Assembly (NCBI RefSeq): GCF_000317065.1
Contig: NC_019701.1
Location: forward strand, 2,199,001-2,263,000
Length of the DNA: 64,000 nt
Source: Pseudanabaena sp. PCC 7367
Lineage (GTDB): Bacteria > Cyanobacteriota > Cyanobacteriia > Pseudanabaenales > Pseudanabaenaceae
Direction of reading: 5' to 3'
Position numbers and translations under genes: made by a program. Positions 1-64,000 of this stretch are shown here, one piece after another (position 1 is the stretch's first letter; each line of letters begins with the position of its first letter). Below the pieces are notes generated by a model. It worked only from the letters and a program-made list of their open reading frames with translations, did not search any database and was not told the DNA's origin.

Positions 1-1720
1 CATGCTTTTCTCTTGCCTGGTTGATGCTGATTACCTGGATACTGAAGAACATTTTGATCCTGATGCTCCAAAATTGAGAGGTGGTTACAAAACGGTAAAT
101 CTACTCTGGAAAATATTTCAAGCGGATCAACAGCAGCTTTTCGATCGAGTAAAAGGCATAGATAGTAAAGTCAATCAGATTCGCTCAGAAGTTTATCTTG
201 CCTGTGTTGAGGCGGCAGCACAAATGCCTGGTGTTTTCCGGCTGGCAGTGCCGACCGGTGGTGGCAAAACTCGCAGTGGTCTGGCGTTTGCTCTCAAACA
301 TGCCATGATCCACAACTTAGATCGTGTGATTGTGGCAGTTCCCTACACCAGTATCATTGAACAAACAGTTAATGTATATAGAAATATTTTAGGTGAGGCA
401 GATGTTTTAGAGCATCATAGTGCGGCAAAAGAACCTGATGATGAAGATGCCAGACAAAGCTATGCCAAGGCGCGTCTTGCCACCCAAAATTGGGATGCAT
501 CGTTAGTTGTGACTACAACAGTTCAACTTTTTGAAAGCCTTTTTGCCAATCGTCCCAGTCGCTGTCGCAAGTTGCATAACCTAGTGGGCAGTGTGATTGT
601 GCTAGATGAAGTACAAACCCTACCGATGTTCCTATTAACGCCAATTTTAAGTGGATTAAAGGAACTAGTCGATCGCTATCGGGTCACAGTAGTGCTCTGT
701 ACCGCTACCCAACCGGCACTGGAAGGCGAAAGCCGTTATCTTGAAGGTTTCACCGCAGGATCGGTAAGAGATATTGTTTCATCTGCACTGGCTAAACAGC
801 ATTTTGCCGGACTGGCTCGGGTTAACTACGAAATCAAGGAACAAACCTGGTCATGGGAGCAACTAGTTGCAGATATTAAGGAACACAATCACGATCGCGC
901 CTTGATTATTCTTAATACCCGTAAAGATGCGCTGGCGGTATTGGATACATTACAGAACGATGATGAGATTGATGCTGATTCACTTCTACATCTTTCAACT
1001 CTGCTCTGTGGTGAACATCGCCGCCAGGTATTAAACCAAGTCAGAAACAGACTCGATCGCCACCAACCTTGCCTATTGGTTTCAACCCAGGTGGTGGAAG
1101 CAGGGGTGGATTTAGATTTCCCGGCGGTTTATCGGGCGATCGGCCCTCTCGATCGGATTGTGCAGGCAGCGGGTCGGTGCAATCGGGAAGGCAAAATGCC
1201 AGAAAAGGGAAGAGTTGTAGTTTTTGAGCCGGAGCAGGGTAGTAAACCGAAGGGCGATTATGAAACTGCGGCCAAAAGAGCTGAAGGTATATTAAAAAGT
1301 CCTGAGCTTGATTTGCACAATCCAGATACTTTTGAAACTTACTTTAAAGTGCTTTATAAGGACGTTAAGCTAGACCAACTTGATATTCAAAAGAAGCGAA
1401 CCAATTTCAATTACCCAGAAGTTGCTAAGAATTTCAAATTTATTAAGGATGATACAACACCTGTGGTGATTCAATTTGACGATCGGGTGCGCAAGCATTT
1501 AAAACAGATTCAGCGACGAGACCTGAATTCAGGTGACTATCGAAAACTCCAACCTTATTTAGTGAATCTCAGACAAAATGATTTCAAAGGAACGGAAGCA
1601 TTGCGCGAGGAGATCGCCCCTGGTTTATGGGTTTGGGAACGCCTCAGTTATGACGAACTTAAGGGAATCAAAATTGGCGATCGATCGATCGATTTTGATC
1701 CAGCGGACTTAGTGCAATGA
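1..1720 (+). CDS. cas3: CRISPR-associated helicase/nuclease Cas3 (5'-truncated by window edge)
   Basis: Cas3 is the ATP-dependent helicase-nuclease recruited by Cascade to degrade target DNA. The visible part begins at the end of the HD nuclease region (SCLVDADYLDTE) and holds the superfamily 2 helicase: Walker A PTGGGKT at visible residues 84-90, DEVQ at 202-205, a motif III-like TATQ, and motif VI QAAGRCNREG. The frame is open at the window edge, so the HD catalytic residues lie upstream and cannot be judged. It is the first visible gene of the I-C operon. A 128-bp gap containing a candidate promoter separates it from cas5, so the two may be transcribed separately. Confidence 0.95.
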   Translation, partial: MLFSCLVDADYLDTEEHFDPDAPKLRGGYKTVNLLWKIFQADQQQLFDRVKGIDSKVNQIRSEVYLACVEAAAQMPGVFRLAVPTGGGKTRSGLAFALKHAMIHNLDRVIVAVPYTSIIEQTVNVYRNILGEADVLEHHSAAKEPDDEDARQSYAKARLATQNWDASLVVTTTVQLFESLFANRPSRCRKLHNLVGSVIVLDEVQTLPMFLLTPILSGLKELVDRYRVTVVLCTATQPALEGESRYLEGFTAGSVRDIVSSALAKQHFAGLARVNYEIKEQTWSWEQLVADIKEHNHDRALIILNTRKDALAVLDTLQNDDEIDADSLLHLSTLLCGEHRRQVLNQVRNRLDRHQPCLLVSTQVVEAGVDLDFPAVYRAIGPLDRIVQAAGRCNREGKMPEKGRVVVFEPEQGSKPKGDYETAAKRAEGILKSPELDLHNPDTFETYFKVLYKDVKLDQLDIQKKRTNFNYPEVAKNFKFIKDDTTPVVIQFDDRVRKHLKQIQRRDLNSGDYRKLQPYLVNLRQNDFKGTEALREEIAPGLWVWERLSYDELKGIKIGDRSIDFDPADLVQ

Positions 1721-1789
1721 TCTATCACTACTTACCCTAACTGCATCGCAGGAACGGACATACAGTCAAATTCATTAATATCACTTAAC

Positions 1790-1830
1790 AATAACAGTAT
1801 TTAGGAAGAAAACTGTATAATGCTGTTATT
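1790..1830 (+). promoter_or_regulatory. Inverted repeat around a -10-like box upstream of cas5
   Basis: AATAACAG at 1790-1797 and CTGTTATT at 1823-1830 are perfect 8-bp inverted arms. Between them lies TATAAT at 1816-1821, a consensus -10 box; the matching -35 box is weak. The placement suggests an internal promoter for cas5-cas2 with a dimeric repressor site. Seen: the arms and the box. Inferred: the function. Confidence 0.4.
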
Positions 1831-1848
1831 CAATTAGAAATTTGCATT

Positions 1849-2535
1849 GTGGAAACTGATTCATCCTTAGTCGTTAAGGTTTGGGGCGACTTTGCTTGCT
1901 TTACCAGACCAGAATTTGGCGCAGAGCGGGTTAGCTATGAGGTGATGACCCCAAGTGCGGCGCGCGGAGTGCTGGAAGCAATTTTTTGGAAGCCCGAATT
2001 TAGCTGGCAAGTCCAGGAAATCCAAGTGCTCAAGCCAATCAAGCGTTTTTCAATTCTGCGCAACGAAATAAATAGCTGGCAAAGCGATCGTTCTGCCAAA
2101 GACCCCGCCTATCACTATTATGCCGATGGCGATCGGGCTCAACGCCATACACTCTGCTTGCGCGAAGTGGCATATATGATCAAAGCCAAGATCAATTTAA
2201 AGCCCCATGCTAGCGCTCATCCGGCCAAATACCGCGATCAATTCCGCCGCCGCGTGGCCAAGGGGCAATGTCATCATCAGCCCTATTTGGGTACCCGTGA
2301 ATTTAGTGCCTTTTTTAGCAAACCAGAAGAAGGCGATCGGCCAATTAAGGGTAGTGAAGGCAATAAAGAATTGGGCTTGATGCTGATGGATCTAGAATTT
2401 GCGATCGACAGCAAAGGGGCAATTACCTATCTTAGTCACGATCCGAATGGTGCAAAGGCGGTGAAGGGGAATGCTAGCCCGAGATTCTTTGGGGCCAGAT
2501 TAGAAAATGGTGTTTTGAGGGTGCCTGAATCATGA
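1849..2535 (+). CDS. cas5: Type I-C Cascade subunit and probable pre-crRNA endonuclease Cas5 (Cas5c/Cas5d)
   Basis: This 228-residue RAMP protein is a Cas5 of subtype I-C, recognised from its N-terminal VKVWGDFACFTRPEF region and the SAARGVLEAIFW segment typical of Cas5d. In I-C systems Cas5 cuts the repeat RNA and then stays on the crRNA 5' handle, replacing Cas6. No cas6 is visible here, which agrees with that role. Start is GTG at 1849. The stop overlaps the cas8c start (ATGA), so the two are translationally coupled. Confidence 0.93.
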   Translation: METDSSLVVKVWGDFACFTRPEFGAERVSYEVMTPSAARGVLEAIFWKPEFSWQVQEIQVLKPIKRFSILRNEINSWQSDRSAKDPAYHYYADGDRAQRHTLCLREVAYMIKAKINLKPHASAHPAKYRDQFRRRVAKGQCHHQPYLGTREFSAFFSKPEEGDRPIKGSEGNKELGLMLMDLEFAIDSKGAITYLSHDPNGAKAVKGNASPRFFGARLENGVLRVPES

Positions 2536-4244
2536 TTCTTAGTCAGCTTTACGAATATTCGCAGCGACAAATGGAACTGCCGCCTGCCATGTATAAGGGA
2601 ACCAAAGTTCGTTGGGTGATCAGTTTATCTACTGAAGGTGAATTCCGAGATTTTATTCCCAGAGGTGGTAATTCAAAAGCAGATAAGCGCGGTACAGAAA
2701 TGACGGCTCCCCATATACTCAGAACTGTTGGTGTCAAACCCAAGCTATTGGCTGATACGGGCGAGTATGTGTTGGGGATTGCCAGGCCAAACTCCAAACC
2801 TCAAAGAGTAAAAGATTGTCATCAACAGTTTAAGGATTTGGTTCAGCAATGTGCAAATTCGACTGAAGAACCTACTATTAGAGCGATCGTAAAATTCCTC
2901 GATACCTGGAACCCAGAAACAGATCGAGGCAAGTTACCAAAAGATTTTGATCCAGCGGATGTGATCACATTTGAGGTTGGTGATACTTTACCTGCTGATG
3001 AAAAAGCAGAACTACATAGGATTGAAGAATTTTGGGCTGATTACACCCTTGGTGATAGCGATAAGTCTATGCCAATTATGACTTGTCTGATTACTGGTGA
3101 GCGTAAACCTGTCGTATCAACATTGCCACTCTTAATTAAGGGTCTGGTGGGTGGACAACCCTCAGGCACAGCAATGGTTTCTGCTAATGCAAAACCCTTT
3201 ACTTCCTATGGCTTAAAAAGCTCTCTTACTTCGCCAATTTCCCGTGATGCTGCCGAGGGCTTTGCCAAAGCCCTCAACCATCTGATTGCTTCACCAAATT
3301 TCCGGCTTAGAATTGGTTCTACCACCTATGTATTTTGGACAAGGGATCAAGAAGATGATTTTGATGCTCTGTCATACCTAGATGATCCTGACCCAGAGAA
3401 AGTAAAGAGTCTATTGAGTTCTCCCTTTACAGGTCAGCAATCATTTAGTGTAGATGAGAACCAGTTCTATTGCCTCACCCTGACGGCGAATAATGCCAGA
3501 GCGGTAGTGCGTGATTGGCTTGAAACAACTGTTCCGGAAGTGAAGCGCAACCTATGTAATTGGTTTGAAGCTCAAAGGATAGTTGCACCTGATGGTGAAG
3601 AGTTCAAATCATGGGGAGTTTATAAACTAGCTGCCAGCGCCTACCGCGATCCCGCCAAGGAAATGCTTCCCGCCGTGCCAAATGCTCTAGTTAAATTTGC
3701 CCTCAGTGGCGATCGTCTGCCTCATGATCTCCTCGCTAGAGTCTTGCGTCGTAATCGTGCCGAGCAAAAAGTCACCTATGCTCGCGTTGCTCTGATCAAA
3801 CTGATTCTGACCAGTCAAAACAAATTCGCCAGAACTGAAATGGAAACATTAAATCCTAATCCAGATTTCCCAGCCATAGCCGATCACACCGCCTATCACT
3901 GTGGTCGATTGCTCGCTGAACTAGAGGCGATTCAAAGAACTGCCCTAGGCAAAATTAATGCCACCCTCACCGATCGCTACTATGGTGCTGTCTCTAGTAC
4001 CCCTGCCAGTGCGTTCCCACCACTTTTGAGTGGCGCTAAAAGAGCCCATTTGCCCAAGCTCAGAAAAAATAGACCTGGTGCCTATCAGGCTCTGGAAAAG
4101 CGCTTAGAGGAAATCATGTCGCATCTTTCTGAATTGGGATTTCCTAAAACCCTGACCTTGCAGCAACAGGGTCTGTTTGCGATCGGCTATTACCATCAAA
4201 AAGCCGCCAATCGTGCCGCTGCCCAAACCAACCAAGCTAGCTAA
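2532..4244 (+). CDS. cas8c: Type I-C large subunit Cas8c (Csd1)
   Basis: This 570-residue protein is Cas8c/Csd1, the large Cascade subunit that reads the PAM and contacts Cas3. Recognition rests on its place between cas5 and cas7, its usual length of about 570-600 residues, and C-terminal family features (DRYYGAVSSTPASAFPPLL and the helical tail after it). The ATG overlaps the cas5 stop by four bases. The C-terminal helical part corresponds to the small subunit Cas11c in known I-C systems; see the separate entry for a candidate internal start. Confidence 0.92.
   Translation: MILSQLYEYSQRQMELPPAMYKGTKVRWVISLSTEGEFRDFIPRGGNSKADKRGTEMTAPHILRTVGVKPKLLADTGEYVLGIARPNSKPQRVKDCHQQFKDLVQQCANSTEEPTIRAIVKFLDTWNPETDRGKLPKDFDPADVITFEVGDTLPADEKAELHRIEEFWADYTLGDSDKSMPIMTCLITGERKPVVSTLPLLIKGLVGGQPSGTAMVSANAKPFTSYGLKSSLTSPISRDAAEGFAKALNHLIASPNFRLRIGSTTYVFWTRDQEDDFDALSYLDDPDPEKVKSLLSSPFTGQQSFSVDENQFYCLTLTANNARAVVRDWLETTVPEVKRNLCNWFEAQRIVAPDGEEFKSWGVYKLAASAYRDPAKEMLPAVPNALVKFALSGDRLPHDLLARVLRRNRAEQKVTYARVALIKLILTSQNKFARTEMETLNPNPDFPAIADHTAYHCGRLLAELEAIQRTALGKINATLTDRYYGAVSSTPASAFPPLLSGAKRAHLPKLRKNRPGAYQALEKRLEEIMSHLSELGFPKTLTLQQQGLFAIGYYHQKAANRAAAQTNQAS
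3840..4244 (+). CDS. Candidate internally translated small subunit Cas11c
   Basis: Type I-C Cascades are known to make Cas11c from an internal start inside cas8c. An in-frame ATG at 3840 would yield a 134-residue, mostly helical C-terminal fragment beginning METLNPNPDF, close to the expected size of about 120-130 residues. No strong Shine-Dalgarno precedes it. The position is inferred from size and location only; a nearby non-ATG codon could be the true start. Confidence 0.35.
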   Translation: METLNPNPDFPAIADHTAYHCGRLLAELEAIQRTALGKINATLTDRYYGAVSSTPASAFPPLLSGAKRAHLPKLRKNRPGAYQALEKRLEEIMSHLSELGFPKTLTLQQQGLFAIGYYHQKAANRAAAQTNQAS

Positions 4245-4261
4245 ACTCCAAAAACAAGACT

Positions 4262-5431
4262 ATGACTAAACATTTCGACCCCAATCGCCGCCATGACTTT
4301 GTTTTACTATTTGATGTCACCGACGGTAATCCCAATGGCGATCCCGATGGCGGTAATATGCCGCGCACTGATCCAGAAACCCTCCAAGGATTAGTGACCG
4401 ATGTCTCGCTTAAACGCAAGATTCGTAATTATGTTGCTACCTATGCTGCCCATGAAGCACCAGATGATCAAAAGGCACGATTGAAAATATTCGTAGAACA
4501 TCATGGTGTTCTCAATGAGCAAATCCGGCTTGCTTATACAGAGCAGGATATTCCCACGGGCAAACCTGCAGATGACAACATTGATGATGCCGAGATTCTT
4601 GCTGGTCTGAGGGCAATCGCTGCTGATTTACCAGAAGCCTTCACCTTTGTCGATCGTGATGATGATGCCAGCGATGATGAAACAGAACCCGCCAATTTAG
4701 CCTATAGTGGCGAACTCTCAGACACCGAAAAGAAAGAAGCGCTGGAGCAACTAGAAGAGGTAATTAGCGAACTGGCGATCGAATCGGCAATTGCCAAAAA
4801 AACGATCACTTTTATTAAAAACCTGACCAAAAAAGCAGGCAAGCCCGACAAAAGCCGTGCCAATGCCGAAAAAGCCCAGGTCTGGATGTGTAATAACTTC
4901 TTTGATGTGCGCATGTTTGGTGCGGTAATGAGCACTGGTCTTAATGCAGGGCAGGTGCGTGGCCCCGTGCAAATCACCTTTGCCCGCTCTATTGATCCAG
5001 TCCTGCCCCAAGATCTGGCCATCACCCGGATGGCAGTGACTACCGAAGCCGATCGTGAAAAGTTACAGACCATGGGTCGTAAAACCTTAATTCCCTATGG
5101 TCTATATCTGGCCTATGGATTCTATTCTCCTTATCTGGCACAAAACACTGGGGTTAACAAATTTGATCTCCAGTTATTCTGGCAAGCCCTGGTAAATATG
5201 TGGGACTTCGATCGCAGTGCCAGTCGAGGGCTAATGGCTCCACGTGGGCTATACGTTTTTACCCATGAATCAAAGCTTGGTAATGCCCCAGCCCATAAGC
5301 TGTTTGAGCGAATTACTGTGCGGCTCAAAAATCCAAATTCTACCCCTCGCTCATTTAAGGATTATGAGTTGATTGTCAATACCGATAATTTACCAGATGC
5401 AATCACGCTTACTGATTTATTAGCAGAATAA
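4262..5431 (+). CDS. cas7: Type I-C Cascade backbone Cas7 (Csd2), enlarged
   Basis: Cas7c polymerises along the crRNA spacer. Family landmarks are FVLLFDVTDGNPNGDPDGG near residue 13, GLVTDVSLKRKIRNYV near 43, FDVRMFGAVMSTGLNAGQVRGPVQ near 214, SIDPVLPQDLAITRMAVTTE, and NAPAHKLF near the C-terminus. The protein is 389 residues, about 100 longer than the usual 280-295. The excess lies between about residues 95 and 200 and is acidic (a D/E-rich run near 131-142) followed by a helical stretch. It starts 17 bp after cas8c. Confidence 0.93.
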   Translation: MTKHFDPNRRHDFVLLFDVTDGNPNGDPDGGNMPRTDPETLQGLVTDVSLKRKIRNYVATYAAHEAPDDQKARLKIFVEHHGVLNEQIRLAYTEQDIPTGKPADDNIDDAEILAGLRAIAADLPEAFTFVDRDDDASDDETEPANLAYSGELSDTEKKEALEQLEEVISELAIESAIAKKTITFIKNLTKKAGKPDKSRANAEKAQVWMCNNFFDVRMFGAVMSTGLNAGQVRGPVQITFARSIDPVLPQDLAITRMAVTTEADREKLQTMGRKTLIPYGLYLAYGFYSPYLAQNTGVNKFDLQLFWQALVNMWDFDRSASRGLMAPRGLYVFTHESKLGNAPAHKLFERITVRLKNPNSTPRSFKDYELIVNTDNLPDAITLTDLLAE

Positions 5432-5435
5432 GCAA

Positions 5436-6068
5436 GTGGAAGTACCTGACACTGATGACTATGTCATGCTTAGCGCGTTGCAGCATTATGTTTTTTGTCC
5501 ACGCCAATGCGCGCTAATTCATGTTGAGCAAACGTTTGATGAGAATATCTATACATTGCGAGGGCAACGGGTACATGAACGCGTGAATATTCCCGAAGGT
5601 GAAAGCTTTGAGGGGATTAGAGTCGAGCGATCGCTAACGCTTTGGTCTCACCAGCATCGGCTTACTGGCATTGCCGATCTAGTTGAGTTTAGCTTTGATC
5701 ATACCCCTTACCCAGTTGAATATAAATCTGGCTCCCGCAAACCCCGCCGCGCTGATGATGTACAACTTTGTGCCCAGGCTTTGTGTCTAGAGGAAATGTT
5801 TGGTATTGCTGTTCCAAAAGGGGCAATTTTTCATCATGCTTCTAAGCGTCGCCGAGAGGTGATATTCGATCCCGACTTGCGATCGCTGGTAATTGAAACT
5901 GCTCACCAAGTACGACAGATGTTAACTCAAAGTATTGTGCCGCCTCCTGTAGCCGATCAACGTTGCCCAGATTGCTCTCTGCTAGATGCCTGTATGCCCC
6001 ATGCGATCCAAGATTTTAGAAAATTGGCTCAGTCAAATAATCCATTTTTTGTTCCTTTAGACCCGTGA
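5436..6068 (+). CDS. cas4: CRISPR adaptation exonuclease Cas4
   Basis: Cas4 is a RecB-like 4Fe-4S nuclease that trims prespacers and helps select PAM-flanked ones for Cas1-Cas2. All key residues are visible: cluster cysteines C21, C177, C180 and C186; H47; and the RecB core D81 (GIADLVE) with E95 and K97 (VEYKSG). At 210 residues it is normal length. Start is GTG, four bases after the cas7 stop, and the gene overlaps cas1 by four bases. Confidence 0.95.
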   Translation: MEVPDTDDYVMLSALQHYVFCPRQCALIHVEQTFDENIYTLRGQRVHERVNIPEGESFEGIRVERSLTLWSHQHRLTGIADLVEFSFDHTPYPVEYKSGSRKPRRADDVQLCAQALCLEEMFGIAVPKGAIFHHASKRRREVIFDPDLRSLVIETAHQVRQMLTQSIVPPPVADQRCPDCSLLDACMPHAIQDFRKLAQSNNPFFVPLDP

Positions 6069-7096
6069 AAGTCTTATTAAACACACTCTATGTGCAAACT
6101 CAAGGTAGTTACCTCAGACTCGACCACGAAACCTTAAAAATCGAAGTCGAGCGCGAATTAACCTTTCAAATTCCCTTACATCATTTGGGTGCGATCGTTA
6201 CTTTTGGGAATGTGCTAATCAGTCCATTTTTGATCCATCGTTGTGCTGAAGATGGCAGAGCGCTGATCTGGCTCTCTGAATATGGTCGGTTTCGCGCCAG
6301 AGCCAATGGTTCGACCAGTGGTAATGTACTGCTCAGACAAGCGCAATATTCAGCTTTAGAGAGCACCGATGCAGTTTTGCTCATTGCTCGCTATATTGTG
6401 GCTGGCAAGTTGCAAAATGCCCGACTGATTCTGATGCGATCGGCGCGTGATGCTAAAAATGAAAGCGATCGCACTGCGTTATCGGCTGCCGCAGCAACAC
6501 ATGCGGAAGCGATCAAAAGCGCTGAGAAGGCTGAAAGTGTTGAGAAGCTGCGCGGCATTGAAGGTTATGCGGCCAAGGCTTATTTTGCCGCTTTTAGCCA
6601 TATGATTCGGCTCAATCGTGATGCCTTTGCGTTGACGGAGCGATCGCGTCGGCCACCCCGTGATCCGATCAATGCAATGCTTTCTTTTGTTTATACTCTT
6701 TTGGTCAATGATTGTGTCAGTGCTTGCGAGGGAGTTGGGCTCGATCCGCAGGTTGGCTTTTTACATGCAATCAGGCCAGGTAGGCCATCGCTGGCTCTGG
6801 ATTTGATGGAGGAGCTACGGGCTCCCATTGCCGATCGCTTGGTGCTCACCCTTATCAATCGTGGTCAGATCAAACCTGAGCATTTCTTAGAAAGGCCTGG
6901 CGGCGCAATTTTTATGACCGATGATGCTCGTAAGACTGTTTTAGCTGAGTTTCAAAAACGCAAAAAAGTAGAGGTCAATCATCCCATTCTGGCCACCAAG
7001 GTGCCTTTAGGGTTGGTTAATCATACCCAGGCGCGATTGCTGGCAAGACATTTGCGCGGCGATGTTCCCACCTATCAACCGTTTATCCTACGCTGA
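6065..7096 (+). CDS. cas1: CRISPR integrase Cas1
   Basis: Cas1 forms the spacer integrase with Cas2. The metal-binding active site is visible: E166 (RGIEGYAAKAYF), H234 (VGFLHAIRPGRPSLALDLMEE) and E249. At 343 residues it is a typical I-C Cas1. Start is GTG within a GTGA overlap with the cas4 stop, so Cas4 and Cas1 are coupled. Confidence 0.97.
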   Translation: MKVLLNTLYVQTQGSYLRLDHETLKIEVERELTFQIPLHHLGAIVTFGNVLISPFLIHRCAEDGRALIWLSEYGRFRARANGSTSGNVLLRQAQYSALESTDAVLLIARYIVAGKLQNARLILMRSARDAKNESDRTALSAAAATHAEAIKSAEKAESVEKLRGIEGYAAKAYFAAFSHMIRLNRDAFALTERSRRPPRDPINAMLSFVYTLLVNDCVSACEGVGLDPQVGFLHAIRPGRPSLALDLMEELRAPIADRLVLTLINRGQIKPEHFLERPGGAIFMTDDARKTVLAEFQKRKKVEVNHPILATKVPLGLVNHTQARLLARHLRGDVPTYQPFILR

Positions 7097-7130
7097 TTTT
7101 TAGCTTAGCCCTATATTCCAATCGAAAATC

Positions 7131-7424
7131 ATGGCGAATATTTTGGTTACCTATGATGTTAATACTGAAACCAAGGAAGGCCGCCGCCGTCTGCGTAAGG
7201 TTGCCACTACCTGTAAAGATTATGGACAAAGGGTTCAACTCTCTGTTTTTGAATGTAATGTAAATGAAGCGCAGTATGAGGCTTTACGGGCAAAGCTCTA
7301 TAACATTATCGATCCCGATCTCGACAGTATCCGCATCTACAAACTACCTGCTCCCAGGGAACTTTCGGTTGAGTGCTATGGAATCGACAAATATATTGAT
7401 TTTAATGACCCGCTGATTATTTAA
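7131..7424 (+). CDS. cas2: CRISPR adaptation protein Cas2
   Basis: This 97-residue ferredoxin-fold Cas2 has the conserved D9 in VTYDV, the RRRLRKVATTCKDYGQRVQ region and the terminal strand. It is the structural core of the Cas1-Cas2 integrase. It lies 34 bp after cas1 and is the last cas gene before the leader and array. Confidence 0.96.
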   Translation: MANILVTYDVNTETKEGRRRLRKVATTCKDYGQRVQLSVFECNVNEAQYEALRAKLYNIIDPDLDSIRIYKLPAPRELSVECYGIDKYIDFNDPLII

Positions 7425-7596
7425 GTTTGCGCGAACCTATAGCAAGGGCTAAATCCCTGGGGGGTTCGCGTTCTAATCCCTGTCAGCGTTTCGGCGTTTT
7501 TTGCTAAATTATGGCTTTTAATTTTAACCATGCTAAACCAGATCCGCGTAATTAACTCCTATGATCACCTCTGCCAAAGGATCTGGTATGATTGCG
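7425..7596 (+). promoter_or_regulatory. CRISPR leader
   Basis: The 172 bp between the cas2 stop and the first repeat hold no gene and should contain the array promoter and the integration signals. A nested inverted repeat sits at its cas2-proximal end, and an AT-rich stretch follows at about 7500-7560. Its location beside cas2, with the repeat reading toward ATTGGAAC on the + strand, marks this as the leader end. Confidence 0.75.
7430..7470. promoter_or_regulatory. Nested inverted repeat between cas2 and the array
   Basis: CGCGAACC at 7430-7437 pairs with GGTTCGCG at 7463-7470 (8 bp perfect). An inner AGGG...CCCT pair nests inside. No run of T follows directly, so it is a weak terminator candidate and could instead be a leader element bound by host factors. 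Confidence 0.5.
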
Positions 7597-10500
7597 GTTG
7601 CACCTGGCCTTCGGGCTGGGTGAGGATTGGAACCCACATATTTGATGGCGGATTGTGATCTTCACGCGGTTGCACCTGGCCTTCGGGCTGGGTGAGGATT
7701 GGAACACCGAGGACGACATTTTGGAGTTGTGCCGAAGTGAGGTTGCACCTGGCCTTCGGGCTGGGTGAGGATTGGAACTGGCGATCGAGCGGTAGATAGT
7801 CTGGGCACAGCCACGGTTGCACCTGGCCTTCGGGCTGGGTGAGGATTGGAACAATCACCCAGAGGAGGCGATCGCCAGCTTCGGGCGCGAGGTTGCACCT
7901 GGCCTTCGGGCTGGGTGAGGATTGGAACCTCCGGTGGGCAATCGGTTGTTACTTGTGGCTCAATTGGTTGCACCTGGCCTTCGGGCTGGGTGAGGATTGG
8001 AACGAATCTGTTGTCTGGTGATTCATCGTCACCGGTTGCACCTGGCCTTCGGGCTGGGTGAGGATTGGAACTAACCTTGCCATACGAGGATTAATCAAAG
8101 CTATGTGAGTTGCACCTGGCCTTCGGGCTGGGTGAGGATTGGAACATCGAGCGAGCCAAACAATTTGCGCTGAACTTCCAAGTTGCACCTGGCCTTCGGG
8201 CTGGGTGAGGATTGGAACAATTCCCGTCCCTGGTATTTATCGAAATATTGGCTGTTGCACCTGGCCTTCGGGCTGGGTGAGGATTGGAACTAGTCATCAT
8301 CGGCTTAAGCAATGCAGCGATCGCCGTTGCACCTGGCCTTCGGGCTGGGTGAGGATTGGAACGTTGGCGATCGCACCTGGTAAAACCTGATCTGGCGGTT
8401 GCACCTGGCCTTCGGGCTGGGTGAGGATTGGAACAATCACCCAGAGGAGGCGATCGCCAGCTTCGGGCGTTGCACCTGGCCTTCGGGCTGGGTGAGGATT
8501 GGAACACCTGAGCAGCAATTATCTTTGGTTGGCGATACCGTTGCACCTGGCCTTCGGGCTGGGTGAGGATTGGAACTCTGTACAGTTCGTGGGCGATGTT
8601 ACCTATGTTGTTGCACCTGGCCTTCGGGCTGGGTGAGGATTGGAACAATAAACTGCCTGACGGTGTGAAGAAAAATGTAGGTGGTTGCACCTGGCCTTCG
8701 GGCTGGGTGAGGATTGGAACATGGGCTGCCACTGTTAAGACTACGTGGGCTGAGTACAACTCAAGTTGCACCTGGCCTTCGGGCTGGGTGAGGATTGGAA
8801 CGATAATAGAGAAATCCAAAAATTACCTATTGGCGTTGCACCTGGCCTTCGGGCTGGGTGAGGATTGGAACTCGGTCAGGTCATCGAACTTGATTTTGGT
8901 CAGCGTTGCACCTGGCCTTCGGGCTGGGTGAGGATTGGAACACAGTAATGAGAGCCTTTGACAGGGCGATTGCCGTTGCACCTGGCCTTCGGGCTGGGTG
9001 AGGATTGGAACTAAATATCCAGCGGCTAAAGGCAATGCCGCCAATAGTTGCACCTGGCCTTCGGGCTGGGTGAGGATTGGAACAGTTTGACGAGAATTAC
9101 CCGCAGTGCTTGTTAGGTTGCACCTGGCCTTCGGGCTGGGTGAGGATTGGAACAACTTTCATACCCTTCACCTCATTTACTACACGCCGTGTTGCACCTG
9201 GCCTTCGGGCTGGGTGAGGATTGGAACACCTACGCATCAACGCCACCACTGGCAACAGCAACGGTTGCACCTGGCCTTCGGGCTGGGTGAGGATTGGAAC
9301 ATCTATGCCCCATCTAGCTTGCGATTGCTACATCTGGTTGCACCTGGCCTTCGGGCTGGGTGAGGATTGGAACTTTTCGTTTGCCACTTTAGTTAGTTTT
9401 GGCGATCGGGTTGCACCTGGCCTTCGGGCTGGGTGAGGATTGGAACCAATCGCCCAATATATACTGTGGCCAGAAGCCAAGGTTGCACCTGGCCTTCGGG
9501 CTGGGTGAGGATTGGAACATTGTCACCATGTCGGCGCAGGCATCGCCAACATGTTGCACCTGGCCTTCGGGCTGGGTGAGGATTGGAACGGTGTAATCAC
9601 CACTGACGAAATTATTGTTAGTTAAAGTTGCACCTGGCCTTCGGGCTGGGTGAGGATTGGAACAGGTTCAGTTTGGTTCTGCCGGGATTGGGAAGCCGAT
9701 CGCAGGTTGCACCTGGCCTTCGGGCTGGGTGAGGATTGGAACCTATGCAACTCTTCTGATGCTTCATATCTAGCGATGTTGCACCTGGCCTTCGGGCTGG
9801 GTGAGGATTGGAACAAGGAATTTTGCTCAAGCTCACCCCGAATCAACATTGTTGCACCTGGCCTTCGGGCTGGGTGAGGATTGGAACTTCTATAACGAAT
9901 TGAGGCGGTGGGAGCCTCTCAATGTTGCACCTGGCCTTCGGGCTGGGTGAGGATTGGAACATGTGCTGCCCTACTTGCAGTCTGAGGCAACGGCGGTTGC
10001 ACCTGGCCTTCGGGCTGGGTGAGGATTGGAACTGGACTCAGGCCAACTCATGTTTATTGTGTATATGGTTGCACCTGGCCTTCGGGCTGGGTGAGGATTG
10101 GAACCTTTAACTCGCATTAGGGCGATCTCTTGCGAATCGGTTGCACCTGGCCTTCGGGCTGGGTGAGGATTGGAACATTCAAACTGGCCTCTGATCTGTG
10201 TAGGTTGGCAGGTTGCACCTGGCCTTCGGGCTGGGTGAGGATTGGAACGCTGATTAGCCATTTGCGACCAGCGGTTTTGTGTCAGGTTGCACCTGGCCTT
10301 CGGGCTGGGTGAGGATTGGAACAGGGAAATAACGACATGGCAGTTATTGATATTGAGGTTGCACCTGGCCTTCGGGCTGGGTGAGGATTGGAACTGGTAT
10401 GACTGGCGGCATCCCACTATGCGCCGATGTTGCACCTGGCCTTCGGGCTGGGTGAGGATTGGAACACTCCATAAACTTTATAGACATATTTCAAAGCAAG

Positions 10501-13373
10501 GTTGCACCTGGCCTTCGGGCTGGGTGAGGATTGGAACACTGCAACGCGACGCTAATGGAAACAAGCAGCTAGCGTTGCACCTGGCCTTCGGGCTGGGTGA
10601 GGATTGGAACGATCTCTGGAACAAGAAGGTTCTTGTATGTTGAAGGTTGCACCTGGCCTTCGGGCTGGGTGAGGATTGGAACGATCGCCAGATCTTGAGA
10701 ACCAGCCGAAGTCGCGGGTTGCACCTGGCCTTCGGGCTGGGTGAGGATTGGAACGTTTAGGATCTGTTGGGCAAACTGCTGTCTTGTCTGGTTGCACCTG
10801 GCCTTCGGGCTGGGTGAGGATTGGAACCCAGAGGTGCGCAATTATGCCTAGTTGTTATTTGTGGTTGCACCTGGCCTTCGGGCTGGGTGAGGATTGGAAC
10901 TTGTCCCCGAATAAGCTTTAAAATCTAGCGTCTCTAGTTGCACCTGGCCTTCGGGCTGGGTGAGGATTGGAACATTTCGGTCACTGTTTCGAGGACTTGC
11001 TGTCGAATGTTGCACCTGGCCTTCGGGCTGGGTGAGGATTGGAACCCTTAGTGATCCAAATACTTGCCACTTTCTGGTGGGTTGCACCTGGCCTTCGGGC
11101 TGGGTGAGGATTGGAACAGCCATCCTAAGTCTTGCAAGTGCCTGGGTTTAAGGTTGCACCTGGCCTTCGGGCTGGGTGAGGATTGGAACACTCGCCAGCC
11201 GCTTTGCTAATATTATCACCGCCTCAGTTGCACCTGGCCTTCGGGCTGGGTGAGGATTGGAACATCTCCTCCTCCTGGGCTTGATCAGCCTGCGCAGGTT
11301 GCACCTGGCCTTCGGGCTGGGTGAGGATTGGAACGCGCTGTGTTTAACGCAAATGTGTTGCGCGATCCAGTTGCACCTGGCCTTCGGGCTGGGTGAGGAT
11401 TGGAACATCTTTATTGTTGCTGTATGGTGGGTTGCCATATGTTGCACCTGGCCTTCGGGCTGGGTGAGGATTGGAACATGATGAATGCTTTTTCGTGCGC
11501 ATCTCGCGTTACATTGTTGCACCTGGCCTTCGGGCTGGGTGAGGATTGGAACTGATTGGAGTAGGGCTGTTCTTACGGCCTCGAATGTTGCACCTGGCCT
11601 TCGGGCTGGGTGAGGATTGGAACTATTTGATGGTATGCAGGTTTGTCGTTTTTGAATAAGTTGCACCTGGCCTTCGGGCTGGGTGAGGATTGGAACAAAA
11701 GAACCAAGGCAGGCCGCCTGTGACCTGCACCGTTGCACCTGGCCTTCGGGCTGGGTGAGGATTGGAACAAGAGATCGGCTTTAGCGAACAAGTCGAGGTG
11801 ATCGAAAGTTGCACCTGGCCTTCGGGCTGGGTGAGGATTGGAACAGGGCGATATGTTTGCCAGGATCGTGCAAGACGCTGTTGCACCTGGCCTTCGGGCT
11901 GGGTGAGGATTGGAACAACCAGGGCATTGCAATCTCAACTATTAGATATTGACGTTGCACCTGGCCTTCGGGCTGGGTGAGGATTGGAACAACTGGGTAG
12001 CCGTCAAATGTTTCATAGGTCAACGTTGCACCTGGCCTTCGGGCTGGGTGAGGATTGGAACGACGATATTATTCATTTGTTGACCTCGACCTCTATGTTG
12101 CACCTGGCCTTCGGGCTGGGTGAGGATTGGAACTCGATCTCTTAGTGCTAGCCCCGTCTCACCTTCTAGGTTGCACCTGGCCTTCGGGCTGGGTGAGGAT
12201 TGGAACCCATGTGTTCTTTACCAATGCCAAGACCATCGCAGGTTGCACCTGGCCTTCGGGCTGGGTGAGGATTGGAACAGGCACTCCCAGATTCAACCAA
12301 CCCGCTGCAACATTGTTGCACCTGGCCTTCGGGCTGGGTGAGGATTGGAACAACTTTCATACCCTTCACCTCATTTACTACACGCCGTGTTGCACCTGGC
12401 CTTCGGGCTGGGTGAGGATTGGAACCCAGTAGGGGCGCTCAGTCAATTCAATAAAACCGAGTTGCACCTGGCCTTCGGGCTGGGTGAGGATTGGAACGGG
12501 CAGGGATAGCTGTTATAATCAGAGCGTCAACAGTTGCACCTGGCCTTCGGGCTGGGTGAGGATTGGAACAGCCACACAGCCCAGGGTTAGCTCCACTGCG
12601 GTCGTTGCACCTGGCCTTCGGGCTGGGTGAGGATTGGAACGATCCCACTTCTTTACGCTAACTGGGATCTATTGTTGTTGCACCTGGCCTTCGGGCTGGG
12701 TGAGGATTGGAACCAGGGATATTAACTACAACATCCACCCGCACCGCGTTGCACCTGGCCTTCGGGCTGGGTGAGGATTGGAACAAAGATAAACCTGGCG
12801 AGCGTTTTTTTGTGTCTTGGTAGTTGCACCTGGCCTTCGGGCTGGGTGAGGATTGGAACAAGTTTGTCATTTTATTGCTGGCACAATTGTCAAAAGGTTG
12901 CACCTGGCCTTCGGGCTGGGTGAGGATTGGAACATCGTTGCCTCTAGCTCAGTTAGTTTGCTCATCGGTTGCACCTGGCCTTCGGGCTGGGTGAGGATTG
13001 GAACTGTCTTAACAACCTGGTGAAACACAAAGTTGTTGGTGTTGCACCTGGCCTTCGGGCTGGGTGAGGATTGGAACTTTAACTCTTTTAATTTGTTCTC
13101 TCTCCTCTGTGGGGTTGCACCTGGCCTTCGGGCTGGGTGAGGATTGGAACAGCCCTTTCCCTGCCAACAAATTATCTCTGTTGTCAATGTTGCACCTGGC
13201 CTTCGGGCTGGGTGAGGATTGGAACTTCTTTTGATTCGATCTGCAAGCCGCGTAAGCCTCGATAGGTTGCACCTGGCCTTCGGGCTGGGTGAGGATTGGA
13301 ACAGACCCAGCGATCGCATCCGCGCGATTGTCCCAAGTTGCACCTGGCCTTCGGGCTGGGTGAGGATTGGAAC
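7597..13373 (+). CRISPR. CRISPR array, leader-proximal block: 80 repeats of 37 bp
   Basis: Eighty copies of a 37-bp repeat (starts GTTGCACC, ends GGATTGGAAC) appear identical on reading. Spacers are mostly 33-38 nt, with extremes of 31 and 44. Each repeat can fold into a 9-bp stem, CACCTGGCC with GGCTGGGTG (two G-U pairs), closed by a UUCG tetraloop. The ATTGGAAC end resembles the ATTGAAAC 5' handle of other type I repeats, so crRNAs read on the + strand, away from the leader. Spacer 4 (7853-7891) and spacer 12 (8435-8468) share their first 34 nt; spacer 22 (9154-9190) equals spacer 66 (12352-12388). Confidence 0.99.
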
Positions 13374-13397
13374 ATTGCGATTTTTAGATGCTCAATA

Positions 13398-13416
13398 CAG
13401 CGCATTTCAGATTAGA
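13398..13416 (+). repeat. IS630 terminal inverted repeat, left
   Basis: It begins CAGCGCATTT directly after the TA at 13396-13397, nine bases beyond the transposase stop, and matches the opposite end at 13 of 19 positions. Confidence 0.8.
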
Positions 13417-13979
13417 GACGCACAGAGATCGGCCTCAAGGAACCAGCCCATAATATCGTCTAGAGAAACCTTGGCAAGAGCGTTAGAAATAGCTTTATGC
13501 AAGTCATCATAGTCCCTGGCCGCCCAAGAGCGTAGAAACTGTTTCACCTTTGACCACAGCATCTCAATCGGATTTAGCTCTGGTGAATAAGGCGGTAAGT
13601 AAACCAAGTGAGCACCGACGGACTCAATTAACTCTCGCACAGGATCAACCTTATGTACACTGAGGTTATCCATAATCACAATTGCACCAGACCATAGGTT
13701 AGGCAGCAATTTATCTTTGAGATAGGACACGAAAGTATCAGTATTATTGCTACCAGTAAAAGTAAAATTAGTCAGCACACCGCGTAATGCCATAGCCCCA
13801 ATTATAGTAACGTTTTTGCCTCGAGCAAGTGGTTTACTAGCATAGGCTCTCTCACCTAGAGTAGCCCTTGCATACAACCTGGTCATTGCCAGGTTAACGC
13901 CTGTCTCATCAATGAATACCAGGTTTTCCATTGCCTGTGGCCAAAGCCAGCGTTGATAATCTGCTCTCAGCTGTTGCAC
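13407..13979 (-). CDS. IS630 transposase, C-terminal DDE catalytic part (orfB)
   Basis: This is the catalytic half of an IS630-type DDE transposase. The three acidic residues sit in FIDETG, IVIMDNLSVHK and PPYSPELNPIEMLW. The GTG at 13979 is only nominal: the same frame is open upstream through KKTFHADERDTERVQQ, which continues the family's linker. Expression therefore probably needs a frame change from orfA at the A9 run (14012-14020). All catalytic motifs are intact, so the element may be active. Confidence 0.9.
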   Translation of the reverse strand: MQQLRADYQRWLWPQAMENLVFIDETGVNLAMTRLYARATLGERAYASKPLARGKNVTIIGAMALRGVLTNFTFTGSNNTDTFVSYLKDKLLPNLWSGAIVIMDNLSVHKVDPVRELIESVGAHLVYLPPYSPELNPIEMLWSKVKQFLRSWAARDYDDLHKAISNALAKVSLDDIMGWFLEADLCASLI

Positions 13980-13995
13980 TCGTTCTGTATCCCTT

Positions 13996-14361
13996 TCATC
14001 GGCGTGAAAAGTTTTTTTTTCGAGTTAACTCCTGCCTTTGCAACGTACGGCACATGGTTGGTTCTGATACCCTGATGCCAGTACGTTCATACATTTGCTC
14101 ACATAACTCCGACAGTGTGGCATCATTTTTAGCGGCTACTAACTTTGCTAACTCAGCCAGAGCAGCTTCATTAAACTTGGCTTTTGCTCCTGCCTTGTAT
14201 GGAATTGGCTCAACTGAACCAGTAGTGCGATAAAGTTGGAGCAGCTGATGGACACTGTCTTTACTAACGCTGAATCGGGTTGCCAACTCACGGATTGAAC
14301 CTTCTTTATTTTCGTACGCTGTGACTATGCGCTGACGCAAATCTAGAGAATGGGCTCTCAT
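13996..14361 (-). CDS. IS630 transposase, N-terminal DNA-binding part (orfA)
   Basis: This 121-residue protein begins MRAHSLDLRQRIVTAYENKEG and carries the helix-turn-helix region of IS630/Tc1 transposases (REL ATRFSVSKDSVHQLL, then a second HTH). It ends in QELTRKKNFSRR just past a run of nine A on the coding strand. If the run were read as eight A, the protein would continue into orfB as KKTFHADERD. Transcriptional slippage at such runs is known for IS630 elements; a simple inactivating frameshift is the alternative. Confidence 0.88.
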   Translation of the reverse strand: MRAHSLDLRQRIVTAYENKEGSIRELATRFSVSKDSVHQLLQLYRTTGSVEPIPYKAGAKAKFNEAALAELAKLVAAKNDATLSELCEQMYERTGIRVSEPTMCRTLQRQELTRKKNFSRR

Positions 14362-14398
14362 ACTTTTTGATTCTTACTTTACTCCTATCATGTCATAT

Positions 14399-14417
14399 TC
14401 TATTGCGGAATCTGCTG
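14399..14417 (-). repeat. IS630 terminal inverted repeat, right
   Basis: Read on the minus strand from the TA at 14418-14419 it begins CAGCAGATTCC and pairs with the left end over 19 bp. Confidence 0.8.
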
Positions 14418-14432
14418 TATCAAGCCCAAGAA

Positions 14433-15421
14433 GTTGCACCTGGCCTTCGGGCTGGGTGAGGATTGGAACTTTATGGCTTCCAGATCGATTGCGATAGGTC
14501 TAAGGTTGCACCTGGCCTTCGGGCTGGGTGAGGATTGGAACAGAAATCCTAATGTGGTGCTTAATTCCGAAGTTTTGACGTTGCACCTGGCCTTCGGGCT
14601 GGGTGAGGATTGGAACTTTATGGCTTCCAGATCGATTGCGATAGGTCTAAGGTTGCACCTGGCCTTCGGGCTGGGTGAGGATTGGAACCAGCCAATCAGA
14701 CTTTCTTCGAGAGCTTGTACCCAGTTGCACCTGGCCTTCGGGCTGGGTGAGGATTGGAACAAGTATTGAGGGTGGGATCACGTTAACATTTCGCATGTTG
14801 CACCTGGCCTTCGGGCTGGGTGAGGATTGGAACAAGTATTGAGGGTGGGATCACGTTAACATTTCGCATGTTGCACCTGGCCTTCGGGCTGGGTGAGGAT
14901 TGGAACAGTCTGGGAAACGTCAAAAGTGGCTACACCTCTAAAGTTGCACCTGGCCTTCGGGCTGGGTGAGGATTGGAACCTTTCGAATCGGTTTCTTTCG
15001 CTATCAAACGAATAGGGTTGCACCTGGCCTTCGGGCTGGGTGAGGATTGGAACTAATTTACCACTGGCTATCCACTGGTTACCCATCAGAGTTGCACCTG
15101 GCCTTCGGGCTGGGTGAGGATTGGAACATCATCAGATACATCGTGGCTACACTTAGGCGATCGCGTTGCACCTGGCCTTCGGGCTGGGTGAGGATTGGAA
15201 CGGTCTATGTCCATGCAATAGATGGTTTGCTAGACGTTGCACCTGGCCTTCGGGCTGGGTGAGGATTGGAACACCGATTAAAACCGGAAGTGGCCGATTT
15301 GATCCGTACTGTTGCACCTGGCCTTCGGGCTGGGTGAGGATTGGAACAGGATCAAATCTCAATACTATCCAGCCTATTTAAGATGTTGCACCTGGCCTTC
15401 GGGCTGGGTGAGGATTGGAAC
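14433..15421 (+). CRISPR. CRISPR array, leader-distal block: 14 repeats
   Basis: This block continues the same 37-bp repeat beyond the IS. The distal end is rich in duplications: spacers at 14470-14504 and 14617-14651 are identical, and those at 14761-14796 and 14834-14869 are an identical adjacent pair. The terminal repeat at 15385-15421 is intact, unlike the degenerate last repeat common in other arrays. The block may depend on transcription through the IS. Confidence 0.98.
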
Positions 15422-15660
15422 AATCCAGGCGGCATGTGTTTCATCAGTGATAATGGGACATTAGAAGACACATTACTTAGCCTAACCTGTGGTAGTTTGC
15501 AGCGATCGATGCCATTGTTTCGGCTTAAACAACAATATTTTTGGCATAATCTCATGATTGGCTTTGCCCAGATCTAAAAATCTCAATCTTCATAATCCAG
15601 ATCCAGATCTACTAAAACAGGCGCTATCATATCCACCATTGAATGAGGCAAAGGTAGGTT
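15422..15660. other. Array-distal flank, no gene recognised
   Basis: These 239 bp follow the last repeat. A frame entering from the repeat stays open to 15577 (with FRLKQQYFWHNLMIGF) and could be a gene remnant, but it has no recognisable family or independent start. The remainder is the upstream region of the next gene. Confidence 0.4.
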
Positions 15661-16803
15661 ATGGATCAGCAAGTTTCCAGGCGATCGCTAGGTAAAGGAT
15701 TTCTAGGTGGCTTAGGCGTAGGACTATCAACAATCTGGGCATGTCGATCGGCAGGCTTATCAGGCAATCAAGCGATCGCGGCCACAACTGATAAATCCGC
15801 AAAAGATAATCAAAAATCTAGTCCCTCTAAAGTCAGTAAATCAATTATCAAGCCACCCATGCTCAGTCCTGGCGATCGGGTGGGGATGGTGGCTCCGGCC
15901 AGTGATGCCTATGAACCAGAGGAGATCCAGATTGCCAAGGAAACGATGGAACTATATGGCTTTGAGGTGGTGTTAGCCAAGCACATTGGCGATCGCTATG
16001 GTTACCTGGCTGGTAAAGACCGCGATCGGGCTGCTGATATCAACGAAATGTTTGGCCGGGAGGATATTAAAGGTTTGGTGACTTTTTCCGGTGGCTATGG
16101 CTGTAGTCGCTTGCTGCCGTTGTTGGACTATGATCTGATCCGCCAAAATCCCAAGGTAATTGTGGGGCATAGCGATATTACCGCCTTATTGATGGGGATT
16201 TACGCCCAAACTGGTCTGGTCACTTTTCATGGTTCGTCGGGGTTAACTGGGGTGGGTGAATATGCCCGTAGTCATTTCCGCCGCGCGATCATGAATAAAG
16301 CCACGATCGGTGAAGTTGCCAAACCACCCGCCACCAGCGCCAAAACCGTGAAGCGCAATCATCGGCTGGTCACGATTTCGCCTGGTCAGGCCACTGGGCA
16401 ATTAATCGGCGGTAATCTCACTTTGGTTACTAATTTGGTGGGATCGCCCTATTTCCCCGATCTGAAGGGCAAGATTTTATTCCTGGAAGATGTGGGTGAA
16501 GAACCCTATCGAATCGATCGGATGCTGACCCAGTTATGGCTATCGGGCAAGCTGGAGGACGCAGCCGGGATCGCCCTGGGGCATTTTTCTAATTGCTATC
16601 CGAAGGAATATCAAGCCAGCTTTTTTAATACTCTCAGTTTGGAAGAAGTGTTGCGCGATCGGTTTGAACCACTGGGCATCCCCACGCTCTATAACTTGAT
16701 GTTTGGGCATGTGGGCGAAAATGCGGTGTTGCCGCTGGGCACTGAAGCAACTTTGGATGCCACGGCGCAAACTTTGACGATCAATGAAAATGCAGTGATT
16801 TAA
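15661..16803 (+). CDS. LD-carboxypeptidase-like serine peptidase, family S66, Tat-exported
   Basis: S66 peptidases cleave L,D bonds in murein peptides (LdcA) or confer microcin C immunity (MccF). The domain starts near residue 62 (MLSPGDRVGMVAPASDAYEPEE). The nucleophile serine lies in VIVGHSDITALL, and a Glu/His pair is expected in the C-terminal half (LEDVGEEPYRIDRM; LMFGHVGENAVLPLG). The N-terminus SRRSLGKGFLGGLGVGLS is a twin-arginine signal, placing the enzyme in the periplasm. At 380 residues it is slightly long because of the signal and linker. Stand-alone gene next to the array; muropeptide recycling is the likeliest role. Confidence 0.85.
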   Translation: MDQQVSRRSLGKGFLGGLGVGLSTIWACRSAGLSGNQAIAATTDKSAKDNQKSSPSKVSKSIIKPPMLSPGDRVGMVAPASDAYEPEEIQIAKETMELYGFEVVLAKHIGDRYGYLAGKDRDRAADINEMFGREDIKGLVTFSGGYGCSRLLPLLDYDLIRQNPKVIVGHSDITALLMGIYAQTGLVTFHGSSGLTGVGEYARSHFRRAIMNKATIGEVAKPPATSAKTVKRNHRLVTISPGQATGQLIGGNLTLVTNLVGSPYFPDLKGKILFLEDVGEEPYRIDRMLTQLWLSGKLEDAAGIALGHFSNCYPKEYQASFFNTLSLEEVLRDRFEPLGIPTLYNLMFGHVGENAVLPLGTEATLDATAQTLTINENAVI

Positions 16804-16917
16804 GCCGCAGGTTGATCATTAATCTATCCTCAGGGATTGGGGCTGGGGGCAGGAACCGAATTATAATTGCTGGCAAATATCTAACATCTCTTTGTTGGCA
16901 ACTCGTCATTTTTGATT

Positions 16918-17208
16918 ATGCGATCGCTATTCTCCTTATATTTTCGTCTGTTTCGCAGTAGTCGGTTTCGTTGGATTGCGATTTTGGCCAGCCTGGTCTA
17001 TATTCTCAGTCCGTTTGATCTCTCGCCGGATCTAATGCCGATCTTGGGGCGGGTTGATGATCTGGTGGTGATTGTGTTGATGCTGGCGGGGTTGATTCAG
17101 AATTTGTTTATTAAATCGAGTGATGATGAAGATGAAAGCGATCGCGGCGATCTTGGTGGGGACAAAGACGTGGAGACGATCGATGTGGATTCGGTCACTT
17201 TGCCTTGA
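16918..17208 (+). CDS. DUF1232 (YkvA-type) small membrane protein
   Basis: This protein of about 96 residues has the DUF1232 core: a hydrophobic helix with YILSPFDLSPDLMP and the following VDDLVVIVLMLAGL. Function is unknown. I chose the ATG at 16918 over an in-frame TTG two codons upstream. The C-terminal tail is acidic (DDEDESDRGD), probably a disordered cytoplasmic end. Confidence 0.75.
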   Translation: MRSLFSLYFRLFRSSRFRWIAILASLVYILSPFDLSPDLMPILGRVDDLVVIVLMLAGLIQNLFIKSSDDEDESDRGDLGGDKDVETIDVDSVTLP

Positions 17209-17274
17209 ATTTTAATTAGGGACTGATTTGGTATGATTTAGGTATCGATCCTGTAGATATTTAATCGACTGGCT

Positions 17275-17586
17275 ATGCATATCAGATTCGCTGAAGTAGA
17301 TGAAAAATTCATCAAGTCTCAGATAGAAGACGGTTTCTATACTAATGAAACTGAGCTAGTGCGGGATGCGGTGCGGAAAATGCGGGAAACGCAAGAACGG
17401 AAGGCGCAATTTCTAGCTGCGGTTCAGTTAGGGATGGATCAGGCCGATCGTGGTGAAACGGTTGCCTATAGTGATGATTTGATGGATCAGATTGCGCAAC
17501 GGGCAACGGCAAGGGTAGCAGCAGGCAAGCCAATTAAGAATCCTGAGGCTATTGGGACATCACCTAAATTGGAGATGGATGAATAA
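17275..17586 (+). CDS. ParD-like ribbon-helix-helix antitoxin, orphan
   Basis: This 103-residue protein has an N-terminal ribbon-helix-helix: strand MHIRFAEVDEKF, then helices in YTNETELVRDAVRKMRE. The pattern matches type II ParD antitoxins, with a C-terminal tail that would wrap a toxin. No ParE- or RelE-like gene adjoins it: the next gene is convergent pilT. It is therefore an orphan antitoxin or a free-standing regulator. Confidence 0.65.
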   Translation: MHIRFAEVDEKFIKSQIEDGFYTNETELVRDAVRKMRETQERKAQFLAAVQLGMDQADRGETVAYSDDLMDQIAQRATARVAAGKPIKNPEAIGTSPKLEMDE

Positions 17587-17604
17587 TGGCCGCATAATAA
17601 AAAG

Positions 17605-17643
17605 CCTCCCGATCGCCACAATAGCAAAAGGGAGGATTAGTTT
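17605..17643 (-). terminator. Rho-independent terminator of pilT
   Basis: CCTCCC at 17605-17610 pairs with GGGAGG at 17630-17635. On the minus strand the stem is followed by CTTTTTATTATG. It lies just beyond the pilT stop at 17668. Confidence 0.7.
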
Positions 17644-17667
17644 TATTGAAATCAATAAATAAAGCAA

Positions 17668-19020
17668 TTACAAACGACCACGCAGGTATTGCGCCATTTC
17701 GTTGGGTTTGGGGGAGTTTTCCACCGCCGTTTCCTCGGTGATCCGTCCCTCTTCATAGAGCTTATAGAGACTCTGGTTCATCGAAACCATGCCATCAAAC
17801 GTACTCTTGGGAATGATCGATTCGATCTCATCCACCTCATTACGTTTAATGTAATCGCGGATTGCATCGGTGTTGATCATGATTTCATGCACCGCCGCCC
17901 GCTTACCATCAGTAGTCCGCACCAGGGTCTGGGCGATCACCGCCACCATTGTTTCCGCCAACTGATCCCGCATTGGTCCTTGTTGGTCTGGCTCATAGAG
18001 GTTCAAAATCCGTTCGATCGTTTTGATCGCGCTGTTGGTGTGCAACGTACCAAACACTAAGTGACCAGTTTGGCCAGCTTTGAGGGCAGTATTCACCGTC
18101 TCTCGATCGCGCATTTCCCCAATTAGAATAATGTCGGGATCTTCCCGCAACGAAGCTTTCAGGGCATTGTCAAACTTGACCGTATGAATCCCCACTTCCC
18201 GTTGTTTGACCAGCGACTTTTTACTTTTGTGCACAAATTCGATCGGATCTTCGATCGAAATAATATTTTTGGCCATCTCAGCATTGATGAAGTCCACCAT
18301 TGCCGCCATTGTGGTTGACTTACCAGAACCAGTTGGCCCAGTTACCAGGATCAAGCCACGATGGGTATAGCAAAGCTCCCTGAATACTTCGGGCAAGTTC
18401 AACTGATCGAGGGTGAGAATTTTAAGCGGAATAATCCGCATTACCAGGGCTGGTCCGCGCAGCGATTCAAAGATATTAATCCGGCAACGGCAATATTCAT
18501 ATTGAGCCGCTCCGTCATACTCCATTGTTTCTTTGAACTGCTGTACCAGCTTTTCTTCCATCACCTCGTGCATCCAGGCATAGAAGGTTTGCTCGTCCGT
18601 CACTGGGTATTGCTCTTGAATCATCATGATGCCGCGCTGGCGGAATCGCACCTGTTCATTTACACCCAGGTGCAAGTCAGAACAACCCTGCTCAAAAGCA
18701 TCCCTGACTAACTGCTCCAGGGACGGTTGGCCAGGATTGCGATTCACCACCAGAGGAATACTGGGCATCGATGGCGGGGGGCCTGGTGGCGGTGGCTTGA
18801 GTGCGCCGCCTGGTTGGGGAATGCGGCTAGCTGTTTGTTGCCTTTGGGTTGCATTATCCAATCTGGTACTGGGATTGGGAACCGAAGTTTTTTGAGATGC
18901 TACCTTTCGAGCTTGTTGGTTGGGGACTTGGGCTCTGGGGGGTGGAGTGGGTGCACCACCGCGATCGCCAGGATTCCCAGAAGGTGGCGGCGGTAATGGC
19001 GGAATACCAGATTGAGACAT
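17668..19020 (-). CDS. pilT: Type IV pilus retraction ATPase PilT
   Basis: PilT is a hexameric ATPase that depolymerises type IV pili in twitching and phototactic motility and DNA uptake. Domain order: a Pro-rich disordered N-terminus (about 110 residues, unusual for canonical PilT), a PAS-like N2 domain, then the ATPase with Walker A GPTGSGKST, the Asp box DIILIGEMRD and GHLVFGTLHTNS. I start at ATG 19020 (MSQSGIPPLPPPP), which has AGAGG upstream; an in-frame start at 19095 adds 25 unlikely residues. It is not next to pilB, so it may be the second cyanobacterial paralogue, PilT2. Confidence 0.88.
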   Translation of the reverse strand: MSQSGIPPLPPPPSGNPGDRGGAPTPPPRAQVPNQQARKVASQKTSVPNPSTRLDNATQRQQTASRIPQPGGALKPPPPGPPPSMPSIPLVVNRNPGQPSLEQLVRDAFEQGCSDLHLGVNEQVRFRQRGIMMIQEQYPVTDEQTFYAWMHEVMEEKLVQQFKETMEYDGAAQYEYCRCRINIFESLRGPALVMRIIPLKILTLDQLNLPEVFRELCYTHRGLILVTGPTGSGKSTTMAAMVDFINAEMAKNIISIEDPIEFVHKSKKSLVKQREVGIHTVKFDNALKASLREDPDIILIGEMRDRETVNTALKAGQTGHLVFGTLHTNSAIKTIERILNLYEPDQQGPMRDQLAETMVAVIAQTLVRTTDGKRAAVHEIMINTDAIRDYIKRNEVDEIESIIPKSTFDGMVSMNQSLYKLYEEGRITEETAVENSPKPNEMAQYLRGRL

Positions 19021-19528
19021 AAGGCAGAAACCTCTATCTAAGCAACATTTAGCAATAATAATGGTTGGACGATCCTGAGTGAAGATCGAGAGCAAACCGT
19101 TTGATCTCGCTATACTTAATATTTGAAAATATTTAAGATTTAAAAATATTTAAAGATTTCAAAATAATTAAGTATGAGGAAATTAAACATTTGATTGACT
19201 TGAGCAAAGCTGGCTTTTCGCCTAAATCCAAGCATCAGCAACAGCGATCGCCGAAGTTACAATCGGTCTAGATCGCCATCGGCACAACCTAGGGAATTTT
19301 GATCTATTCTATTAGGTAATATCTATTAATTACCACCCGATAATTACCCATAGACGCTATTTTTAAACTTACCCGCAAAATTAGTTATTCATAGCAATTG
19401 GTAGGATAGAAATATACTATCTGTTCCTTGATCTATTATGGTGATCAACTTAGCAATCGATAGTAACTAAAGTTTGCCCAGCTAATCTCAAAATTAATTA
19501 CCGACCCGAAATTATTTAATTTAAGTGC
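19021..19528. other. Intergenic region between divergent pilT and map
   Basis: These 508 bp are AT-rich, with degenerate AATATTTAA/GATTTAAAAATATTT units at about 19120-19165. They should contain both promoters. No gene or RNA was recognised. Confidence 0.4.
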
Positions 19529-20395
19529 ATGAATATCCTTAGTAGCTTACGATCGCAATCGCGCCAATCGAATCATAAAGCAAAATCATCGGCCAATGGC
19601 AAATCTGGTAACTCCAAACCCAGGCCAACCAAAGGAATTGAACTAAAGTCTAAGCGCGAACAGGACTTTATGCGCGAGTCGGCTCGAATTGTGGCAACGG
19701 TGCTCAAGGAAATGTATGAGATCGCTGCCCCAGGCGTAACTACGGCGGATTTGGATGCCCATGCTGAAAAAAGAATTAGAGAAATGGGCGCAGTGCCAAG
19801 CTTTAAGGGTTACCACAATTTCCCCGCTTCCATTTGCTCCAGCATTAATAATGAAGTTGTGCATGGTATCCCCAATCCCAGAAAAGTAATCAAGCCCGGT
19901 GATGTGGTCAAGATCGATACGGGTGCCTATAAAAATGGCTTTCATGGTGATTCTTGCATCACGATTATGATCCCGCCCTATGACGAGAAGGCGGCGCTGC
20001 TGGTTAAGGTGGCAGAAGAAGCTTTATATAAAGGGATCGAGCAGGTCAAACCTGGCAATCATTTACTGGATATTGCTGGTGCGATCGAAGATCATGTGAA
20101 GGCGAATGGTTTTAGCATTGTGGAAGATTTTACTGGTCATGGTGTGGGACGTAACCTGCACGAAGAACCATCGGTATTTAATTTCCGTACCCATCAGCTC
20201 CCCAACGTCAAACTCAGGGCGGGCATGACCCTGGCGATCGAACCGATTGTTAATGCTGGTTCCAAGAATGTACGGATTTTGAGCGATCGCTGGACTGCGG
20301 TTACGGTCGATCGGTCTTTATCGGCGCAGTTTGAGCATACGGTGCTGATCACGAATGATGGCTATGAAATCCTCACCGATCGCCATAAGGTCTAA
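19529..20395 (+). CDS. map: Methionine aminopeptidase, type I
   Basis: It removes the initiator methionine from nascent proteins. The di-metal ligands are visible: Asp in [17 protein letters not shown] (two), His in [13 protein letters not shown], Glu in LAIEPIV and Glu in FEHTVLI. The catalytic domain is of normal length, about 250 residues. It is preceded by a basic, Ser/Asn-rich 38-residue N-terminal extension without a zinc motif, unlike the SEC-C or zinc-finger extensions of some type I enzymes. Single gene. Confidence 0.93.
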
Positions 20396-20558
20396 TTCTT
20401 AAGCACGGCATGATCAAGGATGAAAATGCTGTTATCTCAAATATCAAGCATATGGTCGATTATATATCGATTATATTTGGGTTGATCGTTGAACAGTTAA
20501 ATCATCCCGCTGCCGTGCAACGCTAAGATCGCGCCGATTGCTTCAAAATTGCTTTTAT

Positions 20559-22055
20559 TTATTGTTCTGGTTGCTCTGGTTTCCAAGTGCTATGAAACGC
20601 CAGGGGAACCACCTCTGGTAGTGCTAACCGACAGACTGGTTCTGCATTGTCTAGATGTTGCGCGTCCATTACCCACACTTCGCTTTGGTGGGCTGTTGCA
20701 TCATAAACAGTGATCAGTAGCCAACCCTGCTCAGGGTTATGGACATCAGGGGCATAGACTGGCTCAGAGACATATTTCCCAGCACCAAAATCAGCTTCGT
20801 GCATGGTGGCAGATGCATAGTCAAAACTGCCGATCGCGCCAAAGGTTTCCTTGACCGTATTCACGCCCCGTCGATGTATGGCTAGGTAAACATGGCGATG
20901 GGGCTGGCCAACCTGGTGAGGATTGATGCGGGGAAATTCACAGATGCGATCGCTAACCCGTTGCATGGTAAGCATTTTGCCAGTTTCCGGCTGCAATCGC
21001 CCTTGCCACAGTTCCCCAACCGCTTTGGTTTGTGGGTTGCCAGTGATCACTTCCTGCAAATATTGATTGGTGGCCAGATCGTCGTAACGCACCAGATCAA
21101 ACATAATATTGCCATCTCGATCGGTGTAGCCATTGCCGAAATGCCATTGATACCAGGCATCAACCTGACTGCGGCTGACTATTTCCAGGTTATTGCGATC
21201 GACCACTAAAATTTGCGTGCCTTGCTGGGGCTGCCAGCGCAAGGATTCGCTATAACTCTTGGTTTTTAATAATACGGGCAACACATCCAAGCGCACTGGC
21301 GGAATGCAAAACAATAAATATTTCCCAGCCAACACAAAATCATGGACTGGGCAGATCCCCCGCAGCGGAATTGCTTTGCGCTGGATTATTTTGCCGTGGC
21401 GATCGGATTTAAAAATATTCAGCGCCGTAGTGCCCCGGTAGGTGATCCCAAAATTAAAAATCTCACCTGTAACTGGGTCTTGTTTGGGGTGGGCAGAGTA
21501 GGGGATATTCGGCAGGGTGGCATCGAGATCATCTGCGCCGATCGTAGCCAGGGTTTTGAGATCGAGCGCATAGGGCGATCCGCCTTCCCACAGAGCCAAC
21601 AGCCGATCGGGCAAAGCCAAAACCGATGTATTGGCGCAATTTTTCAGGTCTGTGTTTAAAAATCTCTGCCACCAGGGGATCGGTGCAACCATGCCATAGT
21701 TGGCAAATAGTAACTTGCCTACCTGTTGCTCGGCCAGGTAGCCCTCTGTTTGCACATAGCGATAGGTGCCCTGCGCCCCGCCACGATCAAAATGCACCGC
21801 CAGGATCGCGCCATCACCATCAAACCAATGCCCCACCGGAATACCACCGCGCCCAATCCTACCAGGGCCATTGCGATAGAAAGAACCACGCAGACCTGTA
21901 GGGATTTGGCCAGCAATTATTGGTAAAGCTTGACAGGCAAATTCATTGGATGGCTGAGCGATCGCCCCATACCAACCATTAGCCTCTTGAGATGGTGGGC
22001 TCGAATGATTTGTAGCGGCTGAACCTACCCGATCGTTAATTTCTGGCTGAGGCAT
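20559..22055 (-). CDS. Carotenoid cleavage oxygenase (RPE65/ACO/CCD family)
   Basis: This non-heme iron dioxygenase cleaves carotenoids or apocarotenoids. The four iron-binding histidines of the seven-bladed propeller appear in order: PYSAHPK, CPVHDFVLAGK, YQWHFGNGY and LAFHSTWKP. The N-terminal RGSFYRNGPGR and HWFDGDG are also family signatures. At 498 residues it is full length, with no signal peptide. Substrate cannot be told from sequence; all-trans apocarotenals are plausible for a cyanobacterium. Single gene. Confidence 0.92.
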   Translation of the reverse strand: MPQPEINDRVGSAATNHSSPPSQEANGWYGAIAQPSNEFACQALPIIAGQIPTGLRGSFYRNGPGRIGRGGIPVGHWFDGDGAILAVHFDRGGAQGTYRYVQTEGYLAEQQVGKLLFANYGMVAPIPWWQRFLNTDLKNCANTSVLALPDRLLALWEGGSPYALDLKTLATIGADDLDATLPNIPYSAHPKQDPVTGEIFNFGITYRGTTALNIFKSDRHGKIIQRKAIPLRGICPVHDFVLAGKYLLFCIPPVRLDVLPVLLKTKSYSESLRWQPQQGTQILVVDRNNLEIVSRSQVDAWYQWHFGNGYTDRDGNIMFDLVRYDDLATNQYLQEVITGNPQTKAVGELWQGRLQPETGKMLTMQRVSDRICEFPRINPHQVGQPHRHVYLAIHRRGVNTVKETFGAIGSFDYASATMHEADFGAGKYVSEPVYAPDVHNPEQGWLLITVYDATAHQSEVWVMDAQHLDNAEPVCRLALPEVVPLAFHSTWKPEQPEQ

Positions 22056-22259
22056 ATTGTGCTTGGCTTGAACCCGGTTATGATTACTAACCGAGTTTAC
22101 ATTAATTCACAATCCCCTAACAATAGCTTCAATCTAACCGATCGCCTGAGTATAAATTTTGCTAAAGTTCAATATTGCAATATTGCAGCCAGAGGGACAC
22201 AATTTTAGCCGTTATCTAAACATTCAGGATATTCAGGTAATTAGTCTATTGTTAGTTAG

Positions 22260-22445
22260 TTAGCTAGCCTGGGATGGCTTGACCCGATGTTGCTTGAGGA
22301 TATCACGCACATCACTTAAGAAAGCAACAGCATCAGGATATTGGGCTGATTCCACCAGCAAATGACGACATTCTCTAATCAGATCGTTAATCTGCATTAG
22401 TTTTTCTTTCTCTGATTTAGATAAATAAATTGGTTCAGTTTTCAT
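22260..22445 (-). CDS. Small hypothetical protein, helical
   Basis: This 61-residue protein begins MKTEPIYLSKSEKEKLMQIN and is predicted almost wholly helical with mixed charge. I do not recognise a family. Coding-like composition and an ATG support it; the ribosome site is weak. It lies upstream of the oxygenase in the same direction, about 200 bp apart. Confidence 0.45.
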   Translation of the reverse strand: MKTEPIYLSKSEKEKLMQINDLIRECRHLLVESAQYPDAVAFLSDVRDILKQHRVKPSQAS

Positions 22446-23049
22446 TGATTTGACTCACTCTAGGCATAAACGGCAATCCTAAAATCTAGAAATTGCCAAA
22501 ATAATTAGCTTGACGATCGCGCCATATAAATTTTGATGGACTTGACTGCGATCGAGATGCGGGAGCGCTGATCTGGATTAACCATATCTCTGTTGTGATG
22601 TGACGCAGTAGTAAATTGACAACTTAAACACACATATTGGTACTTATCACCACATCTGCATATCCTATCCCAAACCCTAGCCTTGCGGCCTCGGCATAAT
22701 CCCTGAGGTTTGATCGCCAGCTTAATTGTGACTTGCTTTTGAGCCCATTAAGATTCAATACTAATCATGGTGGGTTAGGCGATCGATCCCTACTGAACTT
22801 TTTTACTTTTTTGAGTTTTTTAACTCTGGTTAAGTTGATGTGATTTGTGCTGGATCGGTTCCGGTTCAGGGGATTGAGGTTAAGCGATCGGTTGATGTTG
22901 TAACAGAGCTTTAGATTCAAAGCCTAGCGATCGAGATAAAATAAGGCTGCCTTGATCCCTTGCGCTCCAGGCCAGAATCCGCACTCAGCTAGGCATATTA
23001 GCTAGCTTAACCCCAAATTAATTAACCCACCCATAAAATATTTAGACTA
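22446..23049. other. Intergenic region upstream of menA
   Basis: There is no gene in about 600 bp. A small hairpin GAGTT-TTTT-AACTC lies near 22814-22829, and several GATCG motifs are scattered through. The menA promoter should lie here. Confidence 0.4.
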
Positions 23050-24045
23050 ATGCAACCAGGAATGGAAGCTAACCGCAGCCAGATTGACCAACCCCAAAGT
23101 CTCAGTGCCAACTCAACCCCGAAATCGCAGCGCAAACTCTGGTTAGCCGCGATCAAGCCGCCTATGTATAGCGTAGCGATCATGCCGATTGTGGTAGGTA
23201 CCGCGATCGCCTTCTATCAAACCCAGCAACTCAACTGGCGTAACTTTCTTACTTTTATGTTTGCGGCAATCCTGGTGCTGGCCTGGGAAAACCTTAGCAA
23301 TGATGTATTTGATTCAGAGACAGGCATTGACCAGAACAAAGCCCACTCAGTGGTTAACCTCACTGGTAATAAAAATCTGGTGTTTGCGATCGCTAATCTC
23401 TTCTTGCTACTGGGAATTAGTGGTGTGGTGGCGATCTCATGGTGGCAACGGGATTTTGTGGTATTGGGCATAGTGGTGCTAACTTGCTTGCTGGGCTATA
23501 GCTATCAAGGGCCGCCGTTGCGATTGGGCTATTTGGGCTGGGGTGAACCAATTTGTTTCATTTGCTTTGGCCCCCTGGCGATCATGGCCGCCTATTACAG
23601 CCAGACTAATGCTTTTTTGATTAATAGCATTAATTCGTCTGCTCAAAATCTTGCCGCATTGGCAGCAGCGGCGATCATTGTGGGGGTAGGGGTGACGCTG
23701 GTGCTGTTTTGCTCTCATTTTCACCAGGTTGAGGATGATATTAAGGCGGGGAAGCGATCGCCAGTGGTGCGATTGGGCAGTAAGCGAGCGGCTCAACTAA
23801 TTCCCTGGGCTGCGGTTAGCATTTATGCCACGACCATAGTTAGCATGATTAGCGGCTTCTTGCCCCTATGGAGTGGTCTGGTTTTGCTCAGCGCCCCGTT
23901 TGCCTGGAAGCTCTCTAGTCTGCTGGGCAAATATCATGATCAACCTGCCATGATCACTGAATCTAAATATGTGGCGGTGCTATTGCAGTTTTCCAGTGGT
24001 CTGGGGCTGAGTGTGGGCTTGGTGATCGCGCGATTGCTGAATTAG
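23050..24045 (+). CDS. menA: 1,4-dihydroxy-2-naphthoate phytyltransferase MenA
   Basis: A UbiA-family membrane prenyltransferase that attaches the phytyl chain in phylloquinone (vitamin K1) synthesis for photosystem I. The first Asp-rich motif is NDVFDSETGIDQNKAHSVVN and the second is DDIKAGKRSPVVRLGS; about eight hydrophobic helices are visible. At 331 residues, with a 30-residue hydrophilic N-terminus, the length is normal. An ATG at 23062 is an alternative start. A terminator follows. Confidence 0.9.
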   Translation: MQPGMEANRSQIDQPQSLSANSTPKSQRKLWLAAIKPPMYSVAIMPIVVGTAIAFYQTQQLNWRNFLTFMFAAILVLAWENLSNDVFDSETGIDQNKAHSVVNLTGNKNLVFAIANLFLLLGISGVVAISWWQRDFVVLGIVVLTCLLGYSYQGPPLRLGYLGWGEPICFICFGPLAIMAAYYSQTNAFLINSINSSAQNLAALAAAAIIVGVGVTLVLFCSHFHQVEDDIKAGKRSPVVRLGSKRAAQLIPWAAVSIYATTIVSMISGFLPLWSGLVLLSAPFAWKLSSLLGKYHDQPAMITESKYVAVLLQFSSGLGLSVGLVIARLLN

Positions 24046-24067
24046 TGGCTAACTTAAACGCTAAAAA

Positions 24068-24118
24068 ATCTCCCCTGGCAATTTTGCGATCGCTGGGGGA
24101 GATGGTTTATTTATTTTT
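24068..24118 (+). terminator. Rho-independent terminator after menA
   Basis: ATCTCCCC at 24068-24075 pairs with GGGGAGAT at 24096-24103, followed by a T-rich run (GGTTTATTTATTTTT). It lies 22 bp past the menA stop. Confidence 0.75.
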
Positions 24119-24225
24119 ACTTATTTTTTGTTCACATCTGCTGCGATATGCTCAGGCAACGCTGATTAGTAATTTAGCAATCTAGCCTGTGAATTAGGCT
24201 TTAGCTAACGATTTAGACTTTACTT

Positions 24226-27200
24226 TTAGGATTTCAATGTACGGCGCTTGGTCACCATCCGATAGGCATCCACAATGTCGCCCTCTTGCCAGGAGGCAAA
24301 GCGATCGATGCCTACGCCACATTCAAAGCCAGAAGCCACTTCTTTAGCATCCTCGCGCATCCGTTTGAGCGAATCCAGGGAGCCGGTGGTAATTACCTCG
24401 CCCTTGCGCAGCACTCGCACCTTGCAATTGCGAATTAGCTTGCCCGATTGGACATAACAACCAGCCACCACACCCTTGCCCACGGTGAACAAGGCACGTA
24501 CTTCGGCCTGACCTAAGTGCTCTTCGACTAGTTCTGGCTCTAGCAGACCTTCCATCGCATCGCGGATGTCTTCCAGCAGCTTGTAGATCACGTCATAATC
24601 ACGTACATCTACACCGAGATTATCGGCTGCTTGTCTGGCTCCTGTGGCCATGCTGGTGTTAAAGCCAATGATCACCGCATCACTAGCCGCGGCCAGTTCC
24701 ACATCGTTTTCGGTGATCTCACCGGGCGCTGATAGCAGCACTCGGATTTGGACTTCTTCCTGGGGCAATTGCTCCAGCGAACCTAAGATCGCTTCGACTG
24801 AGCCCTGAACATCGGCTTTGAGAATTAGATTTAATTCCTTCAACTCGCCTTCTTGAGCCTGAGCTGAAACCGTGCCCAGGGTAACCCGGCGCGAAGACAT
24901 GGTTTGTTGCAGGCGGGATTGACGTTGTTGCTCGGCTCGATCTGAGGCAAGCGACCTGGCCTTCTTCTCTTCGAGGTAGACCTGGAACTCATCACCAGCC
25001 GCTGGCACTTCATTGAGTCCCAATACTTCAACCGCAAAGGAGGGATCGGCCGCATCGACGCGCTCTCCGCGATCGTCGATCATGGCACGCACCTTACCAA
25101 AGACTGAGCCAGCCACAAACACATCACCGACCCGCAGCGTACCGTTTTGGACCAGGAAGGTGGCAACTGGGCCACGGGCTTTATCTAAGTGAGCTTCGAT
25201 GATCGTACCGCGAGCAGTACGATCGGGATTGGCCTGCAAGTCTTCGATCTCGGCCACCAGCAAAATCATCTCTAGCAAGGTATCGAGGTTACTGCCTTCG
25301 ATCGCACTGACTGGAACCATGATTGTTTCGCCGCCCCATTCTTCATCAACCAGGCCATATTCAGTTAGCTCCTGTCTGATCCGATCGGGTTGGGCTTCTG
25401 GCTTATCGACTTTATTAATCGCCACCACAATTGGTACATTGGCCGCCTTGGCATGGCTGATCGCTTCGATCGTTTGTGGCTGTACGCCGTCATCGGCTGC
25501 CACCACCAGGATCGCAATATCAGTCACCCTGGCACCACGGGCACGCATAGCAGTAAAAGCTTCGTGACCAGGGGTATCCAGGAACACCACTTGTTTTACG
25601 CCATCTTCATGCTCGACATCAACGTGATAAGCACCAATATGCTGGGTGATCCCACCGGCTTCGCCCTGAGCCACCTTACTTTCGCGGATCGAATCAAGGA
25701 GTGTGGTCTTACCGTGGTCAACGTGACCCATGATGGTCACCACTGGCGGACGGCGCACCAGACTTTCAATATCCTCAAGATCGATCATCTCGGTGATCTT
25801 ACGCGCTGGCGCATCGGTTTCGATTTCCTCGACCTCATAGCCCAATTCTTCAGCTACCATCCTGGCGGTAGGCACATCTAGGGTTTGGTTAATATTTACC
25901 ATCACCCCCTTCATGAATAGGGTTCTGATCACTTCGGTCTCAGAAACTAACATCTGGTCAGCTAGCTCTTGTACCGTGACGCTATCGCTCAATTCGATCA
26001 GTTCTGGTTTCTCAATTTGTTTTTCTGGTTGAGAGCTGCGGCGATCGCGGGCTGGTTTGCGGCTGGGCTTGGCCGGAATTGGTTTATTCTCTGCTCCCGT
26101 TGACCTGGCCTGTTTTGGTTTGGGTGGTCTAGCGGTAGGTCTGGCCGTAGATAGATTGCTGGCATCATCAAGATCGCCATTTTCTAGATCGTCATCAATA
26201 TCATCGATGTCGTCTTCGATCACTTTATAGCGCTTAAGCCGATTGGGCTTTTTCGCGCGTACTTCCGTATCTTCTTCTTCTTCCTCTTCCCGCTTAGTTT
26301 TGCCTCGCTTGTTCACCTTGGCAGCAACGCGGCTCAATTTAATTGGGCGTTCTGGCGGCGCAGCTAACTCTAAGCCAGGTGGTTTGGCAGCTATTTCTGC
26401 CCCATCTGTCTCTGTTGCCTCATCGTCCTTGGCCACCGGTTTAGCAGTAGGTCGAACCGGAGGCTGCAGAATTTGCTGGGGTTTAGGTTCGGTTGGGGCG
26501 GTGATCCCACGCTCAATTAATACCGCATCTTTGACTGGCTTGGGGCGATGGAGTTGGGGACGAGCAGGCTGCTCTCGGTTGTTTTTAGGCGCACTGCCCA
26601 CACTTATGGTTGTTTTGTCGGGCTCTGCGGACTTGCCAGGTTTAGAGGTTTTGCTGGCCTTCTTGCCTGAGCTAGTTGGGCTGACTGGATTCGCCGAACT
26701 AGTCGAACTAGTGGATGATGAACTGTTCCCGGCGATCGCCGCAGTTTGGGCTGGTTGCTCGATCGCCGTACTCCTGGGCACTGGCTTGATCAATTCTGGT
26801 TTTTTGGCCAAGGTTGCTTCTGGCTTTTGCTCTGCCTTATTTTGCTCTGCCTTACTAGCGGCATTACTGGCCGTATTGGCAGCAGGGGCTGCTTCTTGGG
26901 CTGCCTTGGATTTAGCTTTAGCTGCGGGCGGTTTAGCCAACTCTGGCTGATCATTAGCTGGGGCAATTTCACTAATCTCAACCACTTCGCCAGCGGATTC
27001 AGCCGGGCGAGCAGGTGGCTGTTTTAGCTGTGCCGATGAGCTACTGGTTGGCGCTTTGGCGATCGCACCATTGTCAGTGTTCTGGGCAGTACCTTTGGTG
27101 TTAGTAGTAGCCTTGCTATTTTTCTTGCTTGGCTTCGTGGCCGCTACCGCAGGTTCCGCTTGCTCTTGTGGTGAAGGTTCTACCACAACTGGACGGGATG

Positions 27201-27540
27201 GGGCTGGGGGCTCAGCAGCAGTGGGTTTTTGTAGTTGCTTAATCGTGGCGGGACGACTTACCGTGTTGATCAAAATTTCCTGTTTAGATGCTGATGCAGT
27301 TGATGATTCTTTGTTGGCAGAACTGACAGGCTCAGCCACTTCGGGCTCTGACTTATCTAATTTAGCTGACTGATCCCGATTTTGAGCAAAGTTGCGGATC
27401 CGATCGGCTTCAGCTTCGGTGATCGTACTGCTGTGACTTTTCACCGGAATGCCTAGGCGATCGCATATGCCTAATATTTCTTTGGTCTCTAAATCTAATT
27501 CGCGCTTTAGCTCGTAAACTCTAACTCTGCTGATGCTCAT
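24226..27540 (-). CDS. infB: Translation initiation factor IF-2
   Basis: The GTPase that delivers initiator tRNA to the ribosome. The IF2_N domain is at the N-terminus ([19 protein letters not shown]). A long low-complexity region rich in Ala, Pro, Lys and Glu covers residues about 60-500. A second IF2_N-like segment ([22 protein letters not shown]) leads into the GTPase: G1 [10 protein letters not shown]3 DTPGH, G4 NKVD. Domains II-IV follow. At 1104 residues it is long but usual for cyanobacteria. The usual nusA-ylxR partners are not upstream here; lepA is divergent instead. Confidence 0.97.
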
Positions 27541-28197
27541 GTATTATTCCCGTATTTCCGAATCTACATTTTTCTACATAAAAATGCTCCAATTGACTAA
27601 ACTTAGACTTAAGGAGCGGTAGGCTGCTGATATCTATTGATCAAGTATTGACCGATCGATATAGACGCAGAACTACCCCAAATGAACTTGATTGAATGTA
27701 TTTGGCTATAACTATTATTACCTAATCACGATCGCTACCTGAACAGGCCAACCAAATCGATCGATGTGGCTAGCCAGAGAGCCAGATAGTTAGATTAGTG
27801 ATTTAGCACTATAGCAGTAAGTCTACTAATTATAACCAGCGCTAGGATCTCGGTTAACAGATAGTAACTGATCTGGGATTGGATGCCTGATGATGGATGT
27901 GAAATTGATTATGCTAGCTGCCCTAATCCAGGGATTTCTATGAATAAGGCAGTGGATCCACTGCGATCAAAAAGCTAAATGCTAGTTTTTGGCCACAACT
28001 AGCCAGATTAGCAGTATACCTAAAGTAGTCAAGCTTATACTTTAAAAGTGACTAATAAAGTAACTAATAATGCTAAGGACAAGGCTGTAGCCTAATCCAC
28101 ACTTTGGGTATAAGTTACTTTACGATACATTAGGTTACATTAAGTTAAACAAGCTAAATAGTGCGCTTCTAATTAGCCCACCCCCTAATCAATAAAT
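27541..28197. other. Divergent intergenic region between infB and lepA
   Basis: This 657 bp serves as the upstream region of two translation GTPase genes. It is AT-rich toward lepA, with near-repeats such as AGTGACTAAT/AGTAACTAAT near 28050-28070. No gene, tRNA or clear terminator is seen. Confidence 0.4.
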
Positions 28198-30012
28198 ATG
28201 ACCGAAGTACCCGCATCCCGCATTCGTAATTTCTCGATTATTGCCCATATCGACCATGGTAAGTCCACTTTGGCCGATCGCCTGTTGCAGGTGACTGGCA
28301 CTGTGGCCGATCGGGAAATGAAAGAGCAGTTCCTAGACACCTTAGATCTAGAGCGGGAGCGGGGGATCACGATCAAGCTCCAGGCCGCCCGCATGAACTA
28401 CACCGCCAAAGACGGTCAGGAATATGTGTTGAATTTGATCGATACACCGGGGCATGTGGATTTTTCCTATGAAGTATCCAGGTCATTGGCAGCCTGCGAG
28501 GGAGCCCTGTTGGTAGTAGATGCCTCGCAAGGGGTGGAAGCGCAAACAATGGCTAATGTGTATTTGGCGCTAGAAAATGATCTAGAAATTATTCCTGTAC
28601 TCAATAAAATCGATCTACCTGGTGCTGAACCCGATCGGGTAGCCGAGGAAATTGAACAGGTAATTGGCCTGGATTGTAGTGAGGCGATCCTGGCTTCTGC
28701 CAAAGAAGGAATTGGCGTAAACGAGATCCTCGAAGCGATCGTGGCTCAAGTGCCTCCACCGGCCGATACTACCGAGGAACCGCTGCGGGCGCTGATCTTT
28801 GACAGCTATTATGATCCCTATCGCGGTGTGATTGTTTATTTTCGGGTGATGGATGGCAATCTCAAAAAGGGCGATCGGGTCAAATTCATGGCATCGGGTC
28901 AAGAATATGACATCGACGAAATAGGTGTGCTTTCACCAGTCCAGATCCAAGTCGATCAGCTCCATGCTGGCGAGGTGGGTTATCTGGCGGCGGCGATCAA
29001 AACCGTTGAACATGCCCGCGTGGGTGACACAATTACCCTGGCTAACCACCCGGCAACCAAACCATTGCCAGGATATGTGGAAGCAAAGCCGATGGTATTT
29101 TGTGGCATGTTTCCGATCGATGCCGATCAATTTGAAGATCTGCGCGAAGCCCTGGAAAAATTTAAACTCAATGATGCTGCCCTCAATTACGAGCCAGAAA
29201 CTTCCAGCGCGATGGGGTTTGGCTTCCGCTGTGGCTTTTTGGGCTTGCTGCATATGGAAATTGTGCAGGAGCGCTTAGAACGGGAATATAACCTGAATTT
29301 GATTATCACTGCGCCTTCGGTGGTTTATCAAGTTACTACCAACAAGGATGAGGTACTGCTAATTGATAATCCCAGTGAATTGCCGCCACCTATGCTGCGC
29401 GAGAAGATCGAAGAGCCCTATGTGCGCTTGGATATGATGACCCCGCAAGAGCATATTGGTGCATTGATGGAGCTGTGCGAGACCCGGCGTGGTGATTTTA
29501 AGGATATGAAATATATCACTCAGGATCGCGCTTCTTTAATCTACGAAATCCCGCTGGCGGAAATTGTGACTGATTTTTTCAATCAGATGAAGTCACGCAC
29601 CAAGGGCTATGCCAGCATGGAATATCACATCATTGGCTATCGCCCCAATGATCTGGTCAAGCTGGATATTTTGGTCAATGAAGAACCGGTGGACTCGCTG
29701 GCCTGTATTGTGCACCGTGATAAAGCCTATCAGATGGGGCGTGGTTTGGTGTCCAAGCTCAAGCAGTTAATCCCCCGCCAGCAGTTCAAAATCCCGGTAC
29801 AAGCGGCGATCGGCTCTAAGGTACTATCCCGCGAGAATATTCCCGCCCTGCGCAAAAATGTGTTGAGTAAGTGCTATGGCGGTGATATTTCCCGTAAGAA
29901 AAAGCTGCTAGAGAAGCAGAAAGAGGGCAAGAAGCGGATGAAGGCGATCGGTACGGTGGAAGTACCCCAGGAAGCGTTCATGGCAATCTTGAAGCTAAAC
30001 CAAGATAGTTAG
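28198..30012 (+). CDS. lepA: Elongation factor 4 (LepA), ribosome GTPase
   Basis: LepA/EF4 is a ribosome-bound GTPase that can back-translocate ribosomes under stress. G1 AHIDHGKST, switch [12 protein letters not shown]3 DTPGHVDF and G4 NKIDLPG are visible. The EF4-specific C-terminal domain ends with [20 protein letters not shown]. At 604 residues it is normal. It is a single gene, followed by a decayed gene on the other strand. Confidence 0.97.
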
Positions 30013-30051
30013 CCAATTGTTTATCAGGATTAATTGCTATTTTTATTTTTT

Positions 30052-30285
30052 TTAGTCAAGAGCTTTAATTGAGAGCCAATATTCCATTTCCGAGGCCGTA
30101 TGTTCGGGCTTAAACCGATTGTCGTACATTTCCACATCACCTACCTGTCCATGCTCATAGCCAGACTGGGGTAACCATTCTTGTTAATGGATTGCACCAA
30201 CTGACCGAATTGAGCATCAAAAACTCCCTGATCCAGCCCATCTACCACCAGAGAAGGGCTTGCATATCTTCCCAGAGAGATTTAC
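30052..30285 (-). pseudogene. Remnant of a GyrI-like/AraC effector-binding domain gene
   Basis: Read on the minus strand, a stretch translates as GRYASPSLVVDGLDQGVFDAQ...QLVQSINKNG. After a one-base frame change near 30175 it continues as WLPQSGYEHGQVGDVEMYDN...ASEMEYWLSIKALD and stops. The ending resembles the C-terminus of GyrI-like small-molecule-binding domains (WLPxSGYE ... EYWxxIK). In-frame stops precede it, so it is a fragment of about 75 codons. The family assignment comes from motif memory only. Confidence 0.5.
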
Positions 30286-30428
30286 AGCGATCGCGGCATC
30301 AGCCGATAATTTAATTAACATAAGTTAACAAACTTAACTCATCCTTCAACCGGTTAAGCCAGCGAGTTTTTCTGCTTCACTGGACTGTTAACTTCATAAA
30401 TTAAAAATTTAAGGAGTAATCAACAACC

Positions 30429-30746
30429 ATGACCACCGACAAAATCGATCTAGACAACATTAACGTAAACCCTTCTGGTAAAGGCGTATTTGGTTTTAGC
30501 AACTTTGCCGAAGTCTGGAACGGTCGGATGGCCATGCTGGGCGTAGTTGCCGGTTTTGCTGGTGAAGCACTTACTGGCAAAGGAATCCTGGAGCAGGTTG
30601 GGATCTCGACCCAGGGTGGCGGGATCATGGCAGCCTTATTCCTGACTGGTTTTACGGCCGCCGCCATGATTGGTTACTACGCTGTGAAAATGAGCAGTCA
30701 GCTAGATGCTTCTAATCCCACTGAAGTGTCTGAGAGTGCTAGCTAG
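30429..30746 (+). CDS. High-light-inducible (Hlip/LHC-like) protein with a second membrane helix
   Basis: The chlorophyll-binding helix is FAEVWNGRMAMLGVVAGFAGE, which includes the ExxNxRxAM signature of CAB/ELIP/HLIP proteins that protect photosystem assembly and quench energy. A second hydrophobic stretch (GIMAALFLTGFTAAAMIGYY) follows; classical Hlips have only one helix. At 105 residues it is longer than typical HliA/B. AAGGAG precedes the ATG. Single gene in the thylakoid membrane. Confidence 0.88.
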   Translation: MTTDKIDLDNINVNPSGKGVFGFSNFAEVWNGRMAMLGVVAGFAGEALTGKGILEQVGISTQGGGIMAALFLTGFTAAAMIGYYAVKMSSQLDASNPTEVSESAS

Positions 30747-31461
30747 TTTCATTGCTGAGCTTGGGCGAAGTTTATTTGAGCTGATTTGAACTGAGTCGAT
30801 CGATTTAGACTCGCCGCCGCTTATGCAACATGGCTTTTCTGAACCACAAACAACACACAAACCGCTATTTGGCTGTAGCTTCAATCTTGATCTAGCTATT
30901 AGTTTAAATAGTAGCCATCAAGGTACTAGTAATTACATCGTAATCAGGGCGCACTGCTAGGTGTGCCTTTATTTTTGCAGTTTTAGCTTCAATTTTAGCT
31001 TCAATAGAATTTGACCAACTTGAATTATGAGGGATGGCGATCGAGAGCAGGTTAATCCCTGATGCCAAACAGTATTCGTCATAATTTGCGTAGTTAACTA
31101 ATTAGAACTCTTGCAAGAGCCCAGCCTTGGAACGAGAGCATCTCAATAGCATAGCAAATCTGAGTAAATGTACTTAATCAATACATGCGTAACCCTGGCT
31201 TTGGATACTTTGTCTTGAGAGTCTAGCTGAAAAATTTGATCTCAGCCGTTATCGGAGCATTTACGCACAAGTCTATGCAATTATTGCTGCCTGTAATTAG
31301 GTTCACTAATAAAGAATCACTAACAAAGAAGTTAGTAAAACTTAGCTCCCTTAAGCGGGATCGCGCCAAATCATCCCAGCTAATCAGATAATAGTAGTCC
31401 AGCAAAAATTAACTGCTCCTATTCGATTCTCCTGTAAAGTCTGCCAGCAAATAGAAAAAGC
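30747..31461. other. Intergenic region, no gene seen
   Basis: These 715 bp between the Hlip gene and yggS hold only short unsupported frames. Nothing resembling a tRNA, known small RNA or clear terminator was seen. Confidence 0.35.
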
Positions 31462-32121
31462 ATGATATCCCCTGATTTAATTGCCGATCGCATTGCCACT
31501 ATTCAGGCTCAACTACCAGCCACAACAAAATTACTGGCCGTAAGCAAGTATGCTGACACCGAGGCGATCCGCGCCGCCTATGCTGCTGGGGTAAGGGATT
31601 TTGGTGAGTCCAGGATTCAAGAAGCAATCCAGAAAATCCAAACTCTCCGCGATCTCAAGGACATTAACTGGCACATGATCGGTAGTTTGCAGAGTAACAA
31701 GGCTCGTTTAGCAGTACAAAACTTTGCCTGGATTCATTCGATCGATCGGTTGGGGTTGGCCCGCAAACTCGATCGCCTGGTAGTCGAATCGGGACATAGT
31801 CCATCACTGTGCTTACAGGTAAAACTTATGTCAGACCCGCACAAATCCGGTTGGCATGAATCAGAATTACTGGCCGAGCTACCGAAACTGGCCAAATGCC
31901 AAAATTTAAAGATTGTCGGCCTGATGACGATCCTGCCCCAGGGCTTAAATCCCGACCAGGCAACTGAGGTGTTCAGGCAAACCGCCCAACTAGCAGAAAA
32001 ATTACGATCGCAGGGGTGGCCAAATATCAGGCATCTATCAATGGGTATGTCAGGGGATTATCATCTGGCGATCGCGGCTGGGGCAACGATTGTGCGCATT
32101 GGTAGCAGCATATTCGCGTGA
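31462..32121 (+). CDS. yggS: PLP homeostasis protein (YggS/PLPBP family)
   Basis: A pyridoxal-phosphate-binding alanine-racemase-fold protein without known enzyme activity that buffers free PLP. The PLP lysine is K29 in LLAVSKYAD; other signatures are FGESRIQEA, WHMIGSLQSNKAR and LSMGMSGDYHLAI. At 219 residues it is normal. It begins the yggS-sepF-proC neighbourhood often seen in cyanobacteria and Gram-positives, though separated from sepF here by 713 bp. Confidence 0.93.
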   Translation: MISPDLIADRIATIQAQLPATTKLLAVSKYADTEAIRAAYAAGVRDFGESRIQEAIQKIQTLRDLKDINWHMIGSLQSNKARLAVQNFAWIHSIDRLGLARKLDRLVVESGHSPSLCLQVKLMSDPHKSGWHESELLAELPKLAKCQNLKIVGLMTILPQGLNPDQATEVFRQTAQLAEKLRSQGWPNIRHLSMGMSGDYHLAIAAGATIVRIGSSIFA

Positions 32122-32834
32122 TTGCTCCCAAATAAAGGGCGATCGGCAATTAGGGCACCAAGCAGTTATTTTTAATATTTGTTTAATTATTGCAAGGACT
32201 ATTTGAGTTTGAAATACTGATACAGTGGCACCACAAGTAAATCTTAAGTTAGCCAATAACTTGATTTTTTCTTGACGCGCAAATATTGTTTAGAAAAGTT
32301 TACACAACTGTCTAGCTTTTTTAGCGCTTTTAAGCTAAAGTCTGCGCAAGAAGTTTGCATCCCAGCTTTAACGTCAAGTAATTAGTTGATAAAGCTAGAT
32401 ATATTGAGCATAAGTGAATATTTAGCCAGATATTCCTGTTGCTTATATATAGTTGCTAAGTCAGCTAACTATAGTAAAGCTCAGACATCTGGGAAAAATA
32501 AGAGGATATGAGCTTTCTGAGGGTGGCAACCAATTACATACTGAATACATAGACTCGTATGTTGAGTTCGAGTGGTTAAGTATAGATTTCTGGTCGCTCT
32601 CTAGGTATTGAAATATCTTCTACGCATTAATACTTAGGATCTGGAGAATTAAATGTTAACTATTGTGCCAACTGTTTATGGTCTGGTGCTTGGGTTAGTA
32701 AATTCTAAAACCAGCTTTAAGTTATGTAGCTATTCACATTAAAACCATGTATAGTTGCTCAACTAAAGACCGCTAAGTTGCGGTGCAAGCAGCGACCTAA
32801 ACTTTTCACCTAACAGCCAACGAGGAGTTAACAG
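32122..32834. other. Long upstream region of sepF
   Basis: There is no secure gene in 713 bp. It includes TTAATACTTAGGATC at 32627-32641, repeated exactly upstream of proC. A 29-codon frame at 32653-32742 begins with GGAG six bases before its ATG and a hydrophobic start (MLTIVPTVYGLVLGLV); it may be a leader peptide or chance. Confidence 0.4.
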
Positions 32835-33425
32835 ATGGGAATCTTCACCAAGCTTAGAGATTTTGTGGGTTTGAATGAACCACAAGATTATGAATATGAA
32901 TATGATGAAGCTGATGTTGATGATTATCAGAGCATCTATGAAGATGAGAATCCTGCTGTAACTGCGGAAGAGGAAATTGCTCCAACCCCCAGGCGCAGCA
33001 GAGAAAGACACTCAGCCCTTAGAAGTTCAACCACCGAAACTATGAATAATGTGATCGGTATGCCTGGAGCCAGCAATGGTATTTCCCAGGTGATGTTGAT
33101 GGAGCCACGCAATTTTGAAGAAATGCCTCAGGCAATTCAAGCACTGCGTGAGCGTAAGTCAGTGGTATTGAACCTAACGATGATGGAACCAGATCAAGCC
33201 CAACGGGCAGTTGATTTTGTGGCAGGCGGCACCTACGCGATCGATGGTCATCAAGAGCGAATTGGCGATAGCATTTTCCTCTTTGCACCATCATGTGTTC
33301 AAGTAACTACCCAAAGTGGTGTTACCGTTGAGCCACCAGTACCGCAAGCAAGACCAAGTGCCAGACCAAGTGCGCCAGCCCCTGCCTGGGCCTCGGAACC
33401 AACAGTTAGTCGCTTTGCCCAGTAG
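32835..33425 (+). CDS. sepF: Cell division protein SepF
   Basis: SepF anchors and bundles FtsZ filaments at the division site. It has an N-terminal amphipathic start ([13 protein letters not shown]), an acidic linker, then the SepF domain near residues 85-160 ([48 protein letters not shown]), and a Pro/Ala-rich tail. At 196 residues it is typical for cyanobacteria. A strong GAGGAG ribosome site precedes the ATG. Confidence 0.93.
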
Positions 33426-33819
33426 GTAAAGTAAGTAACTTGTAAGTAACTTGTTCAGTAATGCAATAATGCAATCAAGCTAAGTGGTCTACAAAGCAAG
33501 CAGTAGATTACAAAATATGTAAAACAATAGGAGCATCCAAATAGTTGTACCTATTGTTTAGGATTCCAAGCACAAAATGCTCACAAAATGTTTAAGTTGG
33601 GCTAATTTAGCCACGACCCAGGCTGATCCAAATGATTTGATTAGCTTGCAAAAAATGTATGTGGCTTGAATATGATTTTGATCGAAGTTAATACTTAGGA
33701 TCGAGATTCCAGCTAGATATTGAAATATATGCACTTGTTGTTCTAGGGCTGGAGCTAAGTATTCGATCGATCGTATTTTGGCGAATATATACTTAACAAT
33801 TTAAATATATATACATTAC
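33426..33819. other. Intergenic region between sepF and proC
   Basis: These 394 bp contain a GTAAGTAACTT direct duplication at 33431-33452 and the second copy of TTAATACTTAGGATC at 33688-33702, followed in both places by a TATTGAAATAT-like element nearby. No gene. Confidence 0.4.
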
Positions 33820-34608
33820 GTGAATTTAGGCATTATTGGCGGCGGTGTAATGGGGGAAGCAATTCTTTCCTGTCTTCTTGAAAAGGGGGAATATGCTGCT
33901 ACTGATATCTGTGTAAGTGATCCTAATCCAGACAGACGGAGTTTGCTATCTAGCAAATACGGGGTTCTGACTACAACAAAAAATATAGATGTGACGCAAG
34001 GGGAGGTGCTGCTATTGGCAGTAAAGCCCCAATATTTTTTTGCGGCTACTAAGGAACTTGTAAATATATCAGCGCCATTAGTGATCTCGATCCTGGCCGG
34101 GGTGACGCTGAGCCAGCTTGCCAGTGTTTTCCCTGGTAAAGCAATTGTGCGTGCGATGCCCAATACCCCAGCCCAGGTTGGGTTTGGCGTTACTGCCTTA
34201 GCTAGTTCTGAGCTAGTTACAGCACCGCAGGCCGATCTGACAAAGCGGATTTTTGCGGCAGTAGGCGAGGTGGTGGAGTTACCGGAATCACTGATCGACG
34301 CGGTCACTGGCCTATCGGGATCGGGCCCAGGTTTTTTGGCGGTGGTGATCGAAGCGATGATTGATGGTGGCGTAGCGGCGGGTTTGCCCAGGGCGATCGC
34401 CCAAAAATTAGCGATCCAGACGGTTTTGGGTACGGCGCAATTATTAATCCAAGCTGATTTGCATCCAGCGGTTTTAAAAGATCGAGTGACCAGTCCTGGG
34501 GGCACCACAATTACTGGCATTGCCCAGCTAGAGCGAAGTGGAATGCGATCGGCAATGATTGAAGCGATTCTGGCAGCGACAAGGCGATCGCAAGAGTTAG
34601 GTGAGTAG
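33820..34608 (+). CDS. proC: Pyrroline-5-carboxylate reductase
   Basis: Catalyses the NAD(P)H-dependent last step of proline synthesis. The Rossmann motif GIIGGGVMGEAIL is at the N-terminus, and the C-terminal dimerisation domain carries the signature VTSPGGTTITGIAQLE. At 262 residues it is normal. Start is GTG without a clear ribosome site. Confidence 0.95.
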   Translation: MNLGIIGGGVMGEAILSCLLEKGEYAATDICVSDPNPDRRSLLSSKYGVLTTTKNIDVTQGEVLLLAVKPQYFFAATKELVNISAPLVISILAGVTLSQLASVFPGKAIVRAMPNTPAQVGFGVTALASSELVTAPQADLTKRIFAAVGEVVELPESLIDAVTGLSGSGPGFLAVVIEAMIDGGVAAGLPRAIAQKLAIQTVLGTAQLLIQADLHPAVLKDRVTSPGGTTITGIAQLERSGMRSAMIEAILAATRRSQELGE

Positions 34609-34824
34609 TTTAACTCTCAACTCTGTGGCTATTTCTGAATTCTTAATCCTGCCCCAAACTTCATAGAGGCTATTTGGAACTTTGTAATATTCTTGGTCAG
34701 TCAGGTGTACATTGGATTGAGTAGATTTACTGAAACTGCTGCTAAGGTAATTACGCAAAGATAGATACCAGATCGGCTCTATAATTGAATGCTACTAATT
34801 TGATTTAATACCACCAGTTAAGTT

Positions 34825-35877
34825 ATGGACTATCGGCAGGCTGGAGTTGATGTTGAAGCGGGTCGCAACTTCGTCGAGCAAATTCGGCAATATGTCAGCG
34901 CCACCGATCGCCCTGGTGTTCTAGGTGAACTAGGTGGGTTTGGCGGCTTTTTTGAATTGCCCAGTGGCTATCAACAACCGGTTTTGGTATCTGGTACTGA
35001 TGGCGTGGGTACGAAGCTGAAAATTGCCCAGGCTTGCGATCGCCACGACACGATCGGCATTGATCTGGTGGCTATGTGCGTGAATGATGTGCTTACCTCT
35101 GGTGCGGAGCCATTGTTTTTCCTGGACTATCTGGCCACGGGTAAACTAGCGCCTAATCAACTGGCGGAAGTAGTCAAAGGAATCGCATCGGGTTGTCAGC
35201 AGTCCGGTTGTGCGCTGCTGGGTGGTGAAACAGCAGAGATGCCAGGTTTCTATGGGGCGGGGGAATACGACGCGGCGGGCTTTTGTGTGGGCATTGTGGA
35301 GAAATCAAAAATCCTGAATGGCTCGCAAGTGCAGGTGGGTGATGCGGTGATTGGTCTGGCCAGTAGCGGTGTACATAGCAATGGCTTTAGTCTGGTGCGT
35401 AAGATTATTGCCGATCGCGGGTTTGGCTGGAGCGATCGCCTTGCCGGGCTAGATTGCAACAAAACCCTGGGCGAAATATTTTTAACCCCGACTAAAATTT
35501 ACGTTAAACCTATTCTCGCAGCCCTACAAAGCGATCTGAATATCCATGCCCTGGCGCACATTACTGGCGGTGGCTTGCCGGAAAACTTGCCCCGCTGTTT
35601 AGGCGTAGGTAAAGGCATCGGTAAATCAGTGGAAATTCTGCCCCAAAGCTGGCCAATTCCAGATCTTTTTCTCTGGCTGGCTGAGCAGGGTGAAGTATCA
35701 ACCAGGGCAATGTTTGAGACTTTTAATATGGGGATCGGCATGGTGGTGATTGTGCCCAGCGATCGCCTCGATCGAGCTTTGGCCTATTTCGACACCCAAG
35801 ATCTAGACTGTGCCCATATTGGTTGGGTGGTTGAGGGCAAAGGTGAAGTCTTGGGGCTAGAAGCTTTTGGCACTTAG
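34825..35877 (+). CDS. purM: Phosphoribosylformylglycinamidine cyclo-ligase (AIR synthetase)
   Basis: Fifth step of purine synthesis: ATP-dependent ring closure to AIR. Characteristic segments are [52 protein letters not shown] and [13 protein letters not shown]. At 350 residues it is complete. Single gene with its own upstream region of 216 bp. Confidence 0.97.
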
Positions 35878-35995
35878 ATATCAAGGATAATCCGTAATGC
35901 TTAAAACTTAAGTTGAGTAAGTTGTTTAGAGATCCTAATCGTTATATGTTCAAGATCTCTAATAAAGCCGATCGCTGGCAATTAGCTAACACAAC

Positions 35996-36448
35996 CTAGC
36001 GCACCACAATCACCGGACAAGTGCAGTGATGCACCACAAAATCACTCACACTACCCAGCATTACCCGCTCCATTGTGCCCAATCCCCGCGAACCAATCAC
36101 CAAAAAATCCGGTGCTTCAGCCTTAGCCAGATCACAAATTACATGGCGCGGTGCACCTAATTCCAGCTTGGTATCACAATCGACTCCAGCCTGCTGACAA
36201 ACCTGAGCACTAGCATGGAGCAATGATCCCGCTCGTTCTAGCAAAGCTTTTTCATGGTCTGGATCGGGCATCGCCTGCACCCCCACCCAATCCCCCGTGG
36301 GCATCATCAGCCGAGGGTAATAGGTGCTGAGCGGTTCCATCACTGTCATCAGGGTGATTTTGTCTTTTCCCGGCTGAGCCAGGGTTAGCGTCCGTTCGAT
36401 CGCCTGCTGGCTGGCCTCCGATCCATCGATCGCAACTAAAAACTTCAT
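35996..36448 (-). CDS. Universal stress protein (UspA family)
   Basis: This 150-residue single-domain Usp has an N-terminal MKFLVAIDGSEASQQA and the ATP-binding signature GSRGLGTMERVMLGSVSDFV near the C-terminus. It is therefore probably of the nucleotide-binding class. A strong AAGGAGGT lies nine bases before the ATG. Convergent with purM. Confidence 0.92.
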   Translation of the reverse strand: MKFLVAIDGSEASQQAIERTLTLAQPGKDKITLMTVMEPLSTYYPRLMMPTGDWVGVQAMPDPDHEKALLERAGSLLHASAQVCQQAGVDCDTKLELGAPRHVICDLAKAEAPDFLVIGSRGLGTMERVMLGSVSDFVVHHCTCPVIVVR

Positions 36449-36571
36449 CTCTAGCTACCTCCTTTTTGATCCCCGCGCCGGTTGTTCGAGGCGCTGATTA
36501 TTCAGGATTATTTTGTTATTACATATTACTCACTTAATTTAATCTAGCCTAATATCTACACCACAGCGCAG

Positions 36572-37585
36572 CTATGGATCAAAACTACATATACGCTTGG
36601 GTTTGACTGGGCATTCTTGCCGATCGAGCGGATTCCCCCACAAGCTAAGTCTGTTTAGATTGACTAAGCTAGATAAATCTTCAACCGAACTAATTTGATT
36701 TGCGCCCAATTCCAGCCTGGTTAGCTGCGTTAATGACTTAAGCGGGGTCACATCTTCGATCTGGTTCTCGAATAAAATCACCTCTTGCAAATTAACCAGA
36801 TCTGCCAACGCAGAGATATTGCTAATCTGGTTTTTGTGGGCATAGAGCCGATCGAGTTGGGTGAGCGATCGCAACGGTTCAAGGTTTTTAATCTGGTTTT
36901 CGCCAATGTTCAGTGAGGTCAGATTAGTCAAACCAGCTAGCGGATCAAGCTCACTGATTAGATTACTATTCAGCTCCAATTTCTCTAGTTTGGTGAGTGT
37001 TTCCAAGGGACTGAGATCTTTAATCTTATTCTGGCTAAGTTGGAGCGATCGCAAATTTTCCAGCGATTGCAATGGTTCTAGATCTTCGATCGCATTATCA
37101 CTCAGTTGCAGATCGCTGAGGTTTGTCAAACTGGCCAAGGCAGTGAGATCGCTAAGCTGGCCATGCCGCCATACCAATGCCCTGAGATTGGTTAGCTCGG
37201 CGAGGGGCGAAAGATCTTTGATCGTATTGTGGCTCAAGTTCAGATAGGTGAGTTGGGGCAACGATCGCAGCGTGGAAATGTCGGTAATCTGGCGATCGCT
37301 AAGATCCAACTCGGTCAGGGTGGCGAGTTTGCGGCTCACCTCATTACAATCCTTTGTGCCAACTTCTGCTTCCAGGATCTCAAAGGTTTTCTGGGCAGCC
37401 ACCGAAAGATCGCCTAGCTCTTGACAAATATTAGCGATCGCAATGGAGGTGGTTCTGGTGGCATGGATTCGCTTGTGGATTTCCAGGGTAAGCAGTAGCG
37501 CGTAGATAATGATCACCGATGTGGAAAGCATGGCGATCAGCAATCGCTTGATGGGATTGGGCGATCGGGGCGATTGATTGAACAT
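36572..37585 (-). CDS. Membrane-anchored leucine-rich-repeat protein
   Basis: This 337-residue protein has one N-terminal membrane helix (LLIAMLSTSVIIIYALLLTL) and then about eleven 22-residue internalin-type repeats (LxxLxxLxLSxNxIxDLxPL) from about residue 85 to 320. The helix plus short basic start suggests the repeats lie outside the membrane. Such repeats bind proteins; the partner is unknown. It lies 47 bp after a secreted protein gene on the same strand, a likely two-gene operon. Confidence 0.88.
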   Translation of the reverse strand: MFNQSPRSPNPIKRLLIAMLSTSVIIIYALLLTLEIHKRIHATRTTSIAIANICQELGDLSVAAQKTFEILEAEVGTKDCNEVSRKLATLTELDLSDRQITDISTLRSLPQLTYLNLSHNTIKDLSPLAELTNLRALVWRHGQLSDLTALASLTNLSDLQLSDNAIEDLEPLQSLENLRSLQLSQNKIKDLSPLETLTKLEKLELNSNLISELDPLAGLTNLTSLNIGENQIKNLEPLRSLTQLDRLYAHKNQISNISALADLVNLQEVILFENQIEDVTPLKSLTQLTRLELGANQISSVEDLSSLVNLNRLSLWGNPLDRQECPVKPKRICSFDP

Positions 37586-37632
37586 CCGCAGTGATGGGGG
37601 ATTCCAGCTAATTGATGAATAAGGCGGACAAG

Positions 37633-38040
37633 TTATGACTTGGTGGCAGTGCCGGTGATTTGGTCGGGTTGGGCTTCAACGCAACCGAGCGTAACTAGAT
37701 CCTGGCGATTGACTTCGGTTACGCCAAATTCTAGCGCCATGAGTTGGACGCGATAGGCTTTGAGTTGTTGGCCATAGGCGCTCTGTTGCTCGGCGGGGGG
37801 CAGGGTGGCGATCTGCTGTTCGACTAGTTTGGCGGCGGTGCCCCAATGTTGCTTGCACAGGGCTACGCTGAGGGGATCGGTGGGTGCTTCGCGCTCTGGT
37901 GCTTTTGGCTCAACGGTGATTGGTGTGTTGGCGGGGCCGCCTCCTGCTTCCTGGGCGATCGCGGTGCGGCTGATGGGGCTGAGGCTGGCGATCGATAGGC
38001 CGATGATGCTGGTGGTAATAATTCTGGCGATCGTGTTCAT
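37633..38040 (-). CDS. Secreted hypothetical protein
   Basis: This 135-residue protein has a signal peptide (IITTSIIGLSIASLSPISRTAIAQEA) followed by a Pro-rich linker and a helical domain with two cysteines (ALCKQHW and LGCVEAQ) that could form a disulfide. No family recognised. It precedes the LRR gene. Confidence 0.65.
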   Translation of the reverse strand: MNTIARIITTSIIGLSIASLSPISRTAIAQEAGGGPANTPITVEPKAPEREAPTDPLSVALCKQHWGTAAKLVEQQIATLPPAEQQSAYGQQLKAYRVQLMALEFGVTEVNRQDLVTLGCVEAQPDQITGTATKS

Positions 38041-38243
38041 AAATTTATGTCCCCCTGATGATCAATTGTCTCTATGGTAGCTTTTTGCTCTTGAGATTAC
38101 TCCCTGTTGGCGATCGGGGCAATGGTGTTTTGTGCAGAGTAAGTTGAACAAAAAAGGTCTATCTACCGAAATGAATCTACAGCTACAATCTGCTACATAC
38201 TTGCTATAGTAAAATTAAATACAAAGAATGACTAAATTATTGT

Positions 38244-39017
38244 ATGGACGGGTCTGGACTCAAAGTCATCCAAGGCGGAAAAACACCGACTTTGACCATT
38301 CATATAGATGGTCCCTACCTGCCTTACGACAAATTTAAAGCCATTCTTGAAGACTTTTCTGTGATTCTTAAAGAATTAGATAAAGAAATTTCCGGTAAAG
38401 ACACACCTTCAGTTGAATGGGCAATCACTTCTGTATCAGGTGGAAGCATTCATCTAACTATTGAAGGAAATCCGGTAGATGAAGAAACTGACCCTGATAT
38501 GCCTCTTGAGGTAATAACTACTTTTGAAAAGGGGATTGAGAGTCTTCGCTTAGGAGATTTGTATCCCGAGGGATTCTCAAGTAGAGCTTTAAAGAGTACC
38601 AAGAATTTTGCAACGGCAATTAGTCCTGATAAGCTAGCCGAAATAAGTTTTAGTAGCAATGACTGGAGATTTGATGTGTCTCCAAGTATGTCAGCCAGTG
38701 TTGATGAGCTGGTAAATGATTTCTATAAATATCATGGTTCAATTGAAGGCAGATTGGTATCAATTAGCGTAGTCAAGAATATAAATTTTTGTATCAGAAC
38801 TACTGCTCAGAAAAAATTGATCAAATGCTCTTTTAAACGTGAGATGCTTGAAGAAGCCAAACAATATATTGATAAAAGAGTGTATGTTTACGGTCTCATA
38901 AGACAAATTTATCACGGGGATAAACTTAGTGTTCAAGTAGAGACAATAAGACCATTACCAATGGATGAAGAAGTTAGATCTACACAAGACCTCTTGAGAG
39001 ATCTCAGGAGGGGCTAA
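38244..39017 (+). CDS. Uncharacterised protein paired with a PIN-domain gene
   Basis: This 257-residue protein belongs to no family I can name. Its C-terminal third (SIEGRLVSISVVKN...KKLIKCSFKREMLEEAKQYI, then RVYVYGLIRQIYHGDKLSVQVE) alternates strands as an OB-like or beta-barrel nucleic-acid-binding fold might. There is no membrane segment. It lies two bases before the PIN gene and both are AT-richer than their neighbours, with no GCGATCGC octamer, suggesting transfer as a unit. It could be the antitoxin or partner of the PIN nuclease. Confidence 0.7.
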   Translation: MDGSGLKVIQGGKTPTLTIHIDGPYLPYDKFKAILEDFSVILKELDKEISGKDTPSVEWAITSVSGGSIHLTIEGNPVDEETDPDMPLEVITTFEKGIESLRLGDLYPEGFSSRALKSTKNFATAISPDKLAEISFSSNDWRFDVSPSMSASVDELVNDFYKYHGSIEGRLVSISVVKNINFCIRTTAQKKLIKCSFKREMLEEAKQYIDKRVYVYGLIRQIYHGDKLSVQVETIRPLPMDEEVRSTQDLLRDLRRG

Positions 39018-39019
39018 TC

Positions 39020-39529
39020 TTGAGCCAGCAAATCCATTACTGTGATGCTTGTGTAATCTTAGGCTTCTTTAATAGTGAAAGTGAGCCCCATAATGCTGAT
39101 GAATGCAAGATTTTGATTAGGGCGGCTGAAGAAGGACAGATTAGACTAGTTACTTCTGCATTTTCAGAATCCGAGGTTGTAAATATCAAAGATCCTTCAG
39201 ATCCTAAAAGTTTTGTAGAAGGAGATATAGCTGAAAGAGTAATCAAGGAATTTTTTACAATGCCTTGGCTAGAAATAGCAGCTTACGAAAGAGAAACTGG
39301 TGAAATAAGCCGATACTTGTGTAGGAAATACAAAACTAAACCTGCTGATGCTACCCATGTAGCAACGGCAATTCAGCGTAAGGTAGATTTTTTCGATACG
39401 GTTGATAATACTTTACTTGATAGTTATCCAGAGAAAGTCTCTTTCCCTCCTCGATACCCAAAAGAAATAATTCTCCAACGTCCATTTGTTGAGGGATATG
39501 ACCGTTCTATTTTAGACTTGATAGATTAA
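39020..39529 (+). CDS. PIN-domain ribonuclease, probable toxin
   Basis: This 169-residue PIN protein has the acidic residues for metal-dependent RNA cleavage: D9 (HYCDACVILGFF), a Glu at 50 or 52 (FSESEVVN), D110 (KPADATHVATA) and D126 or D129 (FFDTVDN). VapC-like toxins have this layout but are usually about 130 residues. The two-base gap to the upstream gene implies co-translation. The partner is much larger than a normal VapB antitoxin. Confidence 0.8.
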   Translation: MSQQIHYCDACVILGFFNSESEPHNADECKILIRAAEEGQIRLVTSAFSESEVVNIKDPSDPKSFVEGDIAERVIKEFFTMPWLEIAAYERETGEISRYLCRKYKTKPADATHVATAIQRKVDFFDTVDNTLLDSYPEKVSFPPRYPKEIILQRPFVEGYDRSILDLID

Positions 39530-39536
39530 AATCAAC

Positions 39537-40361
39537 TTACTCATCCAACCCCAAACTCCTCAACTGTGCCCAGCGAGCAAACTCACCGACTTCAAACTTC
39601 CCTTCGATCGGGCGGCGATCCCTAAACTCAAGCTGTCCATCATCCCGCTTACAGCAATCCACAAACACAAAATCACACACCGTATAGCCAAGCGTAGTAT
39701 TAGAATCGATCTTCCAGTTATTAATACAAGCCCCAGTTAAATCTGCACCACACAGATCCGCTCCAGTTAAGTCTGCGCCCGAAAAATTTGCGCCACTGAG
39801 ATCCGCACCACTCAGGTTTGCGCCACTCAGGTTTGCCCGTCGCAACGTCGCCACCGACAGTTTCACCATACTCAGATCAGCACGATCCAGATTGGCATCA
39901 TTCAAATTCGCTACACTCAAATCCGAGCCACACAAACTCACCTGCTCCAGATTCGCCTCGCTGAGATTAGCCACCCGCAGATCGCAGCGCTCCAGGTCAG
40001 CCTCCGCCAAATTTGCCTCAGACAAATCTGCCCCCACCAAATTAGCGCGATTGAGATTTGCCTCCACCAGGATCGCCCCACTCAGGTCAATACTCAGCAA
40101 AACCGCGCCCACCAGCGTTGCTTCGGTTAGATCCGCATTACCCAGATTCGACTCGCTCAAATCCGCCCGACTGAGATCCACACCACGCAAATTGGCCTCA
40201 AACATTTCTACCCTAATGAAATCGATCCCCACCAGCTTGGTCTCACTCAGGTCAATATGAACCGCCATGTTCATCGATCGCCACATATTCCAGGCATCCG
40301 CACCCCGCTCGATAATATCGAGTAGTTCACGCTCGGTTGTCTCCGTGCCCATTGAAGTCAT
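39537..40361 (-). CDS. Pentapeptide-repeat protein
   Basis: This 274-residue protein has roughly 30 consecutive A(D/N)Lxx pentapeptides from about residue 45 to 215 (for example NLRGVDLSRADLSESNLG), which fold as a right-handed quadrilateral beta-helix. There is no signal peptide. An acidic N-terminal cap and a short C-terminal domain flank it. Function unknown; some such proteins mimic DNA. Convergent with the PIN gene. Confidence 0.88.
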   Translation of the reverse strand: MTSMGTETTERELLDIIERGADAWNMWRSMNMAVHIDLSETKLVGIDFIRVEMFEANLRGVDLSRADLSESNLGNADLTEATLVGAVLLSIDLSGAILVEANLNRANLVGADLSEANLAEADLERCDLRVANLSEANLEQVSLCGSDLSVANLNDANLDRADLSMVKLSVATLRRANLSGANLSGADLSGANFSGADLTGADLCGADLTGACINNWKIDSNTTLGYTVCDFVFVDCCKRDDGQLEFRDRRPIEGKFEVGEFARWAQLRSLGLDE

Positions 40362-40522
40362 GGTTTTACCTTTTGTCCCTTAATAATGCCAAATAATGCC
40401 AGTTAAAATATTTTCCCATATTCACGATCGCCAAAGAGTGATCTAAGCCGCGATTTCCAAAAGAATTAAGCCATAAAGCTGAGCCAGTAGATCAAGCCAT
40501 AAAATTTAATATTTTAAACATT

Positions 40523-41284
40523 TTAAACATCTAAGCCCAACTCCCTTTGCAAGGGGCGATCGTAATGGCCATTGCGCCAGTTCTGGGCGGTTTTGATCTG
40601 CGCAGCACTAAGGTTTTGTACTTCCTTAAAATTAGCACTACCAATATTTGCCCCCTCCAGGTTCACCAACCCCAGATTTGCGCCATGCAGATCGGCCTTT
40701 TCAAGATCGGCATAACTCAAATTCGCACCCTGTAAATTACTGTGCCTTAGGTTTGCTGCCCGTAAATTTGCACCCTGAAAATTAGTACAGCTTAAATTTG
40801 CGCCCCTGAGATCGGCCTTATTAAGCACCGCTTCGCTCAGGTTTGCGCCACTGAGATCGGCATGGTTGAGTTGGGCTTCGCTGAGATTATCCTGCCGAAA
40901 ATAACTCCCCCGCAAATTAGCATGGCTTAGCTGGATCGGTTGGTTATTTTGCTGACTGTGCTGATTTTGGTGATTACTTCTATCAGTGCGATCGCGTTCC
41001 TGTTGCCAGGTAGCTAGTTCTCGATCGCGGTCAAATTGCCCAGATTGCCCAGATGGTCTAGATAGTTCAGGTTGTTCTTGGAACAACAAATGCCAGCGGC
41101 GGATAGGTTTTTCACCACCAAGGATCGCCCCTTGATCCGGTACATTATCCGTTAGCTCAGCGCGATCGGTGCGATTATTATTTACGGTTTTACTTATATC
41201 CGTCTGCTCACTATGATCCTTGCTGCCGCCAAGCACCACATCCCGATCGCCCGGTTGATTTGATTTGTCTGCTTCACTGGCCAT
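40523..41284 (-). CDS. Pentapeptide-repeat protein with disordered N-terminus
   Basis: This 253-residue protein has about 115 polar, Gln/Asp/Arg-rich residues (disordered), then about 22 pentapeptides (ANLRGSYFRQDNLSEAQLN onwards) to near residue 235. It lies 161 bp upstream of the other pentapeptide gene on the same strand, a likely paralogous pair. Function unknown. Confidence 0.85.
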   Translation of the reverse strand: MASEADKSNQPGDRDVVLGGSKDHSEQTDISKTVNNNRTDRAELTDNVPDQGAILGGEKPIRRWHLLFQEQPELSRPSGQSGQFDRDRELATWQQERDRTDRSNHQNQHSQQNNQPIQLSHANLRGSYFRQDNLSEAQLNHADLSGANLSEAVLNKADLRGANLSCTNFQGANLRAANLRHSNLQGANLSYADLEKADLHGANLGLVNLEGANIGSANFKEVQNLSAAQIKTAQNWRNGHYDRPLQRELGLDV

Positions 41285-41493
41285 GACTGATTAAGCTCAT
41301 CGGTTGGGAATTATTACGATCGCGGTTGGAATTGCTCTAAGGTTGCTCTAAGGATCAATATTCAATCACAGGATTGGCTTTGGATTAGGATTAGTTATGC
41401 CCATAAACAAAATATAACTGCAAACCTAAAGCCGACCATATTTCTGTAAATTATAAACACTGATAAGTTGATCACATCCAGATTATTCAGATT

Positions 41494-42501
41494 ATGGCAA
41501 CAGATATTCGCCTGGGGTTTGCTGGCACCGTCGGAAACACACCCTTAATTAAAATTGAATCACTCTCGGCGGCGACGGGGTGTAATATTCTGGGCAAAGC
41601 CGAGTTTCTCAACCCTGGTGGTAGTGTGAAGGATCGGGCGGCTTTGTTCATGGTAATGCAAGCGGAGCAAGATGGCTTGCTCAAACCGGGTGGCGCGATC
41701 GTGGAGGGAACTGCTGGCAATACGGGGATCGGCCTGACCCTGGTGGCCAACGCGCGGGGCTATCGCAGCATTATTGTGATGCCAAACAATCAATCACAGG
41801 AAAAAATCGATCTATTGCGTACCTTTGGCGCAGAAGTAGAACTAGTTGAGCCAGTGCCCTTTGCCAATCAGAATAACTATTATCATGTGGCTCGTGCCCG
41901 CGCAGAGCAACTAGACAATGCTTTCTGGGCAAATCAATTTGAAAATCTTGCGAACGCTGATGCCCACTATCAAACCACTGGGCCAGAGATCTGGCAACAA
42001 ACCGGCGGCGATCTCGATGGCGTGGTGATGGCTTCGGGGACGGGCGGCACGATCGGCGGGGTTAGTTCTTATCTCAAAGAACAAAAATCTGAGATTGCAG
42101 CCTATTTAATCGATCCACCGGGCGCAGCTATGTATGGCTATGTCAATACTGGTGAAGTAACCAAAACTGAGGGCAGCTCGATCACCGAAGGGATCGGCAT
42201 TGGTCGCGTAACTGCTAATTTTGCCAGAGCCAAGCTAGATGGTGCGTTTCGTGGCACTGACCAGGAAGTGATCGAAATGTCGCATTTTTTGCTCAAGCAT
42301 GATGGTTTGTTTCTGGGTAGTTCGGCGGCGTTGAATGCGGTGGGGGCAATGCGATTGGCGCGCAAACTCGGCTCTGGCCATACGATCGCTACGATTCTTT
42401 GTGATGGTGGCGGTCGCTATCGCAGCCGCATGTATAACCTGGACTGGCTGAAGGAAAAAGATTTGGTGCCGGTGGCCAAGGGTCTGGAATTTTTGGATTA
42501 G
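41494..42501 (+). CDS. cysK: Cysteine synthase (O-acetylserine sulfhydrylase A type)
   Basis: A PLP enzyme forming cysteine from O-acetylserine and sulfide. The PLP lysine lies in NPGGSVKDRAA, the Asn/Thr loop is EGTAGNTGIGL, and the phosphate-binding glycine loop is GTGGTIGG. At 335 residues it is slightly longer than CysK. The LFLGSSAALN and DGGGRYRSRMYN segments fit the family. Paralogues such as CysM are possible. Confidence 0.88.
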   Translation: MATDIRLGFAGTVGNTPLIKIESLSAATGCNILGKAEFLNPGGSVKDRAALFMVMQAEQDGLLKPGGAIVEGTAGNTGIGLTLVANARGYRSIIVMPNNQSQEKIDLLRTFGAEVELVEPVPFANQNNYYHVARARAEQLDNAFWANQFENLANADAHYQTTGPEIWQQTGGDLDGVVMASGTGGTIGGVSSYLKEQKSEIAAYLIDPPGAAMYGYVNTGEVTKTEGSSITEGIGIGRVTANFARAKLDGAFRGTDQEVIEMSHFLLKHDGLFLGSSAALNAVGAMRLARKLGSGHTIATILCDGGGRYRSRMYNLDWLKEKDLVPVAKGLEFLD

Positions 42502-42643
42502 CAGATGAGTATGCAAGGCGATCGTAAAAACCTACAAAATCTACAAAATCTACTGAGCAGTTAGATATTTTAGAGCGCTACTATGAAGCTAGATAATATA
42601 TCTAGGGCAAGTCTAGGCATTTGGGATTCTAGATGATGGCATA

Positions 42644-43051
42644 ATGGCAAAAAAACATCGTGAAATTGGTGTCGCTGTGGTCTGGCGAGGCGATCGGATC
42701 TTAATTGATCGACGCTTACCAGGGGGTGTATTTGGTGGCTATTGGGAGTTTCCCGGCGGCAAGGTGGAGCCAGGGGAAGCAGTGGTCGATTGCATCAGGC
42801 GCGAGATCGGCGAGGAAATTGGCATTGAAATAGAAGTGGGCGATCGCCTAATCACGATCGATCATACCTATGGCGATGAAATTTCAGTTAAATTAATGGT
42901 GCATCATTGCCGTTATATTTCCGGTGAACCGCAGGCGATCGAATGTGCCCAAATTGAGTGGGTTGAGCTTAATCAACTCAGCAACCGCGATCGCTACCCT
43001 ATGCCGGAAGCTAATTATCAAATCATTGCGGCGCTGGATCAAAATCAGTAA
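42644..43051 (+). CDS. mutT: MutT-type Nudix hydrolase
   Basis: This 135-residue Nudix protein has a complete box: GGKVEPGEAVVDCIRREIGEEIGI. The N-terminus IGVAVVWRGDRILIDRR matches 8-oxo-dGTP diphosphatases, which cleanse oxidised nucleotides; in cyanobacteria oxygenic photosynthesis makes this useful. Exact substrate unproven. Confidence 0.88.
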   Translation: MAKKHREIGVAVVWRGDRILIDRRLPGGVFGGYWEFPGGKVEPGEAVVDCIRREIGEEIGIEIEVGDRLITIDHTYGDEISVKLMVHHCRYISGEPQAIECAQIEWVELNQLSNRDRYPMPEANYQIIAALDQNQ

Positions 43052-43140
43052 CTTTGAGCTGAGATTTTGATCGCAGATCGTTATGTTCGCTTCATCAAAC
43101 AAATTAGATTAGACCAGAAAAGCTTTAATTACTTTCATTT

Positions 43141-43668
43141 ATGGAGATCGAAACTGCCAAAGAGCTATACAAAACAGCACTTCAGAATTTTGAGCGGGGC
43201 AATTATAGCAAGGCTATTCGTCAGTTTGAGCAAGGCTTAGGCATGGTTAACCCCCAAACTAAGTTAGGTGGCGAAATTCAGCTCTGGCTGGTTAATGCCT
43301 ATGAGGCGAGTGGTAAATCAACGGAAGCGATCGCCCTATGCCAAACATTGGTTAAACATACCAATTACGACGTGCGCCAATCAGCTAACTATGTGTTGGG
43401 GATTATTTCTGCTCCTGAACTTGCCCGACGCGAGGATTTAATTTCCAAAATCCCTAGCCTCAAGGACGTGGCCGATGGCGATCAAAGTAATCGACTCAGT
43501 GTTAAGGCAACGCAGCAGGCTCGATCTAGACCAAAACCACCACCGCCGCTGCCGGAGTTAGATCTTTCGATTCCCCCTCAACCCTCGGTAACGCCCAATA
43601 GCAACAGATTCATTGGCGGCATTATTTTGATCCTGCTCACTATTCTGGCTTTCCTGGCGATCGGCTAG
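43141..43668 (+). CDS. TPR protein with a C-terminal membrane anchor
   Basis: This 175-residue protein has two to three TPR-like helical hairpins (ELYKTALQNFERGNYSKAIR and following) over residues 1-100, a Pro-rich linker (KPPPPLPELDL) and a C-terminal hydrophobic helix (FIGGIILILLTILAFLAIG). It is tail-anchored with TPRs in the cytoplasm. Function unknown. It lies about 90 bp after the Nudix gene. Confidence 0.72.
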   Translation: MEIETAKELYKTALQNFERGNYSKAIRQFEQGLGMVNPQTKLGGEIQLWLVNAYEASGKSTEAIALCQTLVKHTNYDVRQSANYVLGIISAPELARREDLISKIPSLKDVADGDQSNRLSVKATQQARSRPKPPPPLPELDLSIPPQPSVTPNSNRFIGGIILILLTILAFLAIG

Positions 43669-44157
43669 TGTCTTTTTATATGAGATCTTAGGCAAGATTG
43701 AGATGCCTATTAGCGATTGCATTTAAATCGCATTTAAACTGTATTTAAACTATATTTGAATGATTGCAATTCTTGACCAAGATACCTTTAGTAGTTTAGT
43801 AGTCAACCATAAAAATAATTATGCATACCGAGTCTATGTATGCTGAGTATACCGATCCGATCGGGATACTATCGGGTAAACGTTTTACCTGGATTACAAT
43901 CCCTCAGATTTAAATTGATTAACGACTAGAGCACCTGGCCGGTGCGATCGCCGCCGCTCTAGGTCAGCATCAATTATTTTTATTCTGAATTTTTACTAGC
44001 CCCAGTGCAAGCTACGCGCAATTGCCATTCTATGCCTGCTGGACTGCTACTATCTATCATCGGGGTGAAGCCTTAATAGCGGAGTTTATGGCAACATACC
44101 GATGCAGTATATATGCATGTGATTATACTGCCGCCTGATACTAACCATTTTCTTTTG
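43669..44157. other. Intergenic region with 11-bp tandem repeats
   Basis: Upstream region of the hybrid kinase, with no gene. It starts with a degenerate tandem repeat and ends with AT-rich DNA. Confidence 0.4.
43719..43762. repeat. Tandem 11-bp repeat, four units
   Basis: The units are GCATTTAAATC, GCATTTAAACT, GTATTTAAACT and ATATTTGAATG. The period equals about one helical turn. Confidence 0.75.
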
Positions 44158-45228
44158 ATGAAACGCCCCGATCGCATCTTAATAGTCGATGATGTTCCAG
44201 ATAATCTGTTCCTGATGCGCGCGATCCTGGAGGATGAAGGATACGAAATCATTGCCGCCGATGGAGGAAAGCAAGCCCTGGAGCTTGTGACTTCTGAGCT
44301 ACCGGATTTAATTTTGCTGGATGTAATGATGCCGGATATTGATGGTTATGAAGTAACCAAACGGCTACGATCGCAAACCGATTTACCATTCATTCCGATT
44401 TTGTTGATTACCGCCTATGACAAGTCCAGCGCTTCCAAGGGCTTGGATCTCGGTGCCGATGAATTTATCCGCAAACCAGTGGAAGCTGATGAGCTGATGG
44501 CCAGGGTGCGATCGCTCCTGAGGCTTAAGCACAGCATTGAAGAACGCGACCAAATCGAAAGGCAACGCAAAGACTTTGTTTCCCGTCTCACCCATGACAT
44601 GCGTACCCCGTTGCAAGCGGCCGATCGGATGTTGGGGCTGTTGCAAGATGGTGCGGCTGGAGAAATATCCGATGATATTTTAGAAATTCTGCAAACCATG
44701 TCCCGCAGCAATCGTAACCTGCTGGAAATGGTCAACAAGCTTTTGGATGTCTATCGTTATGAAGCTGGTAGTAAAACACTGGCATTCCGTCCCCTTGATT
44801 TTGCTGAACTAGTGCGGAATGCGATCGCCGAGCTGAAAGCGATCGCCACGTTCAATAATCTAGAGCTAAATGCCAAAATTCAGCCCGACCTGCCCGAAAT
44901 CAAAGGCGATCGGCTTGAATTGCTCAGAGTATTGAATAATCTAATTGGTAATGCGCTCAAATTTACTGAAACCGGAGCAGTGAATGTTAGTCTAGAGCAA
45001 GAGAATTCCGAGATGGTGCTACGTGTAGCTGATACTGGCCCTGGCATCCCCGCAGAAGATCAGCCCTTCTTGTTTGAAAGATTTACCCAAGGTAAGCATC
45101 ACAAACAAGGTAGTGGCCTGGGATTATATTTGTCGCATTATATTATTGATGCCCATGGGGGTAGTATCGAATTAGAATATGCCAACGCCAATGGCTCATG
45201 CTTTTGTGTGCGGCTACCGATTTCCTAA
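44158..45228 (+). CDS. Receiver domain-histidine kinase hybrid
   Basis: An N-terminal receiver domain (ILIVDDVPDNLFLMRAIL; phospho-acceptor Asp in LILLDVMMPDIDGYE; Lys in FIRKPVEADE) precedes a histidine kinase: H-box RLTHDMRTPLQ, N-box VLNNLIGNALKFTE, G1 DTGPGIPAED and G2 GSGLGLYLSHYI. There is no membrane segment, so it is cytoplasmic. I chose ATG 44158 because the domain starts directly after it; an ATG at 44113 would add 15 residues. Signal and output partner are unknown. Confidence 0.88.
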   Translation: MKRPDRILIVDDVPDNLFLMRAILEDEGYEIIAADGGKQALELVTSELPDLILLDVMMPDIDGYEVTKRLRSQTDLPFIPILLITAYDKSSASKGLDLGADEFIRKPVEADELMARVRSLLRLKHSIEERDQIERQRKDFVSRLTHDMRTPLQAADRMLGLLQDGAAGEISDDILEILQTMSRSNRNLLEMVNKLLDVYRYEAGSKTLAFRPLDFAELVRNAIAELKAIATFNNLELNAKIQPDLPEIKGDRLELLRVLNNLIGNALKFTETGAVNVSLEQENSEMVLRVADTGPGIPAEDQPFLFERFTQGKHHKQGSGLGLYLSHYIIDAHGGSIELEYANANGSCFCVRLPIS

Positions 45229-45260
45229 GCCGATCTACAGTTTTCCACCATTTAGCGATC

Positions 45261-45821
45261 ATGCTCGATCAACAAACTCAGTACGAGACCCTTCTGTGTG
45301 ACTACAGCAATCCCCTGGAGGCGGTTAACCTATTGCGGGGCTATCGACCTTATTTTGAGCTAATTCCCAGTATGCGCCGCCCCAAAGATAGTGTGCTCAG
45401 CGTACCGCTGCCAGTGGTTAAGTTTGCCCAACGCCGCGATCATCACAACCATGTCAAGCTGCCGTGCGATGTGGCAATGCTGATGTGTGATCCAGATTGG
45501 CGGATCAAAACCGAAGTAGAAATTATCACCATGATTCATCGTCCTGGCGAGGATTTCTCTGACCTGCTCAATCGCTGGCGCGATGTTGAAGTAATTCAAG
45601 GTGAAGATTTCTATTGGCTGTTGCCCTGGAAGCATCGCCAGGTAATTAGCGAAAAAGGGAATTTGCAATATCCGCTGTTTGTGACCCTCAGCTATACACC
45701 AGAGCGGATCAAAAAGGGGTTAGAAGGGGCAGGATTTCCCTACGTGACAGTGGAACTCCCAGAGCAGGAAGCTAGTCCGCCGGAGCCCACTGAAACAGTT
45801 AGCGCCGATCGTGGTGACTAG
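45261..45821 (+). CDS. Conserved-looking hypothetical protein
   Basis: This protein of about 186 residues begins MLDQQTQYETLLCDYSNPLE. I recognise no family. It is soluble, with a mixed alpha/beta pattern and an acidic Pro-rich C-terminus. It starts 32 bp after the kinase gene on the same strand and may be co-transcribed. An upstream start overlapping the kinase is less likely. Confidence 0.65.
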   Translation: MLDQQTQYETLLCDYSNPLEAVNLLRGYRPYFELIPSMRRPKDSVLSVPLPVVKFAQRRDHHNHVKLPCDVAMLMCDPDWRIKTEVEIITMIHRPGEDFSDLLNRWRDVEVIQGEDFYWLLPWKHRQVISEKGNLQYPLFVTLSYTPERIKKGLEGAGFPYVTVELPEQEASPPEPTETVSADRGD

Positions 45822-45934
45822 ACTAAAACTTGTCGATCGCGCTGATCAAGAACAAAAGCGTTAGTAAAAATCTAAGCAAGCCACGATTTAGGATCTAGGT
45901 TGCGGCTGTCTCCTGATTGCTCAGCTAGCCAACC

Positions 45935-46903
45935 TCAAACTGGCAATTTTTCCTGTGGCAGATGTGGCAAACTTTCCCAGGCGCTAAGTCCTAGTTGCTC
46001 AAACATCAATGCATCCGCACTGTTGCCAGGATTAGCCGTAGTTAATAGCTTCTCACCGGTAAAGATTGAATTTGCCCCAGCCATAAAACACAGCGCTTGC
46101 TCTGCGGTGCTCATCGCCGTTCGCCCTGCCGATAGTCTAACTACTGTCCTGGGCATGATGATTCTGGCCGTAGCTACCATGCGCACCAATACAATTGGAT
46201 CGACGATCGCCTGATCTGCCAGGGGCGTTCCCTCTACAGGAACCAAGGCATTAATTGGCACGGACTGCGGTTGCGGCGTAATATTCGCCAGGGTGTGCAA
46301 TAGCTCAATCCGATCGCGGTCGGTTTCACCCATACCGACAATGCCACCACAACAAACTTGAATGCCAGCATCGGCAACGGCTTGAATTGTATCGAGGCGA
46401 TCGCGGTAGGTGCGGGTGCTAATAATATCTGGATAGAACTGTGCCGAAGTATCGAGGTTGTGGTTATAGGCGGTCAGTCCAGCTTGAGCCAATCGCTGAG
46501 CCTGATCGGGGCGCACCATCCCCAACGTCACACAGGCTTCCATTTCTAGATCCACCACTGCTTCAATCATGGCAATAATGCGATCGAACTCTTCGCCATC
46601 GGGTAGCGATCGCCAAGCCGCCCCCATACAAAAACGGGTCGAGCCATTGGCCTTTGCTGCTTGAGCTTGGGTGATCACTTCTGCAAGTGGCAGCAATGGA
46701 TAGGTTTCTGCTTCAGTCTTGTAGCGCGCACTTTGGGGACAATACTTACAATCTTCTGGGCAGCGCCCCGATTTAATGTTAGCCAGCGTACATAGCTGCA
46801 CCGCATCGGCCTGGTGGTATTGCCGATGGATAGTTTGAGCTTCAAAAACCAATGAAATCAGTGGTTTGTGGTAGGTTTGCGCGACAAAATCAAGGGATAT
46901 CAT
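45935..46903 (-). CDS. bioB: Biotin synthase
   Basis: A radical-SAM enzyme inserting sulfur into dethiobiotin. The 4Fe-4S motif is in GRCPEDCKYCPQSARY (CxxxCxxC); other family segments are RFCMGAAWR, YNHNLDTSAQFYP and CCGGIVGMGET. At about 322 residues it is normal. I use ATG 46903; an in-frame TTG at 46909 is an alternative. Confidence 0.96.
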   Translation of the reverse strand: MISLDFVAQTYHKPLISLVFEAQTIHRQYHQADAVQLCTLANIKSGRCPEDCKYCPQSARYKTEAETYPLLPLAEVITQAQAAKANGSTRFCMGAAWRSLPDGEEFDRIIAMIEAVVDLEMEACVTLGMVRPDQAQRLAQAGLTAYNHNLDTSAQFYPDIISTRTYRDRLDTIQAVADAGIQVCCGGIVGMGETDRDRIELLHTLANITPQPQSVPINALVPVEGTPLADQAIVDPIVLVRMVATARIIMPRTVVRLSAGRTAMSTAEQALCFMAGANSIFTGEKLLTTANPGNSADALMFEQLGLSAWESLPHLPQEKLPV

Positions 46904-47085
46904 TGCCAATGTTCCAGCTAAGGGATCTCACCAAGTTGATTCGCTGCATCACAGGCAACTTGGTTTAGGGGTGAAGTGAATAGCAAAGATCAGTTTATCG
47001 GTTTTGGTGGGTTTGTGGCGCTTTAATCTGGATTATTTAATTTCTCTAGCCTGACCTACATCCTTATCGACATCGATCGCACCTG

Positions 47086-47115
47086 TAGTAAATATTAGTA
47101 AATATTAGTAAATAT
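47086..47115. repeat. Tandem 10-bp repeat, three exact units
   Basis: TAGTAAATAT occurs three times head to tail. Confidence 0.85.
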
Positions 47116-47225
47116 GGCTCTGGCGTTAGTTAATGGAGATGATTATTAGGTGGTGGCTGTTCAAAAAAAGCTTTCTCAAGCTCAATCGGTAGCAAAATGC
47201 AGCAAATATAATTATGGCAGATACT

Positions 47226-47251
47226 AAAAAACCGCCCTCTTTTGAGGCGGT
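47226..47251 (-). terminator. Terminator of the 48.7-47.4 kb cluster
   Basis: On the minus strand ACCGCCTC pairs with GAGGGCGGT across a short loop (one bulged base), followed by TTTTT. It lies beyond the last gene of the Hlip cluster. Confidence 0.7.
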
Positions 47252-47426
47252 GCTAAACGGATAATTTATTACTATGCATAACTACAATCACTCACATTAA
47301 TGATGCAAAGGTAGATGGCTAACCACCATTAGGATTTAACATTTTGGCGGTTCTTGCCATCTCTGCATCGGGTCTTTTGATCAGGTTTGATCAGGCAATG
47401 CCAAGTTTTTAGCATTGGCACTAGGA

Positions 47427-47702
47427 CTAGGATCGATTATTTTGATCGTGATCGCTAATTTCTGGTTGTTCCAGAGTGACGGGGATACCTAACCCCTCGG
47501 TTGGAAATCCTTTTGCGATCTTATACAAAGTCAAGGCTCCACCGACAACAGCAGTAAGCAATATCCCAAGCAAGATTCCGCGTGAAGCACTGCGGGATTC
47601 TCGTTTCTGGAACTCCTCGACCAACTTGTTGCGTTCGTCGATCCTACCGTTATCATAGGCAGTCTGCAATTCTTCGTTATTAATTTGAGCTTGATTATTC
47701 AT
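47427..47702 (-). CDS. Small single-helix membrane protein
   Basis: This 91-residue protein has a hydrophilic, charged N-terminus (about 40 residues), one membrane helix (GILLGILLTAVVGGALTLY) and a polar C-terminus. No family recognised. It is the last gene of a likely operon with the coiled-coil and Hlip genes. Confidence 0.6.
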   Translation of the reverse strand: MNNQAQINNEELQTAYDNGRIDERNKLVEEFQKRESRSASRGILLGILLTAVVGGALTLYKIAKGFPTEGLGIPVTLEQPEISDHDQNNRS

Positions 47703-47756
47703 AAATAGTAGTTACTCCCGATCGATTTGTCTTCAGTCGATCTCTACCATCCATTA

Positions 47757-48059
47757 TTACTGCCCAAACTGCCGCTGTGCATTTTCAAATGCTTTACCAA
47801 GTTCATTCCAGGCATTTTCAAACCCTTCCCGAATCTCGTGCCAGGCATCTTCACTAGCTTGCTGCATCTCAGCGAACTTGGCTTGAGCAGCATCACGTCT
47901 GGTGTAAAGTTCTTCTAGTTTGGTGTTGAACTCAACCGACGCATCAGCCTTAGCTTGATCAGCCTTGGCCTTAAGCTCATCGATCTGGGCATTAAGCTTA
48001 TCTAATTGAGCTTTAACCTTTTCTTGATAGGCTTGCTTAGTTTCAGTTGGCATATTCAT
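47757..48059 (-). CDS. Coiled-coil stress-type protein (resembles the sll1863 group)
   Basis: This 100-residue protein is almost wholly helical with heptads (KVKAQLDKLNAQIDELKAKA, then ADASVEFNTKLEELYTRRDA) and a Trp/Phe-rich C-terminal repeat (AWHEIREGFENAWNELGKAFENA). It recalls the cyanobacterial sll1863-type protein induced by stress, from memory only. I chose ATG 48059 with AGGAG ten bases upstream. Its neighbour is an Hlip gene, which supports a light-stress link. Confidence 0.7.
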   Translation of the reverse strand: MNMPTETKQAYQEKVKAQLDKLNAQIDELKAKADQAKADASVEFNTKLEELYTRRDAAQAKFAEMQQASEDAWHEIREGFENAWNELGKAFENAQRQFGQ

Positions 48060-48343
48060 ATGTATTTTTCTCCTAACGAACAATATTTATTTTGTGTTTT
48101 TGTGTGGGAAATTGAAATGCACTCGATCGCATCTCAAACCCTGCTTGTATAGCGCTATACCCTTTGGGTTAGAACTTAGATTGAGACTATCTCTTTACGA
48201 TTGACTCAGTTTCTTCCACAGAACAGAGGAGATGTCCTAACTAAAGTGGGGTAAGGCCATAACTGGGTGTCTAATTTACAATCACTCGATCGATATGTGG
48301 TTTGCCGATCGTCGATCGTTAAATATTTACACCTAATTTGCAT

Positions 48344-48724
48344 CTACAGACTCATTAAATTAGTAATTAGACCCTGGCCAGTGATCATTTCTGTAATCAA
48401 TAGCGATACAAAACCAATCATCGCTAGGCGACCGTTAAAGGTTTCGGCAAACTTGGTAAATCCAAACTTTGATTCATTTTGGTAATAGGGCTCAGGCGTA
48501 ACGGGATAGTTGTTGCTGAGTCCTTCTTGGTCAACTGTATAGCCAGAAGTAGTTTTAGCCTGTTGATTATCATTTTCTTCAGCCGCTTGCACCGCACGAG
48601 GGGTGTTAGGCGGTTCAGCGCCTTCGTCTTTCTGGCGGGCAGCAACTTCAGCCGGAACTAATTCACTACCATCACTAAGGTTAGGATCTTTAACTAATTC
48701 TTGGGTGTCGTGTTGGTTAGCCAT
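48344..48724 (-). CDS. High-light-inducible protein (Hlip) with long N-terminus
   Basis: The single chlorophyll-binding helix is FAETFNGRLAMIGFVSLLITE (ExxNxRxAM type) followed by GQGL. A polar N-terminal extension of about 85 residues, longer than usual for Hlips, precedes it. The protein is 126 residues and thylakoid-bound by a single helix. AGGAG lies before the ATG. First gene of the small stress cluster. Confidence 0.9.
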   Translation of the reverse strand: MANQHDTQELVKDPNLSDGSELVPAEVAARQKDEGAEPPNTPRAVQAAEENDNQQAKTTSGYTVDQEGLSNNYPVTPEPYYQNESKFGFTKFAETFNGRLAMIGFVSLLITEMITGQGLITNLMSL

Positions 48725-49090
48725 ATATATATTTAACTCCTATTAACTATTGTTTTAGCTCAAACAGCTACTGTGCAAGTAATTAACTATGTACATCGAT
48801 AAAGTGAACATCTAGTGAATGTCTCAACCTTTTGTTGATATAAAGCATATAAAGATTTAATTTACTAGACTCAAATTTAGTGTAATACAACTTTAGTACG
48901 ATTGAATTACTTTGTAACTGCATTTGTTATACTTAGACTAACTTAATTACCTGTGGCATGTCAATACCAAAAGGAGTATTTTGTATTTACAAAAGAAGTG
49001 TATAGTATATACTGTTATTACTACTGCAACTTAACTAAACTATTAGTGTTTGTGCAAGTAACAGTAATTTGTAGTTATCAAAAGGGCGTT
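48725..49090. other. Divergent upstream region of the Hlip and RHH genes
   Basis: This very AT-rich region of 366 bp holds the RHH promoter/operator listed separately. No other gene. Confidence 0.4.
48986..49013 (+). promoter_or_regulatory. Promoter with palindromic operator upstream of the RHH gene
   Basis: TTTACA at 48986-48991 and TATACT at 49008-49013 are separated by 16 bp. The perfect palindrome AGTATATACT at 49004-49013 overlaps the -10 box, an arrangement expected for autorepression by a dimeric ribbon-helix-helix protein. Confidence 0.5.
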
Positions 49091-49255
49091 ATGGCTAGGA
49101 CCAAACCACCTTCAAATAAAGTTATGAGTATTCGACTTACTGAGTCTGAGTTTAAGCAACTCGAAAAATATTGTATTGACAAGGGCAAGACTAAAACTGA
49201 AGCGATCAGAAATATGATTCGTAGATTACGAGCCGATCGATCGGCTGGATCGTAG
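49091..49255 (+). CDS. Small ribbon-helix-helix (CopG-like) DNA-binding protein
   Basis: This 54-residue protein has strand VMSIRLTESEF and helices FKQLEKYCIDKGKTKTEAIRNMIRRL, the classic RHH pattern. An AAGGG ribosome site precedes ATG 49091; longer frames starting at 48953 read through noncoding-looking sequence. No toxin gene adjoins it. It may repress its own promoter. Confidence 0.7.
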   Translation: MARTKPPSNKVMSIRLTESEFKQLEKYCIDKGKTKTEAIRNMIRRLRADRSAGS

Positions 49256-49355
49256 GTTACGTTACTACTACATCATTATTCATGCGATCGCATTGCGCAT
49301 TAATTTATGCATTAATTTATTAGTATTTTGGGGTGGATGGTTAACAGTTCATGTA

Positions 49356-49388
49356 TCAGAACTATTTCAGAACTATTTCAGAACTATT
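49356..49388. repeat. Tandem 11-bp repeat, three exact units
   Basis: TCAGAACTATT occurs three times head to tail. Confidence 0.85.
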
Positions 49389-49491
49389 AAAGTTACTGTG
49401 CCACCGCCTGAATCAATAGCCTTGATCAATAAATTTTGGGCCGACTAATTTGTTGCGATCGCAAAATAACTAATCCACAATCAAAATCAAA

Positions 49492-49522
49492 GAGACCTCA
49501 AATTCAATGAAAATGAGATCTC
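49492..49522 (-). terminator. Terminator of the RTX gene
   Basis: On the minus strand GAGATCTCA pairs with TGAGGTCTC (one G-U) and is followed by TTTGATTTTG. It lies just past the RTX stop. Confidence 0.6.
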
Positions 49523-49574
49523 AAGATGAATAACTTACTGATCGCTCTAATCGCTACACATACGCTGCAAGCAA

Positions 49575-50360
49575 TTAGCCAAGTCCTAATGCTGGATCGC
49601 TCGTGTTTACCACCTCAAGTACATTCAATACGGTATTCACATCACTGACGCCCGCGACCACGCCAATCACCTCATTGGTTGCAAAGCTGCGTAACACAGC
49701 ATCCAGAGATGAGGCGGTTGCCTGGACTTGAGGCACATCTTCGATACTAATGGAAATATCAAATTCACCAAAATCAGACACAACCACTACCCGATCGCCC
49801 TCGAAGGCATTGAAGTCTAGGGCAACATCAGCCGAGTTGGGATCGAATTGACCAACCGCAGTCGCAGCCCGGAAGACAAAGGTATCAGCACCAAAGCCAC
49901 CAGTCAGGTCATCAATACCAAAATCGCCAACTATAATATCGTTGCCATTTCCCCCATTGACGGCATCATTCCCCTGGCCGCCGCGCACAAAGTCATTGCC
50001 ATCTTCACCATTCACAATGTCATTATCACGATTGCCATTGACCACATCATCGCCAAAACCACCATCAACCGTGTCATCGTTGCGGCCGCCGCGCAAATAG
50101 TCGTCGCCATCAACCCCATCAAGGAAGTCATTATCCTGGTTGCCATTGACCACATCAGTGCCAAATGAACCAGTAATTACATCAGCAGAACCAAATGCCC
50201 TCACCCCAGCTGGATTAAATTGGCTGATGTCCGCGGACAAGGTTTCCACATCCACAAAATCGGTCAGGTCGAAAAACTGGCCAAACACAGCTCCATTAGC
50301 AGCACCAAACACTAAATCTTGATATAGATTGATCGTGGAGGCATCTTGAATAATTGGCAT
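49575..50360 (-). CDS. RTX-type calcium-binding repeat protein
   Basis: This 261-residue protein has about ten nonapeptides of the GGxGxDxxx type (GGFGDDVVNGNRDNDIVNG and neighbours) over residues 60-160, a calcium-binding parallel beta-roll, then a C-terminal domain beginning FGADTFVFRAATAVG. There is no N-terminal signal peptide, so export by a type I system through a C-terminal signal is expected. Function, perhaps surface layer or adhesion, is unknown. Confidence 0.85.
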   Translation of the reverse strand: MPIIQDASTINLYQDLVFGAANGAVFGQFFDLTDFVDVETLSADISQFNPAGVRAFGSADVITGSFGTDVVNGNQDNDFLDGVDGDDYLRGGRNDDTVDGGFGDDVVNGNRDNDIVNGEDGNDFVRGGQGNDAVNGGNGNDIIVGDFGIDDLTGGFGADTFVFRAATAVGQFDPNSADVALDFNAFEGDRVVVVSDFGEFDISISIEDVPQVQATASSLDAVLRSFATNEVIGVVAGVSDVNTVLNVLEVVNTSDPALGLG

Positions 50361-51212
50361 AATTTATAATCCTTAAGTCATTTCTACTCACAGCTATGCG
50401 ATCGATCGCAATTAGTATCTGTTGATTGTCTTATCAAAGAAGTTGGGTATCTATTTTTGATGGACAGCAACTTCTTGCCCTCACAATCCACCTGGCAAAA
50501 ACGATCGCACTTTCAATTATATCTATTAACTCGATCGAGTTAGTTTAATATTTATTGGTGTGGTTGATTAAGGGTTTAAATATTTTTTTGATTGACAATT
50601 TTAGAGCTATTTTTATTCAGTTGAAACTAATTTCATATTTTGGCTGATGCCTATATTCACTGAACAATAATAATGTAATAATTTTCACAATCGTGAAACA
50701 GGCGCTATGGATTAAGGATTGTAGAAATATTTATTGATAGGGAACAAATAACTATTTTATTCGTCTTATTTAAATTGGTTTGATAATATAAACAAACTTT
50801 TGCTTTATAGAATTGTGGGTATAAGCTAAATTGAAATAGCTTTAATTTATAGAATAGTAAAATTATTTGCGATTTGAATGTTGCAGCTTTTTTGTAAGAT
50901 CTAAATTAGTGGATTTAAGTTGACGATCGCAGTAGTAAATTGCTATTGGTTGAGATAGGATTTAATTACTTTGGTTAATTAACTATTTCTAACTATTGAT
51001 TAATATTGATTAATCGCGCTGTCCCAAGCACTGTGTAGCATCACTAGCATCAACGAAAGATTGGGCTTGAGATTGAATCTAGAATCTTGGCGGTGCAGTT
51101 ATGGAAATAAAAAAGTGATGAGTACGAGTAACCCGGTGCTAGGGCTGGGTGAATTTTATCCTGAGTACATTGTATTTGTGCCACTTGCAAACTTAAATTT
51201 TGAGAAGAATTC
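50361..51212. other. Long AT-rich intergenic region
   Basis: These 852 bp separate divergent genes for two exported proteins. I see no gene, tRNA or strong hairpin; it is markedly AT-rich at 50540-50960. Confidence 0.4.
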
Positions 51213-52220
51213 ATGAACAAGAAATTAAAACAAGTATTAAGTAGATCTACTTTTGCAGCAGCCTCTATGACTCTGGCATTGGGTAGCCTGGGTAGCCTTA
51301 CTGCTTTACCCGCCCATGCTGATGATGAGGTGGTCTATGACTGCTATTCGGGGTCGGGACGTTTGGTGGAAGAAGAAGTATCACAAATTGATGCGATCGC
51401 CTTTACGTTGTTTGGTAGCAGGGGTAGTGATGGGATAATCCGAGGGTTGGGTGGGGAATGCCGACCCCAGGAACAAGAAGAAGAACAGCAAACGGTTAAT
51501 AGCGATCGCAGTGTGGATGTGACCTATGTTTCCAGCAAGTCGATCGACAATGATCAAGTGGAAGTTACCTGGAGCTATAAGGGCACTAACTACACCTATA
51601 CCTCAGAGGTTGATTCCTATTACATTCGCAATCGCCGCGAAGCCCGCCCTGCCCGCGATGGGGAACGTGCTGCGCTGCGTACTGCCTATCAGCGAGCCAC
51701 AAATTCCAGCCCCAGTTCGCAAGAAGAGCTACGCCGGTTTGGATTCGTGCCAGAGGTAGGTCAGTTTGCCGTAGTGCGGAACACCTATGAGGAGCGTAAC
51801 TCGGTTCGCCAGTTTGATGCGATGATCAATGACGATCGCCAACGTTGGATTGCCAATTGCCGCACCGAGCAGTTATTCAACGCTTCGCGCCAGGAAGTGA
51901 AGGTAAACAGTCGGGCGATCGGTGACATTGTGGCGTTTGTTTGCACCGAGAATATTACGGCGCAGAACCCTGACAACAATGAAGATCTCCGCAGCTTTGG
52001 CAATATGCCTGGCTATGGTGATTTCTCGGTGGTGCGTAACACCTACTATGCCAGTAATGCAATTCTGGAGTTTGATGCGATCGTGGTGGGTCAGCGGCAG
52101 CGCTGGGATGCCAATTGTCGCACCGGTGAGTTGTTTGATGCTAACGATCGCCGCTTAAGCACTAGCAGCATGACGCGGAGTGTGGCTAGTTTTGTGTGCC
52201 GCGATGGTTCTAATAATTAA
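51213..52220 (+). CDS. Secreted protein with a duplicated cysteine-containing domain
   Basis: This 335-residue protein has a signal peptide (SMTLALGSLGSLTALPAHA). Two homologous units of about 75 residues form its C-terminal half: each has a FxVVRNTY...F DA...RQRW.ANCRT..LF.A pattern and ends in FVC. Each unit carries an NCRT cysteine and an FVC cysteine, likely a disulfide. No family recognised. It is probably periplasmic or released. Confidence 0.75.
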   Translation: MNKKLKQVLSRSTFAAASMTLALGSLGSLTALPAHADDEVVYDCYSGSGRLVEEEVSQIDAIAFTLFGSRGSDGIIRGLGGECRPQEQEEEQQTVNSDRSVDVTYVSSKSIDNDQVEVTWSYKGTNYTYTSEVDSYYIRNRREARPARDGERAALRTAYQRATNSSPSSQEELRRFGFVPEVGQFAVVRNTYEERNSVRQFDAMINDDRQRWIANCRTEQLFNASRQEVKVNSRAIGDIVAFVCTENITAQNPDNNEDLRSFGNMPGYGDFSVVRNTYYASNAILEFDAIVVGQRQRWDANCRTGELFDANDRRLSTSSMTRSVASFVCRDGSNN

Positions 52221-52268
52221 GCAGCACTAGTTTTTGATCAATGATCGCAAACTAGAATAATAAGCAGG

Positions 52269-52300
52269 GGTGGTTATTTAGTTAATCACCTTTGCTTTTT
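52269..52300 (+). terminator. Terminator after the secreted-protein gene
   Basis: GGTGGTTA at 52269-52276 pairs with TAATCACC at 52283-52290 (one G-U), followed by TTTGCTTTTT. Confidence 0.65.
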
Positions 52301-52338
52301 GTGATTTGGCTTTTCTTTTCTTTGCTGGCGGGGAAATT

Positions 52339-52950
52339 ATGGATAAGTGGCGATCGCTCCTCTCGCAAATTAATTTCACTGGTGCTGAGTATCCAACCTT
52401 TACTGATACTGAGATCGAGGAGTTTGAGCAAAAGACAGGGATTATTCTGCCTCAAGATTGCAAGGACTACTGTAAAGTTTTTGGCAATGGTATGTTTAGC
52501 GAACTCTACGATATCAATTGCTTAAATGCAAAGATGGCTGAAGAGTGCAAAGATGATCTACTAATTAGTTGGAATATGGAGCGGGATTCTCTCACTAAGC
52601 TCATAAACAGATTTGGTATTAGCAAAGAAGAAGAAGAAGAACTTACACAGGTTAACCAGATAATTGAGCTAATTACCAGATCTTTCGTTTTTGCATCAAA
52701 AGAAGAACAGTTTTTTCTTTGGGATTTAGATAGCTATAATAATCTCAACAGGAGTTATAAAATATGGACCGTAGAACTTGAACTACCATATTTTTATTGT
52801 ATAGGTTCTGACTTCTTTGAATTTGCTAGAGATTTTTGTTTAGGTCTTAACCGCCATAAATACGACTATATGCACACATCAATGCGACCTGAAATCTATG
52901 AGGATTTGGTTGGCTTTGAGCGTTTCCCAAAAGAGTATGGCTATGACTAA
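52339..52950 (+). CDS. SMI1/KNR4 (SUKH)-like protein
   Basis: This protein of about 203 residues begins MDKWRSLLSQINF, and its FTDTEIEEFEQKTGIILPQDCKDYCKVFGNGMF segment is the SUKH signature (xEIxxFExxxGxxLPxDYxxF). SUKH proteins often act as immunity proteins to contact-dependent or polymorphic toxins. I chose ATG 52339 with GGGGAAA upstream. No toxin gene is adjacent. AT-richer than neighbours. Confidence 0.7.
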   Translation: MDKWRSLLSQINFTGAEYPTFTDTEIEEFEQKTGIILPQDCKDYCKVFGNGMFSELYDINCLNAKMAEECKDDLLISWNMERDSLTKLINRFGISKEEEEELTQVNQIIELITRSFVFASKEEQFFLWDLDSYNNLNRSYKIWTVELELPYFYCIGSDFFEFARDFCLGLNRHKYDYMHTSMRPEIYEDLVGFERFPKEYGYD

Positions 52951-53003
52951 TTAAGTCAAATAAATGACTGATAAGTGGCGATCGCCCCATCCCCAAACAA
53001 TTG

Positions 53004-53924
53004 CTAAACCTGAGTAATCCAATCGCCATACTTAGGCAAAAGCCCATGCGTCGCTTTGCTATAAAGATCCTTCAGCTTTTGGGTAATACTGCCCACATTG
53101 CCATCACCCACAGTGCGATGCTCAATCTTCACGATCGGTGCCACCTCGGTAGCCGTACCCACAAAGAACGCCTCGTCTGCAATATAAAGCTCGGTGCGAT
53201 CGATCGGCCTAGAAATAGTCTTAATCCCCAGTTCTTTCTCAGCCAATTCCGCGATCGTGCTGCGGGTAATCCCTTCCAGAATGTTTTCCGTGATCGCACT
53301 GGTAACCAATTGCCCATCCCGGACTAAAAACAAATTCATCGCGCTCCCTTCCGCCACATGCCCCTGATTGGTGAGTACAATCATGTCCGCAAAGCCGGAT
53401 TTATGGCCGTCGGTTTTGGCCAGTGCCGTATTCACATAAGCGCCGTTTACCTTCGCCCTGGCTGGGATCGCATTGTCATCCAGTCTGCGCCAGGAAGAAA
53501 CCCCCACATGGATGCCCTTCTCCACATCCAAATAGCCATCCATCGGCACGGTGAACAAGCAAAAATCATCCTGCGTACCATCCACGGTCAAAATTGGCCC
53601 AATTCGCAGGTCTGACTTATAAATAATCGGCCTGATATAAGTAGCACCCTGACATTGATTGCGCTTGATCAAATCGACAGTGAGATCGCCCATTTGCTCA
53701 GCGGTGAGGGTCGGTTGTAATCCTAAAATATGCGCACTTTGCAATAGCCGCTTGTAATGTTCAGCCATCCGAAACACGCCCATCCGCCCTGCTTCTGGCA
53801 ACCAATAGGCTTTGATGCCCTCAAAAACTGCCGTACCATAGAGAAAAGCATGGGTACGCACGCTGATCGTGGCATCGTTCAGGGGCAGGAAGCCACCACG
53901 CAGATAGGCATATTGCTCAGACAT
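53004..53924 (-). CDS. ilvE: Branched-chain amino-acid aminotransferase
   Basis: A class IV PLP transaminase for Leu, Ile and Val. The N-terminal AYLRGGFLPLNDATISVRTHAFLYG and YGTAVFEGIKAY match IlvE, the PLP lysine lies in RAKVNGAYVNTALAKTDG, and AFFVGTATEVAPI is near the C-terminus. At 306 residues it is normal. Single gene. Confidence 0.95.
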   Translation of the reverse strand: MSEQYAYLRGGFLPLNDATISVRTHAFLYGTAVFEGIKAYWLPEAGRMGVFRMAEHYKRLLQSAHILGLQPTLTAEQMGDLTVDLIKRNQCQGATYIRPIIYKSDLRIGPILTVDGTQDDFCLFTVPMDGYLDVEKGIHVGVSSWRRLDDNAIPARAKVNGAYVNTALAKTDGHKSGFADMIVLTNQGHVAEGSAMNLFLVRDGQLVTSAITENILEGITRSTIAELAEKELGIKTISRPIDRTELYIADEAFFVGTATEVAPIVKIEHRTVGDGNVGSITQKLKDLYSKATHGLLPKYGDWITQV

Positions 53925-54127
53925 GTCAGTTTAATAATCTTACTTAAGTAGCTATGGAGGATTAAGACTTAGTGGGCGATCGCCCCTATTAAATCGCTTG
54001 CATTAGTGCGCGTTGAACGAAAAATTTAGCGATCTTTCCCAGGCTGATTAACCTAATAAACTACTATAAGCCAAGTTAGACTGATCCGGCACCGCTAGTT
54101 AGGATTGATTTAGGTGAGCCTGACCCC

Positions 54128-54679
54128 CTAACGATTGCTGTTAATTTGCACCATCTGGGTTTGAATCCGCTGTTGCAATTGGCGATCGCGTTTTTGTGCC
54201 TGGGTAATCCGGTTAAAGGTGGTGTTGTCGAACCCATAGCGGGAAACTTCGGTTTGCGATGCCTTAAACAATTGCTGACAGAGGCTATATATATTGCCTG
54301 GAAGTTCTGTCTGGGATAGATCGCAGACATTTACACCCTTGGTGGCCGCCTGTTGCGATATATTGCCCCACTCTGGCAAACCCTTAGCGTCGGCATAAAT
54401 CTGGCGGCGTTTTCCTTCGATCGCCAATACGGCCTTAGCATAGCGATTCACTTCATCATCACTAATATTCGCCTGGGCTTGGGCAGCAGGTACTTTGATC
54501 GCCGCCAAACTCAAGCATGCCAACAGACCAATACAACCCCTGGTGAAGGCTTTTAGCAAGCTAGTCGATCGCCGTTGTGGGTTTGAGCCAACCGCAGGCA
54601 AAACTAAATTTTGATCTGTGTCTGCATCTAGATCAAAACCAAAACCACTGGAAGATGGCATCAAAAACCGCTTTGTCAT
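54128..54679 (-). CDS. DUF4168-type exported protein
   Basis: This 183-residue protein has a hydrophilic start, an internal signal/membrane segment (GCIGLLACLSLAAIKVPAAQAQA at about 50-72) and a helical domain (ISDDEVNRYAKAVLAIEGKR...NRITQAQKRDRQLQQRI) matching the DUF4168 pattern. Function unknown. The long region before the signal suggests that an internal ATG (MPSSSG) or a leader-like start may be correct. Confidence 0.7.
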   Translation of the reverse strand: MTKRFLMPSSSGFGFDLDADTDQNLVLPAVGSNPQRRSTSLLKAFTRGCIGLLACLSLAAIKVPAAQAQANISDDEVNRYAKAVLAIEGKRRQIYADAKGLPEWGNISQQAATKGVNVCDLSQTELPGNIYSLCQQLFKASQTEVSRYGFDNTTFNRITQAQKRDRQLQQRIQTQMVQINSNR

Positions 54680-55044
54680 AATTCCTCGTCAATCCTAATA
54701 CCACTGTTTAATGGGGGGATTAATTAATATCTATAAAATAATTAAAATCCAGCCCGGTGTGCATTGTGGGTAACCAAGCCCGATAATTGAGCATGATTTA
54801 AATAAATCAGCATAATCAATTCAAGTTGGTTTGGTGTTCGCTAGGCGATTAGCTTTACTTTAAATGTATTAATCAACTACTTGAAAAAGCATAAAGTTAG
54901 CCGCTGAGATTGATAATATTCGCTATAATTTTAAGCTGCTAATTTAGTAATTCAAGCAAGCATATACATTGCCTAGCATAGAAATGCAGCTTTATGCAAC
55001 ATAAATTGCACTGACTACAAGATCGCCATGCTAACTATATGACC
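54680..55044. other. Intergenic region, no gene seen
   Basis: These 365 AT-rich bp lie downstream of prfB and upstream of the DUF4168 gene, both minus strand. Confidence 0.35.
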
Positions 55045-56152
55045 CTAAACCGGTTGATTTTGTTGCCGTAAATAATCCTGAATAAATAAATCCAGATCAC
55101 CATCCATCACATCTTGAATATTGGTGGTTTCAGTGCCAGTGCGTAGGTCTTTCACCATCTGGTAGGGATGGAAAACATAGTTGCGAATTTGATTGCCCCA
55201 GGCTGCTTCGACGATGTCACCACGAATATCGGCGATCTCCTGGGCTCTCTGCTCCTGGGCGATCACCATCAGTTTGGCCTTGAGCAGTTGCATTGCTCGA
55301 TCGCGGTTTTGCAGTTGCGATCGCTCCTGGCTACAACGCACCGAAATCCCAGTGGGGATGTGGGTAATCCGTACCGCAGTTTCTACTTTATTAACATTCT
55401 GGCCACCCTTGCCGCCGGAACGGGTCGTAGAAATATCCAGCTCTTTGGGATCGATGTCGAGTTGTACTTCCTCGTCGATCAATGGCATTACCTCAATCCC
55501 AGCAAAACTGGTCTGGCGTTTGCCATTGGCATTAAACGGTGAAATCCGCACCAGGCGATGGGTGCCCTTCTCGGCGATCAAATAACCATAGGCATAGCGA
55601 CCATGTACCAGGATCGTGGCAGATTTCAGCCCTGCTTCGTCTCCCTCGGAAATATCGGCGATCTGCACTTTGTAGCCCCTGGCCTCGCAAAAGCGGGTAT
55701 ACATGCGCAACAGCATTTCCGCCCAATCCTGGGCATCAGTACCGCCAGCGCCAGCATTGATCGTTAATACTGCATCTTTGGCATCATAGGTGCCAGAAAG
55801 GAGCTGTTCTAGTTCCCAGCGATCGAGCTGATGGGTTAGCTGCTCAATTTCTTCGGTGGCTTCGGCAATCAAGCCAGGATCGGGCTCTAGTTCCAACAAC
55901 TCGGCGATCGCTTCCACATTTTCGATCGTCTTGCGCCAGCGCTGGTATTGCTCCACATAGGTCTTATATTCATTTAGCACCTGCATGGTGCGCTGAGCGG
56001 TGTCGGCATCCTCCCAAAATTCTGGTTGGGCGGCAGTTTGTTCTAGATCGCTAATTTTGGCGCGCAGTTTTGGTAAGTCAAAGATATTCCTGGGCTTTAC
56101 CCAGGCGTTGCGACAAGATCTCGACTTGGCGTTTGATCACACTCAAATCCAT
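55045..56152 (-). CDS. prfB: Peptide chain release factor 2, expressed by programmed +1 frameshift
   Basis: RF2 ends translation at UGA and UAA. The complete gene starts at ATG 56152 (MDLSVIKRQVEILSQRL), reads 24 codons to CTT TGA, shifts +1, and continues as LDLPKLRAKISDLEQ into the main body: catalytic GGQ in SGGKGGQNVNK and GAGGTDAQDWAEML. Total 368 residues, normal for RF2. Without the shift only a product starting near 55986 would be annotated, lacking the N-terminal helices. RF2 shortage raises shifting, so the gene controls itself. Confidence 0.95.
56077..56092 (-). promoter_or_regulatory. prfB recoding site (CTT TGA C, +1)
   Basis: On the minus strand CAGGAATATCTTTGAC carries the shifty CTT codon, the in-frame TGA at 56080-56078 and a following C. 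AGGA upstream resembles the internal Shine-Dalgarno stimulator (AGGGGG in E. coli), though weaker. Confidence 0.92.
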
Positions 56153-56802
56153 AGCGTTAAACTTAATAAACCTAATTTAATCTAGCTGTTTTAATCTAAC
56201 TGTATTTTATTATTTCTGGACGTTGTATCTGCGTGGAATGGTTGAGCAATTAGGCATTACCTGTTATTACCTGTTGCTAAACTTGCTTCTTTGCCTACTT
56301 TAGCCCATTTGAGATTTAGTGGATTAGTAGTTTTAAATAGTTTTCAATTAAGTGCCTTGACGCTGTTAGCTCTGGGATTAGTTTAGAAATATTTTAGGCA
56401 AAGCGACAGATGAGCGCGGGTTACTTGTGCATTGCTCTTCAAGCCTGAAATAACGATCTGCTAACTTGCAGCTTAAAATAATCAGGTATACTGACATCAG
56501 CGCAATCGATCGCCATACAATTCTACTTATTACGCCTATTTGCTGGGTTTTGTGAGTCACATTATTTCCTAAACTTTAATATAGTGGCGTACAGATGTTG
56601 ATGGAGATAGGCTAAGCTAGGGCAAAACTTGGAATAGAGCGATTTATTGGGATCGTACCTATATCTAAATTTGACTAATTAGTTAGTAAGGCTTGTTGCA
56701 AATCGGTAATCTAACGATTGGAACATTATCGAAGCAAATTAAGTCGTTGTGCGTATGCGCCCAAACTATGTGTAAACTTCCCTGGTAGTCAAAAGCAGTC
56801 AA
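56153..56802. other. Intergenic region upstream of prfB and the FHA gene
   Basis: These 650 bp separate divergent genes. A short minus-strand frame at 56378-56560 has no ribosome site or family and is judged noncoding. Confidence 0.4.
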
Positions 56803-57201
56803 ATGAGTAAGGCAAATACCTGTCACACTCTCATCATTACCGACGCTAAAGGTAGTAGGAAGCTGCCTCTAGGAGGGTTGAAATATACCGTTGGGCGGGA
56901 CGTTAGCAATAATATCCAGCTACATTCCAGGTTTGTCTCTCGTCATCATGCTGTTTTGCTCAGAGTGCCTGGGGGCGAACCAGGTATATATTCCTATCGC
57001 ATCATTGACGGCGATCTTTCTGGGAAGCCGAGTGTAAATGGCTTGACCATTAACAGCCACAGTAAGGTAACTTCCCATGATCTCAATCATGGTGATGTGA
57101 TTAGCCTGGCTCCAAATGTCCAGCTTGTGTATTTGATTGATGAAACTAGCGATGGTGTTGCGAGTTCTGAGGCGGATCTGATTGGTTTTGAAAGAAATTA
57201 A
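56803..57201 (+). CDS. FHA-domain protein
   Basis: This 132-residue single FHA domain binds phosphothreonine peptides. The core is YTVGRDVSNNIQL, then SRFVSRHHAVLL (the conserved S-R-H), and SVNGLTIN for the NG motif. It probably reads Ser/Thr kinase signalling. It lies 24 bp before a glutathione S-transferase gene and may be co-transcribed. Confidence 0.9.
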   Translation: MSKANTCHTLIITDAKGSRKLPLGGLKYTVGRDVSNNIQLHSRFVSRHHAVLLRVPGGEPGIYSYRIIDGDLSGKPSVNGLTINSHSKVTSHDLNHGDVISLAPNVQLVYLIDETSDGVASSEADLIGFERN

Positions 57202-57225
57202 AAATAATAATCAATTTAGTTACAT

Positions 57226-57780
57226 ATGCTAAAGCTTTATGGTGGGGCTCGCAGCCGTGCTTCGATCGTGCAGTGGTATTTAGAAGAACTGGCCGCCCCT
57301 TACGAGTTTGTGATGTTGGATATGAAGGCAGAGCAGCATTTGCAGCCCGATTACCTGGCGATCAATCCCTTCGGCAAAGTGCCTGGCATTGTCGATGGTG
57401 ATTTTAAGCTATTTGAGTCGGGTGCTATTTTGATCTACCTGGCCGAGAAATATAACAAAATTGGCGATTCTCTGGCACAAAGAGCCACTCTGGCACAGTG
57501 GGTACTTTTTGCCAACTCCACCCTGGGTAATGGTTTGTTTCTTGAAGCCAGCCGTGAGAAAGAAATTCCTCGCCTGTTGCCACCTTTGAATGAGATTTTG
57601 GCGAGCCAGCCTTTCCTGATGGGTGCAGAATTCAGCGCTGCAGATGTGGCGGTGGGCTCTTTGCTGGGTTATGCCACATTCATGATCCCACTGGATTTCA
57701 AAGACTATCCGGCGATCGCTAATTATGTGAAACAACTGGCCGATCGCCCTGCCTATCGTAAGTCGATCCTCAAAAAGTAG
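57226..57780 (+). CDS. Glutathione S-transferase, short form
   Basis: This 184-residue GST has an N-terminal thioredoxin-fold domain (MLKLYGGARSRASIVQWYLEE; cis-Pro GKVPGI; GSH-binding LFESGAILIYLAEKY) and a shortened all-helical C-terminal domain (ADVAVGSLLGYA). The catalytic residue is probably one of the Ser near position 10. It detoxifies electrophiles; substrate unknown. Confidence 0.88.
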   Translation: MLKLYGGARSRASIVQWYLEELAAPYEFVMLDMKAEQHLQPDYLAINPFGKVPGIVDGDFKLFESGAILIYLAEKYNKIGDSLAQRATLAQWVLFANSTLGNGLFLEASREKEIPRLLPPLNEILASQPFLMGAEFSAADVAVGSLLGYATFMIPLDFKDYPAIANYVKQLADRPAYRKSILKK

Positions 57781-57940
57781 CCTGCAAAGGTGATTTTCAC
57801 TCAATTATTGGCTCGCAGATGGGTATAGGCTAACCCTGCATCGTCAGTGGGCAAGTAACAAATAAATATCTAAAACTTTATTTGCTGCTTCTGCCTCAAT
57901 CAGCAATACACTTCTCTAATTAGGCTCCAAGTACAAGCAT

Positions 57941-58633
57941 ATGGCGATCGATCTTTATTACTGGGCTACTCCCAACGGTCACAAAATCACGATTTTCCTA
58001 GAAGAGGCCGGTTTGGAGTACAATCTCAAGCCAATTAACATCATGAAGGGCGATCAATTCAAGCCAGAGTTTTTGAAAATTGCCCCCAATAATCGTATTC
58101 CAGCGATCGTTGACCATGATCCGATCGACGGCGGTGAGCCGATTTCGATCTTTGAATCAGGAGCAATTCTGTTCTATCTGGCGCAAAAGATTGGCAAATT
58201 CATTCCCAGTGAGATTCGGGGTAATACCGAAGTGCTGCAATGGTTGATGTGGCAAATGGGTGGCCTGGGGCCAATGATGGGGCAAGCTAACCACTTTGTC
58301 CGCTATGCACCTGAGCCGATCGAGTATGCTGAAAGGCGCTACCTCAAGGAAACCAGGCGTTTATTTGGCGTAATGGAAAAACGTTTAAACGATCGTGCTT
58401 ATCTGGTGGGAGAATATTCGATCGCGGATATGGCCTGCTATCCCTGGACTAAGGCAGATGCCAGTTTGGAAGTTGATACGGAGCAAGAGTTTCCCCATGT
58501 TTACCAATGGCAGCAGACCATTGGCGATCGCGCAGCGGTGATCAAAGCCTATGAAATTGGCGATCGGGTGCGAAGTAATACCAAGCTTGATGATCAAGCA
58601 CGCAAGAACTTGTTTGGCGATCGCCAGAAGTAA
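57941..58633 (+). CDS. Glutathione S-transferase, YfcG/Ure2-like
   Basis: This 230-residue GST of the disulfide-bond oxidoreductase type has YYWATPNGHKITIFLEEAGLEY (Asn and Thr for GSH), NRIPAIVDHDP, FESGAILFYLAQKIG and a full helical C-terminal domain with SIADMACYPW. Similar enzymes use GSSG and reduce disulfides. Adjacent to the other GST gene, 160 bp apart. Confidence 0.9.
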   Translation: MAIDLYYWATPNGHKITIFLEEAGLEYNLKPINIMKGDQFKPEFLKIAPNNRIPAIVDHDPIDGGEPISIFESGAILFYLAQKIGKFIPSEIRGNTEVLQWLMWQMGGLGPMMGQANHFVRYAPEPIEYAERRYLKETRRLFGVMEKRLNDRAYLVGEYSIADMACYPWTKADASLEVDTEQEFPHVYQWQQTIGDRAAVIKAYEIGDRVRSNTKLDDQARKNLFGDRQK

Positions 58634-58800
58634 TAATTTAATTTTTTCGTGAACCTGAATCAGAACAGAAGACTTAAAGACAAAGTTATTGTAAAGCCTG
58701 AGTAGCAAGTTATTACATCACTTGTATTATTAATTACTCCTGTCCGTTGAGATTAGTTCAATCGGCTGGAGTTTAATAATATCAACGAGGAAACGTGGAA

Positions 58801-59133
58801 ATGAAACTAAATGCTTTAGCGATCGCCCTAACTGCAATTGTTCTGGGTGCATTACCTGCTCAGGCCGATACTGCACCTGCCCGCTGCGATTATTACAAAA
58901 AGGGCGAAGATAAGGTTGAAGTCTCAATGAGCTGCACTTTTTCACAACGCCAGGGTTTTGTGAGCATTCAATGGCACGATGGCGTACGCAATGAATTTAC
59001 GCCGGTGGGTGATCAACCTGGAGAGTATACCGATCGTCGTGGTGGTAGAGTCTATCGGGAACTAGATGCCCTGGGTAATGCTGGGCAGGTCTTTCGGATG
59101 GAGAATGGCTCGATCTTTGTTTATTGGCAATAA
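58801..59133 (+). CDS. Small secreted protein
   Basis: This 110-residue protein has a signal peptide (LAIALTAIVLGALPAQA) and a mature domain with two cysteines (RCDYY and SMSCTF) and a Gly/Arg/Trp-rich beta-like body ending in FVYWQ. No family recognised. I use ATG 58801 with AGGA about nine bases upstream rather than the GTG at 58795. Confidence 0.65.
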   Translation: MKLNALAIALTAIVLGALPAQADTAPARCDYYKKGEDKVEVSMSCTFSQRQGFVSIQWHDGVRNEFTPVGDQPGEYTDRRGGRVYRELDALGNAGQVFRMENGSIFVYWQ

Positions 59134-59745
<612 letters not shown>

Positions 59746-60099
59746 ATGGAAGAAGCAAAAACTGAAATTGAAAAGGCGATGGCAGACCCTGCCACCCATC
59801 GATTTGAATGTAAATCTTGCGGATACGTCTATGAACCAGAAAAGGGCGAACCCAGAAAAGGAGTGCCAGGTGGTACACCCTTCGCCCAGCTTGCGCCCAA
59901 TTGGCGTTGTCCAGTTTGTAATGCCAGCAAAAAACAGTTTTTTGATATTGGCGTAACCGGCAAACCCTCTGGCTTCTCGGAAAATCTGGGTTATGGCTTT
60001 GGTGTTAATACCCTCACCCCAAGCCAAAAGAACCTGTTGATTTTCGGAGCCTTGTTACTTGGCTTTCTTCTCTTTCTAAGTGGCTATGTCCTGAACTAA
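59746..60099 (+). CDS. rubA: Membrane-anchored rubredoxin RubA
   Basis: RubA helps assemble photosystems. The rubredoxin iron ligands are CKSCGY and CPVCNA (two CxxC), with YEPEKG between, and a C-terminal membrane helix (LLIFGALLLGFLLFLSGYVL) fixes it in the thylakoid. At 117 residues it is typical. ycf48 follows immediately, the normal cyanobacterial order. Confidence 0.94.
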   Translation: MEEAKTEIEKAMADPATHRFECKSCGYVYEPEKGEPRKGVPGGTPFAQLAPNWRCPVCNASKKQFFDIGVTGKPSGFSENLGYGFGVNTLTPSQKNLLIFGALLLGFLLFLSGYVLN

Positions 60100-60173
60100 A
60101 TTTGCCTACTTGCATGGCAATTAGCTTAAAATCCAAAGTTTTAGATCGCATCGTTCTTTTAGTATTTAGTTTT

Positions 60174-61241
60174 ATGAATTATTTGAAAATCGATCGCCTG
60201 TGGCAAAGATGCTGTCAGGCCGCCATTGCAACTCTATTTGTGATGATTACCTGCACTACTGCGATCGTCAGCCATCCCCAAATGGCGATCGCCCAGGATC
60301 AACGCGATCAACAAAATCAACAAGACCTTGAATATTGGCATCAAGTAGAACTACCAACCGATGTAACCCTTCTAGATCTTGATTTTACTGACAATCAAAA
60401 AGTGCAGCATGGTTGGCTAGTCGGGACTAACAGCACATTGCTAGAAACCACCGATGGAGGGGAAACCTGGCAACCTAAAAAACTAGACCTGGGCAAAATC
60501 AACTATCGGTTTGTGTCGGTTAGTTTTAATGGTGATGAGGGCTGGATTGTCGGCAGACCCTCATTGCTGCTACATACCGAAGACGGTGGTAAATCCTGGC
60601 AGCGAATTGGCCTTAGCTCCAGGCTCCCTGGCGATCCAGCAATGGTAACTGCCCTTGGCCCCAAGACTCTGGAAATGGCTACTGATATTGGCGCGATCTA
60701 TCGCAGCGAGGATGGCGCAAGAACCTGGCAAGCCCTGGTGCGTGAGGCGGTTGGCACGACCCGTAACCTGTTCCGCAGCGATGATGGTCGCTACATTGCG
60801 GTTTCTGCTAAGGGTAACTTCTATTCCACCTGGGCACCTGGCGATCGCGCCTGGACTCCTCACAACCGGAACAACTCTCGGCGAGTCCAAAATATGGGCT
60901 ATACCCCAGATGGTCGCATTTGGATGCTTAATCGTGGCGGGGTATTGCAGTTTAGTGAATCAAGTAACACCGAAAACTGGGAAGAACCTCAAAACCCGAA
61001 AGCGGCCAGCGGCTATGGCATGTTGGATATGAGTTTTCAAGATGCTAATAATGTCTGGGTTTCTGGAGGTAGCTCAAGGTTGCTGCACAGCGAAGATGGT
61101 GGTCAAACCTGGCACCGGGAAGAATATCTTAGCAACGTGGGTGCTAATTTCTATCGTGTCTTTTTCTTCAACCACGATCGCGGCTTTATTCTGGGGCAGT
61201 TTGGCACTTTGCTGACCTATGATCCTGAGAATGCTACCTAA
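60174..61241 (+). CDS. ycf48: Photosystem II assembly factor Ycf48 (HCF136)
   Basis: Ycf48 stabilises newly made D1 and the PSII reaction-centre complex in the lumen. It has a signal segment (AAIATLFVMITCTTAIVS), then a seven-bladed propeller with repeated sialidase-like motifs (LLETTDGGETWQPK, LLHTEDGGKSWQRI, IYRSEDGARTWQAL, LLHSEDGGQTWHRE). I chose ATG 60174; ATG 60114 and TTG 60102 are upstream in frame. psbEFLJ, expected next, are absent. Confidence 0.95.
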   Translation: MNYLKIDRLWQRCCQAAIATLFVMITCTTAIVSHPQMAIAQDQRDQQNQQDLEYWHQVELPTDVTLLDLDFTDNQKVQHGWLVGTNSTLLETTDGGETWQPKKLDLGKINYRFVSVSFNGDEGWIVGRPSLLLHTEDGGKSWQRIGLSSRLPGDPAMVTALGPKTLEMATDIGAIYRSEDGARTWQALVREAVGTTRNLFRSDDGRYIAVSAKGNFYSTWAPGDRAWTPHNRNNSRRVQNMGYTPDGRIWMLNRGGVLQFSESSNTENWEEPQNPKAASGYGMLDMSFQDANNVWVSGGSSRLLHSEDGGQTWHREEYLSNVGANFYRVFFFNHDRGFILGQFGTLLTYDPENAT

Positions 61242-61914
61242 ATAAAAGCATTTACTAGATATTTGCTGGGTATTTATTAGTTTAAATACCGTAAACCAAA
61301 AAAAATATCGCCGTGGGCGGTGCGATGGGGTGGACTATGTAGCAAAGCATGGTTGCCCCATTTCTATTGCTTAACTAAGTTTTTATGGGTAAATAATACT
61401 GCAAAGTGGATTTTTTGCAAAGAATTTATCAAAAAGCCTTGAAACCAGTTCTGCTCCTATGGCCAAATATCATTGCAAGTATAGAACTGCCAACCAGGTC
61501 TACTCAAACTTTCGAGCCAACCTGAGTTCGTCGGATTTTTGTCACTGCCTAACTGGTGTTGCTAAAGAGCATCGAAAATCCTGTGGTGATCTTAGCGATC
61601 GCTCTGCATCAAATTTTATCTAACTGGCGTTAATAAGGCGTTAATAAAAGGCTCTTTGACTAAAATTCGGCAACTATGGTTTTTCAAGCAAGTTCAAAAG
61701 CGCATTCAAATATCCTGCTTTGTAGAAAAACAGTTACTATCTAGGCCTTGAGGTAATCCGGACAAAAGGTGGCTGACAAGCCAAAAATGGGAAACATAGT
61801 TAATAGTAATTCCATTGTTAGTCCAACTTGCCCCAATCAAAATAAAATCCCCACTTAAAGGATGGCAAAACCACCTATTCCACAGATAGAATTATAGATA
61901 AATCTAACCTACTG

Positions 61915-61960
61915 AAATACCTACACAAATACCTATATAAATACCTATACAAATACCTTA
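61915..61960. repeat. Tandem 12-bp repeat, nearly four units
   Basis: The units are AAATACCTACAC, AAATACCTATAT, AAATACCTATAC and AAATACCTTA (partial). Confidence 0.85.
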
Positions 61961-62000
61961 AGAGCAGTTGGATCGATCGAACCAGGCTTAATCCCTTTTA

Positions 62001-62027
62001 CTTCGATTTAATTCGATTTAATTCGAT
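62001..62027. repeat. Tandem 10-bp repeat, about 2.7 units
   Basis: CTTCGATTTA is followed by ATTCGATTTA and ATTCGAT. Confidence 0.75.
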
Positions 62028-62172
62028 CGTATTTGATGCTTGAAAAAAATGCCGGATTTGCCTTTGATTGTGATATCTTTCACCTCATACAAATGACTAA
62101 GAGGATATGATTGATCATCGGCAATAAATAGTTGCTCCAGTCACATCCTTTTAAGAGACTCTCGGTAAGCCC

Positions 62173-64000
62173 ATGAATACTTCAGGTCAGCAGAAACAAG
62201 GTAGCACCAAGAACCGTAAAGCTCTATTAATTAGAGGGGGGCGGACTCCATTTGAAACTAAACTTATTGAGTCTGGACATGCTACTTCAGAGCAGTACGA
62301 TCGCGCCCTTGAAAAGAGTGAAGAAGATGAGATTTCTTTGCTAGCAGCGCTTCAAGAGGTACTAAACCAAGCCCTACCACCTGATATTGCCCGCTATTAC
62401 AAGCGGCTCCGTTTGCTAGAACTGAAGTTGCTCTATGGCTTTGAATGTCTTGACCCTGATATTGATGTTGAAAAATTTAACATCAGTAATATTTCTGGGT
62501 TGATCGAAACCGATGTGGTGCCCATGTCCACCTGTCGAAACCATGAGGTTTTGCCACTGGTCAAAAAAGACAATACCCTGTTGGTGGGGATGGTCAGCCC
62601 TGATAACTTCAAGGCGATCGATGACCTGAGTATGCTATTGAGCAAGCAAGAATTGACCTTGCAACGCCGGGTAATCACCCGCGAAGATTTCAACGATCTG
62701 CTAGAGCAAATTATTGAAGCCCAGGTCAACAAAAGTGTTAAGGGCGAAAGCTTTGATGATGAGGCGCTGCGGATCGATGATGATGCCTTTGCCGATGAGA
62801 CCCTCGGTGAGGTTGATGAAGGCGATGACCTGAGCAAGGCGATCGGCGAGAACTCTGCCCCAGTCATTAACCTGGTCGATAAAATATTAGTTAAAGCACT
62901 CCAGGAAGGGGCTTCTGATATTCACATTGAACCCCAGGAGAAAAATTTGCGGATTCGCTTCCGCCGTGATGGGGTGTTGCGGGAAGTATTTTTCCTCAAT
63001 GACGATCGCCGCCTACCCAAGAGCATCACTGCCGCGGTAATCGCTCGCTTTAAGATTATTTCCAACCTAAACATTGCGGAACGCCGGGTTCCCCAAGATG
63101 GCAAGCTCAAGCGCGTGTTCCAAAAGCGGCGGGTTGACTTCCGGGTCAGCACTTGCCCCAGCCAACATGGCGAGAAAGTGGTGCTGCGGATTCTAGACAA
63201 CTCCAACACTCAGTTGGGGCTAGACAAGCTAATCACCGATCCAGAAAGTCTAGAGATCATGCAGGGTATGGCTCAGCGCCCCTTTGGTCTGATTCTGGTG
63301 ACTGGGCCGACTGGTTCCGGTAAAACCACTACTCTGTATTCCGCTTTGGCAGAAGTTAATGAGCCAGGAATTAACATTAGTACGGCGGAAGACCCGGTTG
63401 AATATAACCTGCCTGGACTGACTCAATGTCAGGTAATTCGTGCCAAGGGCATGGACTTTGCCTTGATCCTGCGGGCATTTTTGCGGCAGGACCCCGATGT
63501 AATTCTGGTGGGGGAAACCCGTGACCAAGAAACTGCTAAAACAGCGATCGAAGCAGCGTTAACGGGTCACCTGGTACTAACTACCCTGCACACCAATGAT
63601 GCCCCCAGTGCGATCGCGCGGTTAGAAGAAATGGGCGTAGAGCGATTTATGGCCAGTACGGCGCTGATTGGTGTATTGGCACAACGCCTATTGCGGCGGG
63701 TTTGTGATGTTTGCCGTATCCCCTATCAACCCACGATCGAGGATATTGAGCGCTTTGGTTTACCTCGCACCGATCTAGAAAGCACCTTCTATAAGGCCAA
63801 TCGCCTTAGCCCCCAGGAAGTGATCGCCCGTCAGGAATCCAATCTATCTGTTTGTAAGAAATGCGGCGGATCTGGGTATAAAGGACGGGTAGGTTGCTAC
63901 GAAATTATGCGCATGAGCGAAAACATGCAGGTGGCAATTAATAAGGGTGCGACCACCGAAATGATCAAGGAGATCGCAGTCCAGGAAGGGATGAAAACCC
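62173..64000 (+). CDS. pilB: Type IV pilus extension ATPase PilB (3'-truncated by window edge)
   Basis: PilB powers pilus assembly. It opens MNTSGQQKQG; the N-terminal MshEN-like domain covers residues about 25-190. The ATPase has GASDIHIEP, Walker A GPTGSGKTTT, the Asp box STAEDPVEYNLPG, Walker B DPDVILVGETRD and TTLHTNDAP. The zinc-binding CDVC and CKKCGGSGYKGRVGC follow. The frame is open to the window end at about residue 609. pilT and pilC usually follow, outside the window. Confidence 0.96.
   Translation, partial: MNTSGQQKQGSTKNRKALLIRGGRTPFETKLIESGHATSEQYDRALEKSEEDEISLLAALQEVLNQALPPDIARYYKRLRLLELKLLYGFECLDPDIDVEKFNISNISGLIETDVVPMSTCRNHEVLPLVKKDNTLLVGMVSPDNFKAIDDLSMLLSKQELTLQRRVITREDFNDLLEQIIEAQVNKSVKGESFDDEALRIDDDAFADETLGEVDEGDDLSKAIGENSAPVINLVDKILVKALQEGASDIHIEPQEKNLRIRFRRDGVLREVFFLNDDRRLPKSITAAVIARFKIISNLNIAERRVPQDGKLKRVFQKRRVDFRVSTCPSQHGEKVVLRILDNSNTQLGLDKLITDPESLEIMQGMAQRPFGLILVTGPTGSGKTTTLYSALAEVNEPGINISTAEDPVEYNLPGLTQCQVIRAKGMDFALILRAFLRQDPDVILVGETRDQETAKTAIEAALTGHLVLTTLHTNDAPSAIARLEEMGVERFMASTALIGVLAQRLLRRVCDVCRIPYQPTIEDIERFGLPRTDLESTFYKANRLSPQEVIARQESNLSVCKKCGGSGYKGRVGCYEIMRMSENMQVAINKGATTEMIKEIAVQEGMKT

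What the first reader, a model, noticed from the sequence alone, without database searches (positions are those of the whole stretch)
7853..8468. Same protospacer edge acquired twice with different 3' ends
Spacer 4 (7853-7891, 39 nt) and spacer 12 (8435-8468, 34 nt) begin identically and share 34 nt, but spacer 4 carries five extra bases (GCGAG) at its 3' end. Array recombination would copy a spacer at constant length. A shared 5' (PAM-side) edge with a ragged distal end fits two independent captures with loose trimming. The shared part contains GCGATCGC, so the target is likely cyanobacterial, a cyanophage or a plasmid.
Basis: partly seen in the sequence, partly recalled or inferred. Interest (0 to 1): 0.65.

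Follow-up and report, generated by a model that had tools for sequence, protein, structure and literature searches.

The report
CRISPR target captured twice, ragged end
A cyanobacterium's CRISPR memory holds the same foreign DNA fragment twice, cut at an identical front end but a different back end, most likely because it was captured on two separate occasions; this looks normal for this CRISPR type, but a second such pair spans two unrelated arrays and hints that one capture machine fills both.

Summary
Confirmed: in a 94-repeat type I-C array, spacer 4 (39 nt) and spacer 12 (34 nt) share their first 34 nt; spacer 4 adds GCGAG before an intact repeat. The reading as two independent captures, fixed at the PAM-side edge and loose at the far edge, is supported, but by comparison, not by a protospacer. 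None was found in phage, plasmid or IMG/VR records or in 386 cyanobacterial genomes.

Two further tests support it. (1) Among 1,686 spacers of about 65 other Cas1c-linked arrays, 8 length-differing pairs keep the 5' edge and differ at the 3' end; none does the reverse. Five of the 8 carry internal mismatches, as captures of variant targets would. (2) I-C spacer 35 recurs in a distant orphan array with an unrelated repeat: same first base, one extra base at the end. Repeat recombination cannot make that.

The genome has one Cas1, one Cas2 and one confident Cas4, all I-C; its type III-D effector has no adaptation genes. So the I-C module probably also fed that orphan array. Such sharing is known; I-C with type III and different repeats is not among the pairings in Vink et al. 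2021. The focal pair is ordinary I-C behaviour; the cross-array pair is the more interesting part.

The parts
7853..7891 (+). spacer 4, 39 nt, longer capture
8435..8468 (+). spacer 12, 34 nt, identical to the first 34 nt of spacer 4
7887..7891 (+). the five extra 3' bases GCGAG of spacer 4
   Evidence: sequence
7597..15421 (+). type I-C CRISPR array, 94 perfect 37-nt repeats GTTGCACCTGGCCTTCGGGCTGGGTGAGGATTGGAAC, 93 spacers (one split by an IS)
7425..7596 (+). leader region between cas2 and the first repeat
   Evidence: position between cas2 stop and first repeat; leader function inferred
10105..10139 (+). spacer 35, 35 nt; recurs with one extra 3' base in the orphan array at genome C2:3411951-3411986
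9154..9190 (+). spacer 22, exact copy of spacer 66
12352..12388 (+). spacer 66, exact copy of spacer 22
14470..14504 (+). spacer 81, exact copy of spacer 83 (14617-14651)
14761..14796 (+). spacer 85, exact copy of adjacent spacer 86 (14834-14869)
5436..6068 (+). cas4
   Evidence: TIGR00372, E 1.1e-36; only match over the family cut-off in the genome
6065..7096 (+). cas1 (Cas1c)
   Evidence: TIGR03640, E 2.3e-151; only Cas1 in the genome
7131..7424 (+). cas2
   Evidence: TIGR01573, E 8e-18; only Cas2 in the genome
2..5431 (+). cas3 (2-1720, may start before the window), cas5c (1849-2535), cas8c/csd1 (2532-4244), cas7/csd2 (4262-5431)

Best explanation
Spacers 4 and 12 are two separate captures of the same stretch of a foreign element by the I-C adaptation complex Cas4-Cas1-Cas2. 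Cas4 cuts the prespacer exactly at the PAM, so both captures begin at the same base. The far end is trimmed loosely, so one ends five bases later. Shown here: the shared 5' edge and ragged 3' edge, the same asymmetry in other I-C arrays, and one cross-array case in which recombination is excluded. Inferred: the PAM, the role of Cas4, and that both captures came from an external target. The same complex probably also inserted a spacer from one shared target into an orphan array of a different repeat family.
For: Exact shared 5' edge, difference flush with the repeat, no duplicated neighbours. Eight length-differing pairs in other Cas1c-linked arrays are 5'-fixed and 3'-ragged (L059 6/7, L076 45/76 and 56/63, L089 8/9, L094 21/25, L113 14/44, L124 26/71, L144 20/21) against none 3'-fixed and 5'-ragged; five of them carry internal mismatches (sign test p 0.008). 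I-C spacer 35 and spacer 10 of the orphan array at C2:3411179-3412685 share the same first base, with one extra 3' T, under unrelated repeats. The extra T differs from the G that follows spacer 35 in the I-C array, so the orphan copy was not taken from the I-C array. Biochemistry of I-C Cas4 (PMC6519985): cleavage is precise at the PAM and not seen at the other end. In type I-F, most odd-length spacers map to canonical PAMs, so the distal cut is the loose one (PMC5059440).
Against: No protospacer was found, so neither the PAM nor the presence of GCGAG after the shared 34 nt is demonstrated. Three of the four within-array repeats here are exact copies; with a 0.19 chance that two random I-C spacers have the same length, at least some of those are probably recombination copies, so copying does occur in this array. 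A length gap of 5 or more is seen in only 8% of random spacer pairs. Two pairs in other arrays are off by one at the 5' edge (L130 19/21, L132 2/18), so the edge is not absolute.
Confidence: 0.85

Rival explanations
1. One spacer unit was copied by recombination between repeats, and a later 5-bp deletion (or insertion) shortened or lengthened one copy.
For: Exact copies exist in this array (22/66, 81/83, 85/86), so copying happens. The difference allows a 1-base microhomology (GGGC[GCGAG]GTTGC).
Against: Neighbouring units were not copied along; the indel would have to fall flush with the repeat at the distal end, leaving the repeat whole. The same 3'-only raggedness recurs in other arrays, five times in pairs that also differ by internal mismatches, and once between arrays with different repeats.
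Confidence: 0.1
2. Sequencing or assembly error at one of the two copies in a repetitive array.
For: Long CRISPR arrays are hard to assemble.
Against: The genome is held as two contigs at 100% completeness; the difference is not in a homopolymer, and all 94 repeats are identical. No reads could be inspected.
Confidence: 0.04
3. For the cross-array pair only: the orphan array was filled by its own adaptation module, with the same PAM, that has since been lost.
For: Leaders of the I-C array and the orphan family A arrays show no significant similarity (best p 0.07); spacer lengths of family A are slightly longer than I-C (36.7 against 35.7, p 0.027).
Against: No second Cas1 or Cas2 remains in a complete genome. 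All 31 family A repeats are identical and the two family A leaders are conserved, as in arrays used recently. Orphan family B arrays have clearly longer spacers (40.2), unlike A and I-C.
Confidence: 0.3

Closest known systems
Type I-C Cas4-Cas1-Cas2 adaptation (Bacillus halodurans, PMC6519985)
   Same: Same gene set; precise cut at the PAM end, with the distal end not cut by Cas4
   Different: Biochemical work in vitro; here the outcome is read in natural arrays. What defines the distal end was left open there
PAM-distal imprecision in type I-F (Pectobacterium atrosepticum, PMC5059440)
   Same: Odd-length spacers map to canonical PAMs, so the distal cut is the loose one
   Different: Another subtype, without Cas4; measured in an acquisition experiment
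Shared acquisition machinery with distinct repeats, type I with type III (Vink et al. 2021, PMC8482600)
   Same: A type III effector without its own adaptation genes, its own repeats, spacers compatible with the type I system
   Different: Reported pairings with distinct repeats are I-B/III and I-E/III; I-C/III was reported only with shared repeats. Here PAM logos could not be made; the link is one shared protospacer
Type VI-B array served in trans by II-C Cas1 (Flavobacterium columnare, PMC8092290)
   Same: Adaptation-less RNA-targeting system filled by another system's Cas1; shared acquisition motif
   Different: Different types; there tested with a cas1 deletion

Membership tests
Type I-C CRISPR-Cas | cas3, cas5c, cas8c, cas7, cas4, cas1c, cas2 in one operon | tested here: met
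   NCBIfam matches over cut-off for all seven genes
Type I-C CRISPR-Cas | Array beside cas2 with an I-C type repeat ending in the GAAC handle | tested here: met
   (repeats of relatives such as L068 ATTGCATCCAGTCTTCGGGCTGGATGAGGATTGGAAC)
Type I-C CRISPR-Cas | TTC-type PAM on the 5' side of the protospacer | tested here: inconclusive
   No protospacer found for the focal spacers
Independent recapture with PAM-anchored edge and ragged distal edge | Same 5' edge, different 3' end, in pairs that recombination cannot make | tested here: met
   I-C spacer 35 and the orphan array spacer; mismatch-bearing pairs in other arrays
Independent recapture with PAM-anchored edge and ragged distal edge | Both lengths lie on one protospacer next to a PAM | tested here: inconclusive
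   Searched for, no protospacer found
Type III-D CRISPR-Cas (second effector of the genome) | Cas10 with Csx10 and Csx7-type RAMP proteins | tested here: met
   C2:540-550 kb: Csx10 TIGR02674 E 8e-120, Csx7 TIGR02581 E 1.9e-74, Cas10 TIGR02577 E 1.3e-40, Cas6 TIGR01877 E 2.7e-24
Shared acquisition, distinct repeats (type I / type III) | Type III effector without its own Cas1-Cas2, in a genome with a type I adaptation module | tested here: met
   Single Cas1, Cas2 and confident Cas4, all I-C
Shared acquisition, distinct repeats (type I / type III) | Different repeat sequences but spacers with the same PAM | tested here: inconclusive
   Repeats differ; PAM unknown, though one protospacer is shared with an identical PAM-side edge
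Shared acquisition, distinct repeats (type I / type III) | Loss of type III acquisition when the type I cas1 is deleted | not testable with these tools
   Needs an experiment

The most novel reading that the evidence does not exclude
A single type I-C Cas4-Cas1-Cas2 module fills both its own array and orphan arrays with an unrelated repeat and leader that serve a type III-D effector, so that the same protospacer is stored for DNA attack and for RNA attack.
Probability: 0.6. Interest if true: 0.5.

Novelty: new member of a known kind. Interest (0 to 1): 0.4.

Why it matters
Same-target pairs inside natural arrays give a way to read the precision of each end of spacer capture without knowing the target. 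In type I-C the PAM-side end proves nearly fixed and the distal end loose. What defines the distal end was left open in the I-C biochemistry paper read here, so this bears on that question. The cross-array pair offers a concrete case in which one adaptation module may supply a DNA-targeting and an RNA-targeting system with unrelated repeats, which a cas1 deletion would test directly.

Tried and rejected
Protospacer hunt, all negative: exact 34-mer in IMG/VR; blastn of spacer 4 against phages and plasmids (only partial matches in unrelated hosts at E 0.1 or worse); whole array against phages and plasmids (the plasmid hits are repeat similarity); degenerate codon patterns for both open frames of spacer 4 and one of spacer 35 in IMG/VR; relaxed patterns gave one hit each, rejected as chance because only 21-22 of 39 bases agree. 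All I-C and family A spacers against 386 cyanobacterial genomes: the one hit to spacer 4 (24 nt in G027, L047) looks like chance around the common GCGATCGC motif in a chromosomal gene region of L047 (the script meant to inspect it failed).

The idea that the orphan copy was captured from the I-C array itself was rejected, because its extra 3' T differs from the G that follows spacer 35 there. Leader similarity between the I-C array and the orphan family A as support for sharing: tested, not significant. Family A repeat in other cyanobacteria, to see with which cas1 it travels: found only in this genome. Terminal base composition: I-C and family A both have more 3' G than family B (p about 0.04), too weak and not seen strongly in other I-C arrays, so not used as proof.

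Full report
Observation. The array was parsed with its repeat: 94 identical 37-nt repeats from 7597 to 15421 and 93 spacers, one of them split by an insertion sequence. Spacers 4 and 12 are as described: the first 34 nt are identical and spacer 4 has GCGAG more at its 3' end; the repeats on both sides of both units are perfect. The shared 34-mer occurs nowhere else in the genome. The array follows a complete type I-C operon (cas3, cas5c, cas8c, cas7, cas4, cas1c, cas2), with cas2 on the left, so the leader is taken to be on the left and spacer 4 is the younger of the two (inference from operon order).

Copy or recapture. The array also holds three exact repeats: 22/66, 81/83 and the adjacent 85/86. 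I-C spacer lengths vary (31-44 nt, mean 35.7), so two random spacers have the same length with probability 0.19 and differ by 5 or more with probability 0.08. Three of four pairs being equal is more than chance captures would give (my estimate from 0.19: about 0.02), so some of the exact pairs are probably recombination copies. This does not explain the unequal pair 4/12, whose neighbours are not duplicated.

A comparison set. Cas1c relatives were collected from plasmids and from a GTDB-based genome collection, and their neighbouring arrays were extracted (1,686 spacers in about 65 arrays, a few of them possibly not I-C). All pairs within a locus sharing 14 nt or more were listed. Twenty-four are identical, many of them adjacent or in blocks, as recombination would give; one of these (L086 14/1) may be an artefact of the array finder splitting one array. 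Where lengths differ, I classified the pairs from the printed sequences, allowing internal mismatches: in eight the first bases are in register and the 3' ends differ by 1-3 nt (L059 6/7, L076 45/76, L076 56/63, L089 8/9, L094 21/25, L113 14/44, L124 26/71, L144 20/21). None has the 3' ends in register with ragged 5' ends. Two are off by one at the 5' edge (L130 19/21, L132 2/18). A sign test on 8:0 gives p 0.008, and on 10:0 with the two pairs of this genome p 0.002; these treat the pairs as independent. Five of the eight carry internal mismatches, as expected if variant targets were captured separately. The pattern in the finding is therefore general for type I-C.

A case without recombination. 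Comparing the array with its own genome gave one unexpected match: I-C spacer 35 (window 10105-10139) recurs at C2:3411951-3411986. There it lies in another array with repeat ATTGCAACGCTCCTTTACCCCGCAAGGGGACTGAAAC. The spacer begins at the same base and in the same orientation relative to the repeat's 3' end, and is one base longer (T). Different repeats exclude recombination between repeats, and the T excludes capture from the I-C array, where G follows. So the same target was captured at least twice in this lineage with the same front edge and a different back edge.

Who filled the orphan array. A pattern scan of the genome found six orphan arrays in two repeat families: family A (29 spacers, two arrays) and family B (39 spacers, four arrays, one of them with a second repeat type). 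The type III-D effector (Cas10, Csx10, Csx7-type proteins, Cas6) lies at C2:540-550 kb without adaptation genes. The genome has one Cas1, one Cas2 and one Cas4 over the family cut-off, all in the I-C operon. The simplest reading is that the I-C module inserts into family A as well. It is weakened by the lack of leader similarity and by the absence of PAM data, and it rests on one shared protospacer. Family A spacer lengths (36.7) are close to I-C (35.7), family B is longer (40.2).

Target. No protospacer was found by any route.

Known context. I-C Cas4 cleaves precisely upstream of the PAM and shows no strong activity at other sites; what sets the distal end was left open (PMC6519985). In type I-F, variant-length spacers mostly map to canonical PAMs, so the distal cut is the loose one (PMC5059440). 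[quoted passage not shown] In trans acquisition by an adaptation-less RNA-targeting system was tested in Flavobacterium (PMC8092290). The focal pair is thus a clean new example of known behaviour, and the cross-array pair a probable new pairing of a known arrangement.

Noticed in passing
window 13374-14432: An IS with two overlapping transposase frames (IS630-like by memory of the family) sits inside spacer 80; five further near-identical copies lie elsewhere in the genome, three of them on contig C1, so it is probably active.
   Followed up: partly
window 7597-15421: All 94 repeats are identical, including the last one before 15421; the usual degenerate terminal repeat is missing, while the orphan family B arrays and the A3411 array have one.
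   Followed up: no
genome C2:3106132-3107207 (L043): An orphan array with two repeat types in series: four leader-proximal repeats CTTGACATCCCAACTACCCCGAAAGGGGACTGAAAC, then family B repeats.
   Followed up: no
window 7634-15384 (all spacers): First spacer base is A in 45 of 89 distinct I-C spacers (expected 24%, p 1e-7); other I-C arrays show the same trend (489 of 1617, p 7e-31). Cause unknown; could be a capture preference beside the PAM.
   Followed up: partly
window 7427-7470: Inverted repeat GCGCGAACC ... GGTTCGCG just after cas2, possibly a terminator or leader element.
   Followed up: no
L130 spacers 19/21, L132 spacers 2/18, L094 42/45, L113 3/23: Same-target pairs shifted by one base at the 5' edge (L130, L132), and overlapping captures offset by 15-19 nt (L094, L113).
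   Followed up: no
L060, L065 (plasmids of Allomeiothermus silvanus and Paenibacillus amylolyticus): I-C and III-B effector genes lie next to each other near one cas4-cas1-cas2 set, another possible case of a shared adaptation module.
   Followed up: no
genome C2:806496-806972: A second, weaker Cas4-like (RecB-type) protein below the family cut-off, about 35 kb from the smaller family A array.
   Followed up: no
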